A stretch of 64,000 nt of DNA from contig JAPLCB010000010.1 of NCBI GenBank assembly GCA_026392455.1, positions 186,001-250,000 of the forward strand, read 5' to 3'. The notes beneath the pieces are model-generated. The model worked only from the letters and a program-made list of their open reading frames with translations. It did no database searches and was not told the DNA's origin. Positions 1-64,000 of this stretch are shown here, piece by piece (positions within the stretch are counted from its first letter, which is position 1; every line of letters starts with the position of its first letter). Origin of the DNA: Propionibacteriales bacterium. GTDB lineage: Bacteria > Actinomycetota > Actinomycetes > Propionibacteriales > Nocardioidaceae. The translations under genes were made by a program, and so were the position numbers.

Positions 1-66
1 CCGTGCGGCGTCGCTGCGCTCGCGCGGCTGCTGCCCGAGGATCGGGAGCAGCTCATAGTCGGTCAT
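1..66 (-). CDS. TetR-family regulator, N-terminal fragment (cut by window edge)
   Basis: Only the first 22 codons lie in the window, starting at the ATG whose complement is 64-66. The visible peptide ends PRERSDAAR, which is the usual lead-in to the TetR helix-turn-helix (RxDAARNRxxIL). It is divergent from the FMN reductase at 203, and a 14-bp perfect palindrome lies between them, as expected for a TetR repressor controlling itself and its neighbour. The DNA-binding domain itself is outside the window, so the family call rests on the lead-in sequence plus context. Confidence 0.5.
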   Translation of the reverse strand, partial: MTDYELLPILGQQPRERSDAAR

Positions 67-142
67 GGACCCAACCTAATCTGCTCCGGAGCCTGCTCCG
101 CCGCCCGGCAGCAGAAATTCTCGACCGGAGCGGGAATAGAAG

Positions 143-156
143 CGGACCGCGGTCCG
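143..156. promoter_or_regulatory. Perfect 14-bp palindrome, candidate TetR operator
   Basis: CGGACCGCGGTCCG reads the same on both strands. It sits in the divergent gap between the TetR-like fragment (start at 66) and the FMN reductase (start at 203). TetR proteins bind short palindromes of this type; assignment to this regulator is inference from position. Confidence 0.5.
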
Positions 157-202
157 GTTATGTCTCCTGAAGCGTTCCCCCACACCTCAGGAGCTCAGTC
201 CC

Positions 203-745
203 ATGACCCACGTAGCCGTTCTCGTCGGCAGCCTCCGCGCCGACAGCGTCAACCGACAGGTAGCAGAGTCCCTCAAGGCCCAGGCCCCGGCCGGGGTCAC
301 CATCGACATCGTCGAGGGGCTCGCGGACGTGCCGTTCTACAACGAGGACCTCGACGCCGGGGCAGCGCCGGCTGCTGCCACCGCCCTGCGCGAGCTGGTC
401 GCCGGGTCCGACCGGGTGCTGGTGATCACCCCGGAGTACAACGCCACCATGCCCGCCGTGCTCAACAACGCGATCGACTGGCTGTCGCGGCCCTACGGCG
501 CGGGCGCCATCGCCGGCAAGCCGTTCGGTGTCATCGGCGTCACCCCGACGCCGTACGGCGGCAAGTGGGCGCACGAGCACACGGCTCTGTCGGCGAAGAT
601 CGCCGGTGCCGTGGTCCTCGAGGACGTCACCGTCTCGCAGACCTCGATCGACGTGGACGTCCTGAGCGACCCCGAGGTCCAGGGCCGGTTGCGCGCCGCG
701 CTCGGCGCCCTGGTCGCGTACGTCCCGGACACCACCGCGGCCTGA
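203..745 (+). CDS. NAD(P)H-dependent FMN reductase
   Basis: 180-residue flavodoxin-fold reductase of the NADPH-dependent FMN reductase (SsuE/chromate reductase-like) family, which transfers hydride from NAD(P)H to FMN or quinone-like acceptors in the cytoplasm. The phosphate-binding loop GSLRADSVNR is at residues 9-18 and the family motif PEYNATMPAVLNNAIDW at 77-93. Length is normal for the family. ATG at 203 is preceded by an AGGAG-like site about 10 bases upstream. It is divergent from a TetR-type gene, suggesting control by that repressor; the physiological substrate cannot be told from sequence. Confidence 0.88.
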   Translation: MTHVAVLVGSLRADSVNRQVAESLKAQAPAGVTIDIVEGLADVPFYNEDLDAGAAPAAATALRELVAGSDRVLVITPEYNATMPAVLNNAIDWLSRPYGAGAIAGKPFGVIGVTPTPYGGKWAHEHTALSAKIAGAVVLEDVTVSQTSIDVDVLSDPEVQGRLRAALGALVAYVPDTTAA

Positions 746-786
746 GGTAACTGCCGGGGGACCGGGTCGGGCATAGCCTGCTCTGC

Positions 787-2184
787 ATGGCCGAGCTGCA
801 CGACCTGACCGCCCTCGAGCAGGGCGCGGCGATCGCCGCGGGCGAGACGTCCGCAGCGGAGCTCGTCGAGCACTACCTCGAGCGCGCTGAGCGGCTGAAC
901 CCGTCGCTCGGCGCGTTCGTCACGTTCACCGGCGAGCAGGCGCGCCAGCGCGCCAGGTCGGTCACCGCCGTCGGCCCGCTGGCCGGGGTTCCGACGGCGA
1001 TCAAGGACCTGAACGCGACCGCCGGTGTCCGCACCATGTTCGGATCCGCCCTGCTGCGCGACCACGTTCCGGACGAGAGTGACGAGGTGGTCCGACGGAT
1101 CGAGTCCGCCGGCCTGATCAGCCTGGGCAAGACCAACACCCCGGAGTTCGGCTCGCCCTGCTACACCGAGTCCGCGGTGGCGCCGCCGGCGGTCACTCCG
1201 TGGGACCTGACCCGGATGGCCGGAGGCTCCAGCGGAGGCGCCGCCGCGGCGGTCGCCGGCGGACTGGCGGCACTGGCCCAGGGTTCGGACGGGGGAGGGT
1301 CGATCAGGATCCCGGCGAGCTGCTGCGGGATCGTCGGGCTGAAGCCGAGCCGCGGCCGGGTTTCCGGGGCGCCGATGTACGGCGACGTTACCGGCCTGGC
1401 CACCAACGGCCCGCTCGCCCTGACGGTGCGGGACGCGGCCGCACTGCTGGACGTGATGGCCGGCCGAGCCGTCGGCGACCCGTTCTGGGCTCCTGCTGAG
1501 GCCGCCCCGTTCCTGGCCGCGTGCGAGGTCGGACCTGGCCGGTTGAAGGTCGCGCGGTTCGCCGTCCCGGTGATCGCCCAGACCGGGGTCGACCCCGAGT
1601 GCCTGGCGGCGTACGAAGCCGCGAGCACGTTGCTGGAGGGGCTCGGTCACCACGTCGTCGAGATCGACCCGCCGATGCCGCGGGAGGCGGTGACGACGTT
1701 CGAGACCTGTTGGGCCGTGCTGACCGGATTGTCGACGGCGGGCCTCGACGAGCCGTCCCGCCGCGAGCTGCAGCCCCTGACGCGCTGGCTGGGCGAGCGC
1801 GGCGAAGCGGTCAGCGGTCCCGCCTTCGGGCTGGCCCTCGGTGAGCTCCGCCGGATCGCGGCCCGGGCCCTGGCGGTGCTGGCGCCGTACGACGTCGTCC
1901 TGACGCCGACCCTGGCCCAGCCACCGCTCCCGGTGGGCGCCCTGCGCAACGACGACGACCCGGCCGCCGACTTCGAGGCCCAGAAACAGTTCACCCCGTG
2001 GACGTCGATGTGGAACGTCACCGGAAGTCCAGCGATCTCGCTGCCGACCCACCACACCCCCGACGGGCTGCCGGTGGGCGTGATGCTCGCAGCTGCGCCC
2101 GGGGCCGAGGGGTTGCTGCTGTCGCTGGCTGCCCAGGTGGAGCAGGCCGCCCCGTGGCGGGACCGTCGTCCCCCCGTTTGGTAG
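787..2184 (+). CDS. Amidase (amidase signature family)
   Basis: 465-residue amidase-signature enzyme hydrolysing a carboxamide to acid plus ammonia. The Ser-cisSer-Lys triad is visible: Lys73 in AIKD, cis-Ser148 in GGSSGG and nucleophile Ser172 in GGGSIRIP. The 24-residue spacing between the two serines is that of characterised family members. The family includes GatA, but there is no gatB or gatC nearby, so a stand-alone aliphatic or aryl amidase is more likely. The start at 787 follows the reductase by 41 bases on the same strand. Substrate unknown. Confidence 0.88.
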   Translation: MAELHDLTALEQGAAIAAGETSAAELVEHYLERAERLNPSLGAFVTFTGEQARQRARSVTAVGPLAGVPTAIKDLNATAGVRTMFGSALLRDHVPDESDEVVRRIESAGLISLGKTNTPEFGSPCYTESAVAPPAVTPWDLTRMAGGSSGGAAAAVAGGLAALAQGSDGGGSIRIPASCCGIVGLKPSRGRVSGAPMYGDVTGLATNGPLALTVRDAAALLDVMAGRAVGDPFWAPAEAAPFLAACEVGPGRLKVARFAVPVIAQTGVDPECLAAYEAASTLLEGLGHHVVEIDPPMPREAVTTFETCWAVLTGLSTAGLDEPSRRELQPLTRWLGERGEAVSGPAFGLALGELRRIAARALAVLAPYDVVLTPTLAQPPLPVGALRNDDDPAADFEAQKQFTPWTSMWNVTGSPAISLPTHHTPDGLPVGVMLAAAPGAEGLLLSLAAQVEQAAPWRDRRPPVW

Positions 2185-2217
2185 GTGCGAACCGTGATTG
2201 CTGGCTACCGTGCGACC

Positions 2218-2577
2218 GTGTCCGAACAGAGCGAACCCTCCACAGCCGGTCGAACCGTCGCGATCCTGCTGCTGGTGCTCCAGGCAGCCAGCGTGCTGGT
2301 CTTCGGGGGCTTCGGGCTCTTCATCGCGTTCGTCTCGGACTCGTGCGGTGCCTCCAGCACGTGCGACACCAACCTGATCGCGATCGGCATGATGACACCG
2401 CTCGCGGTCGCGCTGCTCTTCTTCGTGGTGTCCCTGGTCCAGACGATCAAGCGAATCCGTGCCGGTCGGTCGGTGTGGTGGGTCCCGATCGTGTGGACCA
2501 TCGTGTCGGCGTCCGGGATCGTGCTCGGCTTCGTGGTGGCCGCGAGCGGCGTCGCCCCCAACGGCAGCCTGGTCTGA
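2218..2577 (+). CDS. Small hypothetical membrane protein
   Basis: 119 residues with three hydrophobic segments (about 12-37, 55-80 and 87-112), so a likely three-helix inner-membrane protein. Two cysteines (in DSCGASSTC) lie in the first loop and could form an extracytoplasmic disulfide. I chose the GTG at 2218 because the preceding in-frame codons from 2185 look like non-coding leader; 2185 remains possible. It follows the amidase directly. No family recognised. Confidence 0.6.
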   Translation: MSEQSEPSTAGRTVAILLLVLQAASVLVFGGFGLFIAFVSDSCGASSTCDTNLIAIGMMTPLAVALLFFVVSLVQTIKRIRAGRSVWWVPIVWTIVSASGIVLGFVVAASGVAPNGSLV

Positions 2578-2584
2578 AGCGGCC

Positions 2585-2983
2585 TCAGGCGCCCAGGAGC
2601 CGGTCGCACTCGGCGATCAGCTGCCGGCGGATCGGAGCTCCGCGCTCGCTGAATTCTCGCTGGGCCGCGACGTACTCGGCCCTGCCCTCGGTCGTCTCGA
2701 TCGCGACCGCGGTCCAGGGCTCACCCCTGGGCTCCAGCACCACTCCGCTGAAGTCGTAGGGAGCCGCTCGCATGTCCAGGACCCTGATGTCCCAGGCGAG
2801 CTCGAACGCCTCGGCCACCAGCTCGGAGCAGATCATCGGCGACAGCCGGAAGGCGTGCTTGTAGAGGTCCATGCCGGCGTGCAGGCACCCCGGCTGCTCG
2901 AACGCAGGTCGGTCGTCCCGGCCGGGCTGCAGCGTGTTCAACGCCCGGGCCTGGGGGGTGAAGAACCGGAAGGCATCGAAGTG
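2585..2983 (-). pseudogene. C-terminal half of split '3-methyladenine DNA glycosylase'-type gene
   Basis: The minus strand encodes the C-terminal part of a conserved actinobacterial protein usually annotated as 3-methyladenine DNA glycosylase: HFDAFRFFTPQARALNTLQP, then EQPGCLHAGMDLYKHAFRL, ending at the stop at 2585. Homology starts abruptly at the His codon 2981-2983; upstream codons come from foreign lower-GC sequence. The matching N-terminal half is at 7262-7731 and ends in the codons just before this His. A 157-residue frame opened by an ATG at 3058 reads across the junction, so a truncated peptide could still be made. The biochemical role of this family is not certain to me. Confidence 0.75.
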
Positions 2984-3094
2984 GAAGCAGAGAGTAGGCG
3001 AAAACCGGGCCTCCGTGTGGACGCCATCCGGTCCTACTGGGTAGGCCGAGGTCGTCAACTGGTGTCGTGTCGTTGGTCTGCTGCAAGCCCGTTC

Positions 3095-3151
3095 ATGACC
3101 TGCAACAATGTGTGCACGGCTTGCGCCCTCCTAACAGTCATTGCCCTGTGA
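3095..3151 (+). CDS. Possible 18-residue Cys-rich leader peptide
   Basis: ATG at 3095 opens a frame encoding MTCNNVCTACALLTVIAL, ending in TGA at 3149-3151. It has three cysteines in ten residues and lies 120 bases ahead of the permease. Two inverted repeats overlap it. No clear ribosome binding site precedes it, so it may be chance. Cys-rich upstream peptides acting as cysteine-responsive attenuators are known in mycobacteria; any such role here is speculation. Confidence 0.2.
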   Translation: MTCNNVCTACALLTVIAL

Positions 3152-3155
3152 CTGT
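3134..3155. promoter_or_regulatory. Inverted repeat ACAGTCA-N8-TGACTGT ahead of the permease operon
   Basis: Perfect 7-bp arms separated by 8 bases, in the 288-base leader between the insert edge and the permease start. A second pair of 7-bp arms (GCAAGCC at 3083-3089, GGCTTGC at 3118-3124) lies just upstream. Either could be an operator or part of an RNA attenuator; nothing else identifiable is in 2984-3271. Confidence 0.35.
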
Positions 3156-3271
3156 CGCGAGCCAACGTGGGAGTCAACTGTGTCGAAGCGTCGTTCGGTG
3201 CGCGCTCAGATAGGCGCAAAACGGCCCTTCGCAATTGCTTCAGCCGTGGTGCTGCGCGGGGTTCATTTGTG

Positions 3272-4621
3272 ATGGCAGTTAGACAGAAAGCCGGTGGCTG
3301 GCGCACGCTCGCGCTCCGCTTCGTTGGCGTTGTCCTCGCGTGTCTCGGGGTTGTTCTCACTGTCCTCGGATTCACTCCTGTCCCTAGCGTTAGTTCGGGC
3401 GGGACGGATGCGCTGATCGCCCTGTGTGAGGGTTTGCGAGCTGCTGGAACTGGTGCAGTGATCGTCCTTGCAGTTGGTTCCCTGTTCGTTGGCCTCATGC
3501 GTCTGCGGTCCCCTCGATGGCGCGAGCTGATCAACGTGACGGCACCTCCGTCGAGGAGCGAAGAGCGGAGTTGGTCGCGCTACGTTTTGGCGCCCGCGCT
3601 GGTGGCTGTGATCGCAGTCGGGACAGGGCTAGGTGCTGAGGCCGGACGTGGTGCTCGGGAGCCCATCGAGCAGGCGCTGAGCAGCCTCATTGGCGCGGAG
3701 GGCGTGCCGACAGTGGTCCTGTCTCAGCCGGAGGCCAAGCCGTTTAACCGATCTGTCGTGTCAAAGTCGCAAGTCGATGCAGTTCAAGAATGGGCGCTCA
3801 GTGGCGGCTACACCGCTATCGCCTATCGCCTGGCGCTGGGTGACGCGGCCAACCTAAGTAGTGGCGCGCACCCTTCAAGTGCATCAATCGTGGCCTTGCC
3901 AACTGACCGCGTGCCAGACCTACGACCGTCTGGATCTGAGTTGCCGGTCATGACCACGGCGCAGTTCGCTTCGGTCGGAGATCGTCTGTCAGTTGAAGGG
4001 CATGACGCGATCGTGGTCAAGACTGTCGACTGGTTCCCCGGCCTTGATCGAACTGCCGTCGTCATGTCAGAAGCGGGCTACGACGAGTTGAGTGCCGAAC
4101 CAGAGCCATACTCTGGCGTTCTCGTTGGGGGAGCGACGCCAATTGTCGTGCAGGATCATCTGTCGTCGGCAGGGATCGGCCTGTCTGCGGTTTCGGTCCG
4201 GTCGTGGCTGAACTCGTATGACCGCTTCTGGGACAGAAGCGTTACTCCCGTCATCATGCAATACATGCTGGCCGTCGCACTGGTCGGCGGTGTTGCTGCG
4301 AGCTTTATCAGAACTGCTGACGTGCTGCGTAGGCGTAGGCAGATCGCTATCCACAACGTCATGGGCGTCCAGAAAGCGATGCTTGTTCGGGCTGAGTTCC
4401 TCCGTGCGTTCCTCGAAACGGCAAAGGCAACGCTCTATGCGGCATTACCTGCGATTGGTCTCATCGCCGTCGCAAACTCGTCCCAGTTCGGCATGAACAT
4501 GGGGGCTTCGCTGGGTGGCCTTGGTGCTGGCGCTTTGCTGGTTGGAGCTTCGATGGCGATGGGAACGCTCGGTGCAATGCGCGCCATTCGTAGATTGGAT
4601 GCCGCCAATGAGATCCGGTAA
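3272..4621 (+). CDS. FtsX/MacB-like ABC transporter permease
   Basis: 449-residue membrane protein. Two or three hydrophobic segments lie near the N terminus (about 12-32, 52-75 and 105-122), then an extracytoplasmic domain of roughly 220 residues, then a three-helix C-terminal block. The C-terminal stretch RRRRQIAIHNVMGVQKAML matches the FtsX-family hallmark that couples the permease to its ATPase. ATG at 3272 is preferred because it precedes the first membrane segment directly; an upstream in-frame GTG at 3167 would add 35 residues without membrane character. The ATPase start overlaps its stop. Such pairs export peptides or lipids, or drive extracytoplasmic complexes; the substrate is unknown. 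Codon use is lower in G/C than neighbouring core genes. Confidence 0.7.
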   Translation: MAVRQKAGGWRTLALRFVGVVLACLGVVLTVLGFTPVPSVSSGGTDALIALCEGLRAAGTGAVIVLAVGSLFVGLMRLRSPRWRELINVTAPPSRSEERSWSRYVLAPALVAVIAVGTGLGAEAGRGAREPIEQALSSLIGAEGVPTVVLSQPEAKPFNRSVVSKSQVDAVQEWALSGGYTAIAYRLALGDAANLSSGAHPSSASIVALPTDRVPDLRPSGSELPVMTTAQFASVGDRLSVEGHDAIVVKTVDWFPGLDRTAVVMSEAGYDELSAEPEPYSGVLVGGATPIVVQDHLSSAGIGLSAVSVRSWLNSYDRFWDRSVTPVIMQYMLAVALVGGVAASFIRTADVLRRRRQIAIHNVMGVQKAMLVRAEFLRAFLETAKATLYAALPAIGLIAVANSSQFGMNMGASLGGLGAGALLVGASMAMGTLGAMRAIRRLDAANEIR

Positions 4622-5357
4622 GGCCGTGACCGCCAGCACGGAAGTGGATGGCCTGCGGCTTGAGGTCGAATCCCTCCGTGTCGTCTGTGATGGCACCACA
4701 GAAGCCATTCATCACGTCGATGTGGTCATTGAACCCGGTGAGTATGTCGGGATCGCAGGACCTAACGGATCAGGCAAGTCGACGTTCGGAAGCGCACTCC
4801 TCGGCCTTTGCGGGGGAGTCCTTGAGGTCTCTGGTGCCGTCCGATACAACGGCTTCGACATTTACGGTGACGGAGTCAAAGAGCGGGAGCGCACTGCCCT
4901 CCGGGCTCGTCACTTCGGCTATGTGCCGAAGCAAGCATCCTTTGACCCAGACCTGTCGGTTGAAGGCAACATCGTCCGCCCGCACCTTCTGGCTGGCCAT
5001 CGGCTGGACGCAGGTCATGTGAAGCAGTTGGCAAAGACCTTCGGCCTCAGCTCGTTGCTTGATCAGCCGCTTCGATCGCTGTCTTCGGGCTTTCAGCAGC
5101 GGGTGAACATCGTTCGAGGGCTTGCGAACCAGCCGGACGTGGCCCTGTTGGATGAGCCCACTGAGGCGCTTGATCCCAGTCAGAAGGCACGCCTTATCCA
5201 GGAGCTGCGTTCCTACGCGAGGCGTTCCGCCAGCACCGTGATCGTCATCTCGCACGAAGACACGGGTGCCGATCGCATCATCAACTTCGTCAGCGGCAAG
5301 GTGTTGCCACCGGCACCAACCCAAGACCAAGCAACCAAGCGTTGGGGACGCAAGTGA
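4608..5357 (+). CDS. ABC transporter ATP-binding protein
   Basis: 249-residue ATPase powering the adjacent FtsX-like permease. Walker A GPNGSGKST is at 51-59, the signature LSSGFQQ near 159-165 (variant of LSGGQ), Walker B VALLDE at 178-183 and the H-loop His at 216. The chosen ATG at 4608 overlaps the permease stop by 14 bases; a GTG at 4626 is the alternative. Its own stop overlaps the next start (GTGA at 5354-5357), so the three genes are translationally coupled. It belongs to the lower-GC insert. Confidence 0.85.
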   Translation: MRSGKAVTASTEVDGLRLEVESLRVVCDGTTEAIHHVDVVIEPGEYVGIAGPNGSGKSTFGSALLGLCGGVLEVSGAVRYNGFDIYGDGVKERERTALRARHFGYVPKQASFDPDLSVEGNIVRPHLLAGHRLDAGHVKQLAKTFGLSSLLDQPLRSLSSGFQQRVNIVRGLANQPDVALLDEPTEALDPSQKARLIQELRSYARRSASTVIVISHEDTGADRIINFVSGKVLPPAPTQDQATKRWGRK

Positions 5358-6292
5358 TCAAGACTCTGTCGGGTCACGCGAGGCGCGTTGCCATCGAAAC
5401 GGTCAACCTGTTCTTGAACAGGTCCATTACCTTCCGTCTCATCGGGCTTCTGAACCGGCGCACAGGGTTCCTCGCATCCGTTTTCTTGTTTTACCCAGCG
5501 AATGACCACTACGGGCTTAACTACGCCTACCGCTGGAGATTGGAACGCAACAGGTGGAGGCCGTGGCCGTCGGGTCTCATCGTTCAGAACGGTCGACTCA
5601 CGTTGATCTTCGGTGTCTCGTCCACTGAGGTTCACTTTCGCGATCCACAACACCGAGAGAACCTCGCCCGCCTAGAGCATTCGATGGAACGACTTCGGAG
5701 GACGCTCGGGGCCGAGCAGAAGACCTTTGCTGGCATCTTGCCCGGGCTCTTCCACAAGCACGGCATCATCAACCACCCGCCAGAAGCAGACACCACTGCC
5801 GACATCGTCGCAGCGAGCATTGAGAGATTGGTTGAGGAGAACGCGGGCCACCCCTTCGATGACGTGGTCTTGCTCGGCGGAGCAGGGTTCATCGGGACAA
5901 GGCTCGCCGAGCGGTTGCACGACCGCTTCAAGGTGCACATAGCCGACACTGCCGTGCCCGACTCGATAGCGGAGGCCGAGCCTGTCTTTCGTGCGGGCTG
6001 TGTTGTCGTGAACCTAGCCAGCGCGAGGGCGCTTGACGGTATCTCTGACTGGTTGGGTTCTGGTTCGATCGTTCTCAACGAGGTCTATCCCGAGCCCGAT
6101 GAGGCTGTCATCCGACAGCTCAGTAAGCGTGGCGTGCGTTGCTTCCACGTGGCAGGGGTCGAAGCCAAAGCCTTCCCGCCATTCCCCAGGGCTTATGCGG
6201 GTGCGATCCCGTGCTGTGCAGCGTGGTCAAGCGCCGAAGCGGTGCCCAAAGTGCGGGAGCTTGGTTCGGCATCGATAACGGCTATCAAATAG
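5354..6292 (+). CDS. Unassigned Rossmann-fold protein of the ABC cassette
   Basis: 312 residues starting at a GTG that overlaps the ATPase stop. A nucleotide-binding fingerprint GGAGFIG is at 175-181, followed by alternating strands and helices with VVVNLASARALDGISDWL and SIVLNEVYPEPDEAVIRQL. The order (about 160-residue N-terminal domain, then an NAD(P)-binding domain that checks a putative product site) loosely resembles acyl-ACP reductase or shikimate-dehydrogenase-like folds, but I cannot assign it to a family. The N-terminal part is rich in Arg and aromatic residues (FLFYPANDHYGLNYAYRWRL). Coupling to an ABC exporter suggests it makes or modifies what is exported. Confidence 0.55.
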   Translation: MIKTLSGHARRVAIETVNLFLNRSITFRLIGLLNRRTGFLASVFLFYPANDHYGLNYAYRWRLERNRWRPWPSGLIVQNGRLTLIFGVSSTEVHFRDPQHRENLARLEHSMERLRRTLGAEQKTFAGILPGLFHKHGIINHPPEADTTADIVAASIERLVEENAGHPFDDVVLLGGAGFIGTRLAERLHDRFKVHIADTAVPDSIAEAEPVFRAGCVVVNLASARALDGISDWLGSGSIVLNEVYPEPDEAVIRQLSKRGVRCFHVAGVEAKAFPPFPRAYAGAIPCCAAWSSAEAVPKVRELGSASITAIK

Positions 6293-6378
6293 GTCGCTTG
6301 TGCAAGTGACCGGTGGTGACCCTTGTGGTCGGCACAGTGGCGAACAAGTAGGGCGCACCAGAGCGAGGCGCCGGGCCT

Positions 6379-7143
6379 TCATCCGAGTTGGCGTGCGCAG
6401 TGGTCAATCAACTGCTGTCGGATGGGAGCGGCTCGCTTCGCAAAGGCTCGTTGGGACTGGATGTATTCCCGCTTGCCTTCTGGCGTCTCGATCTTGATGG
6501 GGGTCCATTCAGTCCCATGGGGCTCAAGCTGTAGGCCTGTTAGGTCATAGGGCGCAGCCCGCATATCGGCGATTCTTATGTCCCATGCAAGTTCGAAGGC
6601 GTCAGCGACGAGATCGCTTCCTACGAGGGCGTCGAGCCGGTAAGCATGCTTGTAGAGGTCCATGTTGGCGTGGAAGCACGACGGTTGCTCGAAGCCTGGG
6701 CGGTCATCGCGTGCGGGTTTCAAGGTGTTCAGGGGCAGAGCCGGAGGAGTGAAGAAGCGCACGGCATCCCAGTGACTACAACCGACGGTGTGGGTCTCCA
6801 CCACCGTGTCGGTTCCGGTGGAGCCGAGACGAAGGGGCTGGGGGTGTCGCCTGCCACTGTGCTCGGCGCGGTAGACCATGGCCCACTCATGGAGGCCGAA
6901 GCATCCGAAGTCTCCAGAGCGACCCGCAGTTGCGCCCAGAAGGTTGAGGGTGGCTTCGGCCAGCTCCCTCTTGGATGGGTCGAGCGCTCCTGCTGGTTGC
7001 CAGCGCATCAGTTGGGCTGGTCGGTAGGAGTAGTAGGTGAAAAGGAAGTCGTGAACGGGGTGCTTGATCCCTGCTGCGCGGCGTTCTAGGTGGGGTTCGA
7101 TGTAAGGAGCAAGGCGCGCAACGTGAGCCGCTTCCTTGGTCAT
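6379..7143 (-). CDS. Intact '3-methyladenine DNA glycosylase'-type protein carried by the insert
   Basis: 254-residue protein containing the whole set of blocks seen in the two broken host halves: HPVHDFLFTYYSYRPAQLMR near 27-46, FGCFGLHEWAMVYR, GCSHWDAVRFFTPP, EQPSCFHANMDLYKHAYRL and ADMRAAPYDL. It is clearly divergent from the host copy, so it is a separately acquired homologue rather than a duplicate. It runs in the same direction as the broken gene and converges on the ABC cassette, whose stop is 86 bases away. Actinobacterial annotation calls this family 3-methyladenine DNA glycosylase, but I see no motif that proves DNA glycosylase activity. Confidence 0.65.
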   Translation of the reverse strand: MTKEAAHVARLAPYIEPHLERRAAGIKHPVHDFLFTYYSYRPAQLMRWQPAGALDPSKRELAEATLNLLGATAGRSGDFGCFGLHEWAMVYRAEHSGRRHPQPLRLGSTGTDTVVETHTVGCSHWDAVRFFTPPALPLNTLKPARDDRPGFEQPSCFHANMDLYKHAYRLDALVGSDLVADAFELAWDIRIADMRAAPYDLTGLQLEPHGTEWTPIKIETPEGKREYIQSQRAFAKRAAPIRQQLIDHCARQLG

Positions 7144-7261
7144 GAAGCAAGCCTAATCGTGCTGGAGGCACCGCTGAGAGCCGAGTCGGCACTCGTGAAC
7201 TTCGCGTGCCAACGATCCGAAATTCGGGGCCGAACAGAATGTGCCTTAAGTTGCGTGCATC

Positions 7262-7731
7262 TGCGAGCAACCGATCCGGTTGCCCTCGACCACCTGGTCG
7301 GTCCCGGTCGGCCCGAGCCGCAGCGGCCACGGGTGCCGGATCTCGTTGCCCGGCGTCTCGCTGCGGTAGGCCATCGCCCACTCGTGCAGGCCGAAGCAGC
7401 CCAGGGTCGCCGGTCGCGCCGCGGTGGCGGCGAGCAGCGTGCGGATCGCCTCGACGACCGGGAGCTGTGCGGCGACGTGCTCGGCGCAGACGGTGCCGGC
7501 GACGTAGCCCTTGACCCCGTCGTACTCCGGTGCGTCCTCCAGCCGGACGCCGAACCCGGGATGCCAACGGCGCAGTGCGGCCGGCCGTTGGGAGTAGTAG
7601 GTGAAGAGGAAGTCGTGGACCGGGTGGGCGATGCCCTGGTGCCGACGTTCGAGGTGCGGCTGGACCCGGACGTCGACCCGCTGCTCGTGCGTGCGAGCGC
7701 GCTCGAGCCACTCAGGACGGGTCAGGATCAC
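7262..7731 (-). pseudogene. N-terminal half of split '3-methyladenine DNA glycosylase'-type gene
   Basis: Starts at GTG (complement of 7729-7731, VILTRPEWLERARTHEQRVD) 35 bases after the upstream gene's stop, and carries HPVHDFLFTYYSQRPAALRR and LGCFGLHEWAMAYR. Homology ends at GNRIGCS at the insert edge; the frame then reads five foreign codons to a TAA at 7246-7248. The rest of the gene is at 2585-2983. It lies directly behind the secreted-protein gene on the same strand, so the two were probably cotranscribed before the split. Confidence 0.75.
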
Positions 7732-7765
7732 CGAGAGAGCGTAGTCGGCGTCGGCACCACGTTGG

Positions 7766-9091
7766 TCAACGCAACGGGGTGCAGCCCAGCGCCTGCTCGA
7801 ACGCCGTGGGCGTCGCGTAGTAGGTCCCCTTCGGGTAGTAGGCACTCAGGGTCGTCTTCTCGGTCCCGTACGTCGCGTCCTGGACGGCGTGACCGAAGTC
7901 GGCGCGGGGAAGCATGTTGCGCATGTAGGCGATGCCCTTGGGGTCGAGGCCCCACGGAAGCCAGGAGACACCGCAGGCATCGACCGCGTTGGCCGGTCGG
8001 TCGGCGGCGGTGGAGATGGCGATCGTGAAGTAGCCGTTCCGGTCCACCTTCACCGACTCGTCGTGCACGCAGCCGTAGGTCTGCGTAGTCCGGTTCGCCG
8101 TGCACATCGACCAGTAGCGCATCTGCTCGCCGCCGGTCGTGACCCCGGTGCCGAGGTAGGTGCGCGGAGTGGTCGGCAGCTTGCCGCGGAGCAGGAGGAC
8201 CTTGCCGTACTCCCGCGTCAGGTAGGCGTAGACGTACTTGTTGTCGGCGTTCTCGCCGAGACCGCCCGGCAGCGTTCCGGTCACCGAGGCGATCGCCGGT
8301 GTGAGGGTGCTGCTGGTGTACTCGTTCTCGGTGACATCGGTGCCGTAGGTCTGGGCGACGTTCACGTAGCGCATGAAGTGCGGTTCCCGGGGTGCCAGCA
8401 GACCGAGCGGGGCGAGCGGCAGGTCGAGGCCGAGGCTGGCCAGGAACGTTGTCGCGGGCAGCAGGTCGGGGAGCGGGTCCGGGCACGTCGGGAGCGGGAT
8501 CCTGGTGCCGTCGGCCAGCACGACCGTGATCGCCGGCGCGGCCACGCCGCCGAACGGTCCGGTCCCCACGTCCGGCAGGTAGATCCGGTACGCCAGACCG
8601 AAGCCCCACTTCGAACCGTCGGTCGAGTTGTTGTAGAGCGTGTTCGCGGGACCCCCCGAGGCCGGCTCTCGGCCGCTGACCACGGTGACCTTGTAGCGGC
8701 GGTTCAGCGCGTTGCGGTCAGCGCCGACGCGGAAGGGGTTGACCGAGCCCGGTTCCGGTTCGATCAGGTCGTCCTTGATGTTGCTCGCCGTCTGGAGGGC
8801 GAGGCTGTAGGCCTGCAGCGACATGTACCGGGCGTGCGGGAATTCACCGGTGATCTCCAGCGACCCGCCGGGCGGGACCGGGACCGCTGCGCCGAGGTAC
8901 CGGGTCGCGAGGTCCGGGAACAGGATGTTCTCGCGGTCCGCGCTCGGTTCCAGGACCCAGCCGCACGAGCGGTCGCGGCTCGGGTCGGCCGCGTTCGCCG
9001 TACCGGCCAGGGGCGTGAGGCCCAGGACCAGCGCGGCGGCGAACGCGGTGAGGGTCAGGGGTCGGCTGAACGAACGCAGGGAGGGGCGCAT
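7766..9091 (-). CDS. Secreted protein of unknown function
   Basis: 441 residues with a classical signal peptide: basic MRPSLRSFSRP, hydrophobic core to about residue 30, then a cleavage site near ANA-ADP. The mature part has strand-rich character and the block GEFPHARYMSLQAYS, which recurs in a widespread actinobacterial exported family without known function, plus GSVNPFRVGADRN. Cysteines (CGW near the start, then MCTANRTTQTYGC and CGVSW) suggest disulfides. ATG at 9091 is preferred over one 45 bases upstream because the signal peptide begins there. It is divergent from a TetR gene that may control it. Confidence 0.7.
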   Translation of the reverse strand: MRPSLRSFSRPLTLTAFAAALVLGLTPLAGTANAADPSRDRSCGWVLEPSADRENILFPDLATRYLGAAVPVPPGGSLEITGEFPHARYMSLQAYSLALQTASNIKDDLIEPEPGSVNPFRVGADRNALNRRYKVTVVSGREPASGGPANTLYNNSTDGSKWGFGLAYRIYLPDVGTGPFGGVAAPAITVVLADGTRIPLPTCPDPLPDLLPATTFLASLGLDLPLAPLGLLAPREPHFMRYVNVAQTYGTDVTENEYTSSTLTPAIASVTGTLPGGLGENADNKYVYAYLTREYGKVLLLRGKLPTTPRTYLGTGVTTGGEQMRYWSMCTANRTTQTYGCVHDESVKVDRNGYFTIAISTAADRPANAVDACGVSWLPWGLDPKGIAYMRNMLPRADFGHAVQDATYGTEKTTLSAYYPKGTYYATPTAFEQALGCTPLR

Positions 9092-9128
9092 GCGGCGACG
9101 GTACCGAGAACGTGACAAAATCACAATG

Positions 9129-9163
9129 TGTTCCACATGGGACGTCTACTAGAAATGTTCCAC
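9129..9163. promoter_or_regulatory. Direct repeat TGTTCCAC in a divergent promoter region
   Basis: TGTTCCAC occurs at 9129-9136 and 9156-9163, 27 bp apart, in the 91-base gap between the secreted-protein gene and the TetR gene. The first copy also begins an imperfect palindrome (GTTCCACATGGGAC). Placement fits binding sites for the TetR encoded next door; this is inference. Confidence 0.35.
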
Positions 9164-9182
9164 CGCGGGCTAGAGTCGCGGC

Positions 9183-9767
9183 ATGACCACCGCAACGACT
9201 CCACCGCACCTGGAGCGTGCCACCCGCGATCACGCCCTCCGGTACGCCCGTGGGCAGTTCGAGCGCGGCGAACGTGTCGACATGGGGACCGTGGCCGACG
9301 CCCTGGCGGTCGGCCGGACCACCCTCTACCGGTGGGTGGGGGACCGCGAGCAGCTGATCGCGGAGATCTTCGCCGAGATCACCGACGAGCTCTTCGACCT
9401 GGTCGCGACCCAGGCGCAGGGAGCGGGCATCGACCGGGCGCTGGACACCGTCCGCCGGTTCATGGAGATCACCTCGGGCTTCCCCCCGCTGCAGGACTTC
9501 TGCCAGCGCGAGCCGACCCTGGCGCTGCGGATCCTGCTCGCGCCGGGTGGGCTGGTCCAGGACCGCCTCCGGGCGCGGATCTCCCAGGCTCTGGAGCGAG
9601 AACGTCCGGGGGCGGCCGCACCGCTGCCGTCGGACGTCGTCGACGTCCTGATCCAGGTCGGTGCCGCCCTGCAGTGGACCCCGATCGTGATCGGCGAGCA
9701 GCCCGAGATCGATCGTGCGCTGCAGCTCGGGAGGACGGTCCTCGGCCCGCACTTCCCGCCGCTCTGA
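9183..9767 (+). CDS. TetR-family regulator with QsdR-type C-terminal domain
   Basis: 194 residues. The helix-turn-helix is around 25-55 (VADALAVGRTTLYRWVGDRE), and the C-terminal ligand-binding half (RRFMEITSGFPPLQDFCQRE onward) looks like the QsdR-associated TetR domain common in Actinobacteria. It lacks the usual long lead-in helix and begins HLERATRDHALRYARGQFER, which is normal for this subfamily. It is divergent from the secreted-protein gene at 7766-9091 and probably represses it, itself, or both. Ligand unknown. Confidence 0.82.
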   Translation: MTTATTPPHLERATRDHALRYARGQFERGERVDMGTVADALAVGRTTLYRWVGDREQLIAEIFAEITDELFDLVATQAQGAGIDRALDTVRRFMEITSGFPPLQDFCQREPTLALRILLAPGGLVQDRLRARISQALERERPGAAAPLPSDVVDVLIQVGAALQWTPIVIGEQPEIDRALQLGRTVLGPHFPPL

Positions 9768-9797
9768 GCTGCGCAGGGAGCCGATAGGCTCGTATCC

Positions 9798-10598
9798 GTG
9801 CGCATCGCGAGATTCACCACCGGAGAAGATCCCCTGTTCGGCGTCATCAGCGGGGAGGTCGACGAGTTCGGGATCCCGGACGAGGACTGCCGGATCGTGG
9901 GACTGCACGGCGACCCGCTGCACGTCGGGCTGCACCTGTCCAACAAGGAGTACGCGCTGTCCTCGGTACGCCTGCTCTCACCGGTGATCCCACGGAGCAA
10001 GGTGGTCGGGATCGGCCGCAACTATGCAGCCCACGCGCGCGAGATGGGTGGGGACGTCCCTGACGAGCCGTTGATGTTCATCAAGCCGAACACCAGCGTG
10101 ATCGGCCCCGAGGACCCGATCTTCTACCCCCGGCAGAGCAACGAGGTGCACTACGAGGGCGAGCTCGCGATCGTGATCAGCCGCCCGTGCCGCGAGGTCC
10201 CGGCGGCCAAGTACGCCGACGTCATTCAGGGGTACACCGTCGGCAACGACGTGACCGCGCGCGACCTGCAGCGCAAGGACGGACAGTTCACCCGGGCCAA
10301 GGGCTTCGACTCGTTCTGCCCGTTGGGACCCTGGATCGAGACCGAGCTCGACCCGGCCGACCTGGCGGTGAAGACCTACGTCAACGGCGACCTCAAGCAG
10401 GACGGCCGCACCTCGGACATGATCTTCGGCATCCCGGAGCTGATCGAGTACGTCACCTCGGTGATGACCTTGCTGCCCGGTGACGTCATCCTCACCGGTA
10501 CCCCCGAAGGGGTCGGTCCGGTCCAGCCCGACGACGAGATCGAGATCTTCATCGAAGGCATCGGCAATCTGACGAACAAGGTGAAGCTGCGTGACTGA
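9798..10598 (+). CDS. Fumarylacetoacetate hydrolase family protein
   Basis: 266-residue FAH-fold hydrolase or decarboxylase acting on 2-oxo acids, with a divalent metal in the active site. The metal and catalytic blocks are visible: [13 protein letters not shown], the Glu pair in [12 protein letters not shown], then [14 protein letters not shown] and [13 protein letters not shown]. Members are often labelled 5-carboxymethyl-2-hydroxymuconate isomerase or 2-hydroxyhepta-2,4-diene-1,7-dioate isomerase, but the substrate cannot be read from sequence. GTG start at 9798; the stop overlaps the gltX start by 8 bases, so the two are cotranscribed, an arrangement also common in related genomes. Confidence 0.88.
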
Positions 10599-12168
10599 GA
10601 AGCGTGTGACCGACAACGTCCGAGTACGGATGGCCCCCAGCCCGACCGGGTCCCCGCACGTGGGCCTCGCCCGTACGGCGCTCTTCAACTGGGCCTTCGC
10701 CCGGCACCACGGTGGCACCTTCGTCTTCCGGATCGAGGACACCGACAAGGAGCGCAGCACGAAGGAGTCCTACGACTCCCTCGTCGAGGTGATGCGCTGG
10801 CTCGGGCTCGACTGGGACGAGGGTCCCGAGGTCGGCGGTGACTTCGGCCCGTACTTCCAGTCCCAGCGCGGCGACCTGTACGCCGACGCGCTGCAACGGC
10901 TCGCCGCCGGCGGGCACACCTACGCCTGCTTCTGCACCACCGAGGAGGTCGAGGCGCGGCACGCGGCCCAGCAGGCTGCGGCCAAGGCGGCGATCGCGAC
11001 TGCCAAGGAGGCCGCCGCCGCGAACCCCGACGACCTCACCCTGAAGGCACGGGTCGACGAGGCCGTCGCCGTGCTGAAGGGCCTGGTGATCGGCTACGAC
11101 GGCTTCTGCCGCGACCTCGACCCCGACCAGCTCGCTGCCTTCGCCGGACGGCCGCACGTGGTGCGCTTCCGGATGCCGGACGGGCAGATCGGATGGGACG
11201 ACCTCGTCCGTGGCGAGATCACCTTCGACACCCAGCACGTCCCGGACTTCGCACTGGCCCGGGCCAACGGGGACCCGCTCTACACCCTGGTCAACCCGGT
11301 CGACGACGCGCTGATGGAGATCACCCACGTGCTCCGCGGGGAGGATCTGCTGTCCAGCACCCCGCGCCAGATCGCGCTGCACGCCGCCCTGGGCGCCGTC
11401 GGGATCGGCAGGGGTGTGACCCCGCAGTTCGGGCACCTGCCCTACGTGATGGGGGAGGGGAACAAGAAGCTCTCCAAGCGCGACCCGGGTGCGAGCCTGC
11501 TGGGCTACCGGGAGGACGGCTTCCTCCCCGAGGGGCTCCTGAACTACCTGGCCCTGCTCGGCTGGTCGATCGCAGCGGACCGGGACGTCTTCACGTTGAC
11601 CGAGCTGGTCGACGCGTTCGACATCGCGGACGTGAAGCCGAACCCGGCGCGGTTCGACCTCAAGAAGGCCGAGGCGATCAACGCGGCCCACATGCGGAAG
11701 CTGTCGATCGAGGAGATCACCCACCGCGCTGTGCCGTTCCTCAAGAACGCCGGCGTGCTCAGCGATCCGGTCTCGGACGCCGACGCGCGGCTGCTGGAGC
11801 TGGCGATGCCGTTGGTCGGTGAGCGGGTCAACAAGCTGACCGAGGTGCCCGAGATGCTGGGCTTCCTGTTCGCGGCCGAGGTCACCTTTGACGACAACGA
11901 CCTGGCGACGGTGCTGGACGAGGCCGGGCGCGGCATCGTCGCTGCCGCCCGCGAGGCGCTGGACGGGCTGGCGGTCTGGAGCACGGCGGAGATCGAGACG
12001 TCGCTGCGGGCCAAGCTGGTCGACGAGCTCGGGATCAAGCCGAAGAACGCGTTCGGCCCGGTCCGGGTGGCGATCACGGGGAAGCGGATCTCGCCGCCGC
12101 TCTTCGAGTCCCTCGAGCTGCTGGGGCGGGCCGAATCGCTGCGCCGGCTCGACACCGTCCCGGGCTGA
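10591..12168 (+). CDS. gltX: Glutamyl-tRNA synthetase
   Basis: 525-residue class I synthetase charging tRNA-Glu with glutamate. The HIGH-equivalent is [12 protein letters not shown] (residues 17-27) and the KMSKS-equivalent is KKLSKRD (292-298). In Actinobacteria this enzyme is usually non-discriminating and also makes Glu-tRNA-Gln for GatCAB. An unusual Ala-rich insertion of about 40 residues (roughly 118-160, containing [20 protein letters not shown]) follows the CFCT motif where most GluRS go directly to the GYDG-type block; it lengthens the protein beyond the usual 470-500. Both cognate tRNAs lie just downstream. GTG start overlapping the FAH gene. Confidence 0.96.
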
Positions 12169-12176
12169 CCGGCGCG

Positions 12177-13130
12177 ATGAGCGACCAGACGGCTTCTGAG
12201 GAGCCACGTCCGTACCCGTTGGTGCTGCGGACCTCGGCGTACCAGTGGTGGCAGCCGGCCCTCGGGCTGTTCCTGGCCGTGCTGGCGTTCACGCTGTTCG
12301 CCCCGCTGGTCGGGCAGGCGATCGCGGCGGCTGCGGTCGCGGTCGACCACGACGGTTCGTTCGAGGACGCCTTTGCGCGGGCGGTCAAGGTCGAGCCGGT
12401 GACCTGGCAGGGACTGCTGTACTTGAACCTGCTCCTCGCCGGCCTGATCCCGATGATGTGGGCGATCGTCGCGGTGGTCCACCGGGTCTCCGCCACGTGG
12501 CTCACCTCGGTCCAGCCGGGCATCCGTTGGCGCTTCTTCTGGGCCTGCTCCGGCCTGGCGCTGGTCGCCGTCGGGGTCCAGCTCGTGCTCTCCACCTTCC
12601 TGCCGGGCGTGGAGAGCTCGGTGAGCGGGTCGGCGAACGACGTCACCGGCTCGTTGGTCGCGATGGCCGTGGTCGTGCTGCTGACCACGCCGCTGCAGGC
12701 GATGGGGGAGGAGTACTTCTTCCGCGGGTACCTGATGCAGGCCTTCGGTGCACTCACCCGACGTCCTTGGGTCGCGGTCGTGGTCACCTCGCTGCTGTTC
12801 GCGGTGGCCCACGGAGTCCAGAACGCACCGCTGTTCCTGGACCGCTTCCTCTTCGGCCTGATGGCCGGGTACGTCGTGGTGCGCACGGGGGGACTGGAAG
12901 CCGGCATCGCGCTGCACATCTGGAACAACCTGTTCGCGTTCGGACTGGCCCTCGGGCTGGGCAGCATCGACGACACGCTGCACGTGTCCGAGGTCGCCTG
13001 GTCGAACCTCCCGCTGAGCCTCGCGCAGAACGGTGTGTACCTGGTGCTGGTGCTCTGGCTCGCGAACAGGACGGGAATCACATCGCGCACTACCCGACCC
13101 GTTTTGCTGCCTACAACCACGCCCGTGTAA
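12177..13130 (+). CDS. CPBP-family intramembrane glutamic endopeptidase
   Basis: 317-residue multi-pass membrane protein with the three CPBP (Abi) motifs: EEYFFR at 178-183, FAVAHG in the next helix and HIWNN near the C-terminal end. These residues form the active site of Rce1-type intramembrane proteases. About seven hydrophobic segments are visible. It starts 8 bases after gltX and is likely in the same transcript. Bacterial members act in prenyl-protein processing, bacteriocin immunity or envelope maturation; the target here is unknown. Confidence 0.88.
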   Translation: MSDQTASEEPRPYPLVLRTSAYQWWQPALGLFLAVLAFTLFAPLVGQAIAAAAVAVDHDGSFEDAFARAVKVEPVTWQGLLYLNLLLAGLIPMMWAIVAVVHRVSATWLTSVQPGIRWRFFWACSGLALVAVGVQLVLSTFLPGVESSVSGSANDVTGSLVAMAVVVLLTTPLQAMGEEYFFRGYLMQAFGALTRRPWVAVVVTSLLFAVAHGVQNAPLFLDRFLFGLMAGYVVVRTGGLEAGIALHIWNNLFAFGLALGLGSIDDTLHVSEVAWSNLPLSLAQNGVYLVLVLWLANRTGITSRTTRPVLLPTTTPV

Positions 13131-13133
13131 GGT
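13104..13133 (+). promoter_or_regulatory. Probable promoter for the tRNA pair
   Basis: TTGCTG, an 18-base spacer and TAAGGT lie inside the 3' end of the CPBP gene, about 42 bases ahead of tRNA-Gln. A 7-bp hairpin (CGGTCCG at 13141-13147 with CGGACCG at 13162-13168) follows. Position and spacing fit a housekeeping promoter. Confidence 0.45.
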
Positions 13134-13174
13134 TTCCCCTCGGTCCGGTCGCTCAGGCAGTCGGACCGAAATAG

Positions 13175-13246
13175 TGGGATATGGTGTAATTGGCAGCACG
13201 ACTGATTCTGGTTCAGTTAGTCAAGGTTCGAGTCCTTGTATCCCAG
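13175..13246 (+). tRNA. tRNA-Gln (anticodon CUG)
   Basis: 72 bases. The acceptor arm TGGGATA pairs with TATCCCA; the anticodon arm ACTGA/TCAGT encloses the loop TTCTGGT, giving anticodon CTG; the T-loop is GTTCGAGTC. Discriminator base is G. CCA is not encoded. Confidence 0.95.
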
Positions 13247-13312
13247 CGAGTTCGGCGAGACCCGTCGATTTGGCTCCGTGCGAGCCGAGCCGATAGAGTC
13301 TCGTCCGCTCAG

Positions 13313-13385
13313 GCCCCCGTTGTGTAGTGGCCTAGCACGCCGCCCTCTCAAGGCGGTAGCGCGGGTTCGAATCCCGTCGGGGGTA
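13313..13385 (+). tRNA. tRNA-Glu (anticodon CUC)
   Basis: 73 bases. The acceptor arm GCCCCCG pairs with CGGGGGT (one G-U pair at the end); the anticodon stem CCGCC/GGCGG encloses the loop CTCTCAA, giving anticodon CTC; the T-loop is GTTCGAATC. CCA is not encoded. It follows tRNA-Gln by 66 bases and is probably cotranscribed. Confidence 0.95.
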
Positions 13386-13390
13386 CAGAT

Positions 13391-13431
13391 ACGAACGAAA
13401 CCCAGGTCCTGCGGACCTGGGTTTCGTTCGT
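13391..13431. terminator. Long perfect hairpin ending the tRNA transcript
   Basis: A 19-bp perfect stem (13391-13409 with 13413-13431) around a 3-base loop, with arms built on ACGAAACCCAGGTCC. It sits between tRNA-Glu and the convergent DICT gene and would work in both directions. There is no T-tract, which is common for actinobacterial terminators. Confidence 0.85.
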
Positions 13432-13441
13432 CGGGCCCGGC

Positions 13442-13987
13442 TCAGATCATCGGAGCGAGACCCGCTTCGTACCGGTGTCCGGCCGGTACGTCGTCCGCGA
13501 GGACGAAGTCTTCCCCGGAGAGCGCCGAGGCGGCGTACTGGACGTCGTCGCGGTTCTCCGAGACGGCCCAGTCGAACCGGGTGTCGAGATCGGTGGTCCG
13601 TTCGTGCGGCAGCTCGGGCCCGATCTGGCGGGCGGTCATGCCCAGCCCGAACTCCGGGGTCACCAGGAGGACGTTCCACTCCAGGGCGAGGGGGCCTCGG
13701 GCGGACACGTCGTGCAGGCCGAAGGGTGACTCCGGGGCCAGCCGCTGGCGGACGTCCACGCCGTAGACGTCGATCCGTACGCCGTTGGCCGCGAGCTCGT
13801 GGTGGAGCTGGAGGGTGCGCCCGCCGTGGAAGCGGACGCTCTGCAGGCACACCCACAACCGCGCTCCGGGGCCGGCCGCCAGGGCCCGGGCCTCGATGCT
13901 GCGGCTGATCGCCATCAGGTGGCGCTTGGTGGTCGAGCTGACCGTGGCTCGTCGGGCGACGCTGATGAACGGTGACGGATCGGGCAT
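13442..13987 (-). CDS. DICT sensory-domain-like protein
   Basis: 181 residues. KRHLMAISRSIEARAL, followed by a short strand with an LQSVRFHGGR turn, then LEWNVLLVTPEFGLGMTARQ and FDWAVSENRDDVQYAASAL, follows the layout of the DICT sensory domain found with diguanylate cyclases and two-component proteins; here it stands alone. ATG at 13987 is chosen because AAAGGA lies 8 bases upstream. It is divergent from the alkylation-repair genes and shares with them a gap that holds a 19-bp near-palindrome. The signal sensed is unknown. Confidence 0.55.
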   Translation of the reverse strand: MPDPSPFISVARRATVSSTTKRHLMAISRSIEARALAAGPGARLWVCLQSVRFHGGRTLQLHHELAANGVRIDVYGVDVRQRLAPESPFGLHDVSARGPLALEWNVLLVTPEFGLGMTARQIGPELPHERTTDLDTRFDWAVSENRDDVQYAASALSGEDFVLADDVPAGHRYEAGLAPMI

Positions 13988-14026
13988 GGGTGTTCCTTTC
14001 GCCAGGTACCAGTTCGGCACCCGAAG

Positions 14027-14045
14027 GCGTTCCCTGAGGGAATGC
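14027..14045. promoter_or_regulatory. 19-bp near-perfect palindrome between the DICT gene and the Ada/AlkA gene
   Basis: GCGTTCCCTGAGGGAATGC is palindromic around the central G, with a single G-T mismatch pair; the TTCCCT/AGGGAA core is perfect. It lies in the divergent gap, where the AraC-type domain of the Ada/AlkA fusion or another repair regulator could bind. No LexA-like box is evident. Confidence 0.45.
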
Positions 14046-14124
14046 GTCGCCCAGAACAGCGACGACCACGGTCATGGCCGATTTCCGCTAGAAGTTGTCG
14101 CGGGCGACCGGCAGACTTCACGGC

Positions 14125-15579
14125 ATGTACCGCGACAGCGAGGCTTGCTACCGGGCCGTGAAGAGCCGGGACCGTCGGTTCGACGGGGTCTTCTACACCG
14201 CGGTCCGGACCACCGGAATCTACTGCCGACCCAGCTGCCCGGCGATCACGCCCCAGCTCCAGAACGTGACGTTCCACCCGAGCGCTGCTGCGGCCCAGCT
14301 TGCTGGCTACCGCGCCTGCAAGCGGTGCCTGCCGGATGCCACGCCCGGTTCCCCGGACTGGGACGTCGCGGCCGACGTCGCCGGTCGCGCGATGCGGCTG
14401 ATCGCCGACGGCACCGTCGAGCGCGACGGTGTCGAGGGGCTGGCCCGACGTCTGGGCTACTCGACCCGGCAGCTGAACAGGGTGGTGACCACCGCGTTCG
14501 GCGCCGGTCCGCTGGCGCTGGCCCGCGCGCGGCGTGCCCAGACCGCACGGGTCCTGATCGAGACGTCCGAGCTGTCGTTCGCCGACATTGCCTTCGCCTC
14601 CGGGTTCGCCAGCATCCGGCAGTTCAACGACACCGTGCGTGAGGTGTACGCCGCAACGCCCACCGACCTGCGCGGCCGGCGGGGGAGCACCAGCACCTCG
14701 GGCACGATCGTCACCAGGATCGGCGTTCGGGAGCCGTACGCAGGTGCGGAGCTGCTGACGTTCCTCGCGCAACGCGCAGTCGCCGGAGTCGAGGCTGCCG
14801 GTGCGGGCTGGTACGAGCGTTCGCTGGAGCTCCCGCACGGGCCAGCGGTGATCCGGGTCGAGCTCGTCGACCGACCGACCGGTCAGGTGCCCTGCCGGCT
14901 GACCCTGGCCGACGCCCGTGACCTCGCGCCGGCGCTCGAACGCACCCGCCGGCTGCTGGACGCTGACGCCGACCCGGTGGCCGTCGACGAGCAGCTGGGC
15001 AACGATCCGCAGCTGGCGCCGTTGGTCCGTCGGCGGCCGGGGCTGCGGGTTCCGGGTCACGTCGACGGGCTCGAGGTCGCCGTCCGAGCGGTCCTGGGCC
15101 AGCAGGTGAGCGTGGCCGCGGCCCGGACCCTGGCGGCTCGCCTGGTCCAGGCCCACGGCGCACCTCTCGGTCTCGACGGAGACCACCAGGTCACCCGCCT
15201 GTTCCCGACTGCGGCGGTACTCGCCGAGGTCGGCCCCTCGGTGATCGCGATGCCGCGCGCCCGCGGGCGGGCGCTGGCGGCGGTAGCCGACGCCGTGGCG
15301 CGCGGGGTCGTCGTCCTCGACCGCAGCGCCGACCGTGGCCGGACCCGTGACGACCTGCTGGGGCTCGCCGGCATCGGCCCCTGGACCGCCGACTACGTCG
15401 CGCTCCGGGCGCTCGGCGATCCCGACGTCTTCCTGGCGACCGACCTGGGCGTCCGGCACGCAGCTGCCGGCCTCGGCATCACCGACATCGACCTGCGCAG
15501 CGAGGACTGGCGTCCGTGGCGCTCGTACGCGCTGCTGCATCTGTGGACCTGGATGAGTGACGACGAGAAGGAGTCATAA
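14125..15579 (+). CDS. Ada-type methyl-phosphotriester/AraC domains fused to AlkA DNA-3-methyladenine glycosylase II
   Basis: 484-residue fusion. Residues 1-75 form the Ada N-terminal zinc domain with all four ligand cysteines (34, 38, 65, 68) in GIYCRPSCPA and ACKRCLPD; one of these accepts methyl groups from DNA phosphotriesters. Residues about 85-180 are an AraC-type helix-turn-helix (ELSFADIAFASGFASIRQFN). The rest is AlkA-like, with the helix-hairpin-helix LAGIGPWTADYVALRALG and catalytic Asp440 in FLATD. It should sense methylation damage, activate repair genes and excise 3-methyladenine. ATG at 14125 is preferred over an upstream TTG. The next gene, ogt, is one base away. Confidence 0.93.
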   Translation: MYRDSEACYRAVKSRDRRFDGVFYTAVRTTGIYCRPSCPAITPQLQNVTFHPSAAAAQLAGYRACKRCLPDATPGSPDWDVAADVAGRAMRLIADGTVERDGVEGLARRLGYSTRQLNRVVTTAFGAGPLALARARRAQTARVLIETSELSFADIAFASGFASIRQFNDTVREVYAATPTDLRGRRGSTSTSGTIVTRIGVREPYAGAELLTFLAQRAVAGVEAAGAGWYERSLELPHGPAVIRVELVDRPTGQVPCRLTLADARDLAPALERTRRLLDADADPVAVDEQLGNDPQLAPLVRRRPGLRVPGHVDGLEVAVRAVLGQQVSVAAARTLAARLVQAHGAPLGLDGDHQVTRLFPTAAVLAEVGPSVIAMPRARGRALAAVADAVARGVVVLDRSADRGRTRDDLLGLAGIGPWTADYVALRALGDPDVFLATDLGVRHAAAGLGITDIDLRSEDWRPWRSYALLHLWTWMSDDEKES

Positions 15580-15580
15580 A

Positions 15581-16102
15581 GTGACCACCACCACGACGAC
15601 CGAGAAGGCAGCTACCACCATGTGGACCGTGATGACCTCCCCGATCGGGGACCTGCGCGTCATTGCCAGCGCCGAGGCGGTCCTCGCGATCGAGTTCAGC
15701 CCGTTTCGGGGCCTCGCCGACGGCCGTCCGATCGGCGACCGCGACGACGCGAACCCGCTGCTGCGCTCCGCGGTCGACCAGCTGGACGCGTACTTCGCCC
15801 GGGAGCTGACCACGTTCGACCTGCCCCTCGCGCCCCGGGGGAGCGAGTTCCAGGTCAAGGTCTGGGACCAGCTCGCGAAGATCCCGTACGGCGAGACCAC
15901 CTCGTACGGCGAGATCGCGCACCGCCTCGGCCACACCAACGCGGCCTCCCGTGCCGTCGGCCTGGCGAACGGGAAGAACCCGATCCCGATCGTGATCCCG
16001 TGCCACCGGGTGATCGGGGCGAACGGCTCGTTGACCGGGTACGCCGGGGGGCTGGACCGCAAGCAGACGTTGCTCAGCCTCGAGCAGGAAGCGCTCTTCT
16101 GA
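15581..16102 (+). CDS. ogt: Methylated-DNA-[protein]-cysteine S-methyltransferase
   Basis: 173-residue suicide repair protein transferring the methyl group of O6-methylguanine to its own cysteine. The active site is PCHRV with Cys141; IPYGETTSYGEIA and the arginine-finger block ASRAVGLANGKNP precede it. GTG at 15581 is chosen for the GAAGGAG site about 10 bases upstream; the next ATG at 15620 would remove only a Thr-rich lead. It is coupled to the Ada/AlkA fusion, together making an adaptive-response operon. Confidence 0.95.
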   Translation: MTTTTTTEKAATTMWTVMTSPIGDLRVIASAEAVLAIEFSPFRGLADGRPIGDRDDANPLLRSAVDQLDAYFARELTTFDLPLAPRGSEFQVKVWDQLAKIPYGETTSYGEIAHRLGHTNAASRAVGLANGKNPIPIVIPCHRVIGANGSLTGYAGGLDRKQTLLSLEQEALF

Positions 16103-16126
16103 GCGAGGTGCCGACCGGATCGGCCG

Positions 16127-16351
16127 TCAGGTGGCCAACGACTCCGCGCGGTACCGGGCCAGCAGCGCCGCCAGCTTCTCCTCGTCGCGCTCGGTGGCGG
16201 GGACCAGCAGCTCGGCCAGGATGTCGGTGAGCTCGGCCAGTCGCCGGTTCAGCTGGCGGTTCTCCATCACCGCCGCCTCGAGGTCCAGGACCCGCTTGGG
16301 GAGGTAGACGGCCTCCTTGAGGTAGCGGCCGGCGCCGTACTTCTTCTTCAT
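16127..16351 (-). CDS. Small coiled-coil protein (DUF6752-like)
   Basis: 74 residues: a short basic start (MKKKYGAGRYLKEAVYLPKR) and then a heptad-like helix (LDLEAAVMENRQLNRRLAEL) to the end. It resembles a small actinobacterial family I recall as DUF6752. Its ATG overlaps the stop of the LicD-methyltransferase gene, so it is translated from the same message and may scaffold or anchor that enzyme. No catalytic motif. Confidence 0.65.
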   Translation of the reverse strand: MKKKYGAGRYLKEAVYLPKRVLDLEAAVMENRQLNRRLAELTDILAELLVPATERDEEKLAALLARYRAESLAT

Positions 16352-17910
16352 CAGCGGTCCTCTCGGGGGACGTCGGTGGTCGGTGGTGCCCAGTGCGCCA
16401 CGATGCGGGCGACCCGGGGATCGGGCTGGTCCAGGTAGTCCTCGCCGGGCTCGACGACGACCTCGTCGATCAGGCCGCCGCGAGCGGTGATGCCGGCGAC
16501 GACCGCCTCGACCCGGACCCGGGTGAGGAGGTGGGCGGGTTCGGGTCGTGGCCGCCGGCCGCCGGCGCTGAACTCGAGGAACAGGGAACCTCCTCGGCGC
16601 AGGGCCATCGAGCAGAGCAACCAGAGCAGGTCCTGTCCCTCCGGGTCCAGGCAGCCGACCAGGTGCCGGGCGTACAGGTTGACCGGGACCTCGGTCCGGG
16701 CGAGCTCGGCGCCGGTGACCAGGACCGAGCGCCGGTCGTACAGCGAGAGGGTGCGCACGTCGGGGTGCTCGACGCCGGCCCGGGCCAGGCGTCGGCGGGT
16801 GATCTGCAGCGCTTGGCTCGACGCGTCCAGGGCGACCGGCGCACGGCCCTGACGCTGGAAGAGCAGGGTGTCGCGCCCGTTGCCGCACCCCAGGTCGACG
16901 ACCGGTGCTCCCGGGTCGAGGCGCCCGGCGACCCAACGGGCGAAGGTCGAGGGTTTTCGGGGCAGGGTGCTGCGGTGCCGCTTGACGTACTCGTTCCACG
17001 GGATCACGTCGTCGCGGACGCCCCGCATCCAGCCCTGGATCCGGCGGAGCCCGCCGGGCGGGTCGACGTTCTGGAAGGCCGGGTCGGGGACCCGCCACGA
17101 CGGGCCGTACAGGAACTCCAGGACGGCTCGCGGGTCGGCGGGTGCAGGCAGCTCGACGCCTTCGAGGGACACGGTGCCGGCCGGTGTCAGGGCCGACCGC
17201 GGCAGCGTTCCGCTCCGTCCGCCCAGCTGGTAGAAGGTCTTGCCGACGTGGAACGCCCCGAAGACGTCGATGTGCACCCGGCGGCCGTCGGGAAGTGGGT
17301 ACATCAGCTTGAGGTCGGCGTTCGACATCCGGACGACCTGCCAGCCACGTCGGCGCAGGGATCGTTCCATCGCGTAGGACTCGCTGATGACCTGCGCCGG
17401 ATGGGTGTACCGGCTCACGTAGGCGATGTCGGCATCGGTGTCGTGGCCGATCATCCGGCCGTCCCGGACAGCGCCCAGCAGGCAGCCGTAGCTGAGGTGG
17501 GCGTCGTACCCGTCGTTACGCAGGTCCGCCAGTGCCTGCCGGGTCCCCTCGATGACCTGGTGACGCGCCTGGGGGTCGGTCGCGGAGAACACCCGGGCGA
17601 CGTGTCCGACCCGGTCGATGGCCACCGGGTTCCCGAACCGGTCCACCAGGCGCAGCCGGTCGGTGCTGTCGCCGAAACGGACTTCCTGCTCGAAGCGGCG
17701 TTCTCGGCCGCGGTCGATGCTGACGACGGTCACGCCGTTGAGCCTCGGTACGAGCGGGTCCGGCCACGGCACCTTCCAGCCGGTTGGACGCAGCACCCCG
17801 TCGCGGGGTGTGCTGAAGGACCAGACGTAGGCGTCGTCGAAGTAGACGGTGTGGACGCCGCGCTCGCGGTGCGGGACGAGGACGTGGTCCTCGTGGACTG
17901 CGAAGGGCAC
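16351..17910 (-). CDS. LicD-type nucleotidyltransferase fused to class I SAM methyltransferase
   Basis: 519 residues. After about 100 residues of unclear lead, the LicD core appears at 141-160 (YGCLLGAVRDGRMIGHDTDA), carrying the G(S/T)-LLG-R-G---DxDxD pattern used to move phosphocholine or phospho-sugar groups onto cell-surface polymers. From about 330 a SAM-binding Rossmann domain follows (VVDLGCGNGRD near 336-346, then LDASSQALQITRRRLARAGV). The fusion suggests that a phospho-substituent is attached and the same glycan or head group methylated. GTG start at 17910; it follows ndgR by 37 bases on the same strand and precedes the coiled-coil gene with overlap. Confidence 0.75.
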   Translation of the reverse strand: MPFAVHEDHVLVPHRERGVHTVYFDDAYVWSFSTPRDGVLRPTGWKVPWPDPLVPRLNGVTVVSIDRGRERRFEQEVRFGDSTDRLRLVDRFGNPVAIDRVGHVARVFSATDPQARHQVIEGTRQALADLRNDGYDAHLSYGCLLGAVRDGRMIGHDTDADIAYVSRYTHPAQVISESYAMERSLRRRGWQVVRMSNADLKLMYPLPDGRRVHIDVFGAFHVGKTFYQLGGRSGTLPRSALTPAGTVSLEGVELPAPADPRAVLEFLYGPSWRVPDPAFQNVDPPGGLRRIQGWMRGVRDDVIPWNEYVKRHRSTLPRKPSTFARWVAGRLDPGAPVVDLGCGNGRDTLLFQRQGRAPVALDASSQALQITRRRLARAGVEHPDVRTLSLYDRRSVLVTGAELARTEVPVNLYARHLVGCLDPEGQDLLWLLCSMALRRGGSLFLEFSAGGRRPRPEPAHLLTRVRVEAVVAGITARGGLIDEVVVEPGEDYLDQPDPRVARIVAHWAPPTTDVPREDR

Positions 17911-17947
17911 CGGCGCGATCCGTTCGACTGGTGGTGACGTGCGGGAA

Positions 17948-18670
17948 CTACTCGACTGCGGCGCGGCGCAACGACTCGGAGAGTCGGTCGGCGGCTGCGA
18001 GGACGGCCGGGGCGTGCATCCGACCAGGCTGGCGGGAGAGGCGCTCCAGAGGTCCGGAGACCGACACGGCCGCGATGATCTTGCCGCTGGGGGAGCGGAC
18101 AGGCGCCGACACCGACGCGACCCCCTGCTCGCGCTCTCCGATGGACTGGGCCCAACCGCGGCGACGGATGCCGGCCAGTGCGGTAGCCGAGTACGCAGCG
18201 TTCTGGAGACCGCGGTGGATCCGCTCGGGGTCCTCCCAGGCGAGCAGGATCTGGGCCGCGGACCCCGCGCGCATGGTCAGCTGGGAACCGACCGGGATGG
18301 TGTCGCGCAGCCCGCTGGGGCGCTCGGCGGCGGCGACGCAGACCCGGTACTCACCCTGGCGGCGCCACAGCTGCGCGGACTCGCCGGTGATGTCCCGCAG
18401 GCGGGCCAGGACCGGGCCGGCTGCTGCGAGCAGCCGGTCCTCGCCGGCCGCTGCGGAGAGCTCGGCGAGACGGGGGCCGAGGACGAACCGTCCTTGCATG
18501 TCACGGGCGACCAGGCGGTGGTGCTCCAGGGCGACGGCAAGACGGTGAGCGGTAGGTCGCGCAAGGCCGGTGCCGGCGACGAGTCCGGCCAGTGTCGCCG
18601 GCCCGGATTCGAGGGCGGCGAGCACGAGAGCGGCTTTGTCGAGAACGCCGACTCCGCTAGAGTTGTCCAT
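17948..18670 (-). CDS. ndgR: IclR-family regulator of leucine biosynthesis (NdgR type)
   Basis: 240-residue IclR regulator, matching NdgR of Streptomyces closely (start MDNSSGVGVLDKAALVL, then RPTAHRLAVALEHH in the winged helix and QSIGEREQGVASVSAPVRSP in the effector domain). NdgR/AreB/LtbR proteins control leuCD and other amino-acid genes. As in Streptomyces and corynebacteria it is divergent from leuC, with an inverted repeat in the gap. ATG at 18670 is chosen over an upstream ATG at 18691, which would lie inside that repeat. Confidence 0.92.
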   Translation of the reverse strand: MDNSSGVGVLDKAALVLAALESGPATLAGLVAGTGLARPTAHRLAVALEHHRLVARDMQGRFVLGPRLAELSAAAGEDRLLAAAGPVLARLRDITGESAQLWRRQGEYRVCVAAAERPSGLRDTIPVGSQLTMRAGSAAQILLAWEDPERIHRGLQNAAYSATALAGIRRRGWAQSIGEREQGVASVSAPVRSPSGKIIAAVSVSGPLERLSRQPGRMHAPAVLAAADRLSESLRRAAVE

Positions 18671-18685
18671 ATAGCAATACTGCCG

Positions 18686-18700
18686 TCTCAATCGCTGAGA
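18686..18700. promoter_or_regulatory. Inverted repeat TCTCA-N5-TGAGA, candidate NdgR operator
   Basis: Perfect 5-bp arms in the 85-base gap between divergent ndgR and leuC. IclR regulators bind short palindromes of about this size upstream of leuCD, so NdgR is the natural candidate; binding itself is not shown by the sequence. Confidence 0.5.
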
Positions 18701-18755
18701 TGCAAGAGTAGAGTCCCGGCAGTTGCGAAAAGCACATCGTCACGAAGGAGGAGCC

Positions 18756-20159
18756 GTGGGTAAGACCCTGGCAGAGAAGGTCTGGGACGAGCACGTCGTC
18801 CGTTCGGCGGAGGGCGAACCCGACCTCCTGTACATCGACCTCCACCTCATTCACGAGGTCACGTCGCCCCAGGCCTTCGACGGCCTCCGTCTTGCCGGTC
18901 GTCAGGTACGACGCCCCGACCTGACCCTGGCGACCGAGGACCACAACGTCCCCACCATCGACTGGGACAAGCCGATTGCGGACCCCGTGTCGAAGACCCA
19001 GGTCGACACCCTGCGCAAGAACGCCGCCGAGTTCGGCGTGCGGCTGCACCCGCTCGGCGACATCGAGCAGGGCATCGTGCACGTGGTCGGCCCGCAGCTG
19101 GGCCTGACCCAGCCGGGGATGACCATCGTCTGCGGTGACTCGCACACCAGCACCCACGGCGCCTTCGGGGCGATCGCCTTCGGCATCGGCACCTCCGAGG
19201 TCGAGCACGTGCTCGCGACCCAGACGCTGATGCAGGCCAAGCCGAAGACGATGGCCGTCACGGTCAACGGCTCGCTGCCGGCCGGTGTCACTGCCAAGGA
19301 CCTGGTGCTCACCCTGATCACGCACACCGGCACCGGTGGCGGTCAGGGCTACATCGTGGAGTACCGCGGTCAAGCGATCGAGGAGCTCTCGATGGAGGGC
19401 CGGATGACGGTCTGCAACATGAGCATCGAGTGGGGTGCGAAGGCCGGCATGATCGCGCCCGACCAGACCACGTTCGACTACATCGAGGGCAAGCCGGAGG
19501 CCCCGAAGGGCGCTGACTGGGACGCTGCCGTCGCGCACTGGAAGACGCTGGTCACCGACCCGGACGCGACCTTCGACGAGGAGATCGTCCTGGACGCGTC
19601 CACGATGACCCCGTTCGTCACCTGGGGCACCAACCCGGGTCAGGGCGCTCCGCTGGGTGGCGTCGTGCCGACCCCGTCGGACTTCGAGGAGGAGTCGGAC
19701 CGGATCGCCGCCGAGAAGGCGCTGGAGTACATGGGCCTGGAGGCTGGTACACCACTGCGGGACGTCAAGGTCGACACCGTCTTCGTCGGGTCCTGCACCA
19801 ACGGTCGGATCGAGGACCTGCGCCTGGCCGCGGAGATCATCAAGGGGCACAAGGTCGCCGACGGCACCCGCCTGCTGGTGGTCCCCGGTTCGGTGCGGGT
19901 GCGCATCCAGGCGATGGAAGAGGGTCTGGACAAGATCTTCACCGACGCCGGCGCCGAGTGGCGCGGAGCCGGGTGTTCGATGTGCCTGGGCATGAACCCG
20001 GACCAGCTTGCGCCCCAGGAGCGCAGCGCATCGACGTCCAACCGCAACTTCGAGGGCCGTCAGGGCAAGGGTGGTCGGACCCACCTGGTCTCGATCCCGG
20101 TCGCTGCCGCGACCGCCGTCCGCGGCACGCTCTCGTCCCCCGCAGATCTGGAGGTCTGA
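18756..20159 (+). CDS. leuC: 3-isopropylmalate dehydratase large subunit
   Basis: 467-residue aconitase-family subunit that isomerises 2- to 3-isopropylmalate in leucine synthesis, working with LeuD. Cluster-ligand cysteines are in [13 protein letters not shown] and [10 protein letters not shown]; the substrate block [20 protein letters not shown] is intact. GTG start with AAGGAGGA 6-7 bases upstream. It is divergent from ndgR and followed 4 bases later by leuD. Confidence 0.97.
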
Positions 20160-20163
20160 TCGC

Positions 20164-20766
20164 ATGGAGAAGTTCAGCAGCCACACCGGCGTCGCCGTCC
20201 CGCTGAAGCGCAGCAACGTGGACACCGACCAGATCATCCCTGCGGTCTACCTCAAGCGGGTCACGCGCAGCGGCTTCGAGGACGGCCTGTTCTCGGCCTG
20301 GCGCTCGGACCCGGAGTTCGTCCTCAACCAACCGCAGTACGAGGGTGCATCCGTCCTCGTCGCCGGCCCCGACTTCGGTACCGGGTCGTCCCGCGAGCAC
20401 GCGGTCTGGGCGTTGCAGAACTACGGGTTCAAGGCCGTCATCTCCGCACGCTTCGCCGACATCTTCCGGGGCAACTCCGGCAAGGCCGGTCTGGTCGCGG
20501 CACAGGTCGACGAGAAGGTGGTCCAGCGGATCTGGGACTACCTCGACGAGCACCCGGGAGCAACGGTCACGGTCGACCTCGAGAGTCGGACCGTGAGCGC
20601 CGGCGAGGGCCCGGACGCGATCGTCGACTCCTTCGACATCGACGACTACACCCGGTGGCGACTGCTCGAAGGTCTCGACGACGTCGGCATCACTCTCGGC
20701 CATGCTGACGTCATCTCGTCCTTCGAGTCGACGCGACCCAGCTGGAAGCCGGTCACCCAGCACTGA
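20164..20766 (+). CDS. leuD: 3-isopropylmalate dehydratase small subunit
   Basis: 200-residue swivel-domain partner of LeuC. Shows [32 protein letters not shown] and the C-terminal [19 protein letters not shown]. Normal length. ATG at 20164; cotranscribed with leuC and followed by a strong hairpin. Confidence 0.97.
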
Positions 20767-20802
20767 GGCATTTCCCGCCGCCGGGCACGGCGACGGCACC
20801 GT

Positions 20803-20850
20803 GAAGGTGCGAGGTTTCCCTATCTCTGTATGGGGAAACCTCGCACCTTC
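20803..20850 (+). terminator. Terminator after leuCD
   Basis: Perfect 18-bp stem (20803-20820 with 20833-20850), arms ending GAGGTTTCCC/GGGAAACCTC, 12-base loop, followed by GCTTTT. It ends the leuCD transcript ahead of the hup promoter. Confidence 0.85.
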
Positions 20851-20941
20851 GCTTTTGTGCTGCTCCGATGGCGACGGAACGGCACGTTTCCCCGGCGTTT
20901 CGTCAACGGAAATTTGGTATGCCGACACGCGTGCGCGTGCA

Positions 20942-20970
20942 TTGTGGCGAGGCCCTGATTTGCCTAGCGT
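20942..20970 (+). promoter_or_regulatory. Probable promoter of the HU gene
   Basis: TTGTGG at 20942-20947, a 17-base spacer and TAGCGT at 20965-20970, 56 bases ahead of the GTG start of hup. The element fits a vegetative sigma factor. Confidence 0.5.
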
Positions 20971-21026
20971 GCAAGGAGAAAGTCGAGCATGTCGCTCGAT
21001 ACCAGACGTTCACGAAAGGGAAGCTT

Positions 21027-21719
21027 GTGAACAAGAGTCAGTTGATCGACGCTCTCTCGGCCCGATTTGAGGGCAACAAGAAGGCGGCGGCGCACGCGCT
21101 GGAGTCGGTGCTCGACACCATCACCCGTGAAGTAGCCAAGGGCGAGAAGGTCGCCATCACCGGCTTCGGTTCGTTCGAGAAGCGGGTTCGTGAAGCTCGC
21201 TGGGTCCGCAACCCTGCGACCGGCGAGAAGATGAAGTCGAAGAAGACCAACGTGCCGAAGTTCAGTGCCGGCGCTGAGCTGAAGGCCATCGTCTCCGGTG
21301 CCAAGAAGCTCCCTGCGCTCGCGCAGGCCCAGGTCGGTCGCCCGGTTGCTGCTGCTTCGAAGACGGCTGCTGCCGCCAAGAAGACCGCCACCAAGACGGC
21401 GGCTGCTGCGAAGAAGGCGGCTCCGGCCAAGAAGGCGGCTCCGGCGAAGAAGGCGGCTCCCGCGAAGAAGGCGGCTCCGGCGAAGAAGGCGGCTCCCGCG
21501 AAGAAGGCGGCTCCCGCGAAGAAGGCGGCTCCGGCCAAGAAGGCGGCTCCGGCCAAGAAGGCGGCTCCCGCGAAGAAGGCGGCTCCGGCCAAGAAGGCGG
21601 CTCCCGCGAAGAAGGCGGCTCCGGCCAAGAAGGCGGCTCCGGCCAAGAAGGCCGCTCCGGCCAAGAAGGCTCCCGCCAAGAAGGCTCCGGCCAAGAAGGC
21701 TCCGGCCAAGAAGGCCTGA
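21027..21719 (+). CDS. hup: HU-type DNA-binding protein with long Lys/Ala/Pro tail
   Basis: 230 residues. The first 95 are a complete HU domain (NKSQLIDALSARFEGNKKAA, GFGSFEKRVREARWVRNPAT, KFSAGAELKAIVSG). The remainder is a basic tail of AAPAKK repeats, histone H1-like, as in HupB of mycobacteria and HupS of Streptomyces. It bends and compacts DNA; the tail strengthens binding and is a likely site of modification. GTG at 21027, preceded by a GAAAGGGA site, is the true start; an open frame upstream from 20868 is not HU-like. A hairpin follows the stop. Confidence 0.96.
   Translation: MNKSQLIDALSARFEGNKKAAAHALESVLDTITREVAKGEKVAITGFGSFEKRVREARWVRNPATGEKMKSKKTNVPKFSAGAELKAIVSGAKKLPALAQAQVGRPVAAASKTAAAAKKTATKTAAAAKKAAPAKKAAPAKKAAPAKKAAPAKKAAPAKKAAPAKKAAPAKKAAPAKKAAPAKKAAPAKKAAPAKKAAPAKKAAPAKKAAPAKKAPAKKAPAKKAPAKKA
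21412..21719 (+). repeat. 18-bp tandem coding repeats in the hup tail
   Basis: Near-identical units (AAGAAGGCGGCTCCGGCC and its CCGGCG/CCCGCG variants) encode about sixteen AAPAKK or APAKK repeats. The last units lose one Ala codon. High identity makes copy number prone to slippage. Confidence 0.9.
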
Positions 21720-21732
21720 TCTACGCTTCATG

Positions 21733-21764
21733 ACGGCGGTGCTCCCTGAGGGGGGCGCCGCCGT
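21733..21764. terminator. Hairpin between convergent hup and cofC
   Basis: 14-bp stem with two G-T wobbles (21733-21746 with 21751-21764) and a 4-base loop, in the 66-base gap between two genes that face each other; likely bidirectional. Confidence 0.65.
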
Positions 21765-21785
21765 TCGCGTCTGCGCGGAACGCTG

Positions 21786-22409
21786 TCAGAGGAGCTCGGA
21801 CGTCGCTGCCGCGGTTGCCGGGCCGACACCGAACTGCAGCGCTGCCCGCAGATCGTCCGTGGTGTCGACGTCGAGGCGGACCGAAGAGACCTCCAGGGCA
21901 ACGGCGACGGCACCCGAGGCGGCGTGGGCCTTCGCCGACCCTTCGCCGAAGTGCGGGTCCAGGTCCGTCCCCGACGGTGCCGCGAGGATCGTGGTCCCGG
22001 TGCCGGCGGCGTCGGGGACGAACGACCGCAGCCCGGAAGCTGCCACGAGGTCGAACACGTCGGCGAGGTCCTGGCTGCGCAGGCACGGCAGGTCAGCCAG
22101 CATCACCGCCACCGGTCGTGCGGGAGACCCCACCCGGACGGCAGCCGAGATGAGGGCTCGGTTGAGGTCCCCGGCGCCTTCGTCCGGCACGACGTCGACG
22201 TCGATCCCGGCGAGCAGGTGCTCGAGGTTCGCTGCGTCGCCGACGACGTGGACGTCGACCCGGTCGGAGGCCAGGGCCGCGGAGATCGAGTCCCGCGCGA
22301 ACGCCGCCATCAGGCGGGCGCGCTGCTCGTTGCTGCCGACGCCGAGCCGGCTCTTCGCGCTCCGCCCGTCCTTGACCGGGATCAACAATGCAAAACGGGG
22401 TGTCGTCAC
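21786..22409 (-). CDS. cofC: 2-phospho-L-lactate/phosphoenolpyruvate guanylyltransferase
   Basis: 207-residue nucleotidyltransferase making the guanylylated precursor of coenzyme F420 (CofC; FbiD in mycobacteria). Seen are LLIPVKDGRSAKSRLG at the start, ARPVAVMLADLPCL in the middle and GTGTTILAAPSG near residue 150. GTG start with GGAGG 7-8 bases upstream, divergent from the acyltransferase gene. Its presence implies that the host makes F420. Confidence 0.88.
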   Translation of the reverse strand: MTTPRFALLIPVKDGRSAKSRLGVGSNEQRARLMAAFARDSISAALASDRVDVHVVGDAANLEHLLAGIDVDVVPDEGAGDLNRALISAAVRVGSPARPVAVMLADLPCLRSQDLADVFDLVAASGLRSFVPDAAGTGTTILAAPSGTDLDPHFGEGSAKAHAASGAVAVALEVSSVRLDVDTTDDLRAALQFGVGPATAAATSELL

Positions 22410-22477
22410 ACCGCGATCCTCCCAGCAGCCTCGGTAGTGTGCTCCTTCACGGTCGAGTTGTGGAGGAGGTCGAGAAG

Positions 22478-23254
22478 TTGGTCAAGGTCCGAAAGCTGAA
22501 CGAGCCCCGCGGCTGGGCCTGGACCACGGTGGTCGCCATCGTCAAGCCGACCCTGCTGACCGTGACGAAGCACGAGTGGATCGACGGCGAGAAGATCCCG
22601 GCGACCGGTGGCTGCGTGGTCGCGATGAACCACGTCTCGCACATCGATCCGCTGACGCTCGGCTGGCTGCTCTACGAGCACGGCCGGCTGGTCCGCTACC
22701 TGGCCAAGGACGCCCTCTTCGACGTACCGGTCTTCAAGCACATCGTCCGGGACGCCCGGATGATCCCGGTCTCGCGCCTGAGCTCGGACGCCGCCCAGGC
22801 GTACGTCGCCGCGGTCGAGGCGATCAGGGCCGGAGACTGCGTCGGCGTCTACCCCGAGGGAACAATCACCAAGGACCCGGACGGTTGGCCGATGCGGGGC
22901 AAGACCGGTGCGGCCCGGATGGCGCTGGAGACCGGGTGCCCGGTGATCCCGATCGGCCAGTGGGGGGCTCAGGAGATCCTGGCGCCGTACACCGCGCGGC
23001 CGCACCTGTTCCCGCGTCGAACGGCGCGCTACAAGGTGGGGGACCCCGTCGACCTCGCCGACCTGGTCGGCCGGCCGATCACCAATGAGATCCTGCACGA
23101 GGCGACCGAGCGCATCATGATCGCGATCAGTGCGCTGGTCGCTGACCTCCGCCACGAGAAACCTCCCGCGGTGCGGTTCGACCCCAAGGCTGCCGGCGTC
23201 AACGAAGTCGGCAGACCGAACACCACCCACGACAAGAAGGGGCGGCACGCCTGA
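22478..23254 (+). CDS. plsC: 1-acylglycerol-3-phosphate O-acyltransferase (PlsC type)
   Basis: 258-residue membrane-associated acyltransferase of phospholipid synthesis. The HX4D catalytic motif is NHVSHIDP; the glycerol-phosphate-binding block is VYPEGTITKD. I favour the TTG at 22478, 8 bases after GGAGGAGG; an in-frame GTG at 22460 is possible. The stop shares its A with the gpsA start, so the two glycerolipid genes are coupled. Confidence 0.88.
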   Translation: MVKVRKLNEPRGWAWTTVVAIVKPTLLTVTKHEWIDGEKIPATGGCVVAMNHVSHIDPLTLGWLLYEHGRLVRYLAKDALFDVPVFKHIVRDARMIPVSRLSSDAAQAYVAAVEAIRAGDCVGVYPEGTITKDPDGWPMRGKTGAARMALETGCPVIPIGQWGAQEILAPYTARPHLFPRRTARYKVGDPVDLADLVGRPITNEILHEATERIMIAISALVADLRHEKPPAVRFDPKAAGVNEVGRPNTTHDKKGRHA

Positions 23255-24255
23255 TGGCTCGGGTCGCAATTTTCAGTGCCGGTTCCTGGGGAACGGCGTT
23301 CGGCATCGTCCTGGCCGATGCCGGGAACGAGGTGACCCTCTGGGCCCGGCGTGACGACGTCTGCGCGAACATCAACGACCGGCGTGAGAACACCGACTAC
23401 TTCCCGGGGATCGAGCTGCCCGACGGGATCAGCGCCACCACCGACCCGGCGCAGGCGCTGGCCGGGGCCGAGTACGTCGTGCTCTCGGTGCCGTCGCAGT
23501 CGCTGCGGGAGAACCTCGCCGAGTGGGCGCCGTTGGTGCCGCCGGACGCGGTCTTCATCTCGCTCATGAAGGGCGTCGAGCTGGGGACGACGAAGCGGAT
23601 GAGCGAGGTCATCGCCGAGGTCACCGGCGCCGGACCCGAGCGGATCGCCGTGATCAGCGGTCCGAACCTGGCCAAGGAGATCGCCCAGCGCGAACCCGCT
23701 GCCAGCGTCGTGGCCTGCGCCGACGAGGACGTCGCGCTGCGGCTCCAGAAGATCTGTCACTCGCGTGCGTTCCGGCCGTACACGAGCACCGACGTCCTGG
23801 GGTGCGAGCTTGGCGGCGCCTACAAGAACGTCGTCGCCCTGTGCGTCGGGGTGGCCGTCGGTCTCGGCTTCGGTGACAACACCACGGCGTCCCTGATTAC
23901 CCGGGGTCTCGCCGAGACCGCCCGGGTGGCGATGAAGCAGGGTGCCGACCCGTTGACACTGATGGGCCTGGCCGGGCTGGGCGACCTGGTGGCGACCTGC
24001 TCCTCACCCCTGTCGCGGAACCGGACGTTCGGCGAGCGGCTGGGCCAGGGGATGAGCACCGAGGAGATCTACGCGACGACCAAGCAGGTCGCCGAGGGCG
24101 CCAAGTCCTGCTCCTCGATCCTGGCGCTGGCCCGTGGGATCGGCGTGGACGCGCCGATCGCCGAGCACATCGATGCCGTGATCCGCGGTGAGATCAGCGC
24201 GCGGGACATGATGGACGCCTTCATTGCCCGCCAGACCAAGGCCGAACGGGACTGA
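23254..24255 (+). CDS. gpsA: Glycerol-3-phosphate dehydrogenase [NAD(P)+]
   Basis: 333 residues making sn-glycerol-3-phosphate from dihydroxyacetone phosphate for membrane lipids. The N-terminal nucleotide site is AIFSAGSWGTAFG (first Gly of the usual GxGxxG replaced by Ser), with ISGPNLAKEIA, catalytic Lys in GGAYKNVVALCVGVAVGLG and RNRTFGERLG near the end. ATG overlaps the plsC stop. Confidence 0.95.
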   Translation: MARVAIFSAGSWGTAFGIVLADAGNEVTLWARRDDVCANINDRRENTDYFPGIELPDGISATTDPAQALAGAEYVVLSVPSQSLRENLAEWAPLVPPDAVFISLMKGVELGTTKRMSEVIAEVTGAGPERIAVISGPNLAKEIAQREPAASVVACADEDVALRLQKICHSRAFRPYTSTDVLGCELGGAYKNVVALCVGVAVGLGFGDNTTASLITRGLAETARVAMKQGADPLTLMGLAGLGDLVATCSSPLSRNRTFGERLGQGMSTEEIYATTKQVAEGAKSCSSILALARGIGVDAPIAEHIDAVIRGEISARDMMDAFIARQTKAERD

Positions 24256-24267
24256 GCACCCCGTTGA

Positions 24268-24395
24268 GTCAGGCCTGACGCGCGCTCCAGTTGGGCCTTG
24301 CGCTGGCTTGAGTTGAGTCCTCACAGCGGCGGGCCCGATTCAATCGCGCGGCAGGCCCTTGTCGATCGCGTGGCGGGCCTTTCTCAACGGTGGGG
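24268..24395. repeat. Intergenic repeat block A at the convergent gpsA end
   Basis: Begins with the 12-bp palindrome GTCAGGCCTGAC (24268-24279). A 33-base element (24271-24303) recurs, with 6 differences, in inverted orientation at 27768-27800. It is followed by about three 22-base units of the type GGCGGGCC-(9 nt)-CGCG (24327-24390). The block fills the gap between convergent gpsA and the PLP-enzyme gene, running slightly into the latter's 3' end. Possibly a bidirectional terminator or a dispersed repeat family. Confidence 0.6.
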
Positions 24396-25442
24396 CAGGG
24401 CGCTGACTAGGTCGTCCCACAGGTCGTCGACGTCCTCGATACCGACCGAGAGCCGGACCAGGCCCTCGGGGATGGTGGCCGGCTCAGCGGCCCACCGGCG
24501 TCGGCGCTCGAACATCGACTCGACCCCGCCCAGCGAGGTGGCGTGCACCCACAGGGAGGTGCCGTGGGTGAGCCGGTCGGCCGTGTCCGCGTCGGCCAGC
24601 ACGATCGCCAGCATGCCGCCGAACCCGGGGTAGCGGACCTCGGTGACGGCCGGGTGTTCAGTCAGCCTGCGGGCGAGCTCGGTGGCGTTCGCCTGGGCCC
24701 GCTCGACGCGGAGCGGGAGCGTCCGCAGGCCGCGGAGGGCGAGCCAGGCCTCGAACGTGCCGGGGATGGCCCCGAGCAGGTCGCGGCGCCGCTTGAGGAC
24801 GTCGTACAGCTCGTCGCTGCGCGTCACGATCGCGCCCATCAGAACGTCGGAGTGGCCGGAGATGTACTTGGTGGCCGAGTGCACGACCAGGTCGGCCCCC
24901 AGGTCCAGCGGCTGCTGCAGGACCGGCGTCGCGAAGGTGTTGTCGACGACGACGTAGGCGCCGGCTTCGTGGGCCGCAGCGCTGATCGCGGCGAGGTCCG
25001 CGAGCTCCATCGCCGGGTTGCTCGGCGACTCCAACCAGACCAGGGCGGCGTCCTCGCACGCGGCGACCGTCGCAGCGGTGTCGGTGATGTCGACCAGCGC
25101 GGTCCTGATCCGGCCCCGTGACTCCAGGTCGGCCAGCTGCATCGAGGTGCCGTTGTAGGCGTGCCGCGGCGCAACGACGAGCTGGTCGGTCCCGACCAGG
25201 TCCAGAACCACCGACACGGCGGCCAGTCCGCTGGCGAACGAGAGGCAGCGGGCCCCCTGCTCGCCGCCCTCGAGATCGGCGAGCGCCTCCTCGAAGGCGG
25301 TCCAGGTGGGGTTCGCGTACCGGCCGTACTCCCGGCTGCCGCCGGCGACGTAGGTCGCGGCCATCGTGATCGGGACGTTCAGGGGCTCGTCGGAATCGTG
25401 GGGCGGGCGGCCGACGTGGACGGCACGGGTAGCGGGACGCAT
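24384..25442 (-). CDS. PLP-dependent trans-sulfuration enzyme (cystathionine gamma-lyase/synthase family)
   Basis: 352-residue Cys/Met-metabolism PLP enzyme. The Schiff-base lysine is Lys192 in HSATKYISGHSDV; other family blocks are YGRYANPTWTAFEEALADLE, SFASGLAAVSVVL and VDNTFATPVLQQPL. It is shorter than the usual 380-400 residues, mainly through a trimmed C-terminal domain after VRYPGFGGMLAIVL. Gamma-lyase, gamma-synthase or a related activity cannot be separated by sequence alone. It faces gpsA and is divergent from ddl. Confidence 0.85.
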   Translation of the reverse strand: MRPATRAVHVGRPPHDSDEPLNVPITMAATYVAGGSREYGRYANPTWTAFEEALADLEGGEQGARCLSFASGLAAVSVVLDLVGTDQLVVAPRHAYNGTSMQLADLESRGRIRTALVDITDTAATVAACEDAALVWLESPSNPAMELADLAAISAAAHEAGAYVVVDNTFATPVLQQPLDLGADLVVHSATKYISGHSDVLMGAIVTRSDELYDVLKRRRDLLGAIPGTFEAWLALRGLRTLPLRVERAQANATELARRLTEHPAVTEVRYPGFGGMLAIVLADADTADRLTHGTSLWVHATSLGGVESMFERRRRWAAEPATIPEGLVRLSVGIEDVDDLWDDLVSALPHR

Positions 25443-25591
25443 GAGTCGAGGTTAGCGAGTGCCCGAGCTTGCTCGTGGTCGAGTAACCGAGAACTCGTTG
25501 ACGAGCGGAGCGAGGAACATGGCGCCACCGTAGTGGGGGTGTTGCGGTGTCGCTTCGGACGCGGTCGCCCGACGCCGGTAGGGTCCGTGCC

Positions 25592-26737
25592 ATGAGCCTG
25601 CAGTCCGCCGACCAGCCCGCCTCCGGTCCTGAGTCCGGCAGCCGGGTCCGGGTCGCCGTGGTCTTCGGAGGAAGGTCGAGCGAGCACGCGATCTCCTGCA
25701 TCTCGGCCGGCAGCGTGATCCGCGCGCTCGACCCCGCACGGTACGACGTGGTCCCGATCGGGATCACCACCGACGGACGCTGGGTGCTGGAGTCGGCCGA
25801 CCCGGATCGCCTGGCACTCGGCCCCGCGGGGGAGCTGCCCACCGTGACCGGCAACCGCGAGGTCGTGCTCGGTCCGAGCGCCGAGGTCCAGGTCTGGGAG
25901 CCCGGTGCTGTGCCTCAGGTGCTCGGCGAGGTCGACGTGGTCTTCCCGGTGATGCACGGTCCCTGGGGCCAGGACGGCACTCTGCAGGGTCTCCTGGAGC
26001 TCTCCGGGGTCCGCTACGTCGGCGCCGGCGTGCTGTCCTCCGCGGTGGGCACCGACAAGATGTTCATGAAGCTCCTCTTCTCGGCCCAAGGACTCCCGGT
26101 GCTGCCCTGGGTCCTGGTTCGTTCCCAGGCCTGGGAGCAGGACCCGGCCGCGATCTCCGAGGCAGTCGCGTCGCTGGGGTACCCGGTCTTCGTGAAGCCG
26201 GCCCGGGCCGGGTCCAGCTTCGGCATCAGCCGGGTCGACCGGGTCGAGGACCTGGCCGCGGCCATCGCCGAAGCCCAGCGGTTCGACCCCAAGGTGCTGG
26301 TCGAGGCCGCGGCGCTGGGGGCGCGTGAGGTCGAGATCGGGGTCATCGGCACGCTGGACGGCTCGGCCCCCCAGACCAGTGCGATCGCCGAGATCCGGGT
26401 TGACCAGGCCCATGCCTTCTACGACTTCGAGGCCAAGTACCTGCCGGAGCAGAACACGGCGCTCGACGTACCCGCCGACCTCGACGAGGCGGTAGCGGAG
26501 AAGGTCCGCAGGTGTGCCGTCGACGCGTTCGCCGCCCTGGACGTGGAGGGACTGGCGCGGGTCGACTTCTTCGTGTTCGACGACGGGAGGGTGGTGCTGA
26601 ACGAGGTGGAGACGATGCCCGGCTTCACCTCTACCTCGATGTTCCCGCGGATGTGGGCGGCCTCCGGTCTGGACTACCCCGAGCTGCTGGACCGGTTGAT
26701 CGCCCTGGCGCTCGCCCGCGGGACCGGTCTGCGCTGA
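25592..26737 (+). CDS. ddl: D-alanine--D-alanine ligase
   Basis: 381-residue ATP-grasp ligase making the D-Ala-D-Ala dipeptide of peptidoglycan. Features are VAVVFGGRSSEHAISCISAG near 17-36, the VMHGPWGQDGTLQGLLEL block, FVKPARAGSSFGISRV and NEVETMPGFTSTSMFPRMW. ATG at 25592 is chosen over an in-frame ATG 45 bases upstream that lacks a binding site. Its stop overlaps the thiL start (TGATG). Confidence 0.96.
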   Translation: MSLQSADQPASGPESGSRVRVAVVFGGRSSEHAISCISAGSVIRALDPARYDVVPIGITTDGRWVLESADPDRLALGPAGELPTVTGNREVVLGPSAEVQVWEPGAVPQVLGEVDVVFPVMHGPWGQDGTLQGLLELSGVRYVGAGVLSSAVGTDKMFMKLLFSAQGLPVLPWVLVRSQAWEQDPAAISEAVASLGYPVFVKPARAGSSFGISRVDRVEDLAAAIAEAQRFDPKVLVEAAALGAREVEIGVIGTLDGSAPQTSAIAEIRVDQAHAFYDFEAKYLPEQNTALDVPADLDEAVAEKVRRCAVDAFAALDVEGLARVDFFVFDDGRVVLNEVETMPGFTSTSMFPRMWAASGLDYPELLDRLIALALARGTGLR

Positions 26738-27684
26738 TGGCCACGGTCGGTGACCTCGGTGAGTTCGGGCTGATCTCCGCCTTCGTCGGTCGCTTTCCCC
26801 AGGGTCCGGCCGTCTTCGTCGGCCCCGGTGACGACGCGGCGCTGCTGCGGACCCCGAAGGGGCACGTGGTGGTCTCCACGGATCTCCTGGTCGAGCACCG
26901 GCACTTCCGGCAGGACTGGGCCTCGGCCACCGACATCGGACGCCGGGCGGCCGCGCAGAACCTCTCCGACATCAACGCGATGGGCGGTCGTGCCACGGCG
27001 CTCACCGTCGGTCTCGCGCTGCCCCCCGACCTTCCTGCGCAGTGGGTGCTCGACCTGGCCGACGGAATCGCCGCCGAGGCGGCGCTGGTCGGTGCCAGCA
27101 TCATCGGGGGAGACATCACCCGGGGCACGGAGATCGTCGTGGCGATCACGGTTCTGGGGGAGTGCTCGGTGGCACCGGTGCTGCGCAGCGGCGCCCGTCC
27201 CGGGGACGTCCTGGCCATCGCCGGCCGCCAGGGCTGGGCCGCGGCAGGCCTGGCGGTGCTCGGTCGCGGGTTCCGTTCGCCGCGCTCGGTGGTCGCCGCC
27301 CACCAGCGCCCCGAACCGCCGTACGAAGCTGGTCCGTTGGCCGCCGCGGGCGGCGCGACCGCGATGATCGACGTCTCCGACGGCCTGGTGGCCGACGTCG
27401 GTCACGTGGCGCAGAACTCTGGCGTCCGGATCGATATCTGGTCGACGGCCTTCACGATCGACGAGCCGCTCCAGTCAGTCGGTGCGGCGCTGGGCGTGGA
27501 CCCGCTCAGCTTCGTCCTCGGCGGCGGCGAGGACCACCCGCTGGTGGCGACCTTCCCGGCCGGGACGACGTTGCCGGCAGGTTTTCGAGCCGTCGGCGCC
27601 GTGACCGCGGCCGGCGAGGACGGCCCGGGCGTCACGGTCGACGGCGCGGTCTACGAGGGCGACCCCGGCTGGACCCACTTCTAG
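26737..27684 (+). CDS. thiL: Thiamine-monophosphate kinase
   Basis: 315 residues phosphorylating thiamine phosphate to the diphosphate cofactor. Motifs are GPGDDAALL near 31-39, STDLLVEHRHFR, NLSDINAMGGRATALTVGL and IDVSDGLVADVGHVA. Coupled to ddl by a 1-base overlap. Normal length. Confidence 0.94.
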   Translation: MATVGDLGEFGLISAFVGRFPQGPAVFVGPGDDAALLRTPKGHVVVSTDLLVEHRHFRQDWASATDIGRRAAAQNLSDINAMGGRATALTVGLALPPDLPAQWVLDLADGIAAEAALVGASIIGGDITRGTEIVVAITVLGECSVAPVLRSGARPGDVLAIAGRQGWAAAGLAVLGRGFRSPRSVVAAHQRPEPPYEAGPLAAAGGATAMIDVSDGLVADVGHVAQNSGVRIDIWSTAFTIDEPLQSVGAALGVDPLSFVLGGGEDHPLVATFPAGTTLPAGFRAVGAVTAAGEDGPGVTVDGAVYEGDPGWTHF

Positions 27685-27800
27685 CGAGTAGGGCCCGCCG
27701 CGCTGTTGAAAGAGGCCCGCCGCGCAGTCGAAAGGGGCCTCCGGCGCGGTCGGAACGAGCGGTCCGTGCGAAAGGCCACACTCGAGCGCGTGTCAGGCCC
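27685..27800. repeat. Intergenic repeat block B at the convergent thiL end
   Basis: Read on the minus strand it has the same order as block A: the 33-base element (27768-27800), then 22-base units GCGCGGCGGGCC-(10 nt) at about 27691-27740. It lies between convergent thiL and rpmB, next to a terminator. Confidence 0.6.
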
Positions 27801-27818
27801 TTCTCGACGGGACGCAAA

Positions 27819-27850
27819 AACGGCACGAACGCCGAAGCGTTCGCGCCGTT
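27819..27850 (-). terminator. Rho-independent terminator of rpmB
   Basis: 14-base arms (27819-27832 and 27837-27850, one internal mismatch) around a CGAA loop. In the rpmB direction the stem is followed by TTTTT (complement of 27816-27820), a canonical intrinsic terminator. Confidence 0.85.
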
Positions 27851-27873
27851 CAAGCAGCTAGCGGCCTAGCGGA

Positions 27874-28059
27874 CTAGCGGGAGACCTTGCCGGCCTTCAG
27901 GCAGCCGGTGCAGATGTTGACGCGCTTGGGGGCACCGTTGATCGTGGCGCGGACGCGCTGGATGTTGGGGTTGAAGCGGCGCTTCGTGATCTTGCGGGAC
28001 CACGGGCGGTTGTTGCCGAAGCCGGGCTTCTTGGCGCAGATGTCGCAGACGGCAGCCAC
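27874..28059 (-). CDS. rpmB: 50S ribosomal protein L28
   Basis: 61 residues, with RPWSRKITKRRFNPNIQRVR in the middle. Cysteines 5, 8, 50 and 53 form two CxxC pairs, so this is the zinc-binding (C+) form. GTG start. Transcribed alone, ending at the hairpin above. C+ and C- paralogues are commonly exchanged under zinc starvation; no C- copy is in this window. Confidence 0.96.
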   Translation of the reverse strand: MAAVCDICAKKPGFGNNRPWSRKITKRRFNPNIQRVRATINGAPKRVNICTGCLKAGKVSR

Positions 28060-28242
28060 CGTGCACTCCTTGGGTTTGCTTGTTACTAAGTCAGGGTCCC
28101 GGTGACGAAACAACTTCGATCCGGGCAACCGAAGAAGGATAAACGACACAGACCCCTGCGCGCGAATCGAGTGCAGGATCGGTAGCGTGATCCACATCAT
28201 TGCGCACACGCGATGGGGACCGACTCGGACCGGAGGTGAGGC

Positions 28243-29940
28243 ATGACGGCGGGGACGCGCGGCGAGCAGATCGCCACCTTCGACCTCGCGGCCGTACGCC
28301 GGTTCGCGGACCTGGCGGTCCAGGGTCTGGCAGCGGCCCGCGAGGAGATCGACGCCCTCAACGTCTACCCCGTTCCCGACGGTGACACCGGGACAAACAT
28401 GTACCTCACCATGGAGTCCGCCCTGGGCGCGCTGCGCGAGCACCTCGAGCAGGAAGCAGGCGAACCCGGCAGCGCGGATCAGGAGCCCGACCTGCGGGCG
28501 GCGCTCTCCGTGTACGGCCGGGCCGTCCTCCTCGGTGCCCGCGGGAACTCCGGGGTGATCCTCAGCCAGCTGCTCACCGCGCTCCTGCGCCGGATGGGCC
28601 AGGGGGGCCCCGACGACCGCTCCGCGGTCCTGATGGCCGAAGGGTTCGCGCTGGCCAGCGACGCCGCGTACGCCGCCGTCGGTACGCCGGTCGAGGGCAC
28701 CATGCTCAGCGTCGCCAAGGCGGCGGCGGTGGCGGCTGCGGCGCGCGCCGACGACCCCGAGGCCCACCTGGGCGACGTCCTGCGCGCAGCGGCGACGGCG
28801 GCCCGGGAGGCGCTGGCCCGGACCCCCGACCAGATGCAGCTGCTCCGCGACGCCGGCGTCGTCGACGCCGGCGGACGCGGCCTGTGCGTGATCCTCGACG
28901 CTGCCGAGACCGCGGTCACCGGCCAGCGGGCCGTCGGTGCCCCGCACGTGATGGGGGTGCGGGCGATCCCGCAGCCGCTGCCGACCGGGGACCTGACCGA
29001 GGACGGTCCGGCCTACGAGGTCATGTACCTGCTCGACATCGACGCGATCGACGCCGAGTACGAGGCCGCGATCATCAAGGAGCTGCGCGGCCGGCTCGGC
29101 GGGCTCGGCGACTCGCTGGTGGTCGTCGGCGGGGACGGTCTGTGGAACGTGCACGTGCACACCGACGACGTCGGATCGGCGGTCGAGGTCGGCATCGAAG
29201 CAGGTCGGCCGCGCCGGATCCGGGTCACCCACTTCGCCGAACAGGTCTCCCGGGCCCGCGACCGGCGTACGGCTCGGCGTGGACGCGCGGTCGTGGCCGT
29301 GGTCGCGGGGGAGGGACTCGGCCTGATCTTCCGCGAGGCCGGGGCCCACGTGCTGGTGGGCGGCCCCGGACGCCGCCCGAGCACCGGCGAGATCCTGGCC
29401 GCGGTCCTCGGCAGCGGGGCTCAGGAGGTCGTCGTCCTCCCGAACGACCCCGACACGCTCGCGGTCGCGGAGGCTGCCGCCGCGGCGGCCGAGGAGAGCG
29501 ACGGGATCAAGGTCGTGGTCGTCCCGACCCGGGCCCAGGTCCAGGGGATCGCCGCGATCGCCGTCCACGAGCCCGGCCGCAACTTCGACTCCGACGTCGT
29601 GCAGATGACGTCTGCCGCCCGCAGCACCCGGCACGGCGCCGTGACGATCGCGGCCCGGCAAGCGATCACGTCGGCCGGCCCCTGTGAACCGGGGGACGTG
29701 CTCGGGGTTCTCCAGGGCGACTTCGCGATCGTCGGCGTCGACCGCTTCGAGGTCGCCACCGGACTGCTTGAGCGGATGCTGGCCGGCGGCGGTGAGCTGG
29801 TGACGCTGGTCGGCGGTGAGGACTGCGGCGACCTGGTCGAGCGGTGCCAGGACTGGATCGAGGCCCACCACGCCGGCATCGACGTCCAGCTCTACGACGG
29901 TGGCCAGGAGCGCTACCCGCTGCTGCTCGCGGTCGAGTGA
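28243..29940 (+). CDS. DAK2/FakA-like kinase-domain protein
   Basis: 565 residues. The N-terminal DAK2 (DhaL-like) domain shows NVYPVPDGDTGTNMYLTM at 41-58, where the Asp residues bind Mg-ATP, and ARGNSGVILSQLL. The C-terminal half resembles the FakA middle and C-terminal regions (VVVLPNDPDTLAVAEAA, QGDFAIVGVD). In Firmicutes FakA phosphorylates fatty acids bound by FakB/DegV proteins; no fakB is present here. It lies 4 bases before recG, as usual in Actinobacteria. Confidence 0.85.
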   Translation: MTAGTRGEQIATFDLAAVRRFADLAVQGLAAAREEIDALNVYPVPDGDTGTNMYLTMESALGALREHLEQEAGEPGSADQEPDLRAALSVYGRAVLLGARGNSGVILSQLLTALLRRMGQGGPDDRSAVLMAEGFALASDAAYAAVGTPVEGTMLSVAKAAAVAAAARADDPEAHLGDVLRAAATAAREALARTPDQMQLLRDAGVVDAGGRGLCVILDAAETAVTGQRAVGAPHVMGVRAIPQPLPTGDLTEDGPAYEVMYLLDIDAIDAEYEAAIIKELRGRLGGLGDSLVVVGGDGLWNVHVHTDDVGSAVEVGIEAGRPRRIRVTHFAEQVSRARDRRTARRGRAVVAVVAGEGLGLIFREAGAHVLVGGPGRRPSTGEILAAVLGSGAQEVVVLPNDPDTLAVAEAAAAAAEESDGIKVVVVPTRAQVQGIAAIAVHEPGRNFDSDVVQMTSAARSTRHGAVTIAARQAITSAGPCEPGDVLGVLQGDFAIVGVDRFEVATGLLERMLAGGGELVTLVGGEDCGDLVERCQDWIEAHHAGIDVQLYDGGQERYPLLLAVE

Positions 29941-29944
29941 CCCG

Positions 29945-32113
29945 ATGAGGATCGAGTGGAGCTCGCCCTTGACCGTGCTCGGTGGCAAGCAGGCGGACAA
30001 GGTGGTCAAGGAGACCGGGTTCGCGACGGTCGCCGACCTGCTGGCGCACTATCCGCGGACCTACGTCGAGAAGGGCCGGCTCAGCGAGCTGGCCGACCTG
30101 GTCGAGGGTGACCTGCTCTCGATGGTCGGCGAGGTGGTCCGCTCCGAGCTCAAGACCTACACCGACCGGCGCACCCAGCGGCAGGCGTACCGGGTCCTGC
30201 TCCAGGTCAAGGGCGAGGGAGGCACCCTGGCGATGACCTTCTTCGCCAAGTCCCGGGGAGTCGCCACGTTCCACGAGAACGTGTTCCGGCCGGGAGCGAT
30301 CGGGATGTTCTCCGGGAAGCTCAAGTGGTTCAACGGGCGCTGGGACCTGAACAACCCCAACTACCGGATGTACGGCGCGGAGGGGGATGCTGCCGAGGCC
30401 CTGGCGAAGATGCCTGACCTGATCCCCGTCTACCCCGCGGCCGGCAAGGTCGACAGCTGGGGGTTGGAGGAGCTGATCGGACTGGCCCTCGACCTGGTCG
30501 AGGAGATCCCGGACCCGCTGCCCGGGGCGATCCGGCAGGAGCGGGAGCTGCTCACCGCGGACCAGGCTCTGCGCTGGATCCACCGTCCCGACGACCACCG
30601 TCAGCTCGGTGCGGCCCGCAAGCGCCTGAAGTACGACGAGGCCTTCGTGACCCAGATGGTCCTCGCCCGGCGTCGTGCCGAGCACCGGGCCGAGCCGGCG
30701 ACGCCGCGGCCACGAGCGGCGGGCGGCATCCTGGACGCCTTCGACGGGCGGTTGCCGTTCACCCTGACGGCCGGTCAGGTCAGGGTCGGGGACGAGATCG
30801 CCACCGAGCTGGCCACCCCGCACCCGATGCACCGCCTGCTCCAGGGCGAGGTCGGGTCGGGCAAGACACTGGTCGCGCTCCGCGCGATGCTGCAGGTCGT
30901 CGATGCCGGCGGCCAGGCCGCTCTGCTCGCACCGACCGAGGTCCTCGCGCAGCAGCACCTGCGTTCGATGCGGGCGATGCTGGGCGACCTGGGGGAAGGT
31001 GGTCAGCTCGGCGGCGCGGAGGTGGCCACCAGGGTCACGCTGCTGACCGGGTCGATGAACACCGCCACCCGCCGGCAGGCGATGCTCGACGCGGCCAGCG
31101 GTGAGGCCGGCATCGTGATCGGCACCCATGCGCTGCTCGAGGACAAGGTTCAGTTCTGCGACCTGGGCCTGGTCGTCGTGGACGAGCAGCACCGGTTCGG
31201 CGTCGAGCAGCGCGCGGCCCTGACCGGCAAGGCCGGGACGCCGCCGCACGTCCTGGTGATGACCGCGACCCCGATCCCGCGGACGGTGGCGATGACGGTG
31301 TTCGGCGACCTGGACACCTCGACGTTGGCCGAGCTGCCCGCGGGGCGCGGCGAGATCCAGACCAGCGTGGTCCCCGTGCGGGTCCAGCCTGCTTGGCTGC
31401 ACCGGGCCTGGACCCGGATCCGGGAGGAGGTCGGCAAGGGGCGGCAGGCCTACGTGGTCTGCGCCCGGATCGGTGACGAGCCACCGCCCGAGGAAGGTCC
31501 CGACCTGCACTCCGTCGAGGACCTCGCTCCGGAGCTCTCCGGCGGTCCGCTGGCGGGTCTGCGGGTCGAGAAGCTGCACGGCAGGATGACGCCCGACGAC
31601 AAGGACCGGGTGATGCAGGCGTTCGCCGCGGGTCGGGTCGACGTGCTGGTCTCCACGACCGTGATCGAGGTCGGGGTCGACGTGCCGAACTCGACGGTGA
31701 TGGTGATCATGGACGCCGACCGGTTCGGCGTCTCGCAGCTGCACCAGCTCCGTGGCCGGATCGGCCGCGGTGGACACGCGGGCCTCTGCTTGCTGATCAC
31801 CACGGCCGCTCCGGACTCGCCGAGCATGGAGCGGCTGACGGCGGTCGCCGGGACCAGGGACGGGTTCGAGCTCTCCCGGATCGACCTCGAGCAGCGGCGG
31901 GAGGGCAACGTCCTCGGTGTCGAGCAGAGCGGCCGGCGGTCCTTCCTCAAGCAGCTCTCGGTGCTGCACGACGAGGACGTCATCGTCGCTGCGCGTGAAG
32001 AGGCCGCGGCCTACCTGGAGCAGGACCCGGACCTGACCGGTGCGCCCGTCCTCGCGGCCGCTGTCGCGGCGATCGAGGACTCCGAACGAGCTGCCTACCT
32101 GGACAAGGGATGA
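29945..32113 (+). CDS. recG: ATP-dependent DNA helicase RecG
   Basis: 722 residues, regressing stalled replication forks. An N-terminal wedge/OB region is followed by Walker A GEVGSGKT at 301-308, the DEQH box at 413-416, VMTATPIPRTVAMTVFGDLD, and the C-terminal TTVIEVGVDVPNSTVMVI and QLHQLRGRIGRG blocks. ATG at 29945. It ends in an ATGA overlap with rsmD. Confidence 0.96.
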   Translation: MRIEWSSPLTVLGGKQADKVVKETGFATVADLLAHYPRTYVEKGRLSELADLVEGDLLSMVGEVVRSELKTYTDRRTQRQAYRVLLQVKGEGGTLAMTFFAKSRGVATFHENVFRPGAIGMFSGKLKWFNGRWDLNNPNYRMYGAEGDAAEALAKMPDLIPVYPAAGKVDSWGLEELIGLALDLVEEIPDPLPGAIRQERELLTADQALRWIHRPDDHRQLGAARKRLKYDEAFVTQMVLARRRAEHRAEPATPRPRAAGGILDAFDGRLPFTLTAGQVRVGDEIATELATPHPMHRLLQGEVGSGKTLVALRAMLQVVDAGGQAALLAPTEVLAQQHLRSMRAMLGDLGEGGQLGGAEVATRVTLLTGSMNTATRRQAMLDAASGEAGIVIGTHALLEDKVQFCDLGLVVVDEQHRFGVEQRAALTGKAGTPPHVLVMTATPIPRTVAMTVFGDLDTSTLAELPAGRGEIQTSVVPVRVQPAWLHRAWTRIREEVGKGRQAYVVCARIGDEPPPEEGPDLHSVEDLAPELSGGPLAGLRVEKLHGRMTPDDKDRVMQAFAAGRVDVLVSTTVIEVGVDVPNSTVMVIMDADRFGVSQLHQLRGRIGRGGHAGLCLLITTAAPDSPSMERLTAVAGTRDGFELSRIDLEQRREGNVLGVEQSGRRSFLKQLSVLHDEDVIVAAREEAAAYLEQDPDLTGAPVLAAAVAAIEDSERAAYLDKG

Positions 32114-32694
32114 CCCGGATCATCGCCGGCACCGCGAAGGGCCGGAAGCTGAGGACGCCCCCCGGTGACGCCACCCGACCGACGTCGGACCGGGTCCGGG
32201 AGGCGTTGTTCTCGGCGCTCGAGTCCCGGTTCGGGTCGCTGCACGGACTCCGCCTGCTCGACCTGTACGCCGGGTCCGGCGCGGTGGCGCTCGAGGCAGC
32301 CTCCCGGGGTGCTTCCGGGGTGGTCGCGGTCGAGTCGGACCGTCGTACGGCAGCGCTGATCAGCGAGAACATCCGTACCCTCGGCCTGGCTGTGGAGGTC
32401 CGCGCGGACACGGTCGAGCGGGTCCTGGGCACCGCCCCGCGGGACCCGTACGACGTGGTGTTCCTCGACCCGCCGTACCCGCTCGCGGCCGAGGACGTCG
32501 CCGCAGTCCTCGGGCTGCTGGTGGACCGCGACTGGCTCGCGCCGGGCGCGGCTGTCGTGGTGGAGCGTTCGCGGCGTAGCGTTGAACCTGCATGGCCGGA
32601 CGGGCACGGCGGCACTCGCTCGAAGAAGTACGGCGACACGGTGCTTTGGTACCTTCAGCGCGCCCACGACGACGACGGTCAACCTGAGGAGTAG
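32110..32694 (+). CDS. rsmD: 16S rRNA (guanine966-N2)-methyltransferase
   Basis: 194 residues. Starts MTRIIAGTAKGRKL, has RPTSDRVREALFSAL, the SAM site LDLYAGSGAVALEAASRG, and the N-methyltransferase motif DPPY at 120-123. Overlaps recG and precedes coaD by two bases, the standard rsmD-coaD pairing. Confidence 0.95.
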   Translation: MTRIIAGTAKGRKLRTPPGDATRPTSDRVREALFSALESRFGSLHGLRLLDLYAGSGAVALEAASRGASGVVAVESDRRTAALISENIRTLGLAVEVRADTVERVLGTAPRDPYDVVFLDPPYPLAAEDVAAVLGLLVDRDWLAPGAAVVVERSRRSVEPAWPDGHGGTRSKKYGDTVLWYLQRAHDDDGQPEE

Positions 32695-32696
32695 CA

Positions 32697-33203
32697 GTGC
32701 GGAAAGCGGTCTGCCCGGGATCCTTCGACCCGGTGACCAACGGCCACCTCGACATCATCTCGAGGACCTCGGCGCTGTTCGACGAGGTCGTCGTCGCCAT
32801 CGGGGTGAACAAGGCCAAGGCCAGTGCCCGGTTGTTCAGCGCCGAGGAGCGGATCGCGATGCTCGAGCAGGCCTGCGCGCCGTTCGGGAACGTCACCGTG
32901 GCGGGCTTCGAAGGACTGCTCACCTCGTTCTGCGAGGAGAACGGCATCAAGGCGATCGTCAAGGGGCTCCGGGCGGTCAGCGACTTCGACTACGAGCTGC
33001 AGATGGCGCAGATGAACTCGTCCCTGGTCGACGTCGAGACCATCTTCATCCCGACCAGCCCCGAGTACTCGTTCCTGGCGTCCTCCCTGGTCAAGGAGGT
33101 CGCCACCTTCGGCGGCGACGTGTCCCGGCTCGTGCCGGAGTTCGTTCTCGCCCGGCTCACCGAACGGCTCGCCGAGAAGCGCTCCGCAGCGCCGGGTGCC
33201 TGA
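32697..33203 (+). CDS. coaD: Phosphopantetheine adenylyltransferase
   Basis: 168 residues, the penultimate step of coenzyme A synthesis. CPGSFDPVTNGHLDII contains the TxGH nucleotidyl-transfer motif (14-17); KGLRAVSDFDYELQMAQMN and the C-terminal SSLVKEVATFGGDVS are intact. GTG start after GAGGAG. Confidence 0.96.
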   Translation: MRKAVCPGSFDPVTNGHLDIISRTSALFDEVVVAIGVNKAKASARLFSAEERIAMLEQACAPFGNVTVAGFEGLLTSFCEENGIKAIVKGLRAVSDFDYELQMAQMNSSLVDVETIFIPTSPEYSFLASSLVKEVATFGGDVSRLVPEFVLARLTERLAEKRSAAPGA

Positions 33204-33848
33204 GTGAAGGACGACATCGACGCGCGGCTGCGCGACCTGAGGGCGGCGATCGACGCAGCCAGGTCGGTGCCGATGTCTGCGTCGGTGATGATCAACAAGG
33301 TCGAGGTGCTGGCGGCGGTCGCCGAGCTCGAGGCCGCCATCGACGGCACCCTCAGCCACGCCTCCGAGGTGGTCGAGGACCGGGACGCCTTCCTGGACAC
33401 CGGCCGGTTGGAGGCCATCGAGCTGGTCCGTGAGGCCGAGCGTCGCAGCGAGGACCTGGCCAGCGACACCGGGATGTTCCGGCTCGCGCAGCTGCGGGCC
33501 GAGGAGATCACCCAGGCCGCGGAGCAGGAGGCCGCCGCGCTCCGCGCCGAGACGGACGCCTACATCGAGGAGAAGCTCGCCAACTTCGAGCACACCCTGG
33601 AGAAGGCTGCCGACCGGATCCGGGTCGGTCGCGAGAACCTCGCGAACCAGGGCATCGCCGATGAGGCGCTCCGGGTCGAGACCGTCCAGTACGTCGCCGA
33701 GCAGCTCACCGAGTTCGAGGCGACCCTGGTCGGGACCGCCGAGGTCGCGCGCAAGGGCCGGGCCCAGCTCACCGGCGGCCACGTCCACGGGCTCGGGGAC
33801 GACAGCGACGTCGCCGAGATCAGCCTGTCGGAGCACCTGGAACGCTGA
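33204..33848 (+). CDS. Conserved coiled-coil protein (DivIVA-like features)
   Basis: 214 residues, mostly Glu/Ala-rich helix (LAQLRAEEITQAAEQEAAAL), with a short N-terminal block SVPMSASVMINKVEVLAAV. Genes of this type occupy the same slot between coaD and yceD in other Actinobacteria. The helix pattern recalls DivIVA/Wag31 and ATP-synthase b-type coils, but no full DivIVA motif is present. GTG immediately follows the coaD stop. Confidence 0.65.
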   Translation: MKDDIDARLRDLRAAIDAARSVPMSASVMINKVEVLAAVAELEAAIDGTLSHASEVVEDRDAFLDTGRLEAIELVREAERRSEDLASDTGMFRLAQLRAEEITQAAEQEAAALRAETDAYIEEKLANFEHTLEKAADRIRVGRENLANQGIADEALRVETVQYVAEQLTEFEATLVGTAEVARKGRAQLTGGHVHGLGDDSDVAEISLSEHLER

Positions 33849-33991
33849 CCGTGGGTGGTCCGTCGGTTTCCCGGGTGAGACCCCACGGGGAAAGCGTCAA
33901 ACCATGGGGGCAGCTTGTCCGATTGGCCCCGAGGTGCTCGCTGCGGCTAGACTCCCGGAGGTTCTGACGAAGCATCAACGGAAGTGACATC

Positions 33992-34576
33992 TTGCGCAAT
34001 CTCGACCCGAGAGCGCCGCTCGTGCTCGATACACGCGAGCTCGGCCGCCGCCCGGGGTCTCAGCGCACGGTGACACACACCGCGGAAGCTCCGGCAGAGC
34101 TGGGTATCGAAATCCTGGGCGTGCCTGAGGGTTCGGAGGTCACCTTTGACCTGCGGCTCGAGGCTGTCATGGAGGGTGTACTCGTCAGCGGGACGGCGTC
34201 AGCCGACCTCGAGGGTGAGTGCGCGCGGTGCCTGGAGCCGATCGAGGACAACCTCACGATCGACATCCAGGAGCTGTACCTCTACGACGACTCCCGAGAC
34301 GGCCACGGTGTCTCGAAAGATGACAGCGAGGTCGACGAGGAGACCGATGTCCGTCGGACCGAGGGCGATCTGATCGACCTCGAGCCGCTCCTGCGGGATG
34401 CGGTGGTGCTCGCACTGCCGTTCCAGCCGTTGTGCCAGGACGACTGTCCGGGACTGTGCGTCGACTGCGGCGCACGCCTGGCCGACGACCCGGACCACCA
34501 GCACGAGGAGCCGGTTGACCCGCGGTGGGCTGCGCTGCAGACCATCGAGGCAAGCACCGCAACCGACGACCAGTAG
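33992..34576 (+). CDS. yceD: DUF177 (YceD-like) protein
   Basis: 194 residues. Contains [20 protein letters not shown] and the C-terminal [14 protein letters not shown] cysteine cluster typical of actinobacterial YceD. It is always next to rpmF and is thought to act in 23S rRNA or ribosome assembly. TTG start at 33992 with GGAAG upstream. A promoter-like TTGGCC-N19-TAGACT lies ahead at about 33925-33955. Confidence 0.9.
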
Positions 34577-34613
34577 TCGCCCGAGAACCAGCACCCAGAC
34601 GTGGAAACAACCT

Positions 34614-34632
34614 GGCCAGGATCCTCCTGGCC
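34614..34632 (+). promoter_or_regulatory. Hairpin in the rpmF leader
   Basis: GGCCAGG and CCTGGCC pair perfectly around a 5-base loop, ending 5 bases before the AAGGAG site of rpmF. It could modulate rpmF relative to yceD. Confidence 0.4.
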
Positions 34633-34650
34633 GCTGACAAGGAGTACATC

Positions 34651-34836
34651 GTGGCTGTCCCGAAGCGGAAGATGTCGCGCAGCAACACGCGCCACCGTCG
34701 TTCGGCCTGGAAGACCGTTGCGCCGTCGCTGGTGAACTGCACCAACCCGGCCTGCGGCTCCAAGCACCTGCCGCACCGTGCGTGCCCCGAATGCGGTCAG
34801 TACGGCGCCAAGGCCGACCGCCGCCAGGTCATCTGA
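34651..34836 (+). CDS. rpmF: 50S ribosomal protein L32
   Basis: 61 residues: [20 protein letters not shown] followed by two zinc-ligand Cys pairs (CTNPAC and CPEC). GTG at 34651, 7 bases after AAGGAG, is the clear start. Confidence 0.96.
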
Positions 34837-34850
34837 CCCGGCTCAACACC

Positions 34851-35609
34851 TTGACCACGCAGCCGCTCGAGTCTGAGTCGCTCCAGGAACTGCGTCGTGC
34901 GCTCGGAGACCCGGTCCTGAGTCCCGAGCTGCTGCAGCTTGCCCTGACGCACCGCTCGTTCGCGTACGAGAACGGCGGTCTGCCGACCAACGAGCGGCTC
35001 GAGTTCCTCGGTGACTCGGTGCTGGGCGTGGTCATCACCGACACGCTGTACCGGACCCATCCGGACCTCTCCGAGGGCCGGTTGGCCAAGCTCCGGGCCG
35101 CGGTCGTCAACGCCCGGGCGCTGGCTGACGTCGCCCGCACCATCGGCCTCGGTCAGCACGTGCACCTCGGCAAGGGCGAGGAGTCCACCGGGGGGCACGA
35201 CAAGGCCTCGATCCTGGCCGACACCGTCGAGGCGGTGATCGGTGCCACCTTCCTCTCCGGCGGCCACGACGCTGCCGAGAAGCTGGTGCACCTGCTGTTC
35301 GACCCCCTCCTCGAAGCGGCTGCGGCCCTCGGAGCGGGGCTGGACTGGAAGACGAGCCTGCAGGAGTTCTGCGCCGAGCACGACCTCGGTGTGCCGGCCT
35401 ACCTGATCGAGGACGACGGCCCCGACCACATGAAGACCTTCACGGCCCAGGTGCGGGTCGCGGACCGGATGCACGGCCACGGGATCGGCCGCTCCAAGAA
35501 GGAGGCCGAGCAGCAGGCCGCCGAATCGGCGTACGCCACGCTCCTCTCCGAGCTCCCGGCGCCGGTCGTCCACCAGCCGGCGGAGGCCGACGCCGGCCCC
35601 GGTGCCTGA
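34851..35609 (+). CDS. rnc: Ribonuclease III
   Basis: About 252 residues. The catalytic signature [10 protein letters not shown] is at 47-56 and the second acidic site in [15 protein letters not shown]; a double-stranded-RNA-binding domain occupies the end ([20 protein letters not shown]). The start is uncertain: TTG at 34851 lacks a clear binding site and the gene follows rpmF by 14 bases. It overlaps mutM by 8 bases. Confidence 0.94.
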
Positions 35610-36474
35610 GCTCCCCGAGGTCGAGGTCGTCCGCCGCGGCCTCGAGGCTCACGTGCTCGACCGGCCGGTGGAGGCCGTCGAGGTGCTGCACCCGCGCCCC
35701 GTCCGGCGACACGCGGCTGGGCCCGACGATTTCGCAGCGGTCCTGACCGGGCGGACCTTCACCGCTGCCCGCCGCCGTGGCAAGTACCTGTGGCTGCCGC
35801 TGGGACCGGTCACCGATGGTGCCCCGGATGCGTTGCTCGCGCACCTCGGGATGAGCGGCCAGATGCTCGTCCAGCCGCCGGGGGCCCCCGACGAGCGGCA
35901 CCTGCGGGTGCGTTTCTCGCTCGGTCAGGTCGAGCTCCGCTTCGTGGACCAGCGGATGTTCGGCGGCCTGTCCTACTCACCCGGGGGAGCAGAGCTCCCC
36001 GACGAGCTCGCCCACATCGCCCGGGACCCCCTGGACGAGGCCTTCGACGACGCCGCCTTCGTACGCCGGGTGCGCCGCAGTGCGTCCGGGATCAAGCGGA
36101 TCCTGCTCAACCAGACCGTCATCTCCGGGGTCGGCAACATCTACGCCGACGAGGCGCTCTGGCTGGCGGGTCTGCACGGCGACCGGCCCGGCGACCGGCT
36201 CAAGGTCAGCGAGGTGGAGCAGGTGCTGGCCGGCGCTCGTACCGTGATGACCGCAGCCCTGGGCCAGGGCGGCACGTCCTTCGACGCCCTGTACGTCAAC
36301 GTCAACGGGGAGAGCGGTTACTTCGACCGGTCCCTGGAGGTCTACGGGCAGCAGGGGCACCCGTGCTCGCGCTGCGGCACGCCGATCACCCGGGTGCACT
36401 TCATGAACCGGTCCTCGTTCTTCTGCCCGTCGTGCCAGCGACCTCCCCGTCAGGCCCGCGTCCCCGGCCGCTGA
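35602..36474 (+). CDS. mutM: Formamidopyrimidine-DNA glycosylase
   Basis: 290 residues, removing 8-oxoguanine. [13 protein letters not shown] gives catalytic Pro2 (after Met removal) and Glu3; [18 protein letters not shown] and the C-terminal CxxC-CxxC zinc finger (CSRCG, CPSC) are intact. GTG start inside the rnc end. Confidence 0.96.
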
Positions 36475-36571
36475 GCGGTCGAACGCCGTCTTGCTCTCCA
36501 GCGCGGTCCGTGAGATTCTTGTAGACGGCCCGATTGGGTCATTCCGCCTCAGTTCCCCCGGAGGAATCTTC

Positions 36572-36760
36572 ATGGCCAAGGCACTTCACGGTTACCTCGG
36601 TGGCAGCGACCCCCGAGTGACCGCCCGCCTCGCTCGTGAGAACCAGCTGCTCCGCCAGCGGGTAGCCGACCTGGAAGCCGTGACGCTTCGTCTCCAGATG
36701 GAGAACGACACGCTCGGCGCGATGGTCGGTGCCGCCGACGAGGTTCTCGAACCCGCCTGA
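36572..36760 (+). CDS. Small conserved coiled-coil protein
   Basis: 62 residues beginning MAKALHGYLGGSDPRVTARL, then a leucine-heptad helix. ATG at 36572 has GGAGGA 7 bases upstream. Similar short proteins occur in this region in many Actinobacteria; function unknown. Confidence 0.75.
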   Translation: MAKALHGYLGGSDPRVTARLARENQLLRQRVADLEAVTLRLQMENDTLGAMVGAADEVLEPA

Positions 36761-36763
36761 CCC

Positions 36764-36786
36764 CGGTCGGCGCTCACCGCCGACCG
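36764..36786. terminator. Hairpin after the small coiled-coil gene
   Basis: CGGTCGGCG and CGCCGACCG pair perfectly around CTCAC, 4 bases after the stop. No T-tract. Possible terminator before smc. Confidence 0.5.
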
Positions 36787-36919
36787 CCCCCGGGAGCCCG
36801 GTTTCGTCGGGCCCCCCGTAACGACGACGTCGTGCAGCAGGGCTGCGGCGGCACCTGTCCGACACGCGGTCCGAGGCTCGGTCCGAGCCGGCCGGACGCG
36901 TAGTCTCGGGGCGATTCCT

Positions 36920-36945
36920 GTTCGGTCGCGCGTCAGCGACCGAAC
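36920..36945 (+). promoter_or_regulatory. Inverted repeat in the smc leader
   Basis: 10-bp perfect arms (GTTCGGTCGC and GCGACCGAAC) around 6 bases, 49 bases ahead of the smc start. Operator or leader hairpin; the rest of 36761-36993 shows no gene. Confidence 0.4.
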
Positions 36946-36993
36946 CGCGCAGGTGAACTGCGCCCGAAGCGCTGCCGGACTGAGGAGCAATCG

Positions 36994-39900
36994 TTGTACC
37001 TGAAGAGCCTGACCCTGAAGGGGTTCAAGTCCTTCGCCTCGGCGACGACGCTCCAGCTCGAGCCCGGGATCACCTGCATCGTCGGTCCGAACGGTTCCGG
37101 CAAGTCCAACGTCGTCGACGCACTCGCCTGGGTGATGGGTGAGCAGGGCGCCAAGTCGCTGCGCGGCGGCAAGATGGAGGACGTCATCTTCGCCGGCACC
37201 GCCGGCCGCCCGCCGCTGGGCCGCGCCGAGGTGATGCTGACCATCGACAATTCCGACGGGGCGCTGCCGATCGAGTACGCCGAGGTGACGATCAGCCGGA
37301 CGATGTTCCGCAACGGCGGTTCGGAGTACGCGATCAACGGCACCGGGTGCCGGCTCCTGGACGTCCAGGAGCTGCTCAGCGACTCGGGTATCGGTCGTGA
37401 GATGCACGTCATCGTCGGCCAGGGGCAGCTCGACTCGATTCTCCGCGCCACCCCGGAGGAGCGACGTGGCTTCATCGAGGAGGCCGCAGGCGTCCTCAAG
37501 CACCGCAAGCGCAAGGAGAAGGCGCTCCGCAAGCTCGAGTCCACCGACGGCAACCTCACCAGGCTCTCCGACCTGCTCACCGAGATCCGCCGTCAGCTCA
37601 AGCCGCTGGGCCGACAGGCCGAGGTCGCCCGACGGGCGCAGACGGTCCAGGCCGACCTGCGTGACGCCCGGGCCCGGCTGATGGCCGACGACCTGGCGTC
37701 TGCGCGGGTCTCGCTGGAGCAGGAGCTCGCCGACGAGTCGGTCCTGGTCGCCAAGCGTGCCGAGGTGGAGGCTGACATCGCCGCCACCCGTGAGGTCGAG
37801 GCGCTCCTGGAGGCAGCACTGCGCGAGGACCTCCCGGCGCTGGCTCGGGCCCAGGAGACCTGGTTCGGGCTGTCGGGCCTGCGTGAACGCCTCCGTGGCA
37901 CGGCCAGCCTGGCCGCGGAGCGGGTCCGCAACGCGGCCTCCCAGCCCGAGATCCCGGCCGGCCGCGACCCGGTCGAGCTCGAGGCCGAGGCCGAGCGGGT
38001 CCGGGTCGAGGAGTCCGGGATCCTGGCCGAGGTCGAGGCCAACCGCGGGTCGCTGGAGGCTGCCGTCGTCGCGCGGCAGGCGGCCGAGCAGGCCTTCGGC
38101 GAGGAGGAGCGCCGGATCGCCGGGCTCCAGCGCGCTGCCGCCGACCGGCGCGAGGGGATGGCCCGTCTGCACGGGCAGGTCAACGGCCTGCGCAGCCGCG
38201 CCGCGGCGGCCGAGGACGAGGTGGCCCGGTTGGCCGCCGCCCGGGCCGAAGCCGTGGCGCGGGCCGAGAAGGCCGAGCAGAGCTTCACGTCCCTGGAGTC
38301 CCGGATCGCTGGCCTGGACGCGGGGGAGGAGGGCCTGGACGCCGAGCACGAAGGCGCCAGCAGCCTGCTGGGTGACATCGAGGACCGGCTCGCGAAGATG
38401 CGTGCCGAGGCCCAGACGGCCGAGCGCGAACGTGGTGCCCTGGCGGCCCGCAAGGAAGCGTTGGAGATCGGTCTGAACCGCAAGGACGGCGCCGGCGCGC
38501 TGCTGGCGACGACCGAGCCGGTCTCCGGTCTCCTCGGTTCGGTCGCTGCCCTGCTCACCGTCCGCACCGGGTACGAGGCCGCGGTCGCGGCAGCTCTCGG
38601 CAGTGCGGCTGACGCCGTCGCCGTGGCCGACGTCGACTCCGCGATCTCCGCCATCGCGCACCTCAAGGAGGCCGACCTCGGCCGTGCCGGGATCCTTCTG
38701 GGAGGCACTGCGGCGGACCCGACGGCGTGGCCCGCGCTCAACGGCGGCGCCGTCTACGCGATGGACGTCGTCGAGTGTCCCGACACGTTGCACCCGGCGT
38801 TGTCCCGGCTCCTCCACAAGGTCGCCGTCGTCGAGGACCTGGCTGCTGCCAAGGTCCTGGTCGCGCAGGCCCCCGAGGTCACCGCGGTCACCCTCGACGG
38901 GGACGTCCTCGGCGCGCACTTCGCTGCCGGCGGTTCCTCCAGCCAGCCGAGCCTGATCGAGGTCCAGGCCGCGGTCGACGAGGCCACCGAGTCGCTGACC
39001 CGGGCCGGCCACGAGCTGGACCGGCTGACGTTCGCGCTGAGCACGTTGGAGTCCGAGCGCGAGGACGCCGCGCACCGGGTCGAGGTCGCGCTCGCCAAGC
39101 TGCACGAGTCCGATGCCGCCCTCGCCGCGGTGGCCGAGGAGCTCGGCCAGTACGGGTCGCAGGCACGGTCGGCCAAGGCGGAGGCGGCTCGACTCGAGCA
39201 GGCGATCCTGACGGCGCGGGAGTCGCACGAGAAGGACCAGGCCGGTCTGGCCGAGCTCGAGGAGCGTCTCGCTGCTGCCGAGGACGCTCCCGAGGAGGAG
39301 CCTGACACGACGGTCCGCGAGGAGCTGGGCGAAGCCGCTCGGACCGCGCGAGCCCACGAGATGGACTCCCGGCTGGCGCTGCGGACCGCCGAGGAGCGGG
39401 CCCGGGCGCTCCACGGCCGGGCGGACACTCTGGTCGCCGCGGCCCAGGCCGAGCGCGACGCCCGCGCGAAGGCGATCGAACGACGTGAGCGGCTGATCCG
39501 CGAGGGCGAGGTCGCCGAGGCCGTCTCCCGCGGGGTCGCGGTCGTGCTGGCCCGCTTGGACGAGTCGGTCGACCTTGCCTCGATCCAGCGCACCCGGGTC
39601 GAGCAGGGGCGGGTCGGTCGCGAGCAGGACCTGGTCGACGCCCGCGAGAAGCTCCGCGGACTCGGTGGCACCCTCGACGAGCTGGTCAACTCGGTGCACC
39701 GCGACGAGATGGCTCGGACCGAGCAGCGGATGCGGATCGAGCAGCTGGCGGAGCGCGCGCTGGAGGAGCTCGGGCTGGACGCTGACGCGCTGGTCGCGGA
39801 GTACGGTCCGGACCAGCTGGTCCCGCAGCACCCGCAGGACGGGGGCGACGAGGTCCCCGAAGCGATCCCGTACGACCGTGACGAGCAGACCAAGCGCCTG

Positions 39901-40536
39901 CGCTCGGCCGAACGGGCCCTGGCCCAGCTGGGTCGGATCAACCCGTTGGCGCTGGAGGAGTTCTCGGCGCTGGAGGAGCGGCACAAGTTCCTCACCGAGC
40001 AGCTCGAGGACCTGCGCCGCACCCGGCGCGACCTGCTGGACATCGTCCGCGAGGTCGACGAGCGCGTCGAGCAGGTCTTCACCGAGGCCTACACCGATGT
40101 CGTCAAGGCGTTCGACGAGACCTTCACCCGGCTGTTCCCCGGCGGCGAGGGCAGACTCGTGCTGACCGATCCGAACGACATGCTCACCACCGGGATCGAG
40201 GTCGAGGCACGACCGGCGGGCAAGAAGGTCAAGCGGCTCTCGCTGCTCTCCGGCGGCGAGCGGTCGCTGGTCGCGGTCTGCTTCCTGTTCGCGTTGTTCA
40301 AGGCGCGGCCGTCGCCGTTCTACATCCTCGACGAGGTCGAGGCGGCGCTGGACGACACCAATCTCGGGCGTCTGCTGGAGATCTACGAGGAGCTCCGGGC
40401 GCACTCGCAGCTGCTCGTGATCACCCACCAGAAGCGGACCATGGAGGTCGGTGACGCGCTGTACGGCGTGTCCATGCGCGGCGACGGCGTCTCGGCTGTG
40501 ATCAGCCAGCGACTGCGCGAGACCGAGAGCGCATGA
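36994..40536 (+). CDS. smc: Chromosome segregation protein SMC
   Basis: 1180 residues. The N-terminal head has Walker A GPNGSGKSN at 31-39; two long Glu/Arg/Ala coiled coils flank a hinge around 500-650; the C-terminal head has LLSGGERSLVAVCFLFALFK and Walker B FYILDEVEAALDD. It forms condensin with ScpA/ScpB, which are not in this window. TTG start at 36994 with GAGGAG upstream. ATGA overlap with the thioesterase gene. Confidence 0.97.
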   Translation: MYLKSLTLKGFKSFASATTLQLEPGITCIVGPNGSGKSNVVDALAWVMGEQGAKSLRGGKMEDVIFAGTAGRPPLGRAEVMLTIDNSDGALPIEYAEVTISRTMFRNGGSEYAINGTGCRLLDVQELLSDSGIGREMHVIVGQGQLDSILRATPEERRGFIEEAAGVLKHRKRKEKALRKLESTDGNLTRLSDLLTEIRRQLKPLGRQAEVARRAQTVQADLRDARARLMADDLASARVSLEQELADESVLVAKRAEVEADIAATREVEALLEAALREDLPALARAQETWFGLSGLRERLRGTASLAAERVRNAASQPEIPAGRDPVELEAEAERVRVEESGILAEVEANRGSLEAAVVARQAAEQAFGEEERRIAGLQRAAADRREGMARLHGQVNGLRSRAAAAEDEVARLAAARAEAVARAEKAEQSFTSLESRIAGLDAGEEGLDAEHEGASSLLGDIEDRLAKMRAEAQTAERERGALAARKEALEIGLNRKDGAGALLATTEPVSGLLGSVAALLTVRTGYEAAVAAALGSAADAVAVADVDSAISAIAHLKEADLGRAGILLGGTAADPTAWPALNGGAVYAMDVVECPDTLHPALSRLLHKVAVVEDLAAAKVLVAQAPEVTAVTLDGDVLGAHFAAGGSSSQPSLIEVQAAVDEATESLTRAGHELDRLTFALSTLESEREDAAHRVEVALAKLHESDAALAAVAEELGQYGSQARSAKAEAARLEQAILTARESHEKDQAGLAELEERLAAAEDAPEEEPDTTVREELGEAARTARAHEMDSRLALRTAEERARALHGRADTLVAAAQAERDARAKAIERRERLIREGEVAEAVSRGVAVVLARLDESVDLASIQRTRVEQGRVGREQDLVDAREKLRGLGGTLDELVNSVHRDEMARTEQRMRIEQLAERALEELGLDADALVAEYGPDQLVPQHPQDGGDEVPEAIPYDRDEQTKRLRSAERALAQLGRINPLALEEFSALEERHKFLTEQLEDLRRTRRDLLDIVREVDERVEQVFTEAYTDVVKAFDETFTRLFPGGEGRLVLTDPNDMLTTGIEVEARPAGKKVKRLSLLSGGERSLVAVCFLFALFKARPSPFYILDEVEAALDDTNLGRLLEIYEELRAHSQLLVITHQKRTMEVGDALYGVSMRGDGVSAVISQRLRETESA

Positions 40537-41036
40537 GCGCCCCGAACCCGGGCAAGGGCAACCGGCCCACCCGTGCCGACTACACCGTCTGGCGGACCGC
40601 GACGACGCGCTGGCGCGACGACGACGCCTACGGTCACCTGAACAACGCGACGTACTACGAGCTCTTCGACACCGCCGTGAACGCGTATCTCTACGACGCG
40701 ACCGGGGTGGACGTTCGCGCGCTGCCGCAGATCGGGGTCGTCGCCGAGACCGGCTGCAAGTACTTCCGCGAGATCGGGTTCCCCGCACCGATCGAGATGG
40801 GTCTGGTCGCCGACAAGGTCGGCACCTCGTCGATCATCTACCGGATCGGGCTCTTCCAGGGCGGCGACGGCGCGCCCGACGAGGAAGCCGCCGCCGAGGG
40901 GCGCTTCGTGCACGTGTACGTCGACAACACCGACCCGGGCCGCCCCTCGACCCCGATGCCGGACGTGATCCGGGATGCGGTCACCCGGCTGTTGCCTGGG
41001 TCACACCAGTCGAGGGTCGTAGTGCCGGGGGCTTGA
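40533..41036 (+). CDS. Hotdog-fold acyl-CoA thioesterase
   Basis: 167 residues. DDDAYGHLNNATYYELFDTA is the 4-hydroxybenzoyl-CoA thioesterase-type active-site block, with the catalytic Asp and conserved GHxNN. The substrate is unknown. Overlaps the smc stop by 4 bases. Confidence 0.88.
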   Translation: MSAPNPGKGNRPTRADYTVWRTATTRWRDDDAYGHLNNATYYELFDTAVNAYLYDATGVDVRALPQIGVVAETGCKYFREIGFPAPIEMGLVADKVGTSSIIYRIGLFQGGDGAPDEEAAAEGRFVHVYVDNTDPGRPSTPMPDVIRDAVTRLLPGSHQSRVVVPGA

Positions 41037-41080
41037 TCCGAGGAGGAGGATGGAGCTGACACTCTCGGAAGGAACCACCC

Positions 41081-41290
41081 GTGATCCTGCTCCTGCTCGC
41101 CATGCTGCTGATCCTCGTCGTCGCCGCTGCGGTCGTGCTGTACGTCGCCTACCCGCACCGCGACCAGGAAGTTCCCGGAGCACCCTGGCTGGGGGACGCG
41201 ATGAAGCGCGGGGTCGAGGCGATGCCGACCCTCGAGGAGGAGCCGGTCCGCCCCGAGAGCCTGCCGCTGACCGAGTTCACCCGCAGCTGA
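41081..41290 (+). CDS. Small single-pass membrane protein
   Basis: 69 residues: an N-terminal transmembrane helix (ILLLLAMLLILVVAAAVVLY), then a hydrophilic tail. GTG with GGAAGGAA just upstream. No family recognised; it precedes ftsY and might be a membrane-anchored partner, but nothing shows that. Confidence 0.65.
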   Translation: MILLLLAMLLILVVAAAVVLYVAYPHRDQEVPGAPWLGDAMKRGVEAMPTLEEEPVRPESLPLTEFTRS

Positions 41291-41332
41291 GCCGCGTCCG
41301 CGCCGGGGACCGCGCTCTGGTTGGATTGGCCC

Positions 41333-42469
41333 ATGGGTCTGACTGAATACCTCGTCCTCGCCGGTGTCCTCGCGCTGGTCGCGGTCGCGCTCGTCGTCGG
41401 TCTCGTCCGACGCGGTGGAGGCCGAGCCGGGCTGGAGCAGCCTCCGGCACGGGCCACCGAGCAGGTTCCGACCCCGACCGACGACGCTGACGCCGTCCCG
41501 GGGGTCGTCCTGGAGGGCGCCAGCGCCACCCCCGTCCTGGACCGCCCCGAGGCCGCCGGCAGTCGCCTGGTCAGGCTGCGGGCCCGTCTGGCCGGCTCGC
41601 AGAGCGGCCTCGGCCGCGGACTGCTCGCGCTGCTGTCCCGCGACCGGCTCGACGAGGACGCCTGGGAAGAGCTCGAGGACACCCTGCTGACCGCCGACGT
41701 CGGGGTCGGTCCCACGACCGAGCTCGTCGGACGACTGCGCACCCGGCTGCGGGTGGAGGGGGGCTCGGCGGCTGACGCCCGCAACGTGCTCCGCGAGGAG
41801 CTGTTGGCGCTGGTCGACCCGGGGATGGACCGCTCGCTGAACGTGGGTGCCTCGGACGGAGCTCCGGCAGTGGTCCTGGTCGTCGGGGTCAACGGAGCCG
41901 GCAAGACCACCTCGGTGGGGAAGATCGCCCGGGTGCTGGTCGCCGAGGAGCGCTCGGTCCTGATGGGTGCGGCCGACACGTTTCGGGCCGCGGCCACCGA
42001 ACAGCTCGCCACCTGGGGTGAACGCGTCGGCGTCGAGGTCGTCTCCGGACCCGAGGGAAGTGACCCCGCGAGCGTGGCGTTCGAGGCTGTCCGGACGGGC
42101 CTCGAGCGGGGCGTCGACGTGGTCCTGGTCGATACCGCCGGCCGGCTGCAGAACAAGGCCGGCCTGATGGACGAGCTGGGCAAGGTCAAGCGGGTCATCG
42201 AGAAGCAGGTGCCGGTGCGCGAGGTGCTGCTGGTGCTGGACGCGACCACGGGTCAGAACGGTCTGGTCCAGGCCCGGGTGTTCAGCGAGGTCGTCAACGT
42301 CACCGGCATCGTGCTGACCAAGCTCGACGGCTCGGCCAAGGGCGGGATCGTGGTCGCCGTCCAGCGCGAGCTCGGTGTCCCGGTGAAGCTGATCGGCCTC
42401 GGCGAGGGCCCCGACGACCTGGCGCCGTTCGTGCCCGAGGAGTTCGTCGACGCCCTGCTCGACGGCTGA
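41333..42469 (+). CDS. ftsY: Signal recognition particle receptor FtsY
   Basis: 378 residues. Unlike the E. coli protein it starts with a transmembrane anchor (LTEYLVLAGVLALVAVALVV), the actinobacterial form, followed by a short acidic linker and the NG domain: GVNGAGKTTS, DTFRAAATEQL, VLVDTAGRLQNK and TKLDGSAKGG. It partners Ffh at 49324. ATG at 41333. Confidence 0.96.
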   Translation: MGLTEYLVLAGVLALVAVALVVGLVRRGGGRAGLEQPPARATEQVPTPTDDADAVPGVVLEGASATPVLDRPEAAGSRLVRLRARLAGSQSGLGRGLLALLSRDRLDEDAWEELEDTLLTADVGVGPTTELVGRLRTRLRVEGGSAADARNVLREELLALVDPGMDRSLNVGASDGAPAVVLVVGVNGAGKTTSVGKIARVLVAEERSVLMGAADTFRAAATEQLATWGERVGVEVVSGPEGSDPASVAFEAVRTGLERGVDVVLVDTAGRLQNKAGLMDELGKVKRVIEKQVPVREVLLVLDATTGQNGLVQARVFSEVVNVTGIVLTKLDGSAKGGIVVAVQRELGVPVKLIGLGEGPDDLAPFVPEEFVDALLDG

Positions 42470-42583
42470 GCGCGTCCTTGAGCGCGTAGGTCACCTGGTT
42501 TCGGCACGCTCCGTCTCGACGCCGTTCCTCCGTCGAGGTTGGTGATCTACCTCGGCATGATCAGATCCGCTGACGCGTCCTTG

Positions 42584-43201
42584 TCAGGCCTGACACCCGC
42601 GGAGCACGAAGTCGACCATGTCGCCGACCTCGTCCAGTCCCGGCTGAGCCTGGTCGAGGGTCGAGTTCAGGACGAGCAGCCCGGAGATCCAGGCGACCGC
42701 GAAGTCGACCCGCATGTCGGCACGGAGCTCGCCGCGGGCGATCCCGCGTTCGAACATCGACCGGGCCGCAGCTTCCTGGCTGTGGTGAGCGACCGTGTAG
42801 AGCGCTCCGAGACGATCGTCGCGCAGGGACTCGGAGATCGTCATCCGCAGGTAGGCCCGGCCGGTGTCCGAGGAGACGAACTCCAGGGCCTGGGTGAACG
42901 CCTGGGTGAGGTCCTCACGGATGCTCCCGGTGTCCGGGACCGGCAGCTCGCTGCTGTAGAGCTGCTCGAGCGCAGCGAAGGCGAGGTCTTCCTTGCCCGC
43001 CCAGCGCCGGTAGACGGTGGCCTTGCCCGCCTTGGCTCGGGCGGCGACCTCGTCGACGGTCATGTTGTCGTACCCGCGCTGCAGGATCAGCTCTGCGGCA
43101 GCCGCCAGGATCCGCTCGTCGGCGCTGGCGTCACGCGGCCGGCCCTTGCGACGTGGAGCAGGTGGCTCCACCGGGTCGGGGAGGGTTGCGGTCTCGGGCA
43201 C
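42584..43201 (-). CDS. TetR-family regulator
   Basis: 205 residues with a basic lead (RRKGRPRDASADERILAAAA) and a helix-turn-helix (MTVDEVAARAKAGKATVYRR). The C-terminal half suggests a ligand pocket of unknown specificity. It converges on ftsY and is divergent from amt1 across a 380-base gap. The stop codon lies within the palindrome GTCAGGCCTGAC (42583-42594), also found in repeat block A. Confidence 0.85.
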   Translation of the reverse strand: MPETATLPDPVEPPAPRRKGRPRDASADERILAAAAELILQRGYDNMTVDEVAARAKAGKATVYRRWAGKEDLAFAALEQLYSSELPVPDTGSIREDLTQAFTQALEFVSSDTGRAYLRMTISESLRDDRLGALYTVAHHSQEAAARSMFERGIARGELRADMRVDFAVAWISGLLVLNSTLDQAQPGLDEVGDMVDFVLRGCQA

Positions 43202-43581
43202 GCTGAAAAGGTAGGGCCGCGACGGCTCCCCGGGAAGCGAAACGCCGGTATTCGATCGGGTTCCTTAACTCCGGCTCCACCTGGGCGTTCTTCGGAATTC
43301 ACATCGAATTGCCGCTGTTGAGCACCGGATCGGTCCGCCTGCGGACGAATCACGGTCACGATGCACGGTGGCGTGGTCCCGCCGCCACGAATCGCGGTGA
43401 GCGGGAGTTCACCTGTTCGTAACATGGCGGGCCCAGGTGTCACGCGTTCGAAACGGCTCAGCACGGCTGCGTGAAACGTCCTCGGAGGACTGTTCTCCCA
43501 TAGCGGGGGGCTTGCCTGACGGACATGGCAGTCGGTCAGGCGGGACCCGCGCAACCAAGCAGTCTCACCACTGGAGGTCCG
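43202..43581. promoter_or_regulatory. 380-base divergent regulatory region ahead of amt1, with a GlnR-type box
   Basis: No gene is seen. GTCAC-6 nt-GAAAC at 43439-43454 matches the actinobacterial GlnR half-site pair (gTnAC-n6-GaAAC); another GTAAC lies 20 bases upstream at 43419-43423. A 7-bp inverted repeat (GCCTGAC at 43514-43520, GTCAGGC at 43535-43541) lies in the leader. GlnR activates ammonium uptake when nitrogen is scarce. The half toward the TetR gene is less GC-rich (GGAATTC and GAATTG around 43300). Confidence 0.65.
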
Positions 43582-45227
<1,646 letters not shown>

Positions 45228-45238
45228 GGACTCAACGG

Positions 45239-45278
45239 GCCGGTGGGGGTGTCTCAACTCTGAGACGCCTCCACCGGC
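45239..45278 (+). terminator. Hairpin between glnK1 and amt2
   Basis: 18-base arms (45239-45256, 45261-45278) with a few mismatches or wobbles and a 4-base loop; GTCTCA/TGAGAC is the inner perfect stem. It may end or attenuate the first unit before amt2. Confidence 0.7.
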
Positions 45279-45307
45279 TCGAGCAATTTCCTGTCATTGT
45301 GCGGCCC

Positions 45308-49237
<3,930 letters not shown>

Positions 49238-49323
49238 CCGGAACCGTGACTCGACGGAGCGGGGAGAGGCGTACCGACTAGGCTGACCTACGCGCAGTGC
49301 TGCCGTCGACTTCGAGGATCGTC

Positions 49324-50880
49324 TTGTTCAACACCCTTTCTGATCGTCTGTCCGAGAGCTTCAAGAGCCTCCGTGGCAAGGGCAAGCTCTCCGAGGCCGA
49401 CATCGACGCCACCGCCCGGGAGATCAGGCTGGCCCTGCTCGAGGCCGATGTCGCGCTGCCCGTGGTCAAGGACTTCGTCGCTGCCGTCAAGGAGCGCGCC
49501 CGCGGAGCCGAGGTCAGCGGGGCGCTGAACCCCGCCCAGCAGGTCATCAAGATCGTCAACGAGGAGCTCGTCGGCATCCTCGGCGGTGAGACCCGGCGGC
49601 TGCGGTTCGCGAAGAACCCGCCGACCGTCATCATGCTCGCCGGCCTCCAGGGTGCCGGCAAGACCACCCTGGCCGCGAAGCTCGCGCTCTGGCTCAAGGG
49701 TCAGAACATGTCCCCGATGCTGGTGGCCTGCGACCTGCAGCGGCCGAACGCCGTCCAGCAGCTCCAGGTCAACGGCGAGCGCGCCGGCGTCACGGTCTTC
49801 GCGCCCGAAGCCGGCAACGCCGGCGGAGTCGATCACGGCGGTGACCCGATCGCGGTCGCCCGGGCCGGTGTGGAGGAGGCCCGTCGGACCCTGCACGACG
49901 TGGTCATCATCGACACCGCGGGTCGTCTGGGCATCGACGAGGAGCTGATGCGCCAGGCTGCCGGCATCCGCGACGCGGTCAACCCCGACGAGGTCCTGTT
50001 CGTCGTCGACGCGATGATCGGCCAGGACGCGGTCAACACCGCGCAGGCCTTCCTCGACGGTGTCGGGTACGACGGCGTTGTGCTGACCAAGCTCGACGGC
50101 GACGCCCGCGGTGGAGCCGCCCTGTCGATCGCGAAGATGACCGGTCGCCCGGTGATGTTCGCCTCCAACGGCGAGAAGCTCACCGACTTCGACCTCTTCC
50201 ACCCGGACCGGATGGCCTCGCGGATCCTGGACATGGGTGACCTGCTCACCCTGATCGAGCAGGCCGAGAAGACCTTCGACGCTGACCAGGCTGCGCAGGC
50301 GGCGGCCAAGCTGCAGAGCGGCGACTTCACCCTCGACGACTTCCTGGACCAGATGATGCAGGTCCGCAAGATGGGCTCGCTGACCAAGATGCTCGGGATG
50401 CTGCCGGGGATGGGCCAGTTCCGCGAGCAGCTGGAGAACTTCGACGAGCGCGAGATCGACCGGATCCAGGCGATCATCCAGTCGATGACCCCGCTCGAGC
50501 GGGCCAACCCCAAGATGATCGACGGCTCCCGCCGCTCCCGGATCGCCAAGGGTGCCGGTCGCACCGTGGCCGACGTCAACCAGCTCGTCGACCGCTTCTT
50601 CGAGGCGCGCAAGATGATGGAGCAGATGGCTCGCGGCGGTGGCATGCCCGGGATGCCGGGCTCCCCGGGGATGGCGCTGGGTAAGCGCGCCAAGGCCCGC
50701 CAGGCACCGCAGTCGAAGAAGGGCAAGGGCAAGCGGGTCTCGGGGAACCCGGCGAAGCGGGCCCAGGCCGAGGCCGAGACCCCGGCTGCTCCGGCGGCCA
50801 ACCCGTTCGGGTTGCCCACCGGACCGGAGTCGCCCTTCGACCCGAGCGACCTCCCGGACCTGTCCAAGTACCTGAAGTAG
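49324..50880 (+). CDS. ffh: Signal recognition particle protein Ffh
   Basis: 518 residues. The NG GTPase domain has LAGLQGAGKTTLAAKLA, ACDLQRPNAVQQL, DTAGRLGIDEEL and TKLDGDARGG; the Met-rich M domain binds SRP RNA (MMQVRKMGSLTKMLGMLPGM), then a Lys/Pro-rich tail. TTG at 49324 gives the standard MFNTLSDRL start; an ATG-less frame 27 bases upstream is not needed. No 4.5S RNA gene is recognised nearby. Confidence 0.96.
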   Translation: MFNTLSDRLSESFKSLRGKGKLSEADIDATAREIRLALLEADVALPVVKDFVAAVKERARGAEVSGALNPAQQVIKIVNEELVGILGGETRRLRFAKNPPTVIMLAGLQGAGKTTLAAKLALWLKGQNMSPMLVACDLQRPNAVQQLQVNGERAGVTVFAPEAGNAGGVDHGGDPIAVARAGVEEARRTLHDVVIIDTAGRLGIDEELMRQAAGIRDAVNPDEVLFVVDAMIGQDAVNTAQAFLDGVGYDGVVLTKLDGDARGGAALSIAKMTGRPVMFASNGEKLTDFDLFHPDRMASRILDMGDLLTLIEQAEKTFDADQAAQAAAKLQSGDFTLDDFLDQMMQVRKMGSLTKMLGMLPGMGQFREQLENFDEREIDRIQAIIQSMTPLERANPKMIDGSRRSRIAKGAGRTVADVNQLVDRFFEARKMMEQMARGGGMPGMPGSPGMALGKRAKARQAPQSKKGKGKRVSGNPAKRAQAEAETPAAPAANPFGLPTGPESPFDPSDLPDLSKYLK

Positions 50881-50888
50881 GCCTGCCC

Positions 50889-51971
50889 GTGCCCGCCCTG
50901 AGGTTCCGCGGTCCGGTGCTCCCCGACGGTGAGCCCGCCGACCTGTACGTCGTTGACGGTCACGTCACCTACGAGGCCCAGGCCGGAGCCCAGACCCTCG
51001 CCGAGGGCTGGATCGTGCCGGGCCTGGTCGACGCGCACTGCCACATCGGCCTCGACGACCACGGCGCCACCGACCTCGAGACGGCGGAGGCCCAGGCGAT
51101 CGCGGACCGCGACGGTGGGGCGCTGCTGATCCGTGACTGCGGATCGGCGCAGGACACCCGGTGGGTCCAGGAGCGGCCGGACCTGCCCCGGCTGATCCGG
51201 GCCGGCCGGCACATCGCCCGAAGTCGTCGCTACATCCGCAACTACGCGACCGAGGTCGAGCCCGACGGTCTGGTCGCCGCCGTCGCGCTGGAGGCCGGTC
51301 GCGGAGACGGCTGGGTCAAGCTCGTCGGTGACTGGATCTCGCGGGAGGACGGTGACCTGACGCCGTCGTTCCCGGCCGACGCCTTCACCGCGGCGGTCGA
51401 GGCTGCCCACGCGCACGGTGCCAAGGTCACTGCGCACTGCTTCGGGTACGACGTGCTGCCGGCGCTGATCGCCGCGGGGATCGACTGCATCGAGCACGGG
51501 ACCGGGCTGACCGAGGACCTGATCGCGACGATGGCGGCGAACCGGACCGCGCTGGTGCCAACCGTGATGCAGGTCGACAAGTTCCCCGAGCACGCGGCGG
51601 GCGGGCAGGAGAAGTTTCCGGCGTACGCCGCGACGATGACGGACCTCTACGCCCGTCGCCGGGCCACCGTGATGGCGGCGTACGAGGCCGGTGTCGACCT
51701 GTACGCCGGCTCCGACGGCGGCGGCGTCAGCAAGCACGGGAACCTGGTCGGGGAGATCCTGGCCATGGCCGCGCTCGGAATGCCGCCCGAGTACGCCCTC
51801 GGCGCGGCCAGCTGGCGCGCCCGGGGTTGGTTGGGCTGGAACTCGACGCTCGCGGAAGGCGCGCCCGCCGACTTCGTGGTCTACCCCCGCGATCCGCTCC
51901 GTGACCTCTCCGTTCTCCGCGAGCCCACCTGCATCGTCCTGCGCGGAACCCCGGTCGGTCCCGGCAGGTAG
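50889..51971 (+). CDS. Amidohydrolase family protein
   Basis: 360 residues of the metal-dependent hydrolase superfamily (imidazolonepropionase/prolidase-like branch). The first metal motif is VPGLVDAHCHIGLDD; further ligands are likely in AHGAKVTAHCFG and CIEHGTGL, and the last Asp in AGSDGGG. The substrate is unknown. GTG 8 bases after ffh, so probably cotranscribed. Confidence 0.85.
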   Translation: MPALRFRGPVLPDGEPADLYVVDGHVTYEAQAGAQTLAEGWIVPGLVDAHCHIGLDDHGATDLETAEAQAIADRDGGALLIRDCGSAQDTRWVQERPDLPRLIRAGRHIARSRRYIRNYATEVEPDGLVAAVALEAGRGDGWVKLVGDWISREDGDLTPSFPADAFTAAVEAAHAHGAKVTAHCFGYDVLPALIAAGIDCIEHGTGLTEDLIATMAANRTALVPTVMQVDKFPEHAAGGQEKFPAYAATMTDLYARRRATVMAAYEAGVDLYAGSDGGGVSKHGNLVGEILAMAALGMPPEYALGAASWRARGWLGWNSTLAEGAPADFVVYPRDPLRDLSVLREPTCIVLRGTPVGPGR

Positions 51972-51986
51972 GCAGCGGTCCGACCC

Positions 51987-52016
51987 GATTTCTACCCACC
52001 GATGATCTCTGGCAGA
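51987..52016 (+). promoter_or_regulatory. rpsP promoter-region motif shared with rplS
   Basis: GATTTCT, 10 bases, then GATCTCTGGCAGA. The same arrangement with identical spacing is at 57672-57701 ahead of rplS. CAGAAT at its end could be a -10 box. The remaining 132 bases to the rpsP GTG form a long leader. Confidence 0.55.
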
Positions 52017-52148
52017 ATGACCCGCTGAGTCTCAGGCAGGTCGGCCCCTCTCAGCCGGAATGTCCGAGCCCCCTCGAGTTACCGCTCCTGGTCCCCACCT
52101 GGAACCGGTGCTCACCCATTCCAGAACTCGCAAGGAGACACCACAAAC

Positions 52149-52703
52149 GTGGCCGTCAAGATTCGTTTGAAGCGCATGGGCAAGATCCGTCAGCCGTACT
52201 ACCGGGTGGTCGTCGTCGACTCCCGGAAGAAGCGGGACGGTCGTGTCATCGAGGAGATCGGCAAGTACCACCCCAAGGAGGAGCCCTCGTTCATCGAGAT
52301 CACCTCCGACCGGGCGCAGTACTGGCTGGGCGTCGGCGCGCAGCCGAGCGAGGCCGTCGAGGCCATCCTCAAGATCACCGGTGACTGGCAGACGTTCAAG
52401 GGCCTCCCGGGTGCCGAGGGCACCCTGCGGGTCGCCGAGCCGAAGCGCGACAAGACCGAGATCTTCAACGAGGCCCTCAAGGACGCGGCGAACGAGCCGA
52501 AGCGTGAGGCCGTGACGAAGAAGAAGGCTGCCGAGAAGAAGGTCGAGGAGCCCGCAGCAGAGGCTCCCGCCGAGGCGCCTGCTGACGAGGCTCCGGCTGC
52601 CGACGCCGCTGCCGACGAGGCTCCGGTCGCTGACGCTGCTGCTGAGGCTCCGGCCGCTGACGCTGACGCTGCTGCTGAGGCTCCGGCCGAGACCGAGGCC
52701 TGA
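52149..52703 (+). CDS. rpsP: 30S ribosomal protein S16 with long acidic tail
   Basis: 184 residues. The S16 fold is complete in the first 110 ([48 protein letters not shown]). The last 70 are Ala/Glu/Asp/Pro repeats ([20 protein letters not shown]), much longer than the roughly 80-90 residues of E. coli S16; such tails occur in other Actinobacteria. GTG at 52149 with AAGGAG upstream. First gene of the rpsP-khpA-rimM group. Confidence 0.95.
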
Positions 52704-52707
52704 GCGC

Positions 52708-52950
52708 ATGCTCGCCGAAGCGCTCGAGCACCTGGTCCGTGGCGTCGTCGACAACCCCGACGACGTCTCGGTCAAGGACAAGCAGCTGCGTCGTGGTTCG
52801 ATCCTCGAGGTCCGAGTGCACCCGTCCGACCTGGGCAAGGTGATCGGCCGCAACGGTCGGACCGCCACCGCCTTCCGGACCGTCGTCTCGGCCCTCGCGG
52901 GCCGCGGCGGTGCGCGGGTGGACTTCGTCGACGTAGACCGTCGTCGCTGA
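52708..52950 (+). CDS. khpA: KhpA-type KH-domain RNA-binding protein
   Basis: 80 residues: a single KH domain with the GxxG loop VIGRNGRTATAFRTV. It usually pairs with KhpB to bind mRNAs and affect cell elongation. Starts 4 bases after rpsP. Confidence 0.93.
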   Translation: MLAEALEHLVRGVVDNPDDVSVKDKQLRRGSILEVRVHPSDLGKVIGRNGRTATAFRTVVSALAGRGGARVDFVDVDRRR

Positions 52951-52975
52951 CGGCAGCGCAGCGGCAGGCCGTTCG

Positions 52976-53515
52976 GTGACGTCTGAGACGATCGTCGTCG
53001 GTCGGATCGGCCGGCCGCACGGCATCAAGGGCGAGGTCTCGGTAGAGCCTCGTACCGATGAGCCCGACCGTCGGTTCGCCGACGGAGCAGTACTGAAGTC
53101 TGAGAACAAGCGGCCCGGTGCTCCGGGTCCTGCGCACCTGACGGTGCTCGGGACCCGGTGGCACTCGGGCCGCTTGCTCGTCCGCTTCCAGGAGATCCCT
53201 GACCGCAACGCGGCCGAGGTCGCCCGCGGCACCGTCCTGTCGATCGTCCTCGACCCCGACGAGCGCCCCGAGGACCCCGAGGAGTTCTACGACCACCAGC
53301 TGGTCGGACTCGCGGTCCTCACCACCGACGGCCGTGCCGTCGGGACCCTCAAGGAGATCGTCCACGGCTCCGCTCAGGACCTGCTCGTGGTCGGGACCGA
53401 CGGTGCCGACGTCCTGGTGCCGTTCGTCAGCGAGCTCGTTCCGGTGGTGGACGTACCCGGGGGCCGGATCCTCGTCGAGGACCTCCCCGGCCTGCTGACC
53501 GATCTGGCTGATTAG
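52976..53515 (+). CDS. rimM: 16S rRNA processing protein RimM
   Basis: 179 residues. IVVGRIGRPHGIKGEVSVEP opens the N-terminal barrel; the PRC-barrel half begins at EEFYDHQLVGLAVLT and ends PGGRILVEDLPGLL. GTG start at 52976. Its usual partner trmD is displaced 2.9 kb downstream by amt3 and fic. Confidence 0.94.
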   Translation: MTSETIVVGRIGRPHGIKGEVSVEPRTDEPDRRFADGAVLKSENKRPGAPGPAHLTVLGTRWHSGRLLVRFQEIPDRNAAEVARGTVLSIVLDPDERPEDPEEFYDHQLVGLAVLTTDGRAVGTLKEIVHGSAQDLLVVGTDGADVLVPFVSELVPVVDVPGGRILVEDLPGLLTDLAD

Positions 53516-53598
53516 TCGCTCCGGGGTTGGTGCCCCACCTCACATCGGCGTGCCTGCGGTGTGAGGGTTTACCGGCACGCAACCGGACAGGCGCCTCT

Positions 53599-53636
53599 GT
53601 AACCGCCGCGAAACACGAGTCGGGGTTTCGCGAAAT
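53599..53636 (+). promoter_or_regulatory. GlnR-type box ahead of amt3
   Basis: GTAAC-6 nt-GAAAC at 53599-53614 matches the GlnR consensus exactly; one 22-bp turn later CGGGG-6 nt-GAAAT is a degenerate second copy. It is 95 bases before the amt3 start. The remainder of 53516-53730 holds only the leader. Confidence 0.7.
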
Positions 53637-53730
53637 CAGCCTTCAGCAAGATCTCAGGCAACAGAGGTCGCCAACGGTGGTGACCGCTCTGGGTCGCCTT
53701 GTGGCCCTCACCTCCTGAGGAGATTCTTCG

Positions 53731-55020
53731 ATGGACCTTTCATCTGCATGGCTGCTGCTCTCGGCAGCCCTGGTGCTATTCATGACGCCAGGCCTGGCGT
53801 TCTTCTACGGGGGCCTGGTCAAGTCGAAGAGCGTCATCTCGATGATGATGCTGAGCTTCGGCTCCATCGGGCTCGTCGGCGTGCTCTGGATCCTGTTCGG
53901 GTTCAATGCGTCCTTCGTCGACGGCACCAGTGCCACCGACTGGATCCCCGGCGTCCTCGGTGACGCCTTCTCCGACTTCGGCATGCAGAACGCAGCCGAG
54001 GCGGCCTTCGGCGGTGGGGGTGAACTCACCCTCGCGGGCGTGGTCTTCGGCGCAACGTTCGCCATCATCACCGTGGCGCTGATCTCTGGTGCCATCGCCG
54101 ACCGTGCCCGGTTCTGGCCCTGGATGATCTTCGCGGGTCTGTTCGCCACGCTGGTCTACTTCCCGGTCGCTGCCTGGGTCTTCGCGTTCACGGTGGACGA
54201 CAAGGGCGTGCCGACCTTCACGGGTTGGGTCGGACAGCTCGGTGCTGACATGGGCCTCGACGCCAGCACGATCGACTTCGCCGGCGGAACCGCCGTGCAC
54301 ATCAACGCTGGTGCTGCTGCGCTGGCGCTGGCGCTGGTCCTCGGCAAGCGCAAGGTCGGTTTCTCCAAGGAGGAAGCGCAGCCGCACAACGTTCCGCTGG
54401 TCCTCATCGGCACGGCGATCCTGTGGTTCGGCTGGTTCGGTTTCAACGGTGGCGCGACCATGGCGACCGGCGTTGCCGGAACCAACGGCTCGGTGGGCCT
54501 GATCTACCTCAACACGCTCGTCGCACCGGCCGCCGCGCTGGTGGGCTGGATCGTCGTCGAGCACTTCAAGGAGGGCAAGGCCACGGCTGTCGGTGCTGCC
54601 TCCGGGATCGTGGCTGGTCTGGTCGCGATCACGCCGGCCTGTGCCAACATCTCGCCGCTCTGGGCGATCCTGCTCGGCCTCATCGCTGGTGCGGTCTGCT
54701 GCTTCGCGATCGACCTGAAGTACAAGATCGGCGTCGACGACACCCTGGACGTCGTGGGTATCCACCTCGTCGCCGGCTTCATCGGGACGCTGTCGTTGGG
54801 CTTCTTCGCCTACAACACGGGTCTCTTCGACGGTGGCAACATCGATCAGCTGGTCGTCCAGGCGATCCCGGCGTTCGCCATCGCGGCGTACTCCTTCACG
54901 GTGGCGTTCATCCTCGGCAAGGTCATCGATCTGACGATCGGTTTCCGCGCCAAGGAGGAGGACGAGATCGCGGGTATCGACCTCGCGCTCCACGGTCCGG
55001 CGGGCTACGCCCTGGACTGA
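53731..55020 (+). CDS. Ammonium transporter 3
   Basis: 429 residues. Twin pore histidines are His190 (GGTAVHINAG) and His345 (LDVVGIHLVAG). It is more distant from Amt1/Amt2 than they are from each other, for example LAFFYGGLVKSKSVISMMML and QPHNVPLVLIGTAILWFGWF. No glnK follows; a strong hairpin ends it. GAGGAG precedes the ATG. It sits inside the otherwise conserved rimM-trmD gap and has its own GlnR-type box. Confidence 0.95.
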   Translation: MDLSSAWLLLSAALVLFMTPGLAFFYGGLVKSKSVISMMMLSFGSIGLVGVLWILFGFNASFVDGTSATDWIPGVLGDAFSDFGMQNAAEAAFGGGGELTLAGVVFGATFAIITVALISGAIADRARFWPWMIFAGLFATLVYFPVAAWVFAFTVDDKGVPTFTGWVGQLGADMGLDASTIDFAGGTAVHINAGAAALALALVLGKRKVGFSKEEAQPHNVPLVLIGTAILWFGWFGFNGGATMATGVAGTNGSVGLIYLNTLVAPAAALVGWIVVEHFKEGKATAVGAASGIVAGLVAITPACANISPLWAILLGLIAGAVCCFAIDLKYKIGVDDTLDVVGIHLVAGFIGTLSLGFFAYNTGLFDGGNIDQLVVQAIPAFAIAAYSFTVAFILGKVIDLTIGFRAKEEDEIAGIDLALHGPAGYALD

Positions 55021-55034
55021 TCCGCCTGCGTCAT

Positions 55035-55074
55035 CAGCTGAGCCCGTCCCGGTCCGCCGGGGCGGGCTCAGCTG
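55035..55074. terminator. Bidirectional hairpin between amt3 and fic
   Basis: 16-bp stem (55035-55050 with 55059-55074, one G-T pair; arms begin CAGCTGAGCCCG), 8-base loop, between convergent genes. Confidence 0.8.
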
Positions 55075-55090
55075 CGTCCCGGCGGACCAG

Positions 55091-56341
55091 CTACGCGGAG
55101 TTGGTCGAGCGGCGCTCGACCTGGCCGGGGTTCTGCAGGCCGTTCTCGTGGATCCGTACGTCGAGGTCGCGGATCTCGTCGAGGACGTCCCGGGCGATCC
55201 AGACCGGTGTGCGCCGGGTCCGCGACAACCGGCTGAGCACGGCGGCCCCCTCCAGCCGGTCGATGCTCTCCCGCGCGGTGGTCTCGTCGATCCCCAGGAG
55301 GTCGACGACCGCGGGCACGGTCACGAACGGGTGCTCGGTGACCGCGTCCAGGAGCCGGTAGAGCGGTGTCCCCGGGGCCGTGGCGACCGGGGAGTCCTGC
55401 CACCGTGCGCGGATCGCCTGGAGGTTCTCGGCCGCCCGCCACGACTCCGCGGTCGCCAGGTGCGTCGCCGAGGACAACATCGCGATCAGTGTTGACGCGG
55501 TGCCGTTGCGGTAGTCCTCGAGGGCGTCGAAGTAGCGCTGCCGGTGACCCACCAGGGCGGACGCGATCGGGGCGGTCAGGTGTCGGGTGGTCCGGCGGTG
55601 GCGCAGCACCGAGTGGATCAGGGCCCGGCCGATCCTGCCGTTGCCGTCGACGAACGGATGGATCGACTCGAACTGGGCGTGCACGATCGCGGCCTGGACG
55701 ACGGCCGGAAGGTCGGTGCGGTTGGCGAACGCGAACAAGTCCTCGAGGTACTCGGCCACGGTTCCCGGCGGGGGCGGTACGTACAGCGCGCCGATCGGGG
55801 CGTAGTCGCTCCCGCTGATCCAGTTCTGCACGGTCCGGAACTTCCCGGCGCGCTCCTGCTCGTCGGGGTTGCGTCGGAAGAGCTCCTGGTGAGCGGTGAG
55901 CAGGGCCTCGGGACGGATCCTGCGGTGCGTGTCGGTGTCGGTGATCATCCGCCCGATCGCTGCGGTCGCCGACGCCACCGCGACCCCGGTCGCGTTGGCC
56001 CGGACGCCGATCACCGCCCGGCCGTAGTCGGTCAGGTCGGCCTCGAGGTTCTCGATCTTCGAGGAGGCGACGGCCTCGGTGCGCAGCAGCATGTGGTTGA
56101 GCGCAGCCAGGGTCCGGCCGTGGACGAGGTCGAGGTTGCTGAGGTCACCAGCGCTGGCGTTGGCCATGGCAGCCAGCGGCCGGTCGGCGGTGAAGGTGAG
56201 GTCGCGGATCTTCGGCGGCAGCGAGACCGTGACCTCACGCAGCCGGCGAGCTTCGCGCGGACCCTGGGCCACCCGCTGCTGCCAGCTGCGGACCTCGTGT
56301 CCGTGCGGCGGCCAGTCCGTCGTCCGCTCGGTGTCGCTCAC
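55091..56341 (-). CDS. Fic-domain protein, self-inhibited class II type
   Basis: 416 residues. The Fic motif [14 protein letters not shown] is intact, with the catalytic His and anion-binding Asn/Arg for AMP transfer to protein hydroxyls. Before it, SSKIEN fits the inhibitory [S/T]xxxE[G/N] helix, placing inhibition in the same chain. A helix-turn-helix-like C-terminal region ([20 protein letters not shown]) follows. GTG at 56341. It is divergent from trmD by 65 bases and unrelated in function to its ribosomal neighbours. No separate antitoxin gene is visible. Target unknown. Confidence 0.88.
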
Positions 56342-56406
56342 CGGACCATCGTCGCAGGAACGCCCTAGGGTGTGGGCAGCATCGATCGATCCCGAGGAGG
56401 GCAGCC

Positions 56407-57561
56407 GTGCGTATCGACGTGGTCTCGATCTTTCCTGGTTACCTGGCGCCGCTCGAGCTCTCGTTGCCCGGCAAGGCCCGGGACAAGGGACTGCTGGACA
56501 TCGAGGTCCACGACCTGCGCAGCTGGACGACGGACAAGCACCACACCGTCGACGACACCCCGTACGGCGGTGGTGCCGGGATGGTGATGAAGCCGGAGCC
56601 CTGGGGAGCGGCGCTGGACGCCGTCGCTCCGGACGGTGCCGTCCTGGTGGTGCCGACACCCTCCGGGGTCCCGTTCAGCCAGTCTCTGGCCGAGGAGCTC
56701 TCGCGCAAGCCGCACCTGGTCTTCGCCTGCGGTCGCTACGAAGGCATCGACCAACGCGTCCTCGACGATGCGGCGCAGCGGTTCGAGGTGCGGGAGATCT
56801 CGTTGGGCGACTACGTCCTCAACGGCGGGGAAGTGGCTGCCCTGGCGATCATCGAGGCCGTGGTCCGGTTGATCCCCGGTTTCATGGGCAACGCCGAGTC
56901 CCTGGTCGAGGAGTCCCACGCCGACGGGCTGCTCGAGTACCCGGTCTACACCAAGCCGTCGTCCTGGCGCGGGCACGACGTCCCCGACGTGCTGCTGTCG
57001 GGGGACCACGGCCGGATCGCGGCCTGGCGCCGGACCCGCTCCGAGGAGCGCACCGCCGAGCGTCGTCCCGACCTCCGGCACCCCTCGCGCGTCCAGGGTG
57101 GGCGGGAGGTCCGGCTGGCCGTCCCCTCGGACGCGGGGGAGGTCCTCACCCTCCAACGGGCGTGCTGGGTCCAGGAGCAGCAGGCGAACCCGGACGCGAC
57201 CATCGCGGCGCTCAGCGAGTCCTTCGAGGACGTCGCCGGGTGGCTGGCCACCGACACCGTCCTGGTCGTCCGCGCGGCCGGGCGGCTGGTCGGCGCAGTG
57301 CGGGCCACGATGCACGGGACCACCTGGGACATCGGCCGGCTGATGGTCGCGCCGGATCTCCAGGGTCGTGGTGTCGGTCGTGCGCTGCTGGCCGAGATCG
57401 AGTCCCTGGCGCCTGCGTCGGCGACGGACTTCGAGCTCTTCACCGGCGCCGGGAGCGAGCGGAACCAACGGATGTACAAGAAGGCCGGCTACCGGCTCGC
57501 GGGCGGGGCCGAGCCCGGGGTGGTCAGGCTGACCAAGAAGAGCCGCTCGTTCGCCGGTTGA
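56407..57561 (+). CDS. trmD: tRNA (guanine37-N1)-methyltransferase fused to a GNAT acetyltransferase domain
   Basis: 384 residues against about 230-260 for ordinary TrmD. Residues 1 to about 235 are complete Trm[44 protein letters not shown] and the SPOUT knot [10 protein letters not shown] (133-142). From about 240 a GNAT domain follows: [20 protein letters not shown] carries the acetyl-CoA loop (Q-RGVG near 319), ending [12 protein letters not shown]. The reading frame is continuous. TrmD makes m1G37 to prevent frameshifting; the substrate of the GNAT part is unknown. GTG start. Confidence 0.9.
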
Positions 57562-57877
57562 GGTCCCAGCAGCGCCTCGACGGGTTCTCGGGTCACGGCG
57601 TGGACCGCCGCCTCCGCCCCGTTCGCCGGTGCCGGGCACCTGGCCGGGACCGTCGAACCGGCCCCGTCGTGGATTTCTCCCGCGGAGCGATCTCTGGCAG
57701 ACTTCCTCCTTGGCCCAGTCGGCCACGATCGCCCGCTTGAACTTCGGAGTCGGGGATCTGCGTGAGCACCTGCCACAGGGGGCGCAGCGCACCGGCCAGC
57801 TCCACGGAGCACCTGAGCCCGCCCAACCATCATCACTACACTCCGCGGCTGACCTGTGGCGATCGCGAGGAGACATC
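57562..57877 (+). promoter_or_regulatory. 316-base trmD-rplS gap with rplS promoter motif and leader
   Basis: No gene is supported. GATTTCT-N10-GATCTCTGGCAGA at 57672-57701 duplicates the motif ahead of rpsP. GGTGCC-G-GGCACC at 57628-57640 is a 13-base perfect palindrome. The 176 bases after the motif form an unusually long rplS leader; an autoregulatory RNA is possible but no known leader was recognised. Confidence 0.5.
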
Positions 57878-58228
57878 ATGACCAACGTCATCGACGCCCT
57901 GTCCGCTGCCTCGCTGCGCAGCGACGTCCCCGCCTTCCGGGCCGGCGACACCATCAAGGTCCACGTCAAGGTCGTGGAGGGCAACCGCTCCCGCGTCCAG
58001 GTGTTCCAGGGTGTCGTCCTGCGGGTCCAGGGTTCCGGCATCGGCCGTACCTTCACCGTTCGCAAGGTCTCCTTCGGGGTCGGCGTCGAGCGGACCTTCC
58101 CGCTGAACTCCCCGATCTTCGAGCAGATCGAGATCGTCACCCGTGGTGACGTGCGTCGCGCCAAGCTGTACTACCTGCGCAACCTGCGCGGCAAGGCCGC
58201 CAAGATCAAGGAGCGCCGCGAGTTCTGA
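57878..58228 (+). CDS. rplS: 50S ribosomal protein L19
   Basis: 116 residues. [40 protein letters not shown] and the C-terminal [20 protein letters not shown] are standard. ATG at 57878 with GAGGAG 7 bases upstream. Confidence 0.97.
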
Positions 58229-58284
58229 GCGCCAGCACGCTTCTGAATCATCAGGGTGTTGTGACTCGACGTTAGGCTCCGGAC

Positions 58285-59055
58285 GTGACTGAACCATCCC
58301 CCGAGACCACCTCGGACGTCAGCGACTCGACGCACGTTCCGGGAACGTCCGGGGGGCGCAAGTCGCGCAAGGCCGAGAAGAAGCCGCTCCCGGTCTGGCA
58401 GGAGAGCATCCTGCTGCTCGGGATCGCGCTGGTGCTCGCCATCGGGATCAAGTTCTTCTTCATCCAGGCGTTCTACATCCCGTCGCCGTCGATGGAACCG
58501 CTGTTCATCAAGAACGACCGGATCCTGGTCCAGAAGGTCTCGTACTGGTTCGGCGGCTCGCCCCAGCGCGGCGACATCGTGGTCTTCGCCGACCCCGGCG
58601 ACTGGCTCAACGAGGACGAGGGCAGCACGGCCAAGAACCCGCTCACCAAGACGCTCGAGGCGATCGGCCTCTACCCGTCAGGGGGGCACCTGGTGAAGCG
58701 GGTGATCGGCCTCGGCGGGGACAAGATCGACTGCGACCCGGCGGACACCAAGTCCCAGGGCAAGCTGATGGTCAACGGCCGTGCGCTGGAGGAGTCGTCG
58801 TACCTGCCCGCCAACGCGGTCCCGTGCGAGGCGGCCTTCCACGTCCAGGTTCCCGCCGGTCACCTCTGGGTGATGGGCGACAACCGTGGTGACTCGGCCG
58901 ACTCCCGCGCCCACATCGGCGACCCCGGCGGTGGCTACGTCGCCGAGGACCTGGTGGTCGGCAAGGTGTGGGCGTTGATCTGGCCTGCCGGCCGGGCCAC
59001 CCGGATCCACACCCCGGAGACCTTCAAGGGCATTCCCGAGAGTCCTACTTCCTAG
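58285..59055 (+). CDS. lepB: Signal peptidase I
   Basis: 256 residues. One membrane helix (ILLLGIALVLAIGIKFFFI), then the catalytic Ser69 in PSPSMEP and Lys138 in HLVKRVIGLGGD; VMGDNRGDSADSR is box E. It cleaves Sec/Tat signal peptides outside the membrane. GTG start 56 bases after rplS. Confidence 0.96.
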   Translation: MTEPSPETTSDVSDSTHVPGTSGGRKSRKAEKKPLPVWQESILLLGIALVLAIGIKFFFIQAFYIPSPSMEPLFIKNDRILVQKVSYWFGGSPQRGDIVVFADPGDWLNEDEGSTAKNPLTKTLEAIGLYPSGGHLVKRVIGLGGDKIDCDPADTKSQGKLMVNGRALEESSYLPANAVPCEAAFHVQVPAGHLWVMGDNRGDSADSRAHIGDPGGGYVAEDLVVGKVWALIWPAGRATRIHTPETFKGIPESPTS

Positions 59056-59064
59056 GCGTTGGTG

Positions 59065-59799
59065 ATGACGTCGGAAGGCGGTCTGCCCCGCGGAGCAACG
59101 ATCCGGCGTGATGCCGGGCTCTACGGCTACGAACGTGCTCTGCGTCGGGCCGGCCTCGAACCGATCGCCGGGGTCGACGAAGCCGGGCGCGGCGCATGCG
59201 CCGGACCACTCGTGGCCGCTGCGGCGATCCTGCCCGCCGGCAAGGCCGGTCAGATCCCGGAGCTCGCCGACTCGAAGCTGTTGACGGCCCGGGCACGCGA
59301 GCGCTGCTACGCCCAGGTCACCAAGCGCGCCCTGGCCTGGTCGGTCGTCGTCGTCGAGCCGGCTGAGTGCGACCGGCTCGGGATGCACGTGGCCAACATC
59401 GAGGCCCTCCGCCGGGCCCTCGCCCGTCTCGAGGTGCGCCCGGCGTACGTGCTCACCGACGGCTTCCCGGTCGACGGTCTGGGAGCTCCCGGTCTGGCCA
59501 TCTGGAAGGGTGATCGGGTCGCTGCCTGCATCTCGGCGGCCTCGGTGATCGCGAAAGTGACGCGCGACCGGATCATGATGCAGCAGCACGAGCTCTGGCC
59601 GGACTACGATTTCGCGACACACAAGGGTTACATCACCGCGGAGCACACCGAGGCGCTCACCGAGCGCGGACCTTGCCCGATCCACCGGATGAGGTTCGTG
59701 AACGTACGACGCGCGGCAGGCTTGGTCGACGAGGTGCCCTTGAGCCTCGAGCCGCAGCTCGAGCTCGATCTGATCGACGAGATGGAGACACAGCGATGA
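59065..59799 (+). CDS. rnhB: Ribonuclease HII
   Basis: 244 residues. GVDEAGRGACAGPL holds the first acidic pair; LTDGFPVDGLG and ASVIAKVTRDRIM follow. ATG at 59065 is preceded immediately by in-frame GTG and TTG alternatives. Overlaps the DUF2469 gene (ATGA). Confidence 0.95.
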   Translation: MTSEGGLPRGATIRRDAGLYGYERALRRAGLEPIAGVDEAGRGACAGPLVAAAAILPAGKAGQIPELADSKLLTARARERCYAQVTKRALAWSVVVVEPAECDRLGMHVANIEALRRALARLEVRPAYVLTDGFPVDGLGAPGLAIWKGDRVAACISAASVIAKVTRDRIMMQQHELWPDYDFATHKGYITAEHTEALTERGPCPIHRMRFVNVRRAAGLVDEVPLSLEPQLELDLIDEMETQR

Positions 59800-60104
59800 G
59801 CGCCGAGGATCTCGAGAAGTACGAGACCGAGATGGAGCTGACGCTCTACCGGGAGTACCGCGACGTCGTCGGCATCTTCAAGTACGTCGTCGAGACGGAC
59901 CGGCGCTTCTACCTGTGCAACTCGGTCGACGTGAAGGCGCGGACCGAGGCCGGCGACGTGTTCTTCGAGGTCTCGATGACCGACGCGTGGGTCTGGGACA
60001 TGTATCGACCGGCGCGCTTCGCCAAGAACGTGAAGGTGCTGACCTTCAAGGACGTCAACGTCGAAGAGCTGAACAAGTCGGAGTTCGAGCCTCCGAAGGC
60101 CTAG
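59796..60104 (+). CDS. DUF2469 protein
   Basis: 102 residues: MSAEDLEKYETEMELTLYRE, then VETDRRFYLCNSVDVKART. An actinobacterial core protein of unknown function always next to rnhB. ATG overlaps the rnhB stop. Confidence 0.93.
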   Translation: MSAEDLEKYETEMELTLYREYRDVVGIFKYVVETDRRFYLCNSVDVKARTEAGDVFFEVSMTDAWVWDMYRPARFAKNVKVLTFKDVNVEELNKSEFEPPKA

Positions 60105-60201
60105 GGTCCGCAATCGCGGGGACCAAGGACTCAAAAACTCCATAAAAGGGACATAGGTCCCTTATCGGCACTAGGCTCTCCGTGTGAGAAGGGGGTCTTC
60201 C

Positions 60202-60657
60202 ATGTCGACGTGGGGTTCGAGGAAGCGAGACGACCGCGGCGCCGCCGTCGTCGAGACTGCGCTGTGCATCTGCTTCGTGGTGCTGCCGATCGTGTTCGGC
60301 GTGATCGCGTACGCCTACATGCTCAGCTTCCGGCAGACGGTGACCCAGGCCTCGGCCGAGGGTGCCCGTGCCGGAGCCGTCGCCCCGGTGGGAACGGCGG
60401 ACGCAGACCGGACCACGGCAGCGCTCAACGCCACCAGTGGCGCGATGGCGACCGGCCCGGGCGGGCTGACCTGCAACTCCGGGTTCCTGGTCTGCACGGC
60501 TCCGGTCGCGACCTGCACCGACGGTTCCGGGAAGAAGTGCATCACCGTGACCGTGACCTACCCGTACCGCGACCACTCACTGCTTCCCACGATCCCGGGG
60601 CTCGGGTTCGTGCTGCCCAAGGACATCACCTACGTCTCCGTCGCCGAGGTCAACTGA
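60202..60657 (+). CDS. TadE-like pseudopilin-family protein
   Basis: 151 residues. The TadE signature is RGAAVVETALCICFVVLPIV, with the conserved Glu in the first membrane helix; the rest is exported with cysteine pairs (TCNSGFLVC, TCTDGSGKKC). ATG at 60202 has AGAAGGGGG upstream; a GTG at 60184 is possible. It overlaps the TadG-like gene. No Tad ATPase or secretin is in the window. Confidence 0.82.
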   Translation: MSTWGSRKRDDRGAAVVETALCICFVVLPIVFGVIAYAYMLSFRQTVTQASAEGARAGAVAPVGTADADRTTAALNATSGAMATGPGGLTCNSGFLVCTAPVATCTDGSGKKCITVTVTYPYRDHSLLPTIPGLGFVLPKDITYVSVAEVN

Positions 60658-62297
60658 TGGGGCGCCGGCTCCGGGCGCGGATCAGGCACGCCTTCGCGTT
60701 CCGGTCCCGTGACGAGAGCGGTGTGGTCGCTGTCTTCGTCGCCGTGATCACCTGCTTCACGTTGATCCCGCTGTCGGCGTTCGCGGTCGACATCGGGATG
60801 CAGCGGGTCGCGCGGCGCGACGCGCAGTCGGTCGCCGACGTGGTCGCGCTCGACCTCGCCCGCCAGCTCGACGGGCGCACCTACGCCCAGATCATGGCGG
60901 CGACGCCGTCGCTGGCGACCCTGGCCACCCGGAGCTCCGCGCGCAACAAGGCGGGCGGCGACTTCGCGGTTACCCCCGAGCTCGGGACCCTGTCGGCGAA
61001 CTACGACCCGGCCAACCCGGACGCCTACTTCGTGGCGACGACGACCGGCTCCGTGGTCCCCACGGCAGTCCGCGTCACCGCGACCTCCAGCGTCGGCTTC
61101 ACCTTCCTGTCGGGCTCGGGCGGTGTCAGCCGCTACGCGGTGGCCAAGGCCCGCCCGATCGCCTGCTACCGCCTCGGTTCGTACGCCGCCACGGTCACCT
61201 CGGGGAACTCGGCACTGCTCAACGCCCTGATCAGCGACGGGCTCAACCTCGGTGTGCTGTCGTACGAGGGCCTGGCCAATGCCAACGTCTCCCTGCTCGG
61301 CCTCAAGAGCGAGCTCGGGCTGGGGACCGTCGACCAGCTGCTGAACACCAACCTGACCCTGAACCAGCTGTACCTGGCCTCCGCGAGCGCGTTGCAGAAG
61401 GGTGGCGGTGACGCGGCCGACGTCGCGCTGCTGAACAACCTCGCGACCGCCAGCTTCGGGTCGCTGCCGTCGGTCAAGCTCGGTGACCTGCTGGCGCTGA
61501 GCAGCAGCGCGGACGCCGCCCTCGGCGCAACGGTCAACCTGCTGGACCTGGTCGCCGGGAGTGCCTTCCTGGCCAACGGGACCAACGCCCTCGCGGTGCC
61601 GACGCTGACCACCGGGATCCCGGGCGTGAGCGCGACGTCCGCGTCCTTGAAGATCATCGAGAAGGAGCAGGGAGCCTGCGAGGAAGGTGCCGATGCGCAG
61701 ACCAACCAGGTCTCGCTCGACCTCACCTTCACCCTGGTGCCCAGCAACACCGGCCTCGGTGGGTTGTTCGGCCTGAAGTCCGGTCTGACCACGGTGACGG
61801 TGCGGGTGGCTCTCGCTCCGGCCACCGGGCGGCTGACCAAGGCGTACTGCACGGCCCCCCAAGGGGCCGACATCACGGTGACCTCCGGAGTGATGTCGCT
61901 GACCGCCCAGGTCACCACCGACCTGACCCTGCTGGGCATCCCGATCGCGCGGCTCGACTCGACGGCGTCGACCCTGTCGCCGTCGACGAGCACGGCACTG
62001 CAGTTCCGGGTCCCGCCGTACGTGCTCGGCACGCCGAAGAGCTCGGGGTCGGGGACAGCGGTGCCGCCGATCTCGGTCGCCAACGGTGACGTGTCGCTGC
62101 TGGGAGTCATCAACCTGGGCACGCTCGTCGGTGCGATCACCAGTGGGCTGATCACCCCGTTGGTGAACCCGCTGCTCGCCAACGTCAACTCGATCCTGGT
62201 CGGTCCGCTCGCGACCCTGCTCGGTCTCAAGCTCGGCGGCGCGGACGTGTTCCTCGACCAGCTGCCTTCCTGCAAGACGGTGGGACTCACCGGCTAG
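60657..62297 (+). CDS. TadG-like pilus-assembly/exported protein
   Basis: 546 residues. The N-terminal signature ESGVVAVFVAVITCFTLIPL followed by FAVDIGMQRVARRDAQSVAD is the TadG-type helix and start of the extracytoplasmic part. The body is Leu/Ser/Thr/Ala-rich, with repeated ALL-SS-type segments and a few cysteines. It is likely membrane-anchored and surface-exposed. ATG overlaps the TadE stop. Confidence 0.8.
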   Translation: MGRRLRARIRHAFAFRSRDESGVVAVFVAVITCFTLIPLSAFAVDIGMQRVARRDAQSVADVVALDLARQLDGRTYAQIMAATPSLATLATRSSARNKAGGDFAVTPELGTLSANYDPANPDAYFVATTTGSVVPTAVRVTATSSVGFTFLSGSGGVSRYAVAKARPIACYRLGSYAATVTSGNSALLNALISDGLNLGVLSYEGLANANVSLLGLKSELGLGTVDQLLNTNLTLNQLYLASASALQKGGGDAADVALLNNLATASFGSLPSVKLGDLLALSSSADAALGATVNLLDLVAGSAFLANGTNALAVPTLTTGIPGVSATSASLKIIEKEQGACEEGADAQTNQVSLDLTFTLVPSNTGLGGLFGLKSGLTTVTVRVALAPATGRLTKAYCTAPQGADITVTSGVMSLTAQVTTDLTLLGIPIARLDSTASTLSPSTSTALQFRVPPYVLGTPKSSGSGTAVPPISVANGDVSLLGVINLGTLVGAITSGLITPLVNPLLANVNSILVGPLATLLGLKLGGADVFLDQLPSCKTVGLTG

Positions 62298-62423
62298 AGC
62301 CCGCATCCGGGGACCGGGAGTTGTCCACGGGACCCGTCCTGGGGGCGGGTCTCCACAGCAGCCCAGGTCCCCGGATGCGCCCGGACCGGTACGCCGGTTG
62401 GGTTCGTCGCGGAGGTGACCGCG

Positions 62424-62789
62424 ATGACGACGGCACGACAGCGACAGGCCCTCGGGGCGTACGGCGAACGGTTGGCGGCCCGGTACCTGGTCTCCCGGGG
62501 GATGAGCATCCTGGACCAGAACTGGCGGTGCCCGGCGGGTGAGATCGACCTGGTCCTGCGGGACGGTGCCGACGTCGTGGTCTGCGAGGTCAAGACCCGG
62601 CGAGGTTCGGTCGGGGGACCGCCGCTCGCGGCCGTCGGCCCGCACAAGCTGGCCCGGCTCCGCCGGCTGGCGGTCCTCTGGGTCGAGGACCACGAGCCCG
62701 GCCGGCCCTCGATCCGGCTCGATCTCGTCGGGGTGCAGCTGCCCTACCGGGGCCCGAGCCTGGTCGAGCACGCGATCGGGGTGGGCTGA
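62424..62789 (+). CDS. yraN: YraN (UPF0102) endonuclease-like protein
   Basis: 121 residues. The restriction-endonuclease-like core GEIDLVLRDGADVVVCEVKT has the E-x(n)-D-x(n)-EVK pattern; the front GAYGERLAARYLVSRGMSIL is typical. ATG at 62424 lies 8 bases after GGAGG. Paired with comM by a 1-base overlap, the usual arrangement. Confidence 0.9.
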   Translation: MTTARQRQALGAYGERLAARYLVSRGMSILDQNWRCPAGEIDLVLRDGADVVVCEVKTRRGSVGGPPLAAVGPHKLARLRRLAVLWVEDHEPGRPSIRLDLVGVQLPYRGPSLVEHAIGVG

Positions 62790-64000
62790 TGTACGCCGCG
62801 ACCCGCACCGTGTCGTTGCTCGGAGCGCGTGGTCACGTGGTCGACGTCCAGGTCGACGTGACCAACGCGGTGATCGACACCGTGGTGGTCGGCCGGCCGG
62901 ACCCGTCGATCCGGGAGGGCCGGGCCCGGTGCCGTGCCGCGGTGGAGAACAGCGGGCTGCGCTGGCCGGTGTCGCGGCGGGTGACCATCTTGCTGTCACC
63001 GGCCGACCTCCCCAAGCGCGGGACCCACTTCGACCTGGCGATGGCGATCGGCGTGGTGGCGGCCGACCCGGAGCAGGGCCTGGCGGGGCTCCTCGACGAC
63101 GTCGTCCTGATCGGCGAGCTCACCTTGAACGGCCAGCTGCGTTGTGTGCCGGGCGTGCTCCCGATGGTGATGGCGGCGGCCGCGCAGGGAGTCCGGCGGG
63201 TCGTCGTGCCGGAGCCACAGGTCCACGAGGCGGCGTTGGTCGACGGCGTCGAGGTCTACGGGGTGCGCTCCCTGAACCAGGCGATCGCGCTGCTGCGCGG
63301 GGACGAGATCCCGGAGGCGCCGCCCGTGGAGGCCGCGCCCGCTCAGAGTCTGCTGGGGCGCCGCCAGCACGCCCGTCTCGAGCAGGTCGACCTCGCCGAC
63401 GTGCTCGGGATGCCGGAGGCGCGCCTCGCGCTGGAGGTTGCGGCGGCCGGCGGCCACCACCTGTTGCTGACCGGTGCGAAGGGTGCCGGCAAGACCACCC
63501 TGGCGGAGCGGTTGCCGACGATCCTGCCGGACCTCGACCGGCAGCAGTCGCTCGAGCTGACCGCCATCCACTCGCTGAGCGGTGGTCTGCCGCGCGGCGC
63601 CGCGGTCGTGACCCGGCCACCGTTCCGGGCCCCGCACCACACGGCGTCCCGGGCCGGGATCCTCGGTGGCGGGACCGGACGGGTCAGCCCGGGCGAGGTG
63701 TCGAAGGCGACCCACGGGGTGCTCTTCCTCGATGAGTTCCCGCTGCTGCCCTCGGACGTGATCGAGGCTCTGCGGCAACCGCTGGAGAGCGGCGAGATCA
63801 CCATCGCACGCGGCGACGACGAGGCCACCTTTCCTGCGGCGGGGATGCTGGTGCTGGCCTGCAACCCCTGTCCCTGCGGCGAGTACAGCACCCGTGCGCG
63901 CGAGAACCGGTGCGTCTGCTCGGAGGTCAAGCGACGTGCCTACCGGCTCAAGATCTCGGGCCCGATCGCTGACCGGATCGACATCACCCGGGTGATCGAA
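62789..64000 (+). CDS. comM: ComM/YifB-type AAA+ protein (3' end beyond window)
   Basis: 404 codons are visible and no stop is reached. The N-terminal Lon-like/ChlI domain (SLLGARGHVVDVQVDVTNAV, then FDLAMAIGVVAADP) is followed by the Mg-chelatase-type AAA+ core: Walker A LLTGAKGAGKTT, RAPHHTASRAGILGGG, LFLDEFPLL and the cysteine block NPCPCGEY. ComM is a branch-migration helicase for integrating transformed DNA. ATG overlaps the yraN stop. Confidence 0.95.
   Translation, partial: MYAATRTVSLLGARGHVVDVQVDVTNAVIDTVVVGRPDPSIREGRARCRAAVENSGLRWPVSRRVTILLSPADLPKRGTHFDLAMAIGVVAADPEQGLAGLLDDVVLIGELTLNGQLRCVPGVLPMVMAAAAQGVRRVVVPEPQVHEAALVDGVEVYGVRSLNQAIALLRGDEIPEAPPVEAAPAQSLLGRRQHARLEQVDLADVLGMPEARLALEVAAAGGHHLLLTGAKGAGKTTLAERLPTILPDLDRQQSLELTAIHSLSGGLPRGAAVVTRPPFRAPHHTASRAGILGGGTGRVSPGEVSKATHGVLFLDEFPLLPSDVIEALRQPLESGEITIARGDDEATFPAAGMLVLACNPCPCGEYSTRARENRCVCSEVKRRAYRLKISGPIADRIDITRVIE

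What the first reader, a model, noticed from the sequence alone, without database searches (positions are those of the whole stretch)
2585..7731. A gene split by a foreign insert that brings its own intact copy of that gene
The N-terminal (7262-7731) and C-terminal (2585-2983) halves of one gene, same strand, join exactly at codons GCS|HFDAF, with 4278 bases of lower-GC DNA between them. That insert carries a complete, clearly divergent homologue (6379-7143) of the gene it destroys. This is a gene-replacement insertion strategy: the lesion is compensated by cargo. Phages and islands often restore the 3' end of a tRNA or gene; carrying a whole diverged substitute is less usual.
Basis: partly seen in the sequence, partly recalled or inferred. 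Interest (0 to 1): 0.75.

Follow-up and report, generated by a model that had tools for sequence, protein, structure and literature searches.

The report
Gene split by its own spare
In this bacterium a 4.3-kilobase piece of foreign DNA has cut one conserved gene cleanly in two and carries a whole, distantly related and intact-looking version of that same gene, which suggests an inserting DNA that brings a replacement for what it breaks.

Summary
Observation confirmed. The gene is one intact frame in 53 of 53 best-ranked relatives' loci. The window's rejoined halves align gap-free at the joint with 20 of 20 relatives; only two bases (TG) are shared by both junctions. The 4,280-bp insert has lower G+C and carries an ABC permease/ATPase/reductase-like operon plus an intact, xenologous copy of the broken gene. 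The host halves group with genus copies, the inserted copy elsewhere (100/99). Its third-position G+C (0.68) matches its insert neighbours (0.64-0.72), not 16 chromosomal relatives (0.85-0.98), so it has probably long been cargo. The insertion looks recent.

New: the same gene is an integration hotspot in related genomes. Of 12 examined closely, eight keep a full gene plus a displaced 3' fragment; in two, a serine recombinase abuts the fragment. The window insert sits 38 codons upstream and brings a whole gene instead of a new 3' end.

Weak points: no recombinase, inverted repeats or second copy of the insert was found, so how it moved is inferred; rescue is untested. New variant of a known kind.

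The parts
7264..7731 (-). N-terminal half of the interrupted host gene (156 codons, ends EGNRIGCS); 7262-7263 is the TG repeated at the other junction
2585..2983 (-). C-terminal half of the interrupted host gene (132 codons and stop, starts HFDAFRFF)
2984..7263 (.). foreign insert, 4,280 bp (equally 2982-7261); low G+C; no terminal inverted repeat found
6379..7143 (-). intact xenologous copy of the interrupted gene (254 aa), same strand, starts 118 bp past the junction
7246..7248 (-). first in-frame stop of the N half, inside the insert
3272..4621 (+). FtsX-like ABC permease (open frame from 3167; in-frame ATG at 3272)
   Evidence: weak Pfam FtsX match, E 0.0025, below its cut-off; 25-27% relative beside an ABC ATPase in G264
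4608..5357 (+). ABC ATPase (in-frame ATG 4608, read by eye, overlaps the permease end; GTG at 4626)
   Evidence: Pfam ABC_tran E 2.6e-25 for 4626-5357
5342..6292 (+). Rossmann-fold protein resembling acyl-ACP reductase and the carmabin TAD (TTG 5342, or GTG 5354 overlapping the ATPase stop)
   Evidence: relatives L038-L043, model pLDDT 87.3, Foldseek best hits TAD and AAR

Best explanation
A foreign 4.28-kb cassette was recently inserted, precisely and without loss of host sequence, into a conserved gene. The most likely route is conservative site-specific recombination with a 2-bp core, as large serine recombinases do, by an enzyme acting in trans or lost since. The cassette carries a complete xenologous version of the gene that has probably long lived in the cassette's own base composition; it lies on the same strand just behind the broken N half, so it could replace the lost function, perhaps read from the old promoter. 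Shown: exact split, empty site in relatives, foreign origin of the copy, intact frame, use of the same gene as integration site in relatives, twice with a serine recombinase beside the far end. Inferred: the enzyme class, mobility as a unit, expression and rescue.
For: Gap-free empty site, 20 of 20; halves abut in 53 of 53. Tree: host halves with the genus (sister G015, 95/87), inserted copy with G164, G028, G013 (100/99). Third-position G+C of the copy 0.678 beside 0.64-0.72 of its three neighbours, against 0.851-0.975 in all 16 chromosomal copies measured. Host halves show no clear relaxation: dN/dS to G015 about 0.25, intact pairs 0.20-0.38. The same gene is hit repeatedly: 8 of the 12 genomes examined closely carry a full gene plus a displaced 3' fragment starting at the same (M)DLY codons. 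In G264 a serine recombinase with Resolvase and Recombinase domains abuts the fragment, in G139 one 49.5% identical to it does. In G264 and G220 the displaced fragment, not the gene's present 3' part, resembles the native lineage; in G139 the same trend is weaker (82% against 75% to the same row).
Against: No recombinase among the insert's proteins and no serine-recombinase remnant (remnants of other recombinase types were not searched for by tblastn). The window site is 38 codons upstream of the hotspot core, so those recombinases are not shown to use it. A 2-bp overlap arises by chance at about one junction in six (my estimate). The ends do not resemble each other, nor do they match the surroundings of the two resident large serine recombinases above 21-23 of 40 bases. 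No second instance of the reductase-like protein or the permease in 341 family genomes, phages, plasmids or viral contigs. The host branch is longer than its sister's (0.22 against 0.09). A low-G+C donor chromosome could also explain the copy's composition.
Confidence: 0.55

Rival explanations
1. Chance end-joining (NHEJ-like) or other illegitimate capture of a donor fragment at a break in the gene; the homologue on board is why the event was tolerated, not why it landed there.
For: No recombinase found, no inverted repeats, single instance. A 2-bp shared sequence is typical microhomology (recalled).
Against: Not one host base was lost, and landing in the homologue of its own cargo gene is a coincidence of order 1 in 4,000 unless targeted (my arithmetic). 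The gene is an integration hotspot in relatives.
Confidence: 0.22
2. Remnant of a larger integrative element whose integrase and transfer genes were deleted after integration, leaving both ends and four cargo genes.
For: G264 and G139 carry elements of about 7 and 48 kb with a serine recombinase at this gene; only about 0.3 kb lies between full gene and fragment in G215, G220 and G339, which looks like remnants.
Against: The four genes fill the insert tightly and no broken mobility gene was seen; in both elements above the recombinase lies beside an end, where here only short non-coding stretches remain.
Confidence: 0.15
3. Homologous recombination with incoming DNA (xenologous replacement gone halfway, or single-crossover integration).
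For: G013, same genus, has a gene of the inserted copy's type as its only one, about 10 kb from FAH, so replacement by this lineage has happened.
Against: Crossover inside the homology would make hybrid copies; here both host halves match the native genes of the genus and the copy is complete.
Confidence: 0.04
4. Assembly error or two ancestral genes.
For: Reads cannot be inspected.
Against: Both joints lie inside one 402-kb contig of a genome estimated 100% complete, 0.34% contaminated; the gene is single and unbroken in 53 of 53 loci checked.
Confidence: 0.04

Closest known systems
Islands that integrate in a protein gene and supply a new 3' end (e14 in icd; passages seen in PMC6379469)
   Same: target is a conserved coding gene; the incoming DNA makes up for the damage; a displaced fragment marks the far end. 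The G264, G139 and G220 loci found here look to be of this type.
   Different: the window insert does not restore the frame at the joint; it brings a whole separate, divergent gene.
Large serine recombinase elements targeting one conserved coding site (PMC10083194; core dinucleotide PMC3783163; passages seen of both)
   Same: exact insertion in a conserved gene; related elements at the same gene in other genomes; 2-bp core
   Different: no recombinase in the insert; different site from the hotspot in the same gene
SP-beta-like phages in spsM/kamA (PMC8270828, passages seen)
   Same: coding gene cut in two by a site-specific element
   Different: there function returns by excision, not by a substitute copy
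Xenologous gene displacement (recalled)
   Same: a foreign orthologue takes over from the native one
   Different: normally by homologous recombination; here the native gene is cut and left in place

Membership tests
large-serine-recombinase genomic island | encodes Resolvase+Recombinase protein | tested here: not met
   no Pfam or PHROG recombinase match among the insert proteins scanned; tblastn with four serine recombinases gives only chance-level hits
large-serine-recombinase genomic island | precise insertion with a shared 2-bp core | tested here: met
   TG at both joints, no loss of host bases; weak, can be chance
large-serine-recombinase genomic island | same element or same site used elsewhere | tested here: not met
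   same gene used in 8 further genomes but at a site 38 codons downstream; insert not found again by two of its proteins
3'-end-restoring island (icd/e14 type) | element-borne 3' end fused in frame at the joint | tested here: not met
   N half stops at 7246-7248, in the insert
insertion sequence / DDE transposon | terminal inverted repeats and transposase | tested here: not met
   alignment of the two 60-base ends no better than shuffles (177 of 200 as good or better); no transposase match
xenologous replacement by homologous recombination | hybrid gene at the crossover | tested here: not met
   rejoined host gene and copy group cleanly apart; each half matches native copies of the genus
gene-replacing insert (function regained through the copy) | copy is expressed and restores function | not testable with these tools
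   intact frame and conserved residues only

The most novel reading that the evidence does not exclude
A class of recombinase-free cassettes that move in trans, always into one gene, and stay harmless because each carries a whole, long-domesticated substitute for that gene, so that the target gene of a lineage is handed over from chromosome to mobile cargo.
Probability: 0.2. Interest if true: 0.75.

Novelty: new variant of a known kind. Interest (0 to 1): 0.5.

Why it matters
If true, it extends the known trick of elements that repair the gene they enter from supplying a new end to supplying a whole foreign gene, and ties it to a gene that relatives show to be a repeated integration site whose 3' third is swapped by incoming elements. 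That gives a tractable case for asking how mobile DNA makes conserved genes safe landing sites and how it drives replacement of native genes by foreign ones.

Tried and rejected
Phage, plasmid or viral origin: the reductase-like protein and the permease have no match in phages or plasmids; the reductase-like protein, the permease and the gene copy have none in viral contigs; the gene copy has none in phages and five plasmid matches under 60% identity (DNA-level, two short ones). The ATPase was not searched there; it matches phage ABC-transporter families (PHROG 293, E 1.7e-40), which I take as generic.

Defence cassette: only the ATPase matches defence models (best mad3, E 2.9e-25); the other three proteins match none. 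I take this as generic ATPase similarity.

Resident recombinases as movers: the genome has three matches to the Recombinase domain: two large proteins of 467 and 497 aa and a shorter one. They lie in elements at what I read as the tpiA 3' end and the dapF 5' end (names recalled). The insert's 40-base ends match those 20-kb stretches in at most 21-23 positions, the two best places of each comparison not being at the element borders. Inconclusive rather than excluded.

Known protein family for the broken gene: no Pfam or NCBIfam family, no PHROG, no solved relative for the copy (weak chance-level lines only). One plasmid record calls a relative '3-methyladenine DNA glycosylase'; I found nothing to support that label and do not use it.

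Literature: phrase searches for an element carrying a whole substitute for its target gene, or for this gene as an attachment site listed no such paper; four of them returned nothing at all, the terms being strict, and only open-licence papers are held. I had recalled Bacillus thy phages as a precedent; passages of PMC8270828 say phi3T enters kamA, so it is not one.

Full report
WHAT IS THERE. The window is bases 186001-250000 of contig 5 (402 kb) of a 3.55-Mb, 11-contig genome. On the minus strand a conserved gene is cut in two. Its N half is 7264-7731 and its C half 2585-2983. In 53 of 53 loci of relatives tabulated the two halves abut to the base. In the 20 larger loci what I read as gltX and a fumarylacetoacetate-hydrolase-like gene (FAH) lie beside it in 19, and an amidase in 15 (names recalled). 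Joining 2983 to 7264 aligns gap-free around the joint in 20 of 20, at 73-84% identity. The only ambiguity is TG, present at 2982-2983 and again at 7262-7263, so 4,280 bp were added and no host base was lost. I found no terminal inverted repeats (177 of 200 shuffles score as well or better).

THE INSERT. Three overlapping or abutting genes run rightwards: an FtsX-like ABC permease (weak Pfam match below its cut-off), an ABC ATPase, and a Rossmann protein. A pattern-based scan of 84,980 species' genomes found six relatives of the Rossmann protein, 34-49% identical, all in metagenome-assembled genomes titled Actinomycetota, Planctomycetota, Andersenbacteria, Uhrbacteria, Bacteroidetes and 'bacterium'. 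Apart from the window's own genome, 394 genomes of the class and 341 of the family (own genome counted in both) gave only short partial matches. Its model (pLDDT 87.3, pTM 0.85) is nearest to the carmabin TAD and to acyl-ACP reductase (TM about 0.5, Foldseek E 2.6e-8 and 1.1e-5). The Cys pair of IPCCAA is invariant among the seven sequences. A thioester-reductase-like enzyme with an exporter is therefore my guess for the cargo. It is not tested.

THE COPY. On the minus strand, convergent with these genes and in line with the broken gene, lies 6379-7143, a complete 254-aa homologue. It starts 118 bp past the joint. The N half stops at 7246-7248, so host transcription could run on into the copy; no promoter-like site was found in 2950-7300, which says little, since only a sigma-70 consensus was scanned. 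In a 62-row tree the rejoined host gene is sister to G015 of the same genus (95/87), while the copy groups with G164 and G028 of another genus and with G013 (100/99). G013 is of the window's genus but has the copy's type as its only match, about 10 kb from FAH. Third-position G+C is 0.678 for the copy, 0.64-0.72 for the other insert genes, 0.917 for each host half, and 0.851-0.975 in the 16 chromosomal relatives measured (host halves, where two insert genes were first measured out of frame). The simplest reading is that the copy has long travelled with the low-G+C insert; a low-G+C donor relative is the alternative. dN/dS is about 0.25 between the host gene and G015 and 0.23-0.33 to six others, against 0.20-0.38 among the intact genes compared, so nothing yet shows decay and the break looks recent. 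Against this, the tree gives the host a longer branch than its sister (0.22 against 0.09).

THE SAME GENE IN RELATIVES. A search of 391 genomes of the order found the gene in 252. I examined 12: eleven with three or more matches there, and G004. Eight (G215, G189, G264, G174, G139, G339, G220, G075) carry a full gene and, downstream on the same strand, a displaced 3' fragment. G448 has the gene split with no full copy. G350 and G456 showed nothing clear, and G004 has two copies on different contigs, one cut by a contig end. Displaced fragments start at the same (M)DLY codons, with GACCTCTAC or a near match. In G264 a 491-aa recombinase (Resolvase, Recombinase domains) lies beside the fragment. 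In G139, where the fragment lies 48 kb from the full gene, a 484-aa recombinase 49.5% identical to it lies beside the fragment. tblastn with four serine recombinases found none in the other 18 fetched stretches; in G189 and G174 a transposase of another kind lies between gene and fragment. In G264 and G220 the displaced fragment is closer to the native lineage than the gene's present 3' part; in G139 both match the same row, the fragment better (82% against 75%); the far one of the two G339 fragments is native-like but broken; in G189, G215 and G174 the two are alike; G075 is unclear. Four of 62 rows bear the same odd junction DLYGKV. G339 has two displaced fragments in a row, as repeated entry would leave. 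So I read this gene as a repeated integration target whose 3' third is replaced by incoming elements. The window's own genome has serine-recombinase elements at what I read as the ends of tpiA and dapF.

INTERPRETATION. The window insert differs from these in three ways: site 38 codons upstream, no recombinase found, and a whole gene instead of a new end. Because a random hit in the homologue of its own cargo is very unlikely and no base was lost, I favour site-specific entry by a recombinase that is no longer on board, at 0.55. Illegitimate capture tolerated thanks to the copy remains possible. The gene was not found in 139 of the 391 genomes (112 of 354 good-quality ones), so rescue may give an advantage rather than be vital.

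KNOWN AND NEW. Elements that supply a new end for their target are known: e14 in icd (PMC6379469), genomic islands in general (PMC12884075), serine recombinases with one conserved coding target (PMC10083194) and prophages that split a gene (PMC8270828). Of these I read passages only. I found no account of a whole divergent substitute in my phrase searches, which is weak evidence of absence.

Noticed in passing
L121 (G339) 3312-5314: Full gene followed by two successive displaced 3' fragments, like a record of two integrations at one site.
   Followed up: partly
L119 3506-11516; L125-L127 (G139): Serine-recombinase elements of about 7 and 48 kb at the MDLY codons of the gene, apparently exchanging its 3' third.
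   Followed up: partly
L140 2467-11097; L141 about 8587-13025: Resident serine-recombinase elements in the window's own genome at what I read as the tpiA 3' end (about 17-bp repeat) and the dapF 5' end.
   Followed up: partly
L012, L014, L016, L017 and others: Between roughly residues 52 and 57 of the inserted copy's numbering, orthologues carry loops of very different length and sequence, in L012 a tandem repeat (SSLDELVETPVTI twice), as if a small element had entered the frame.
   Followed up: no
L038 2766-6609: The closest relative of the Rossmann protein lies near what I read as a guaA gene, a frequent island site (recalled).
   Followed up: no
L124 (G448) 3367-6685: The gene is split about 2.6 kb apart with no full copy, so it can be lost.
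   Followed up: no
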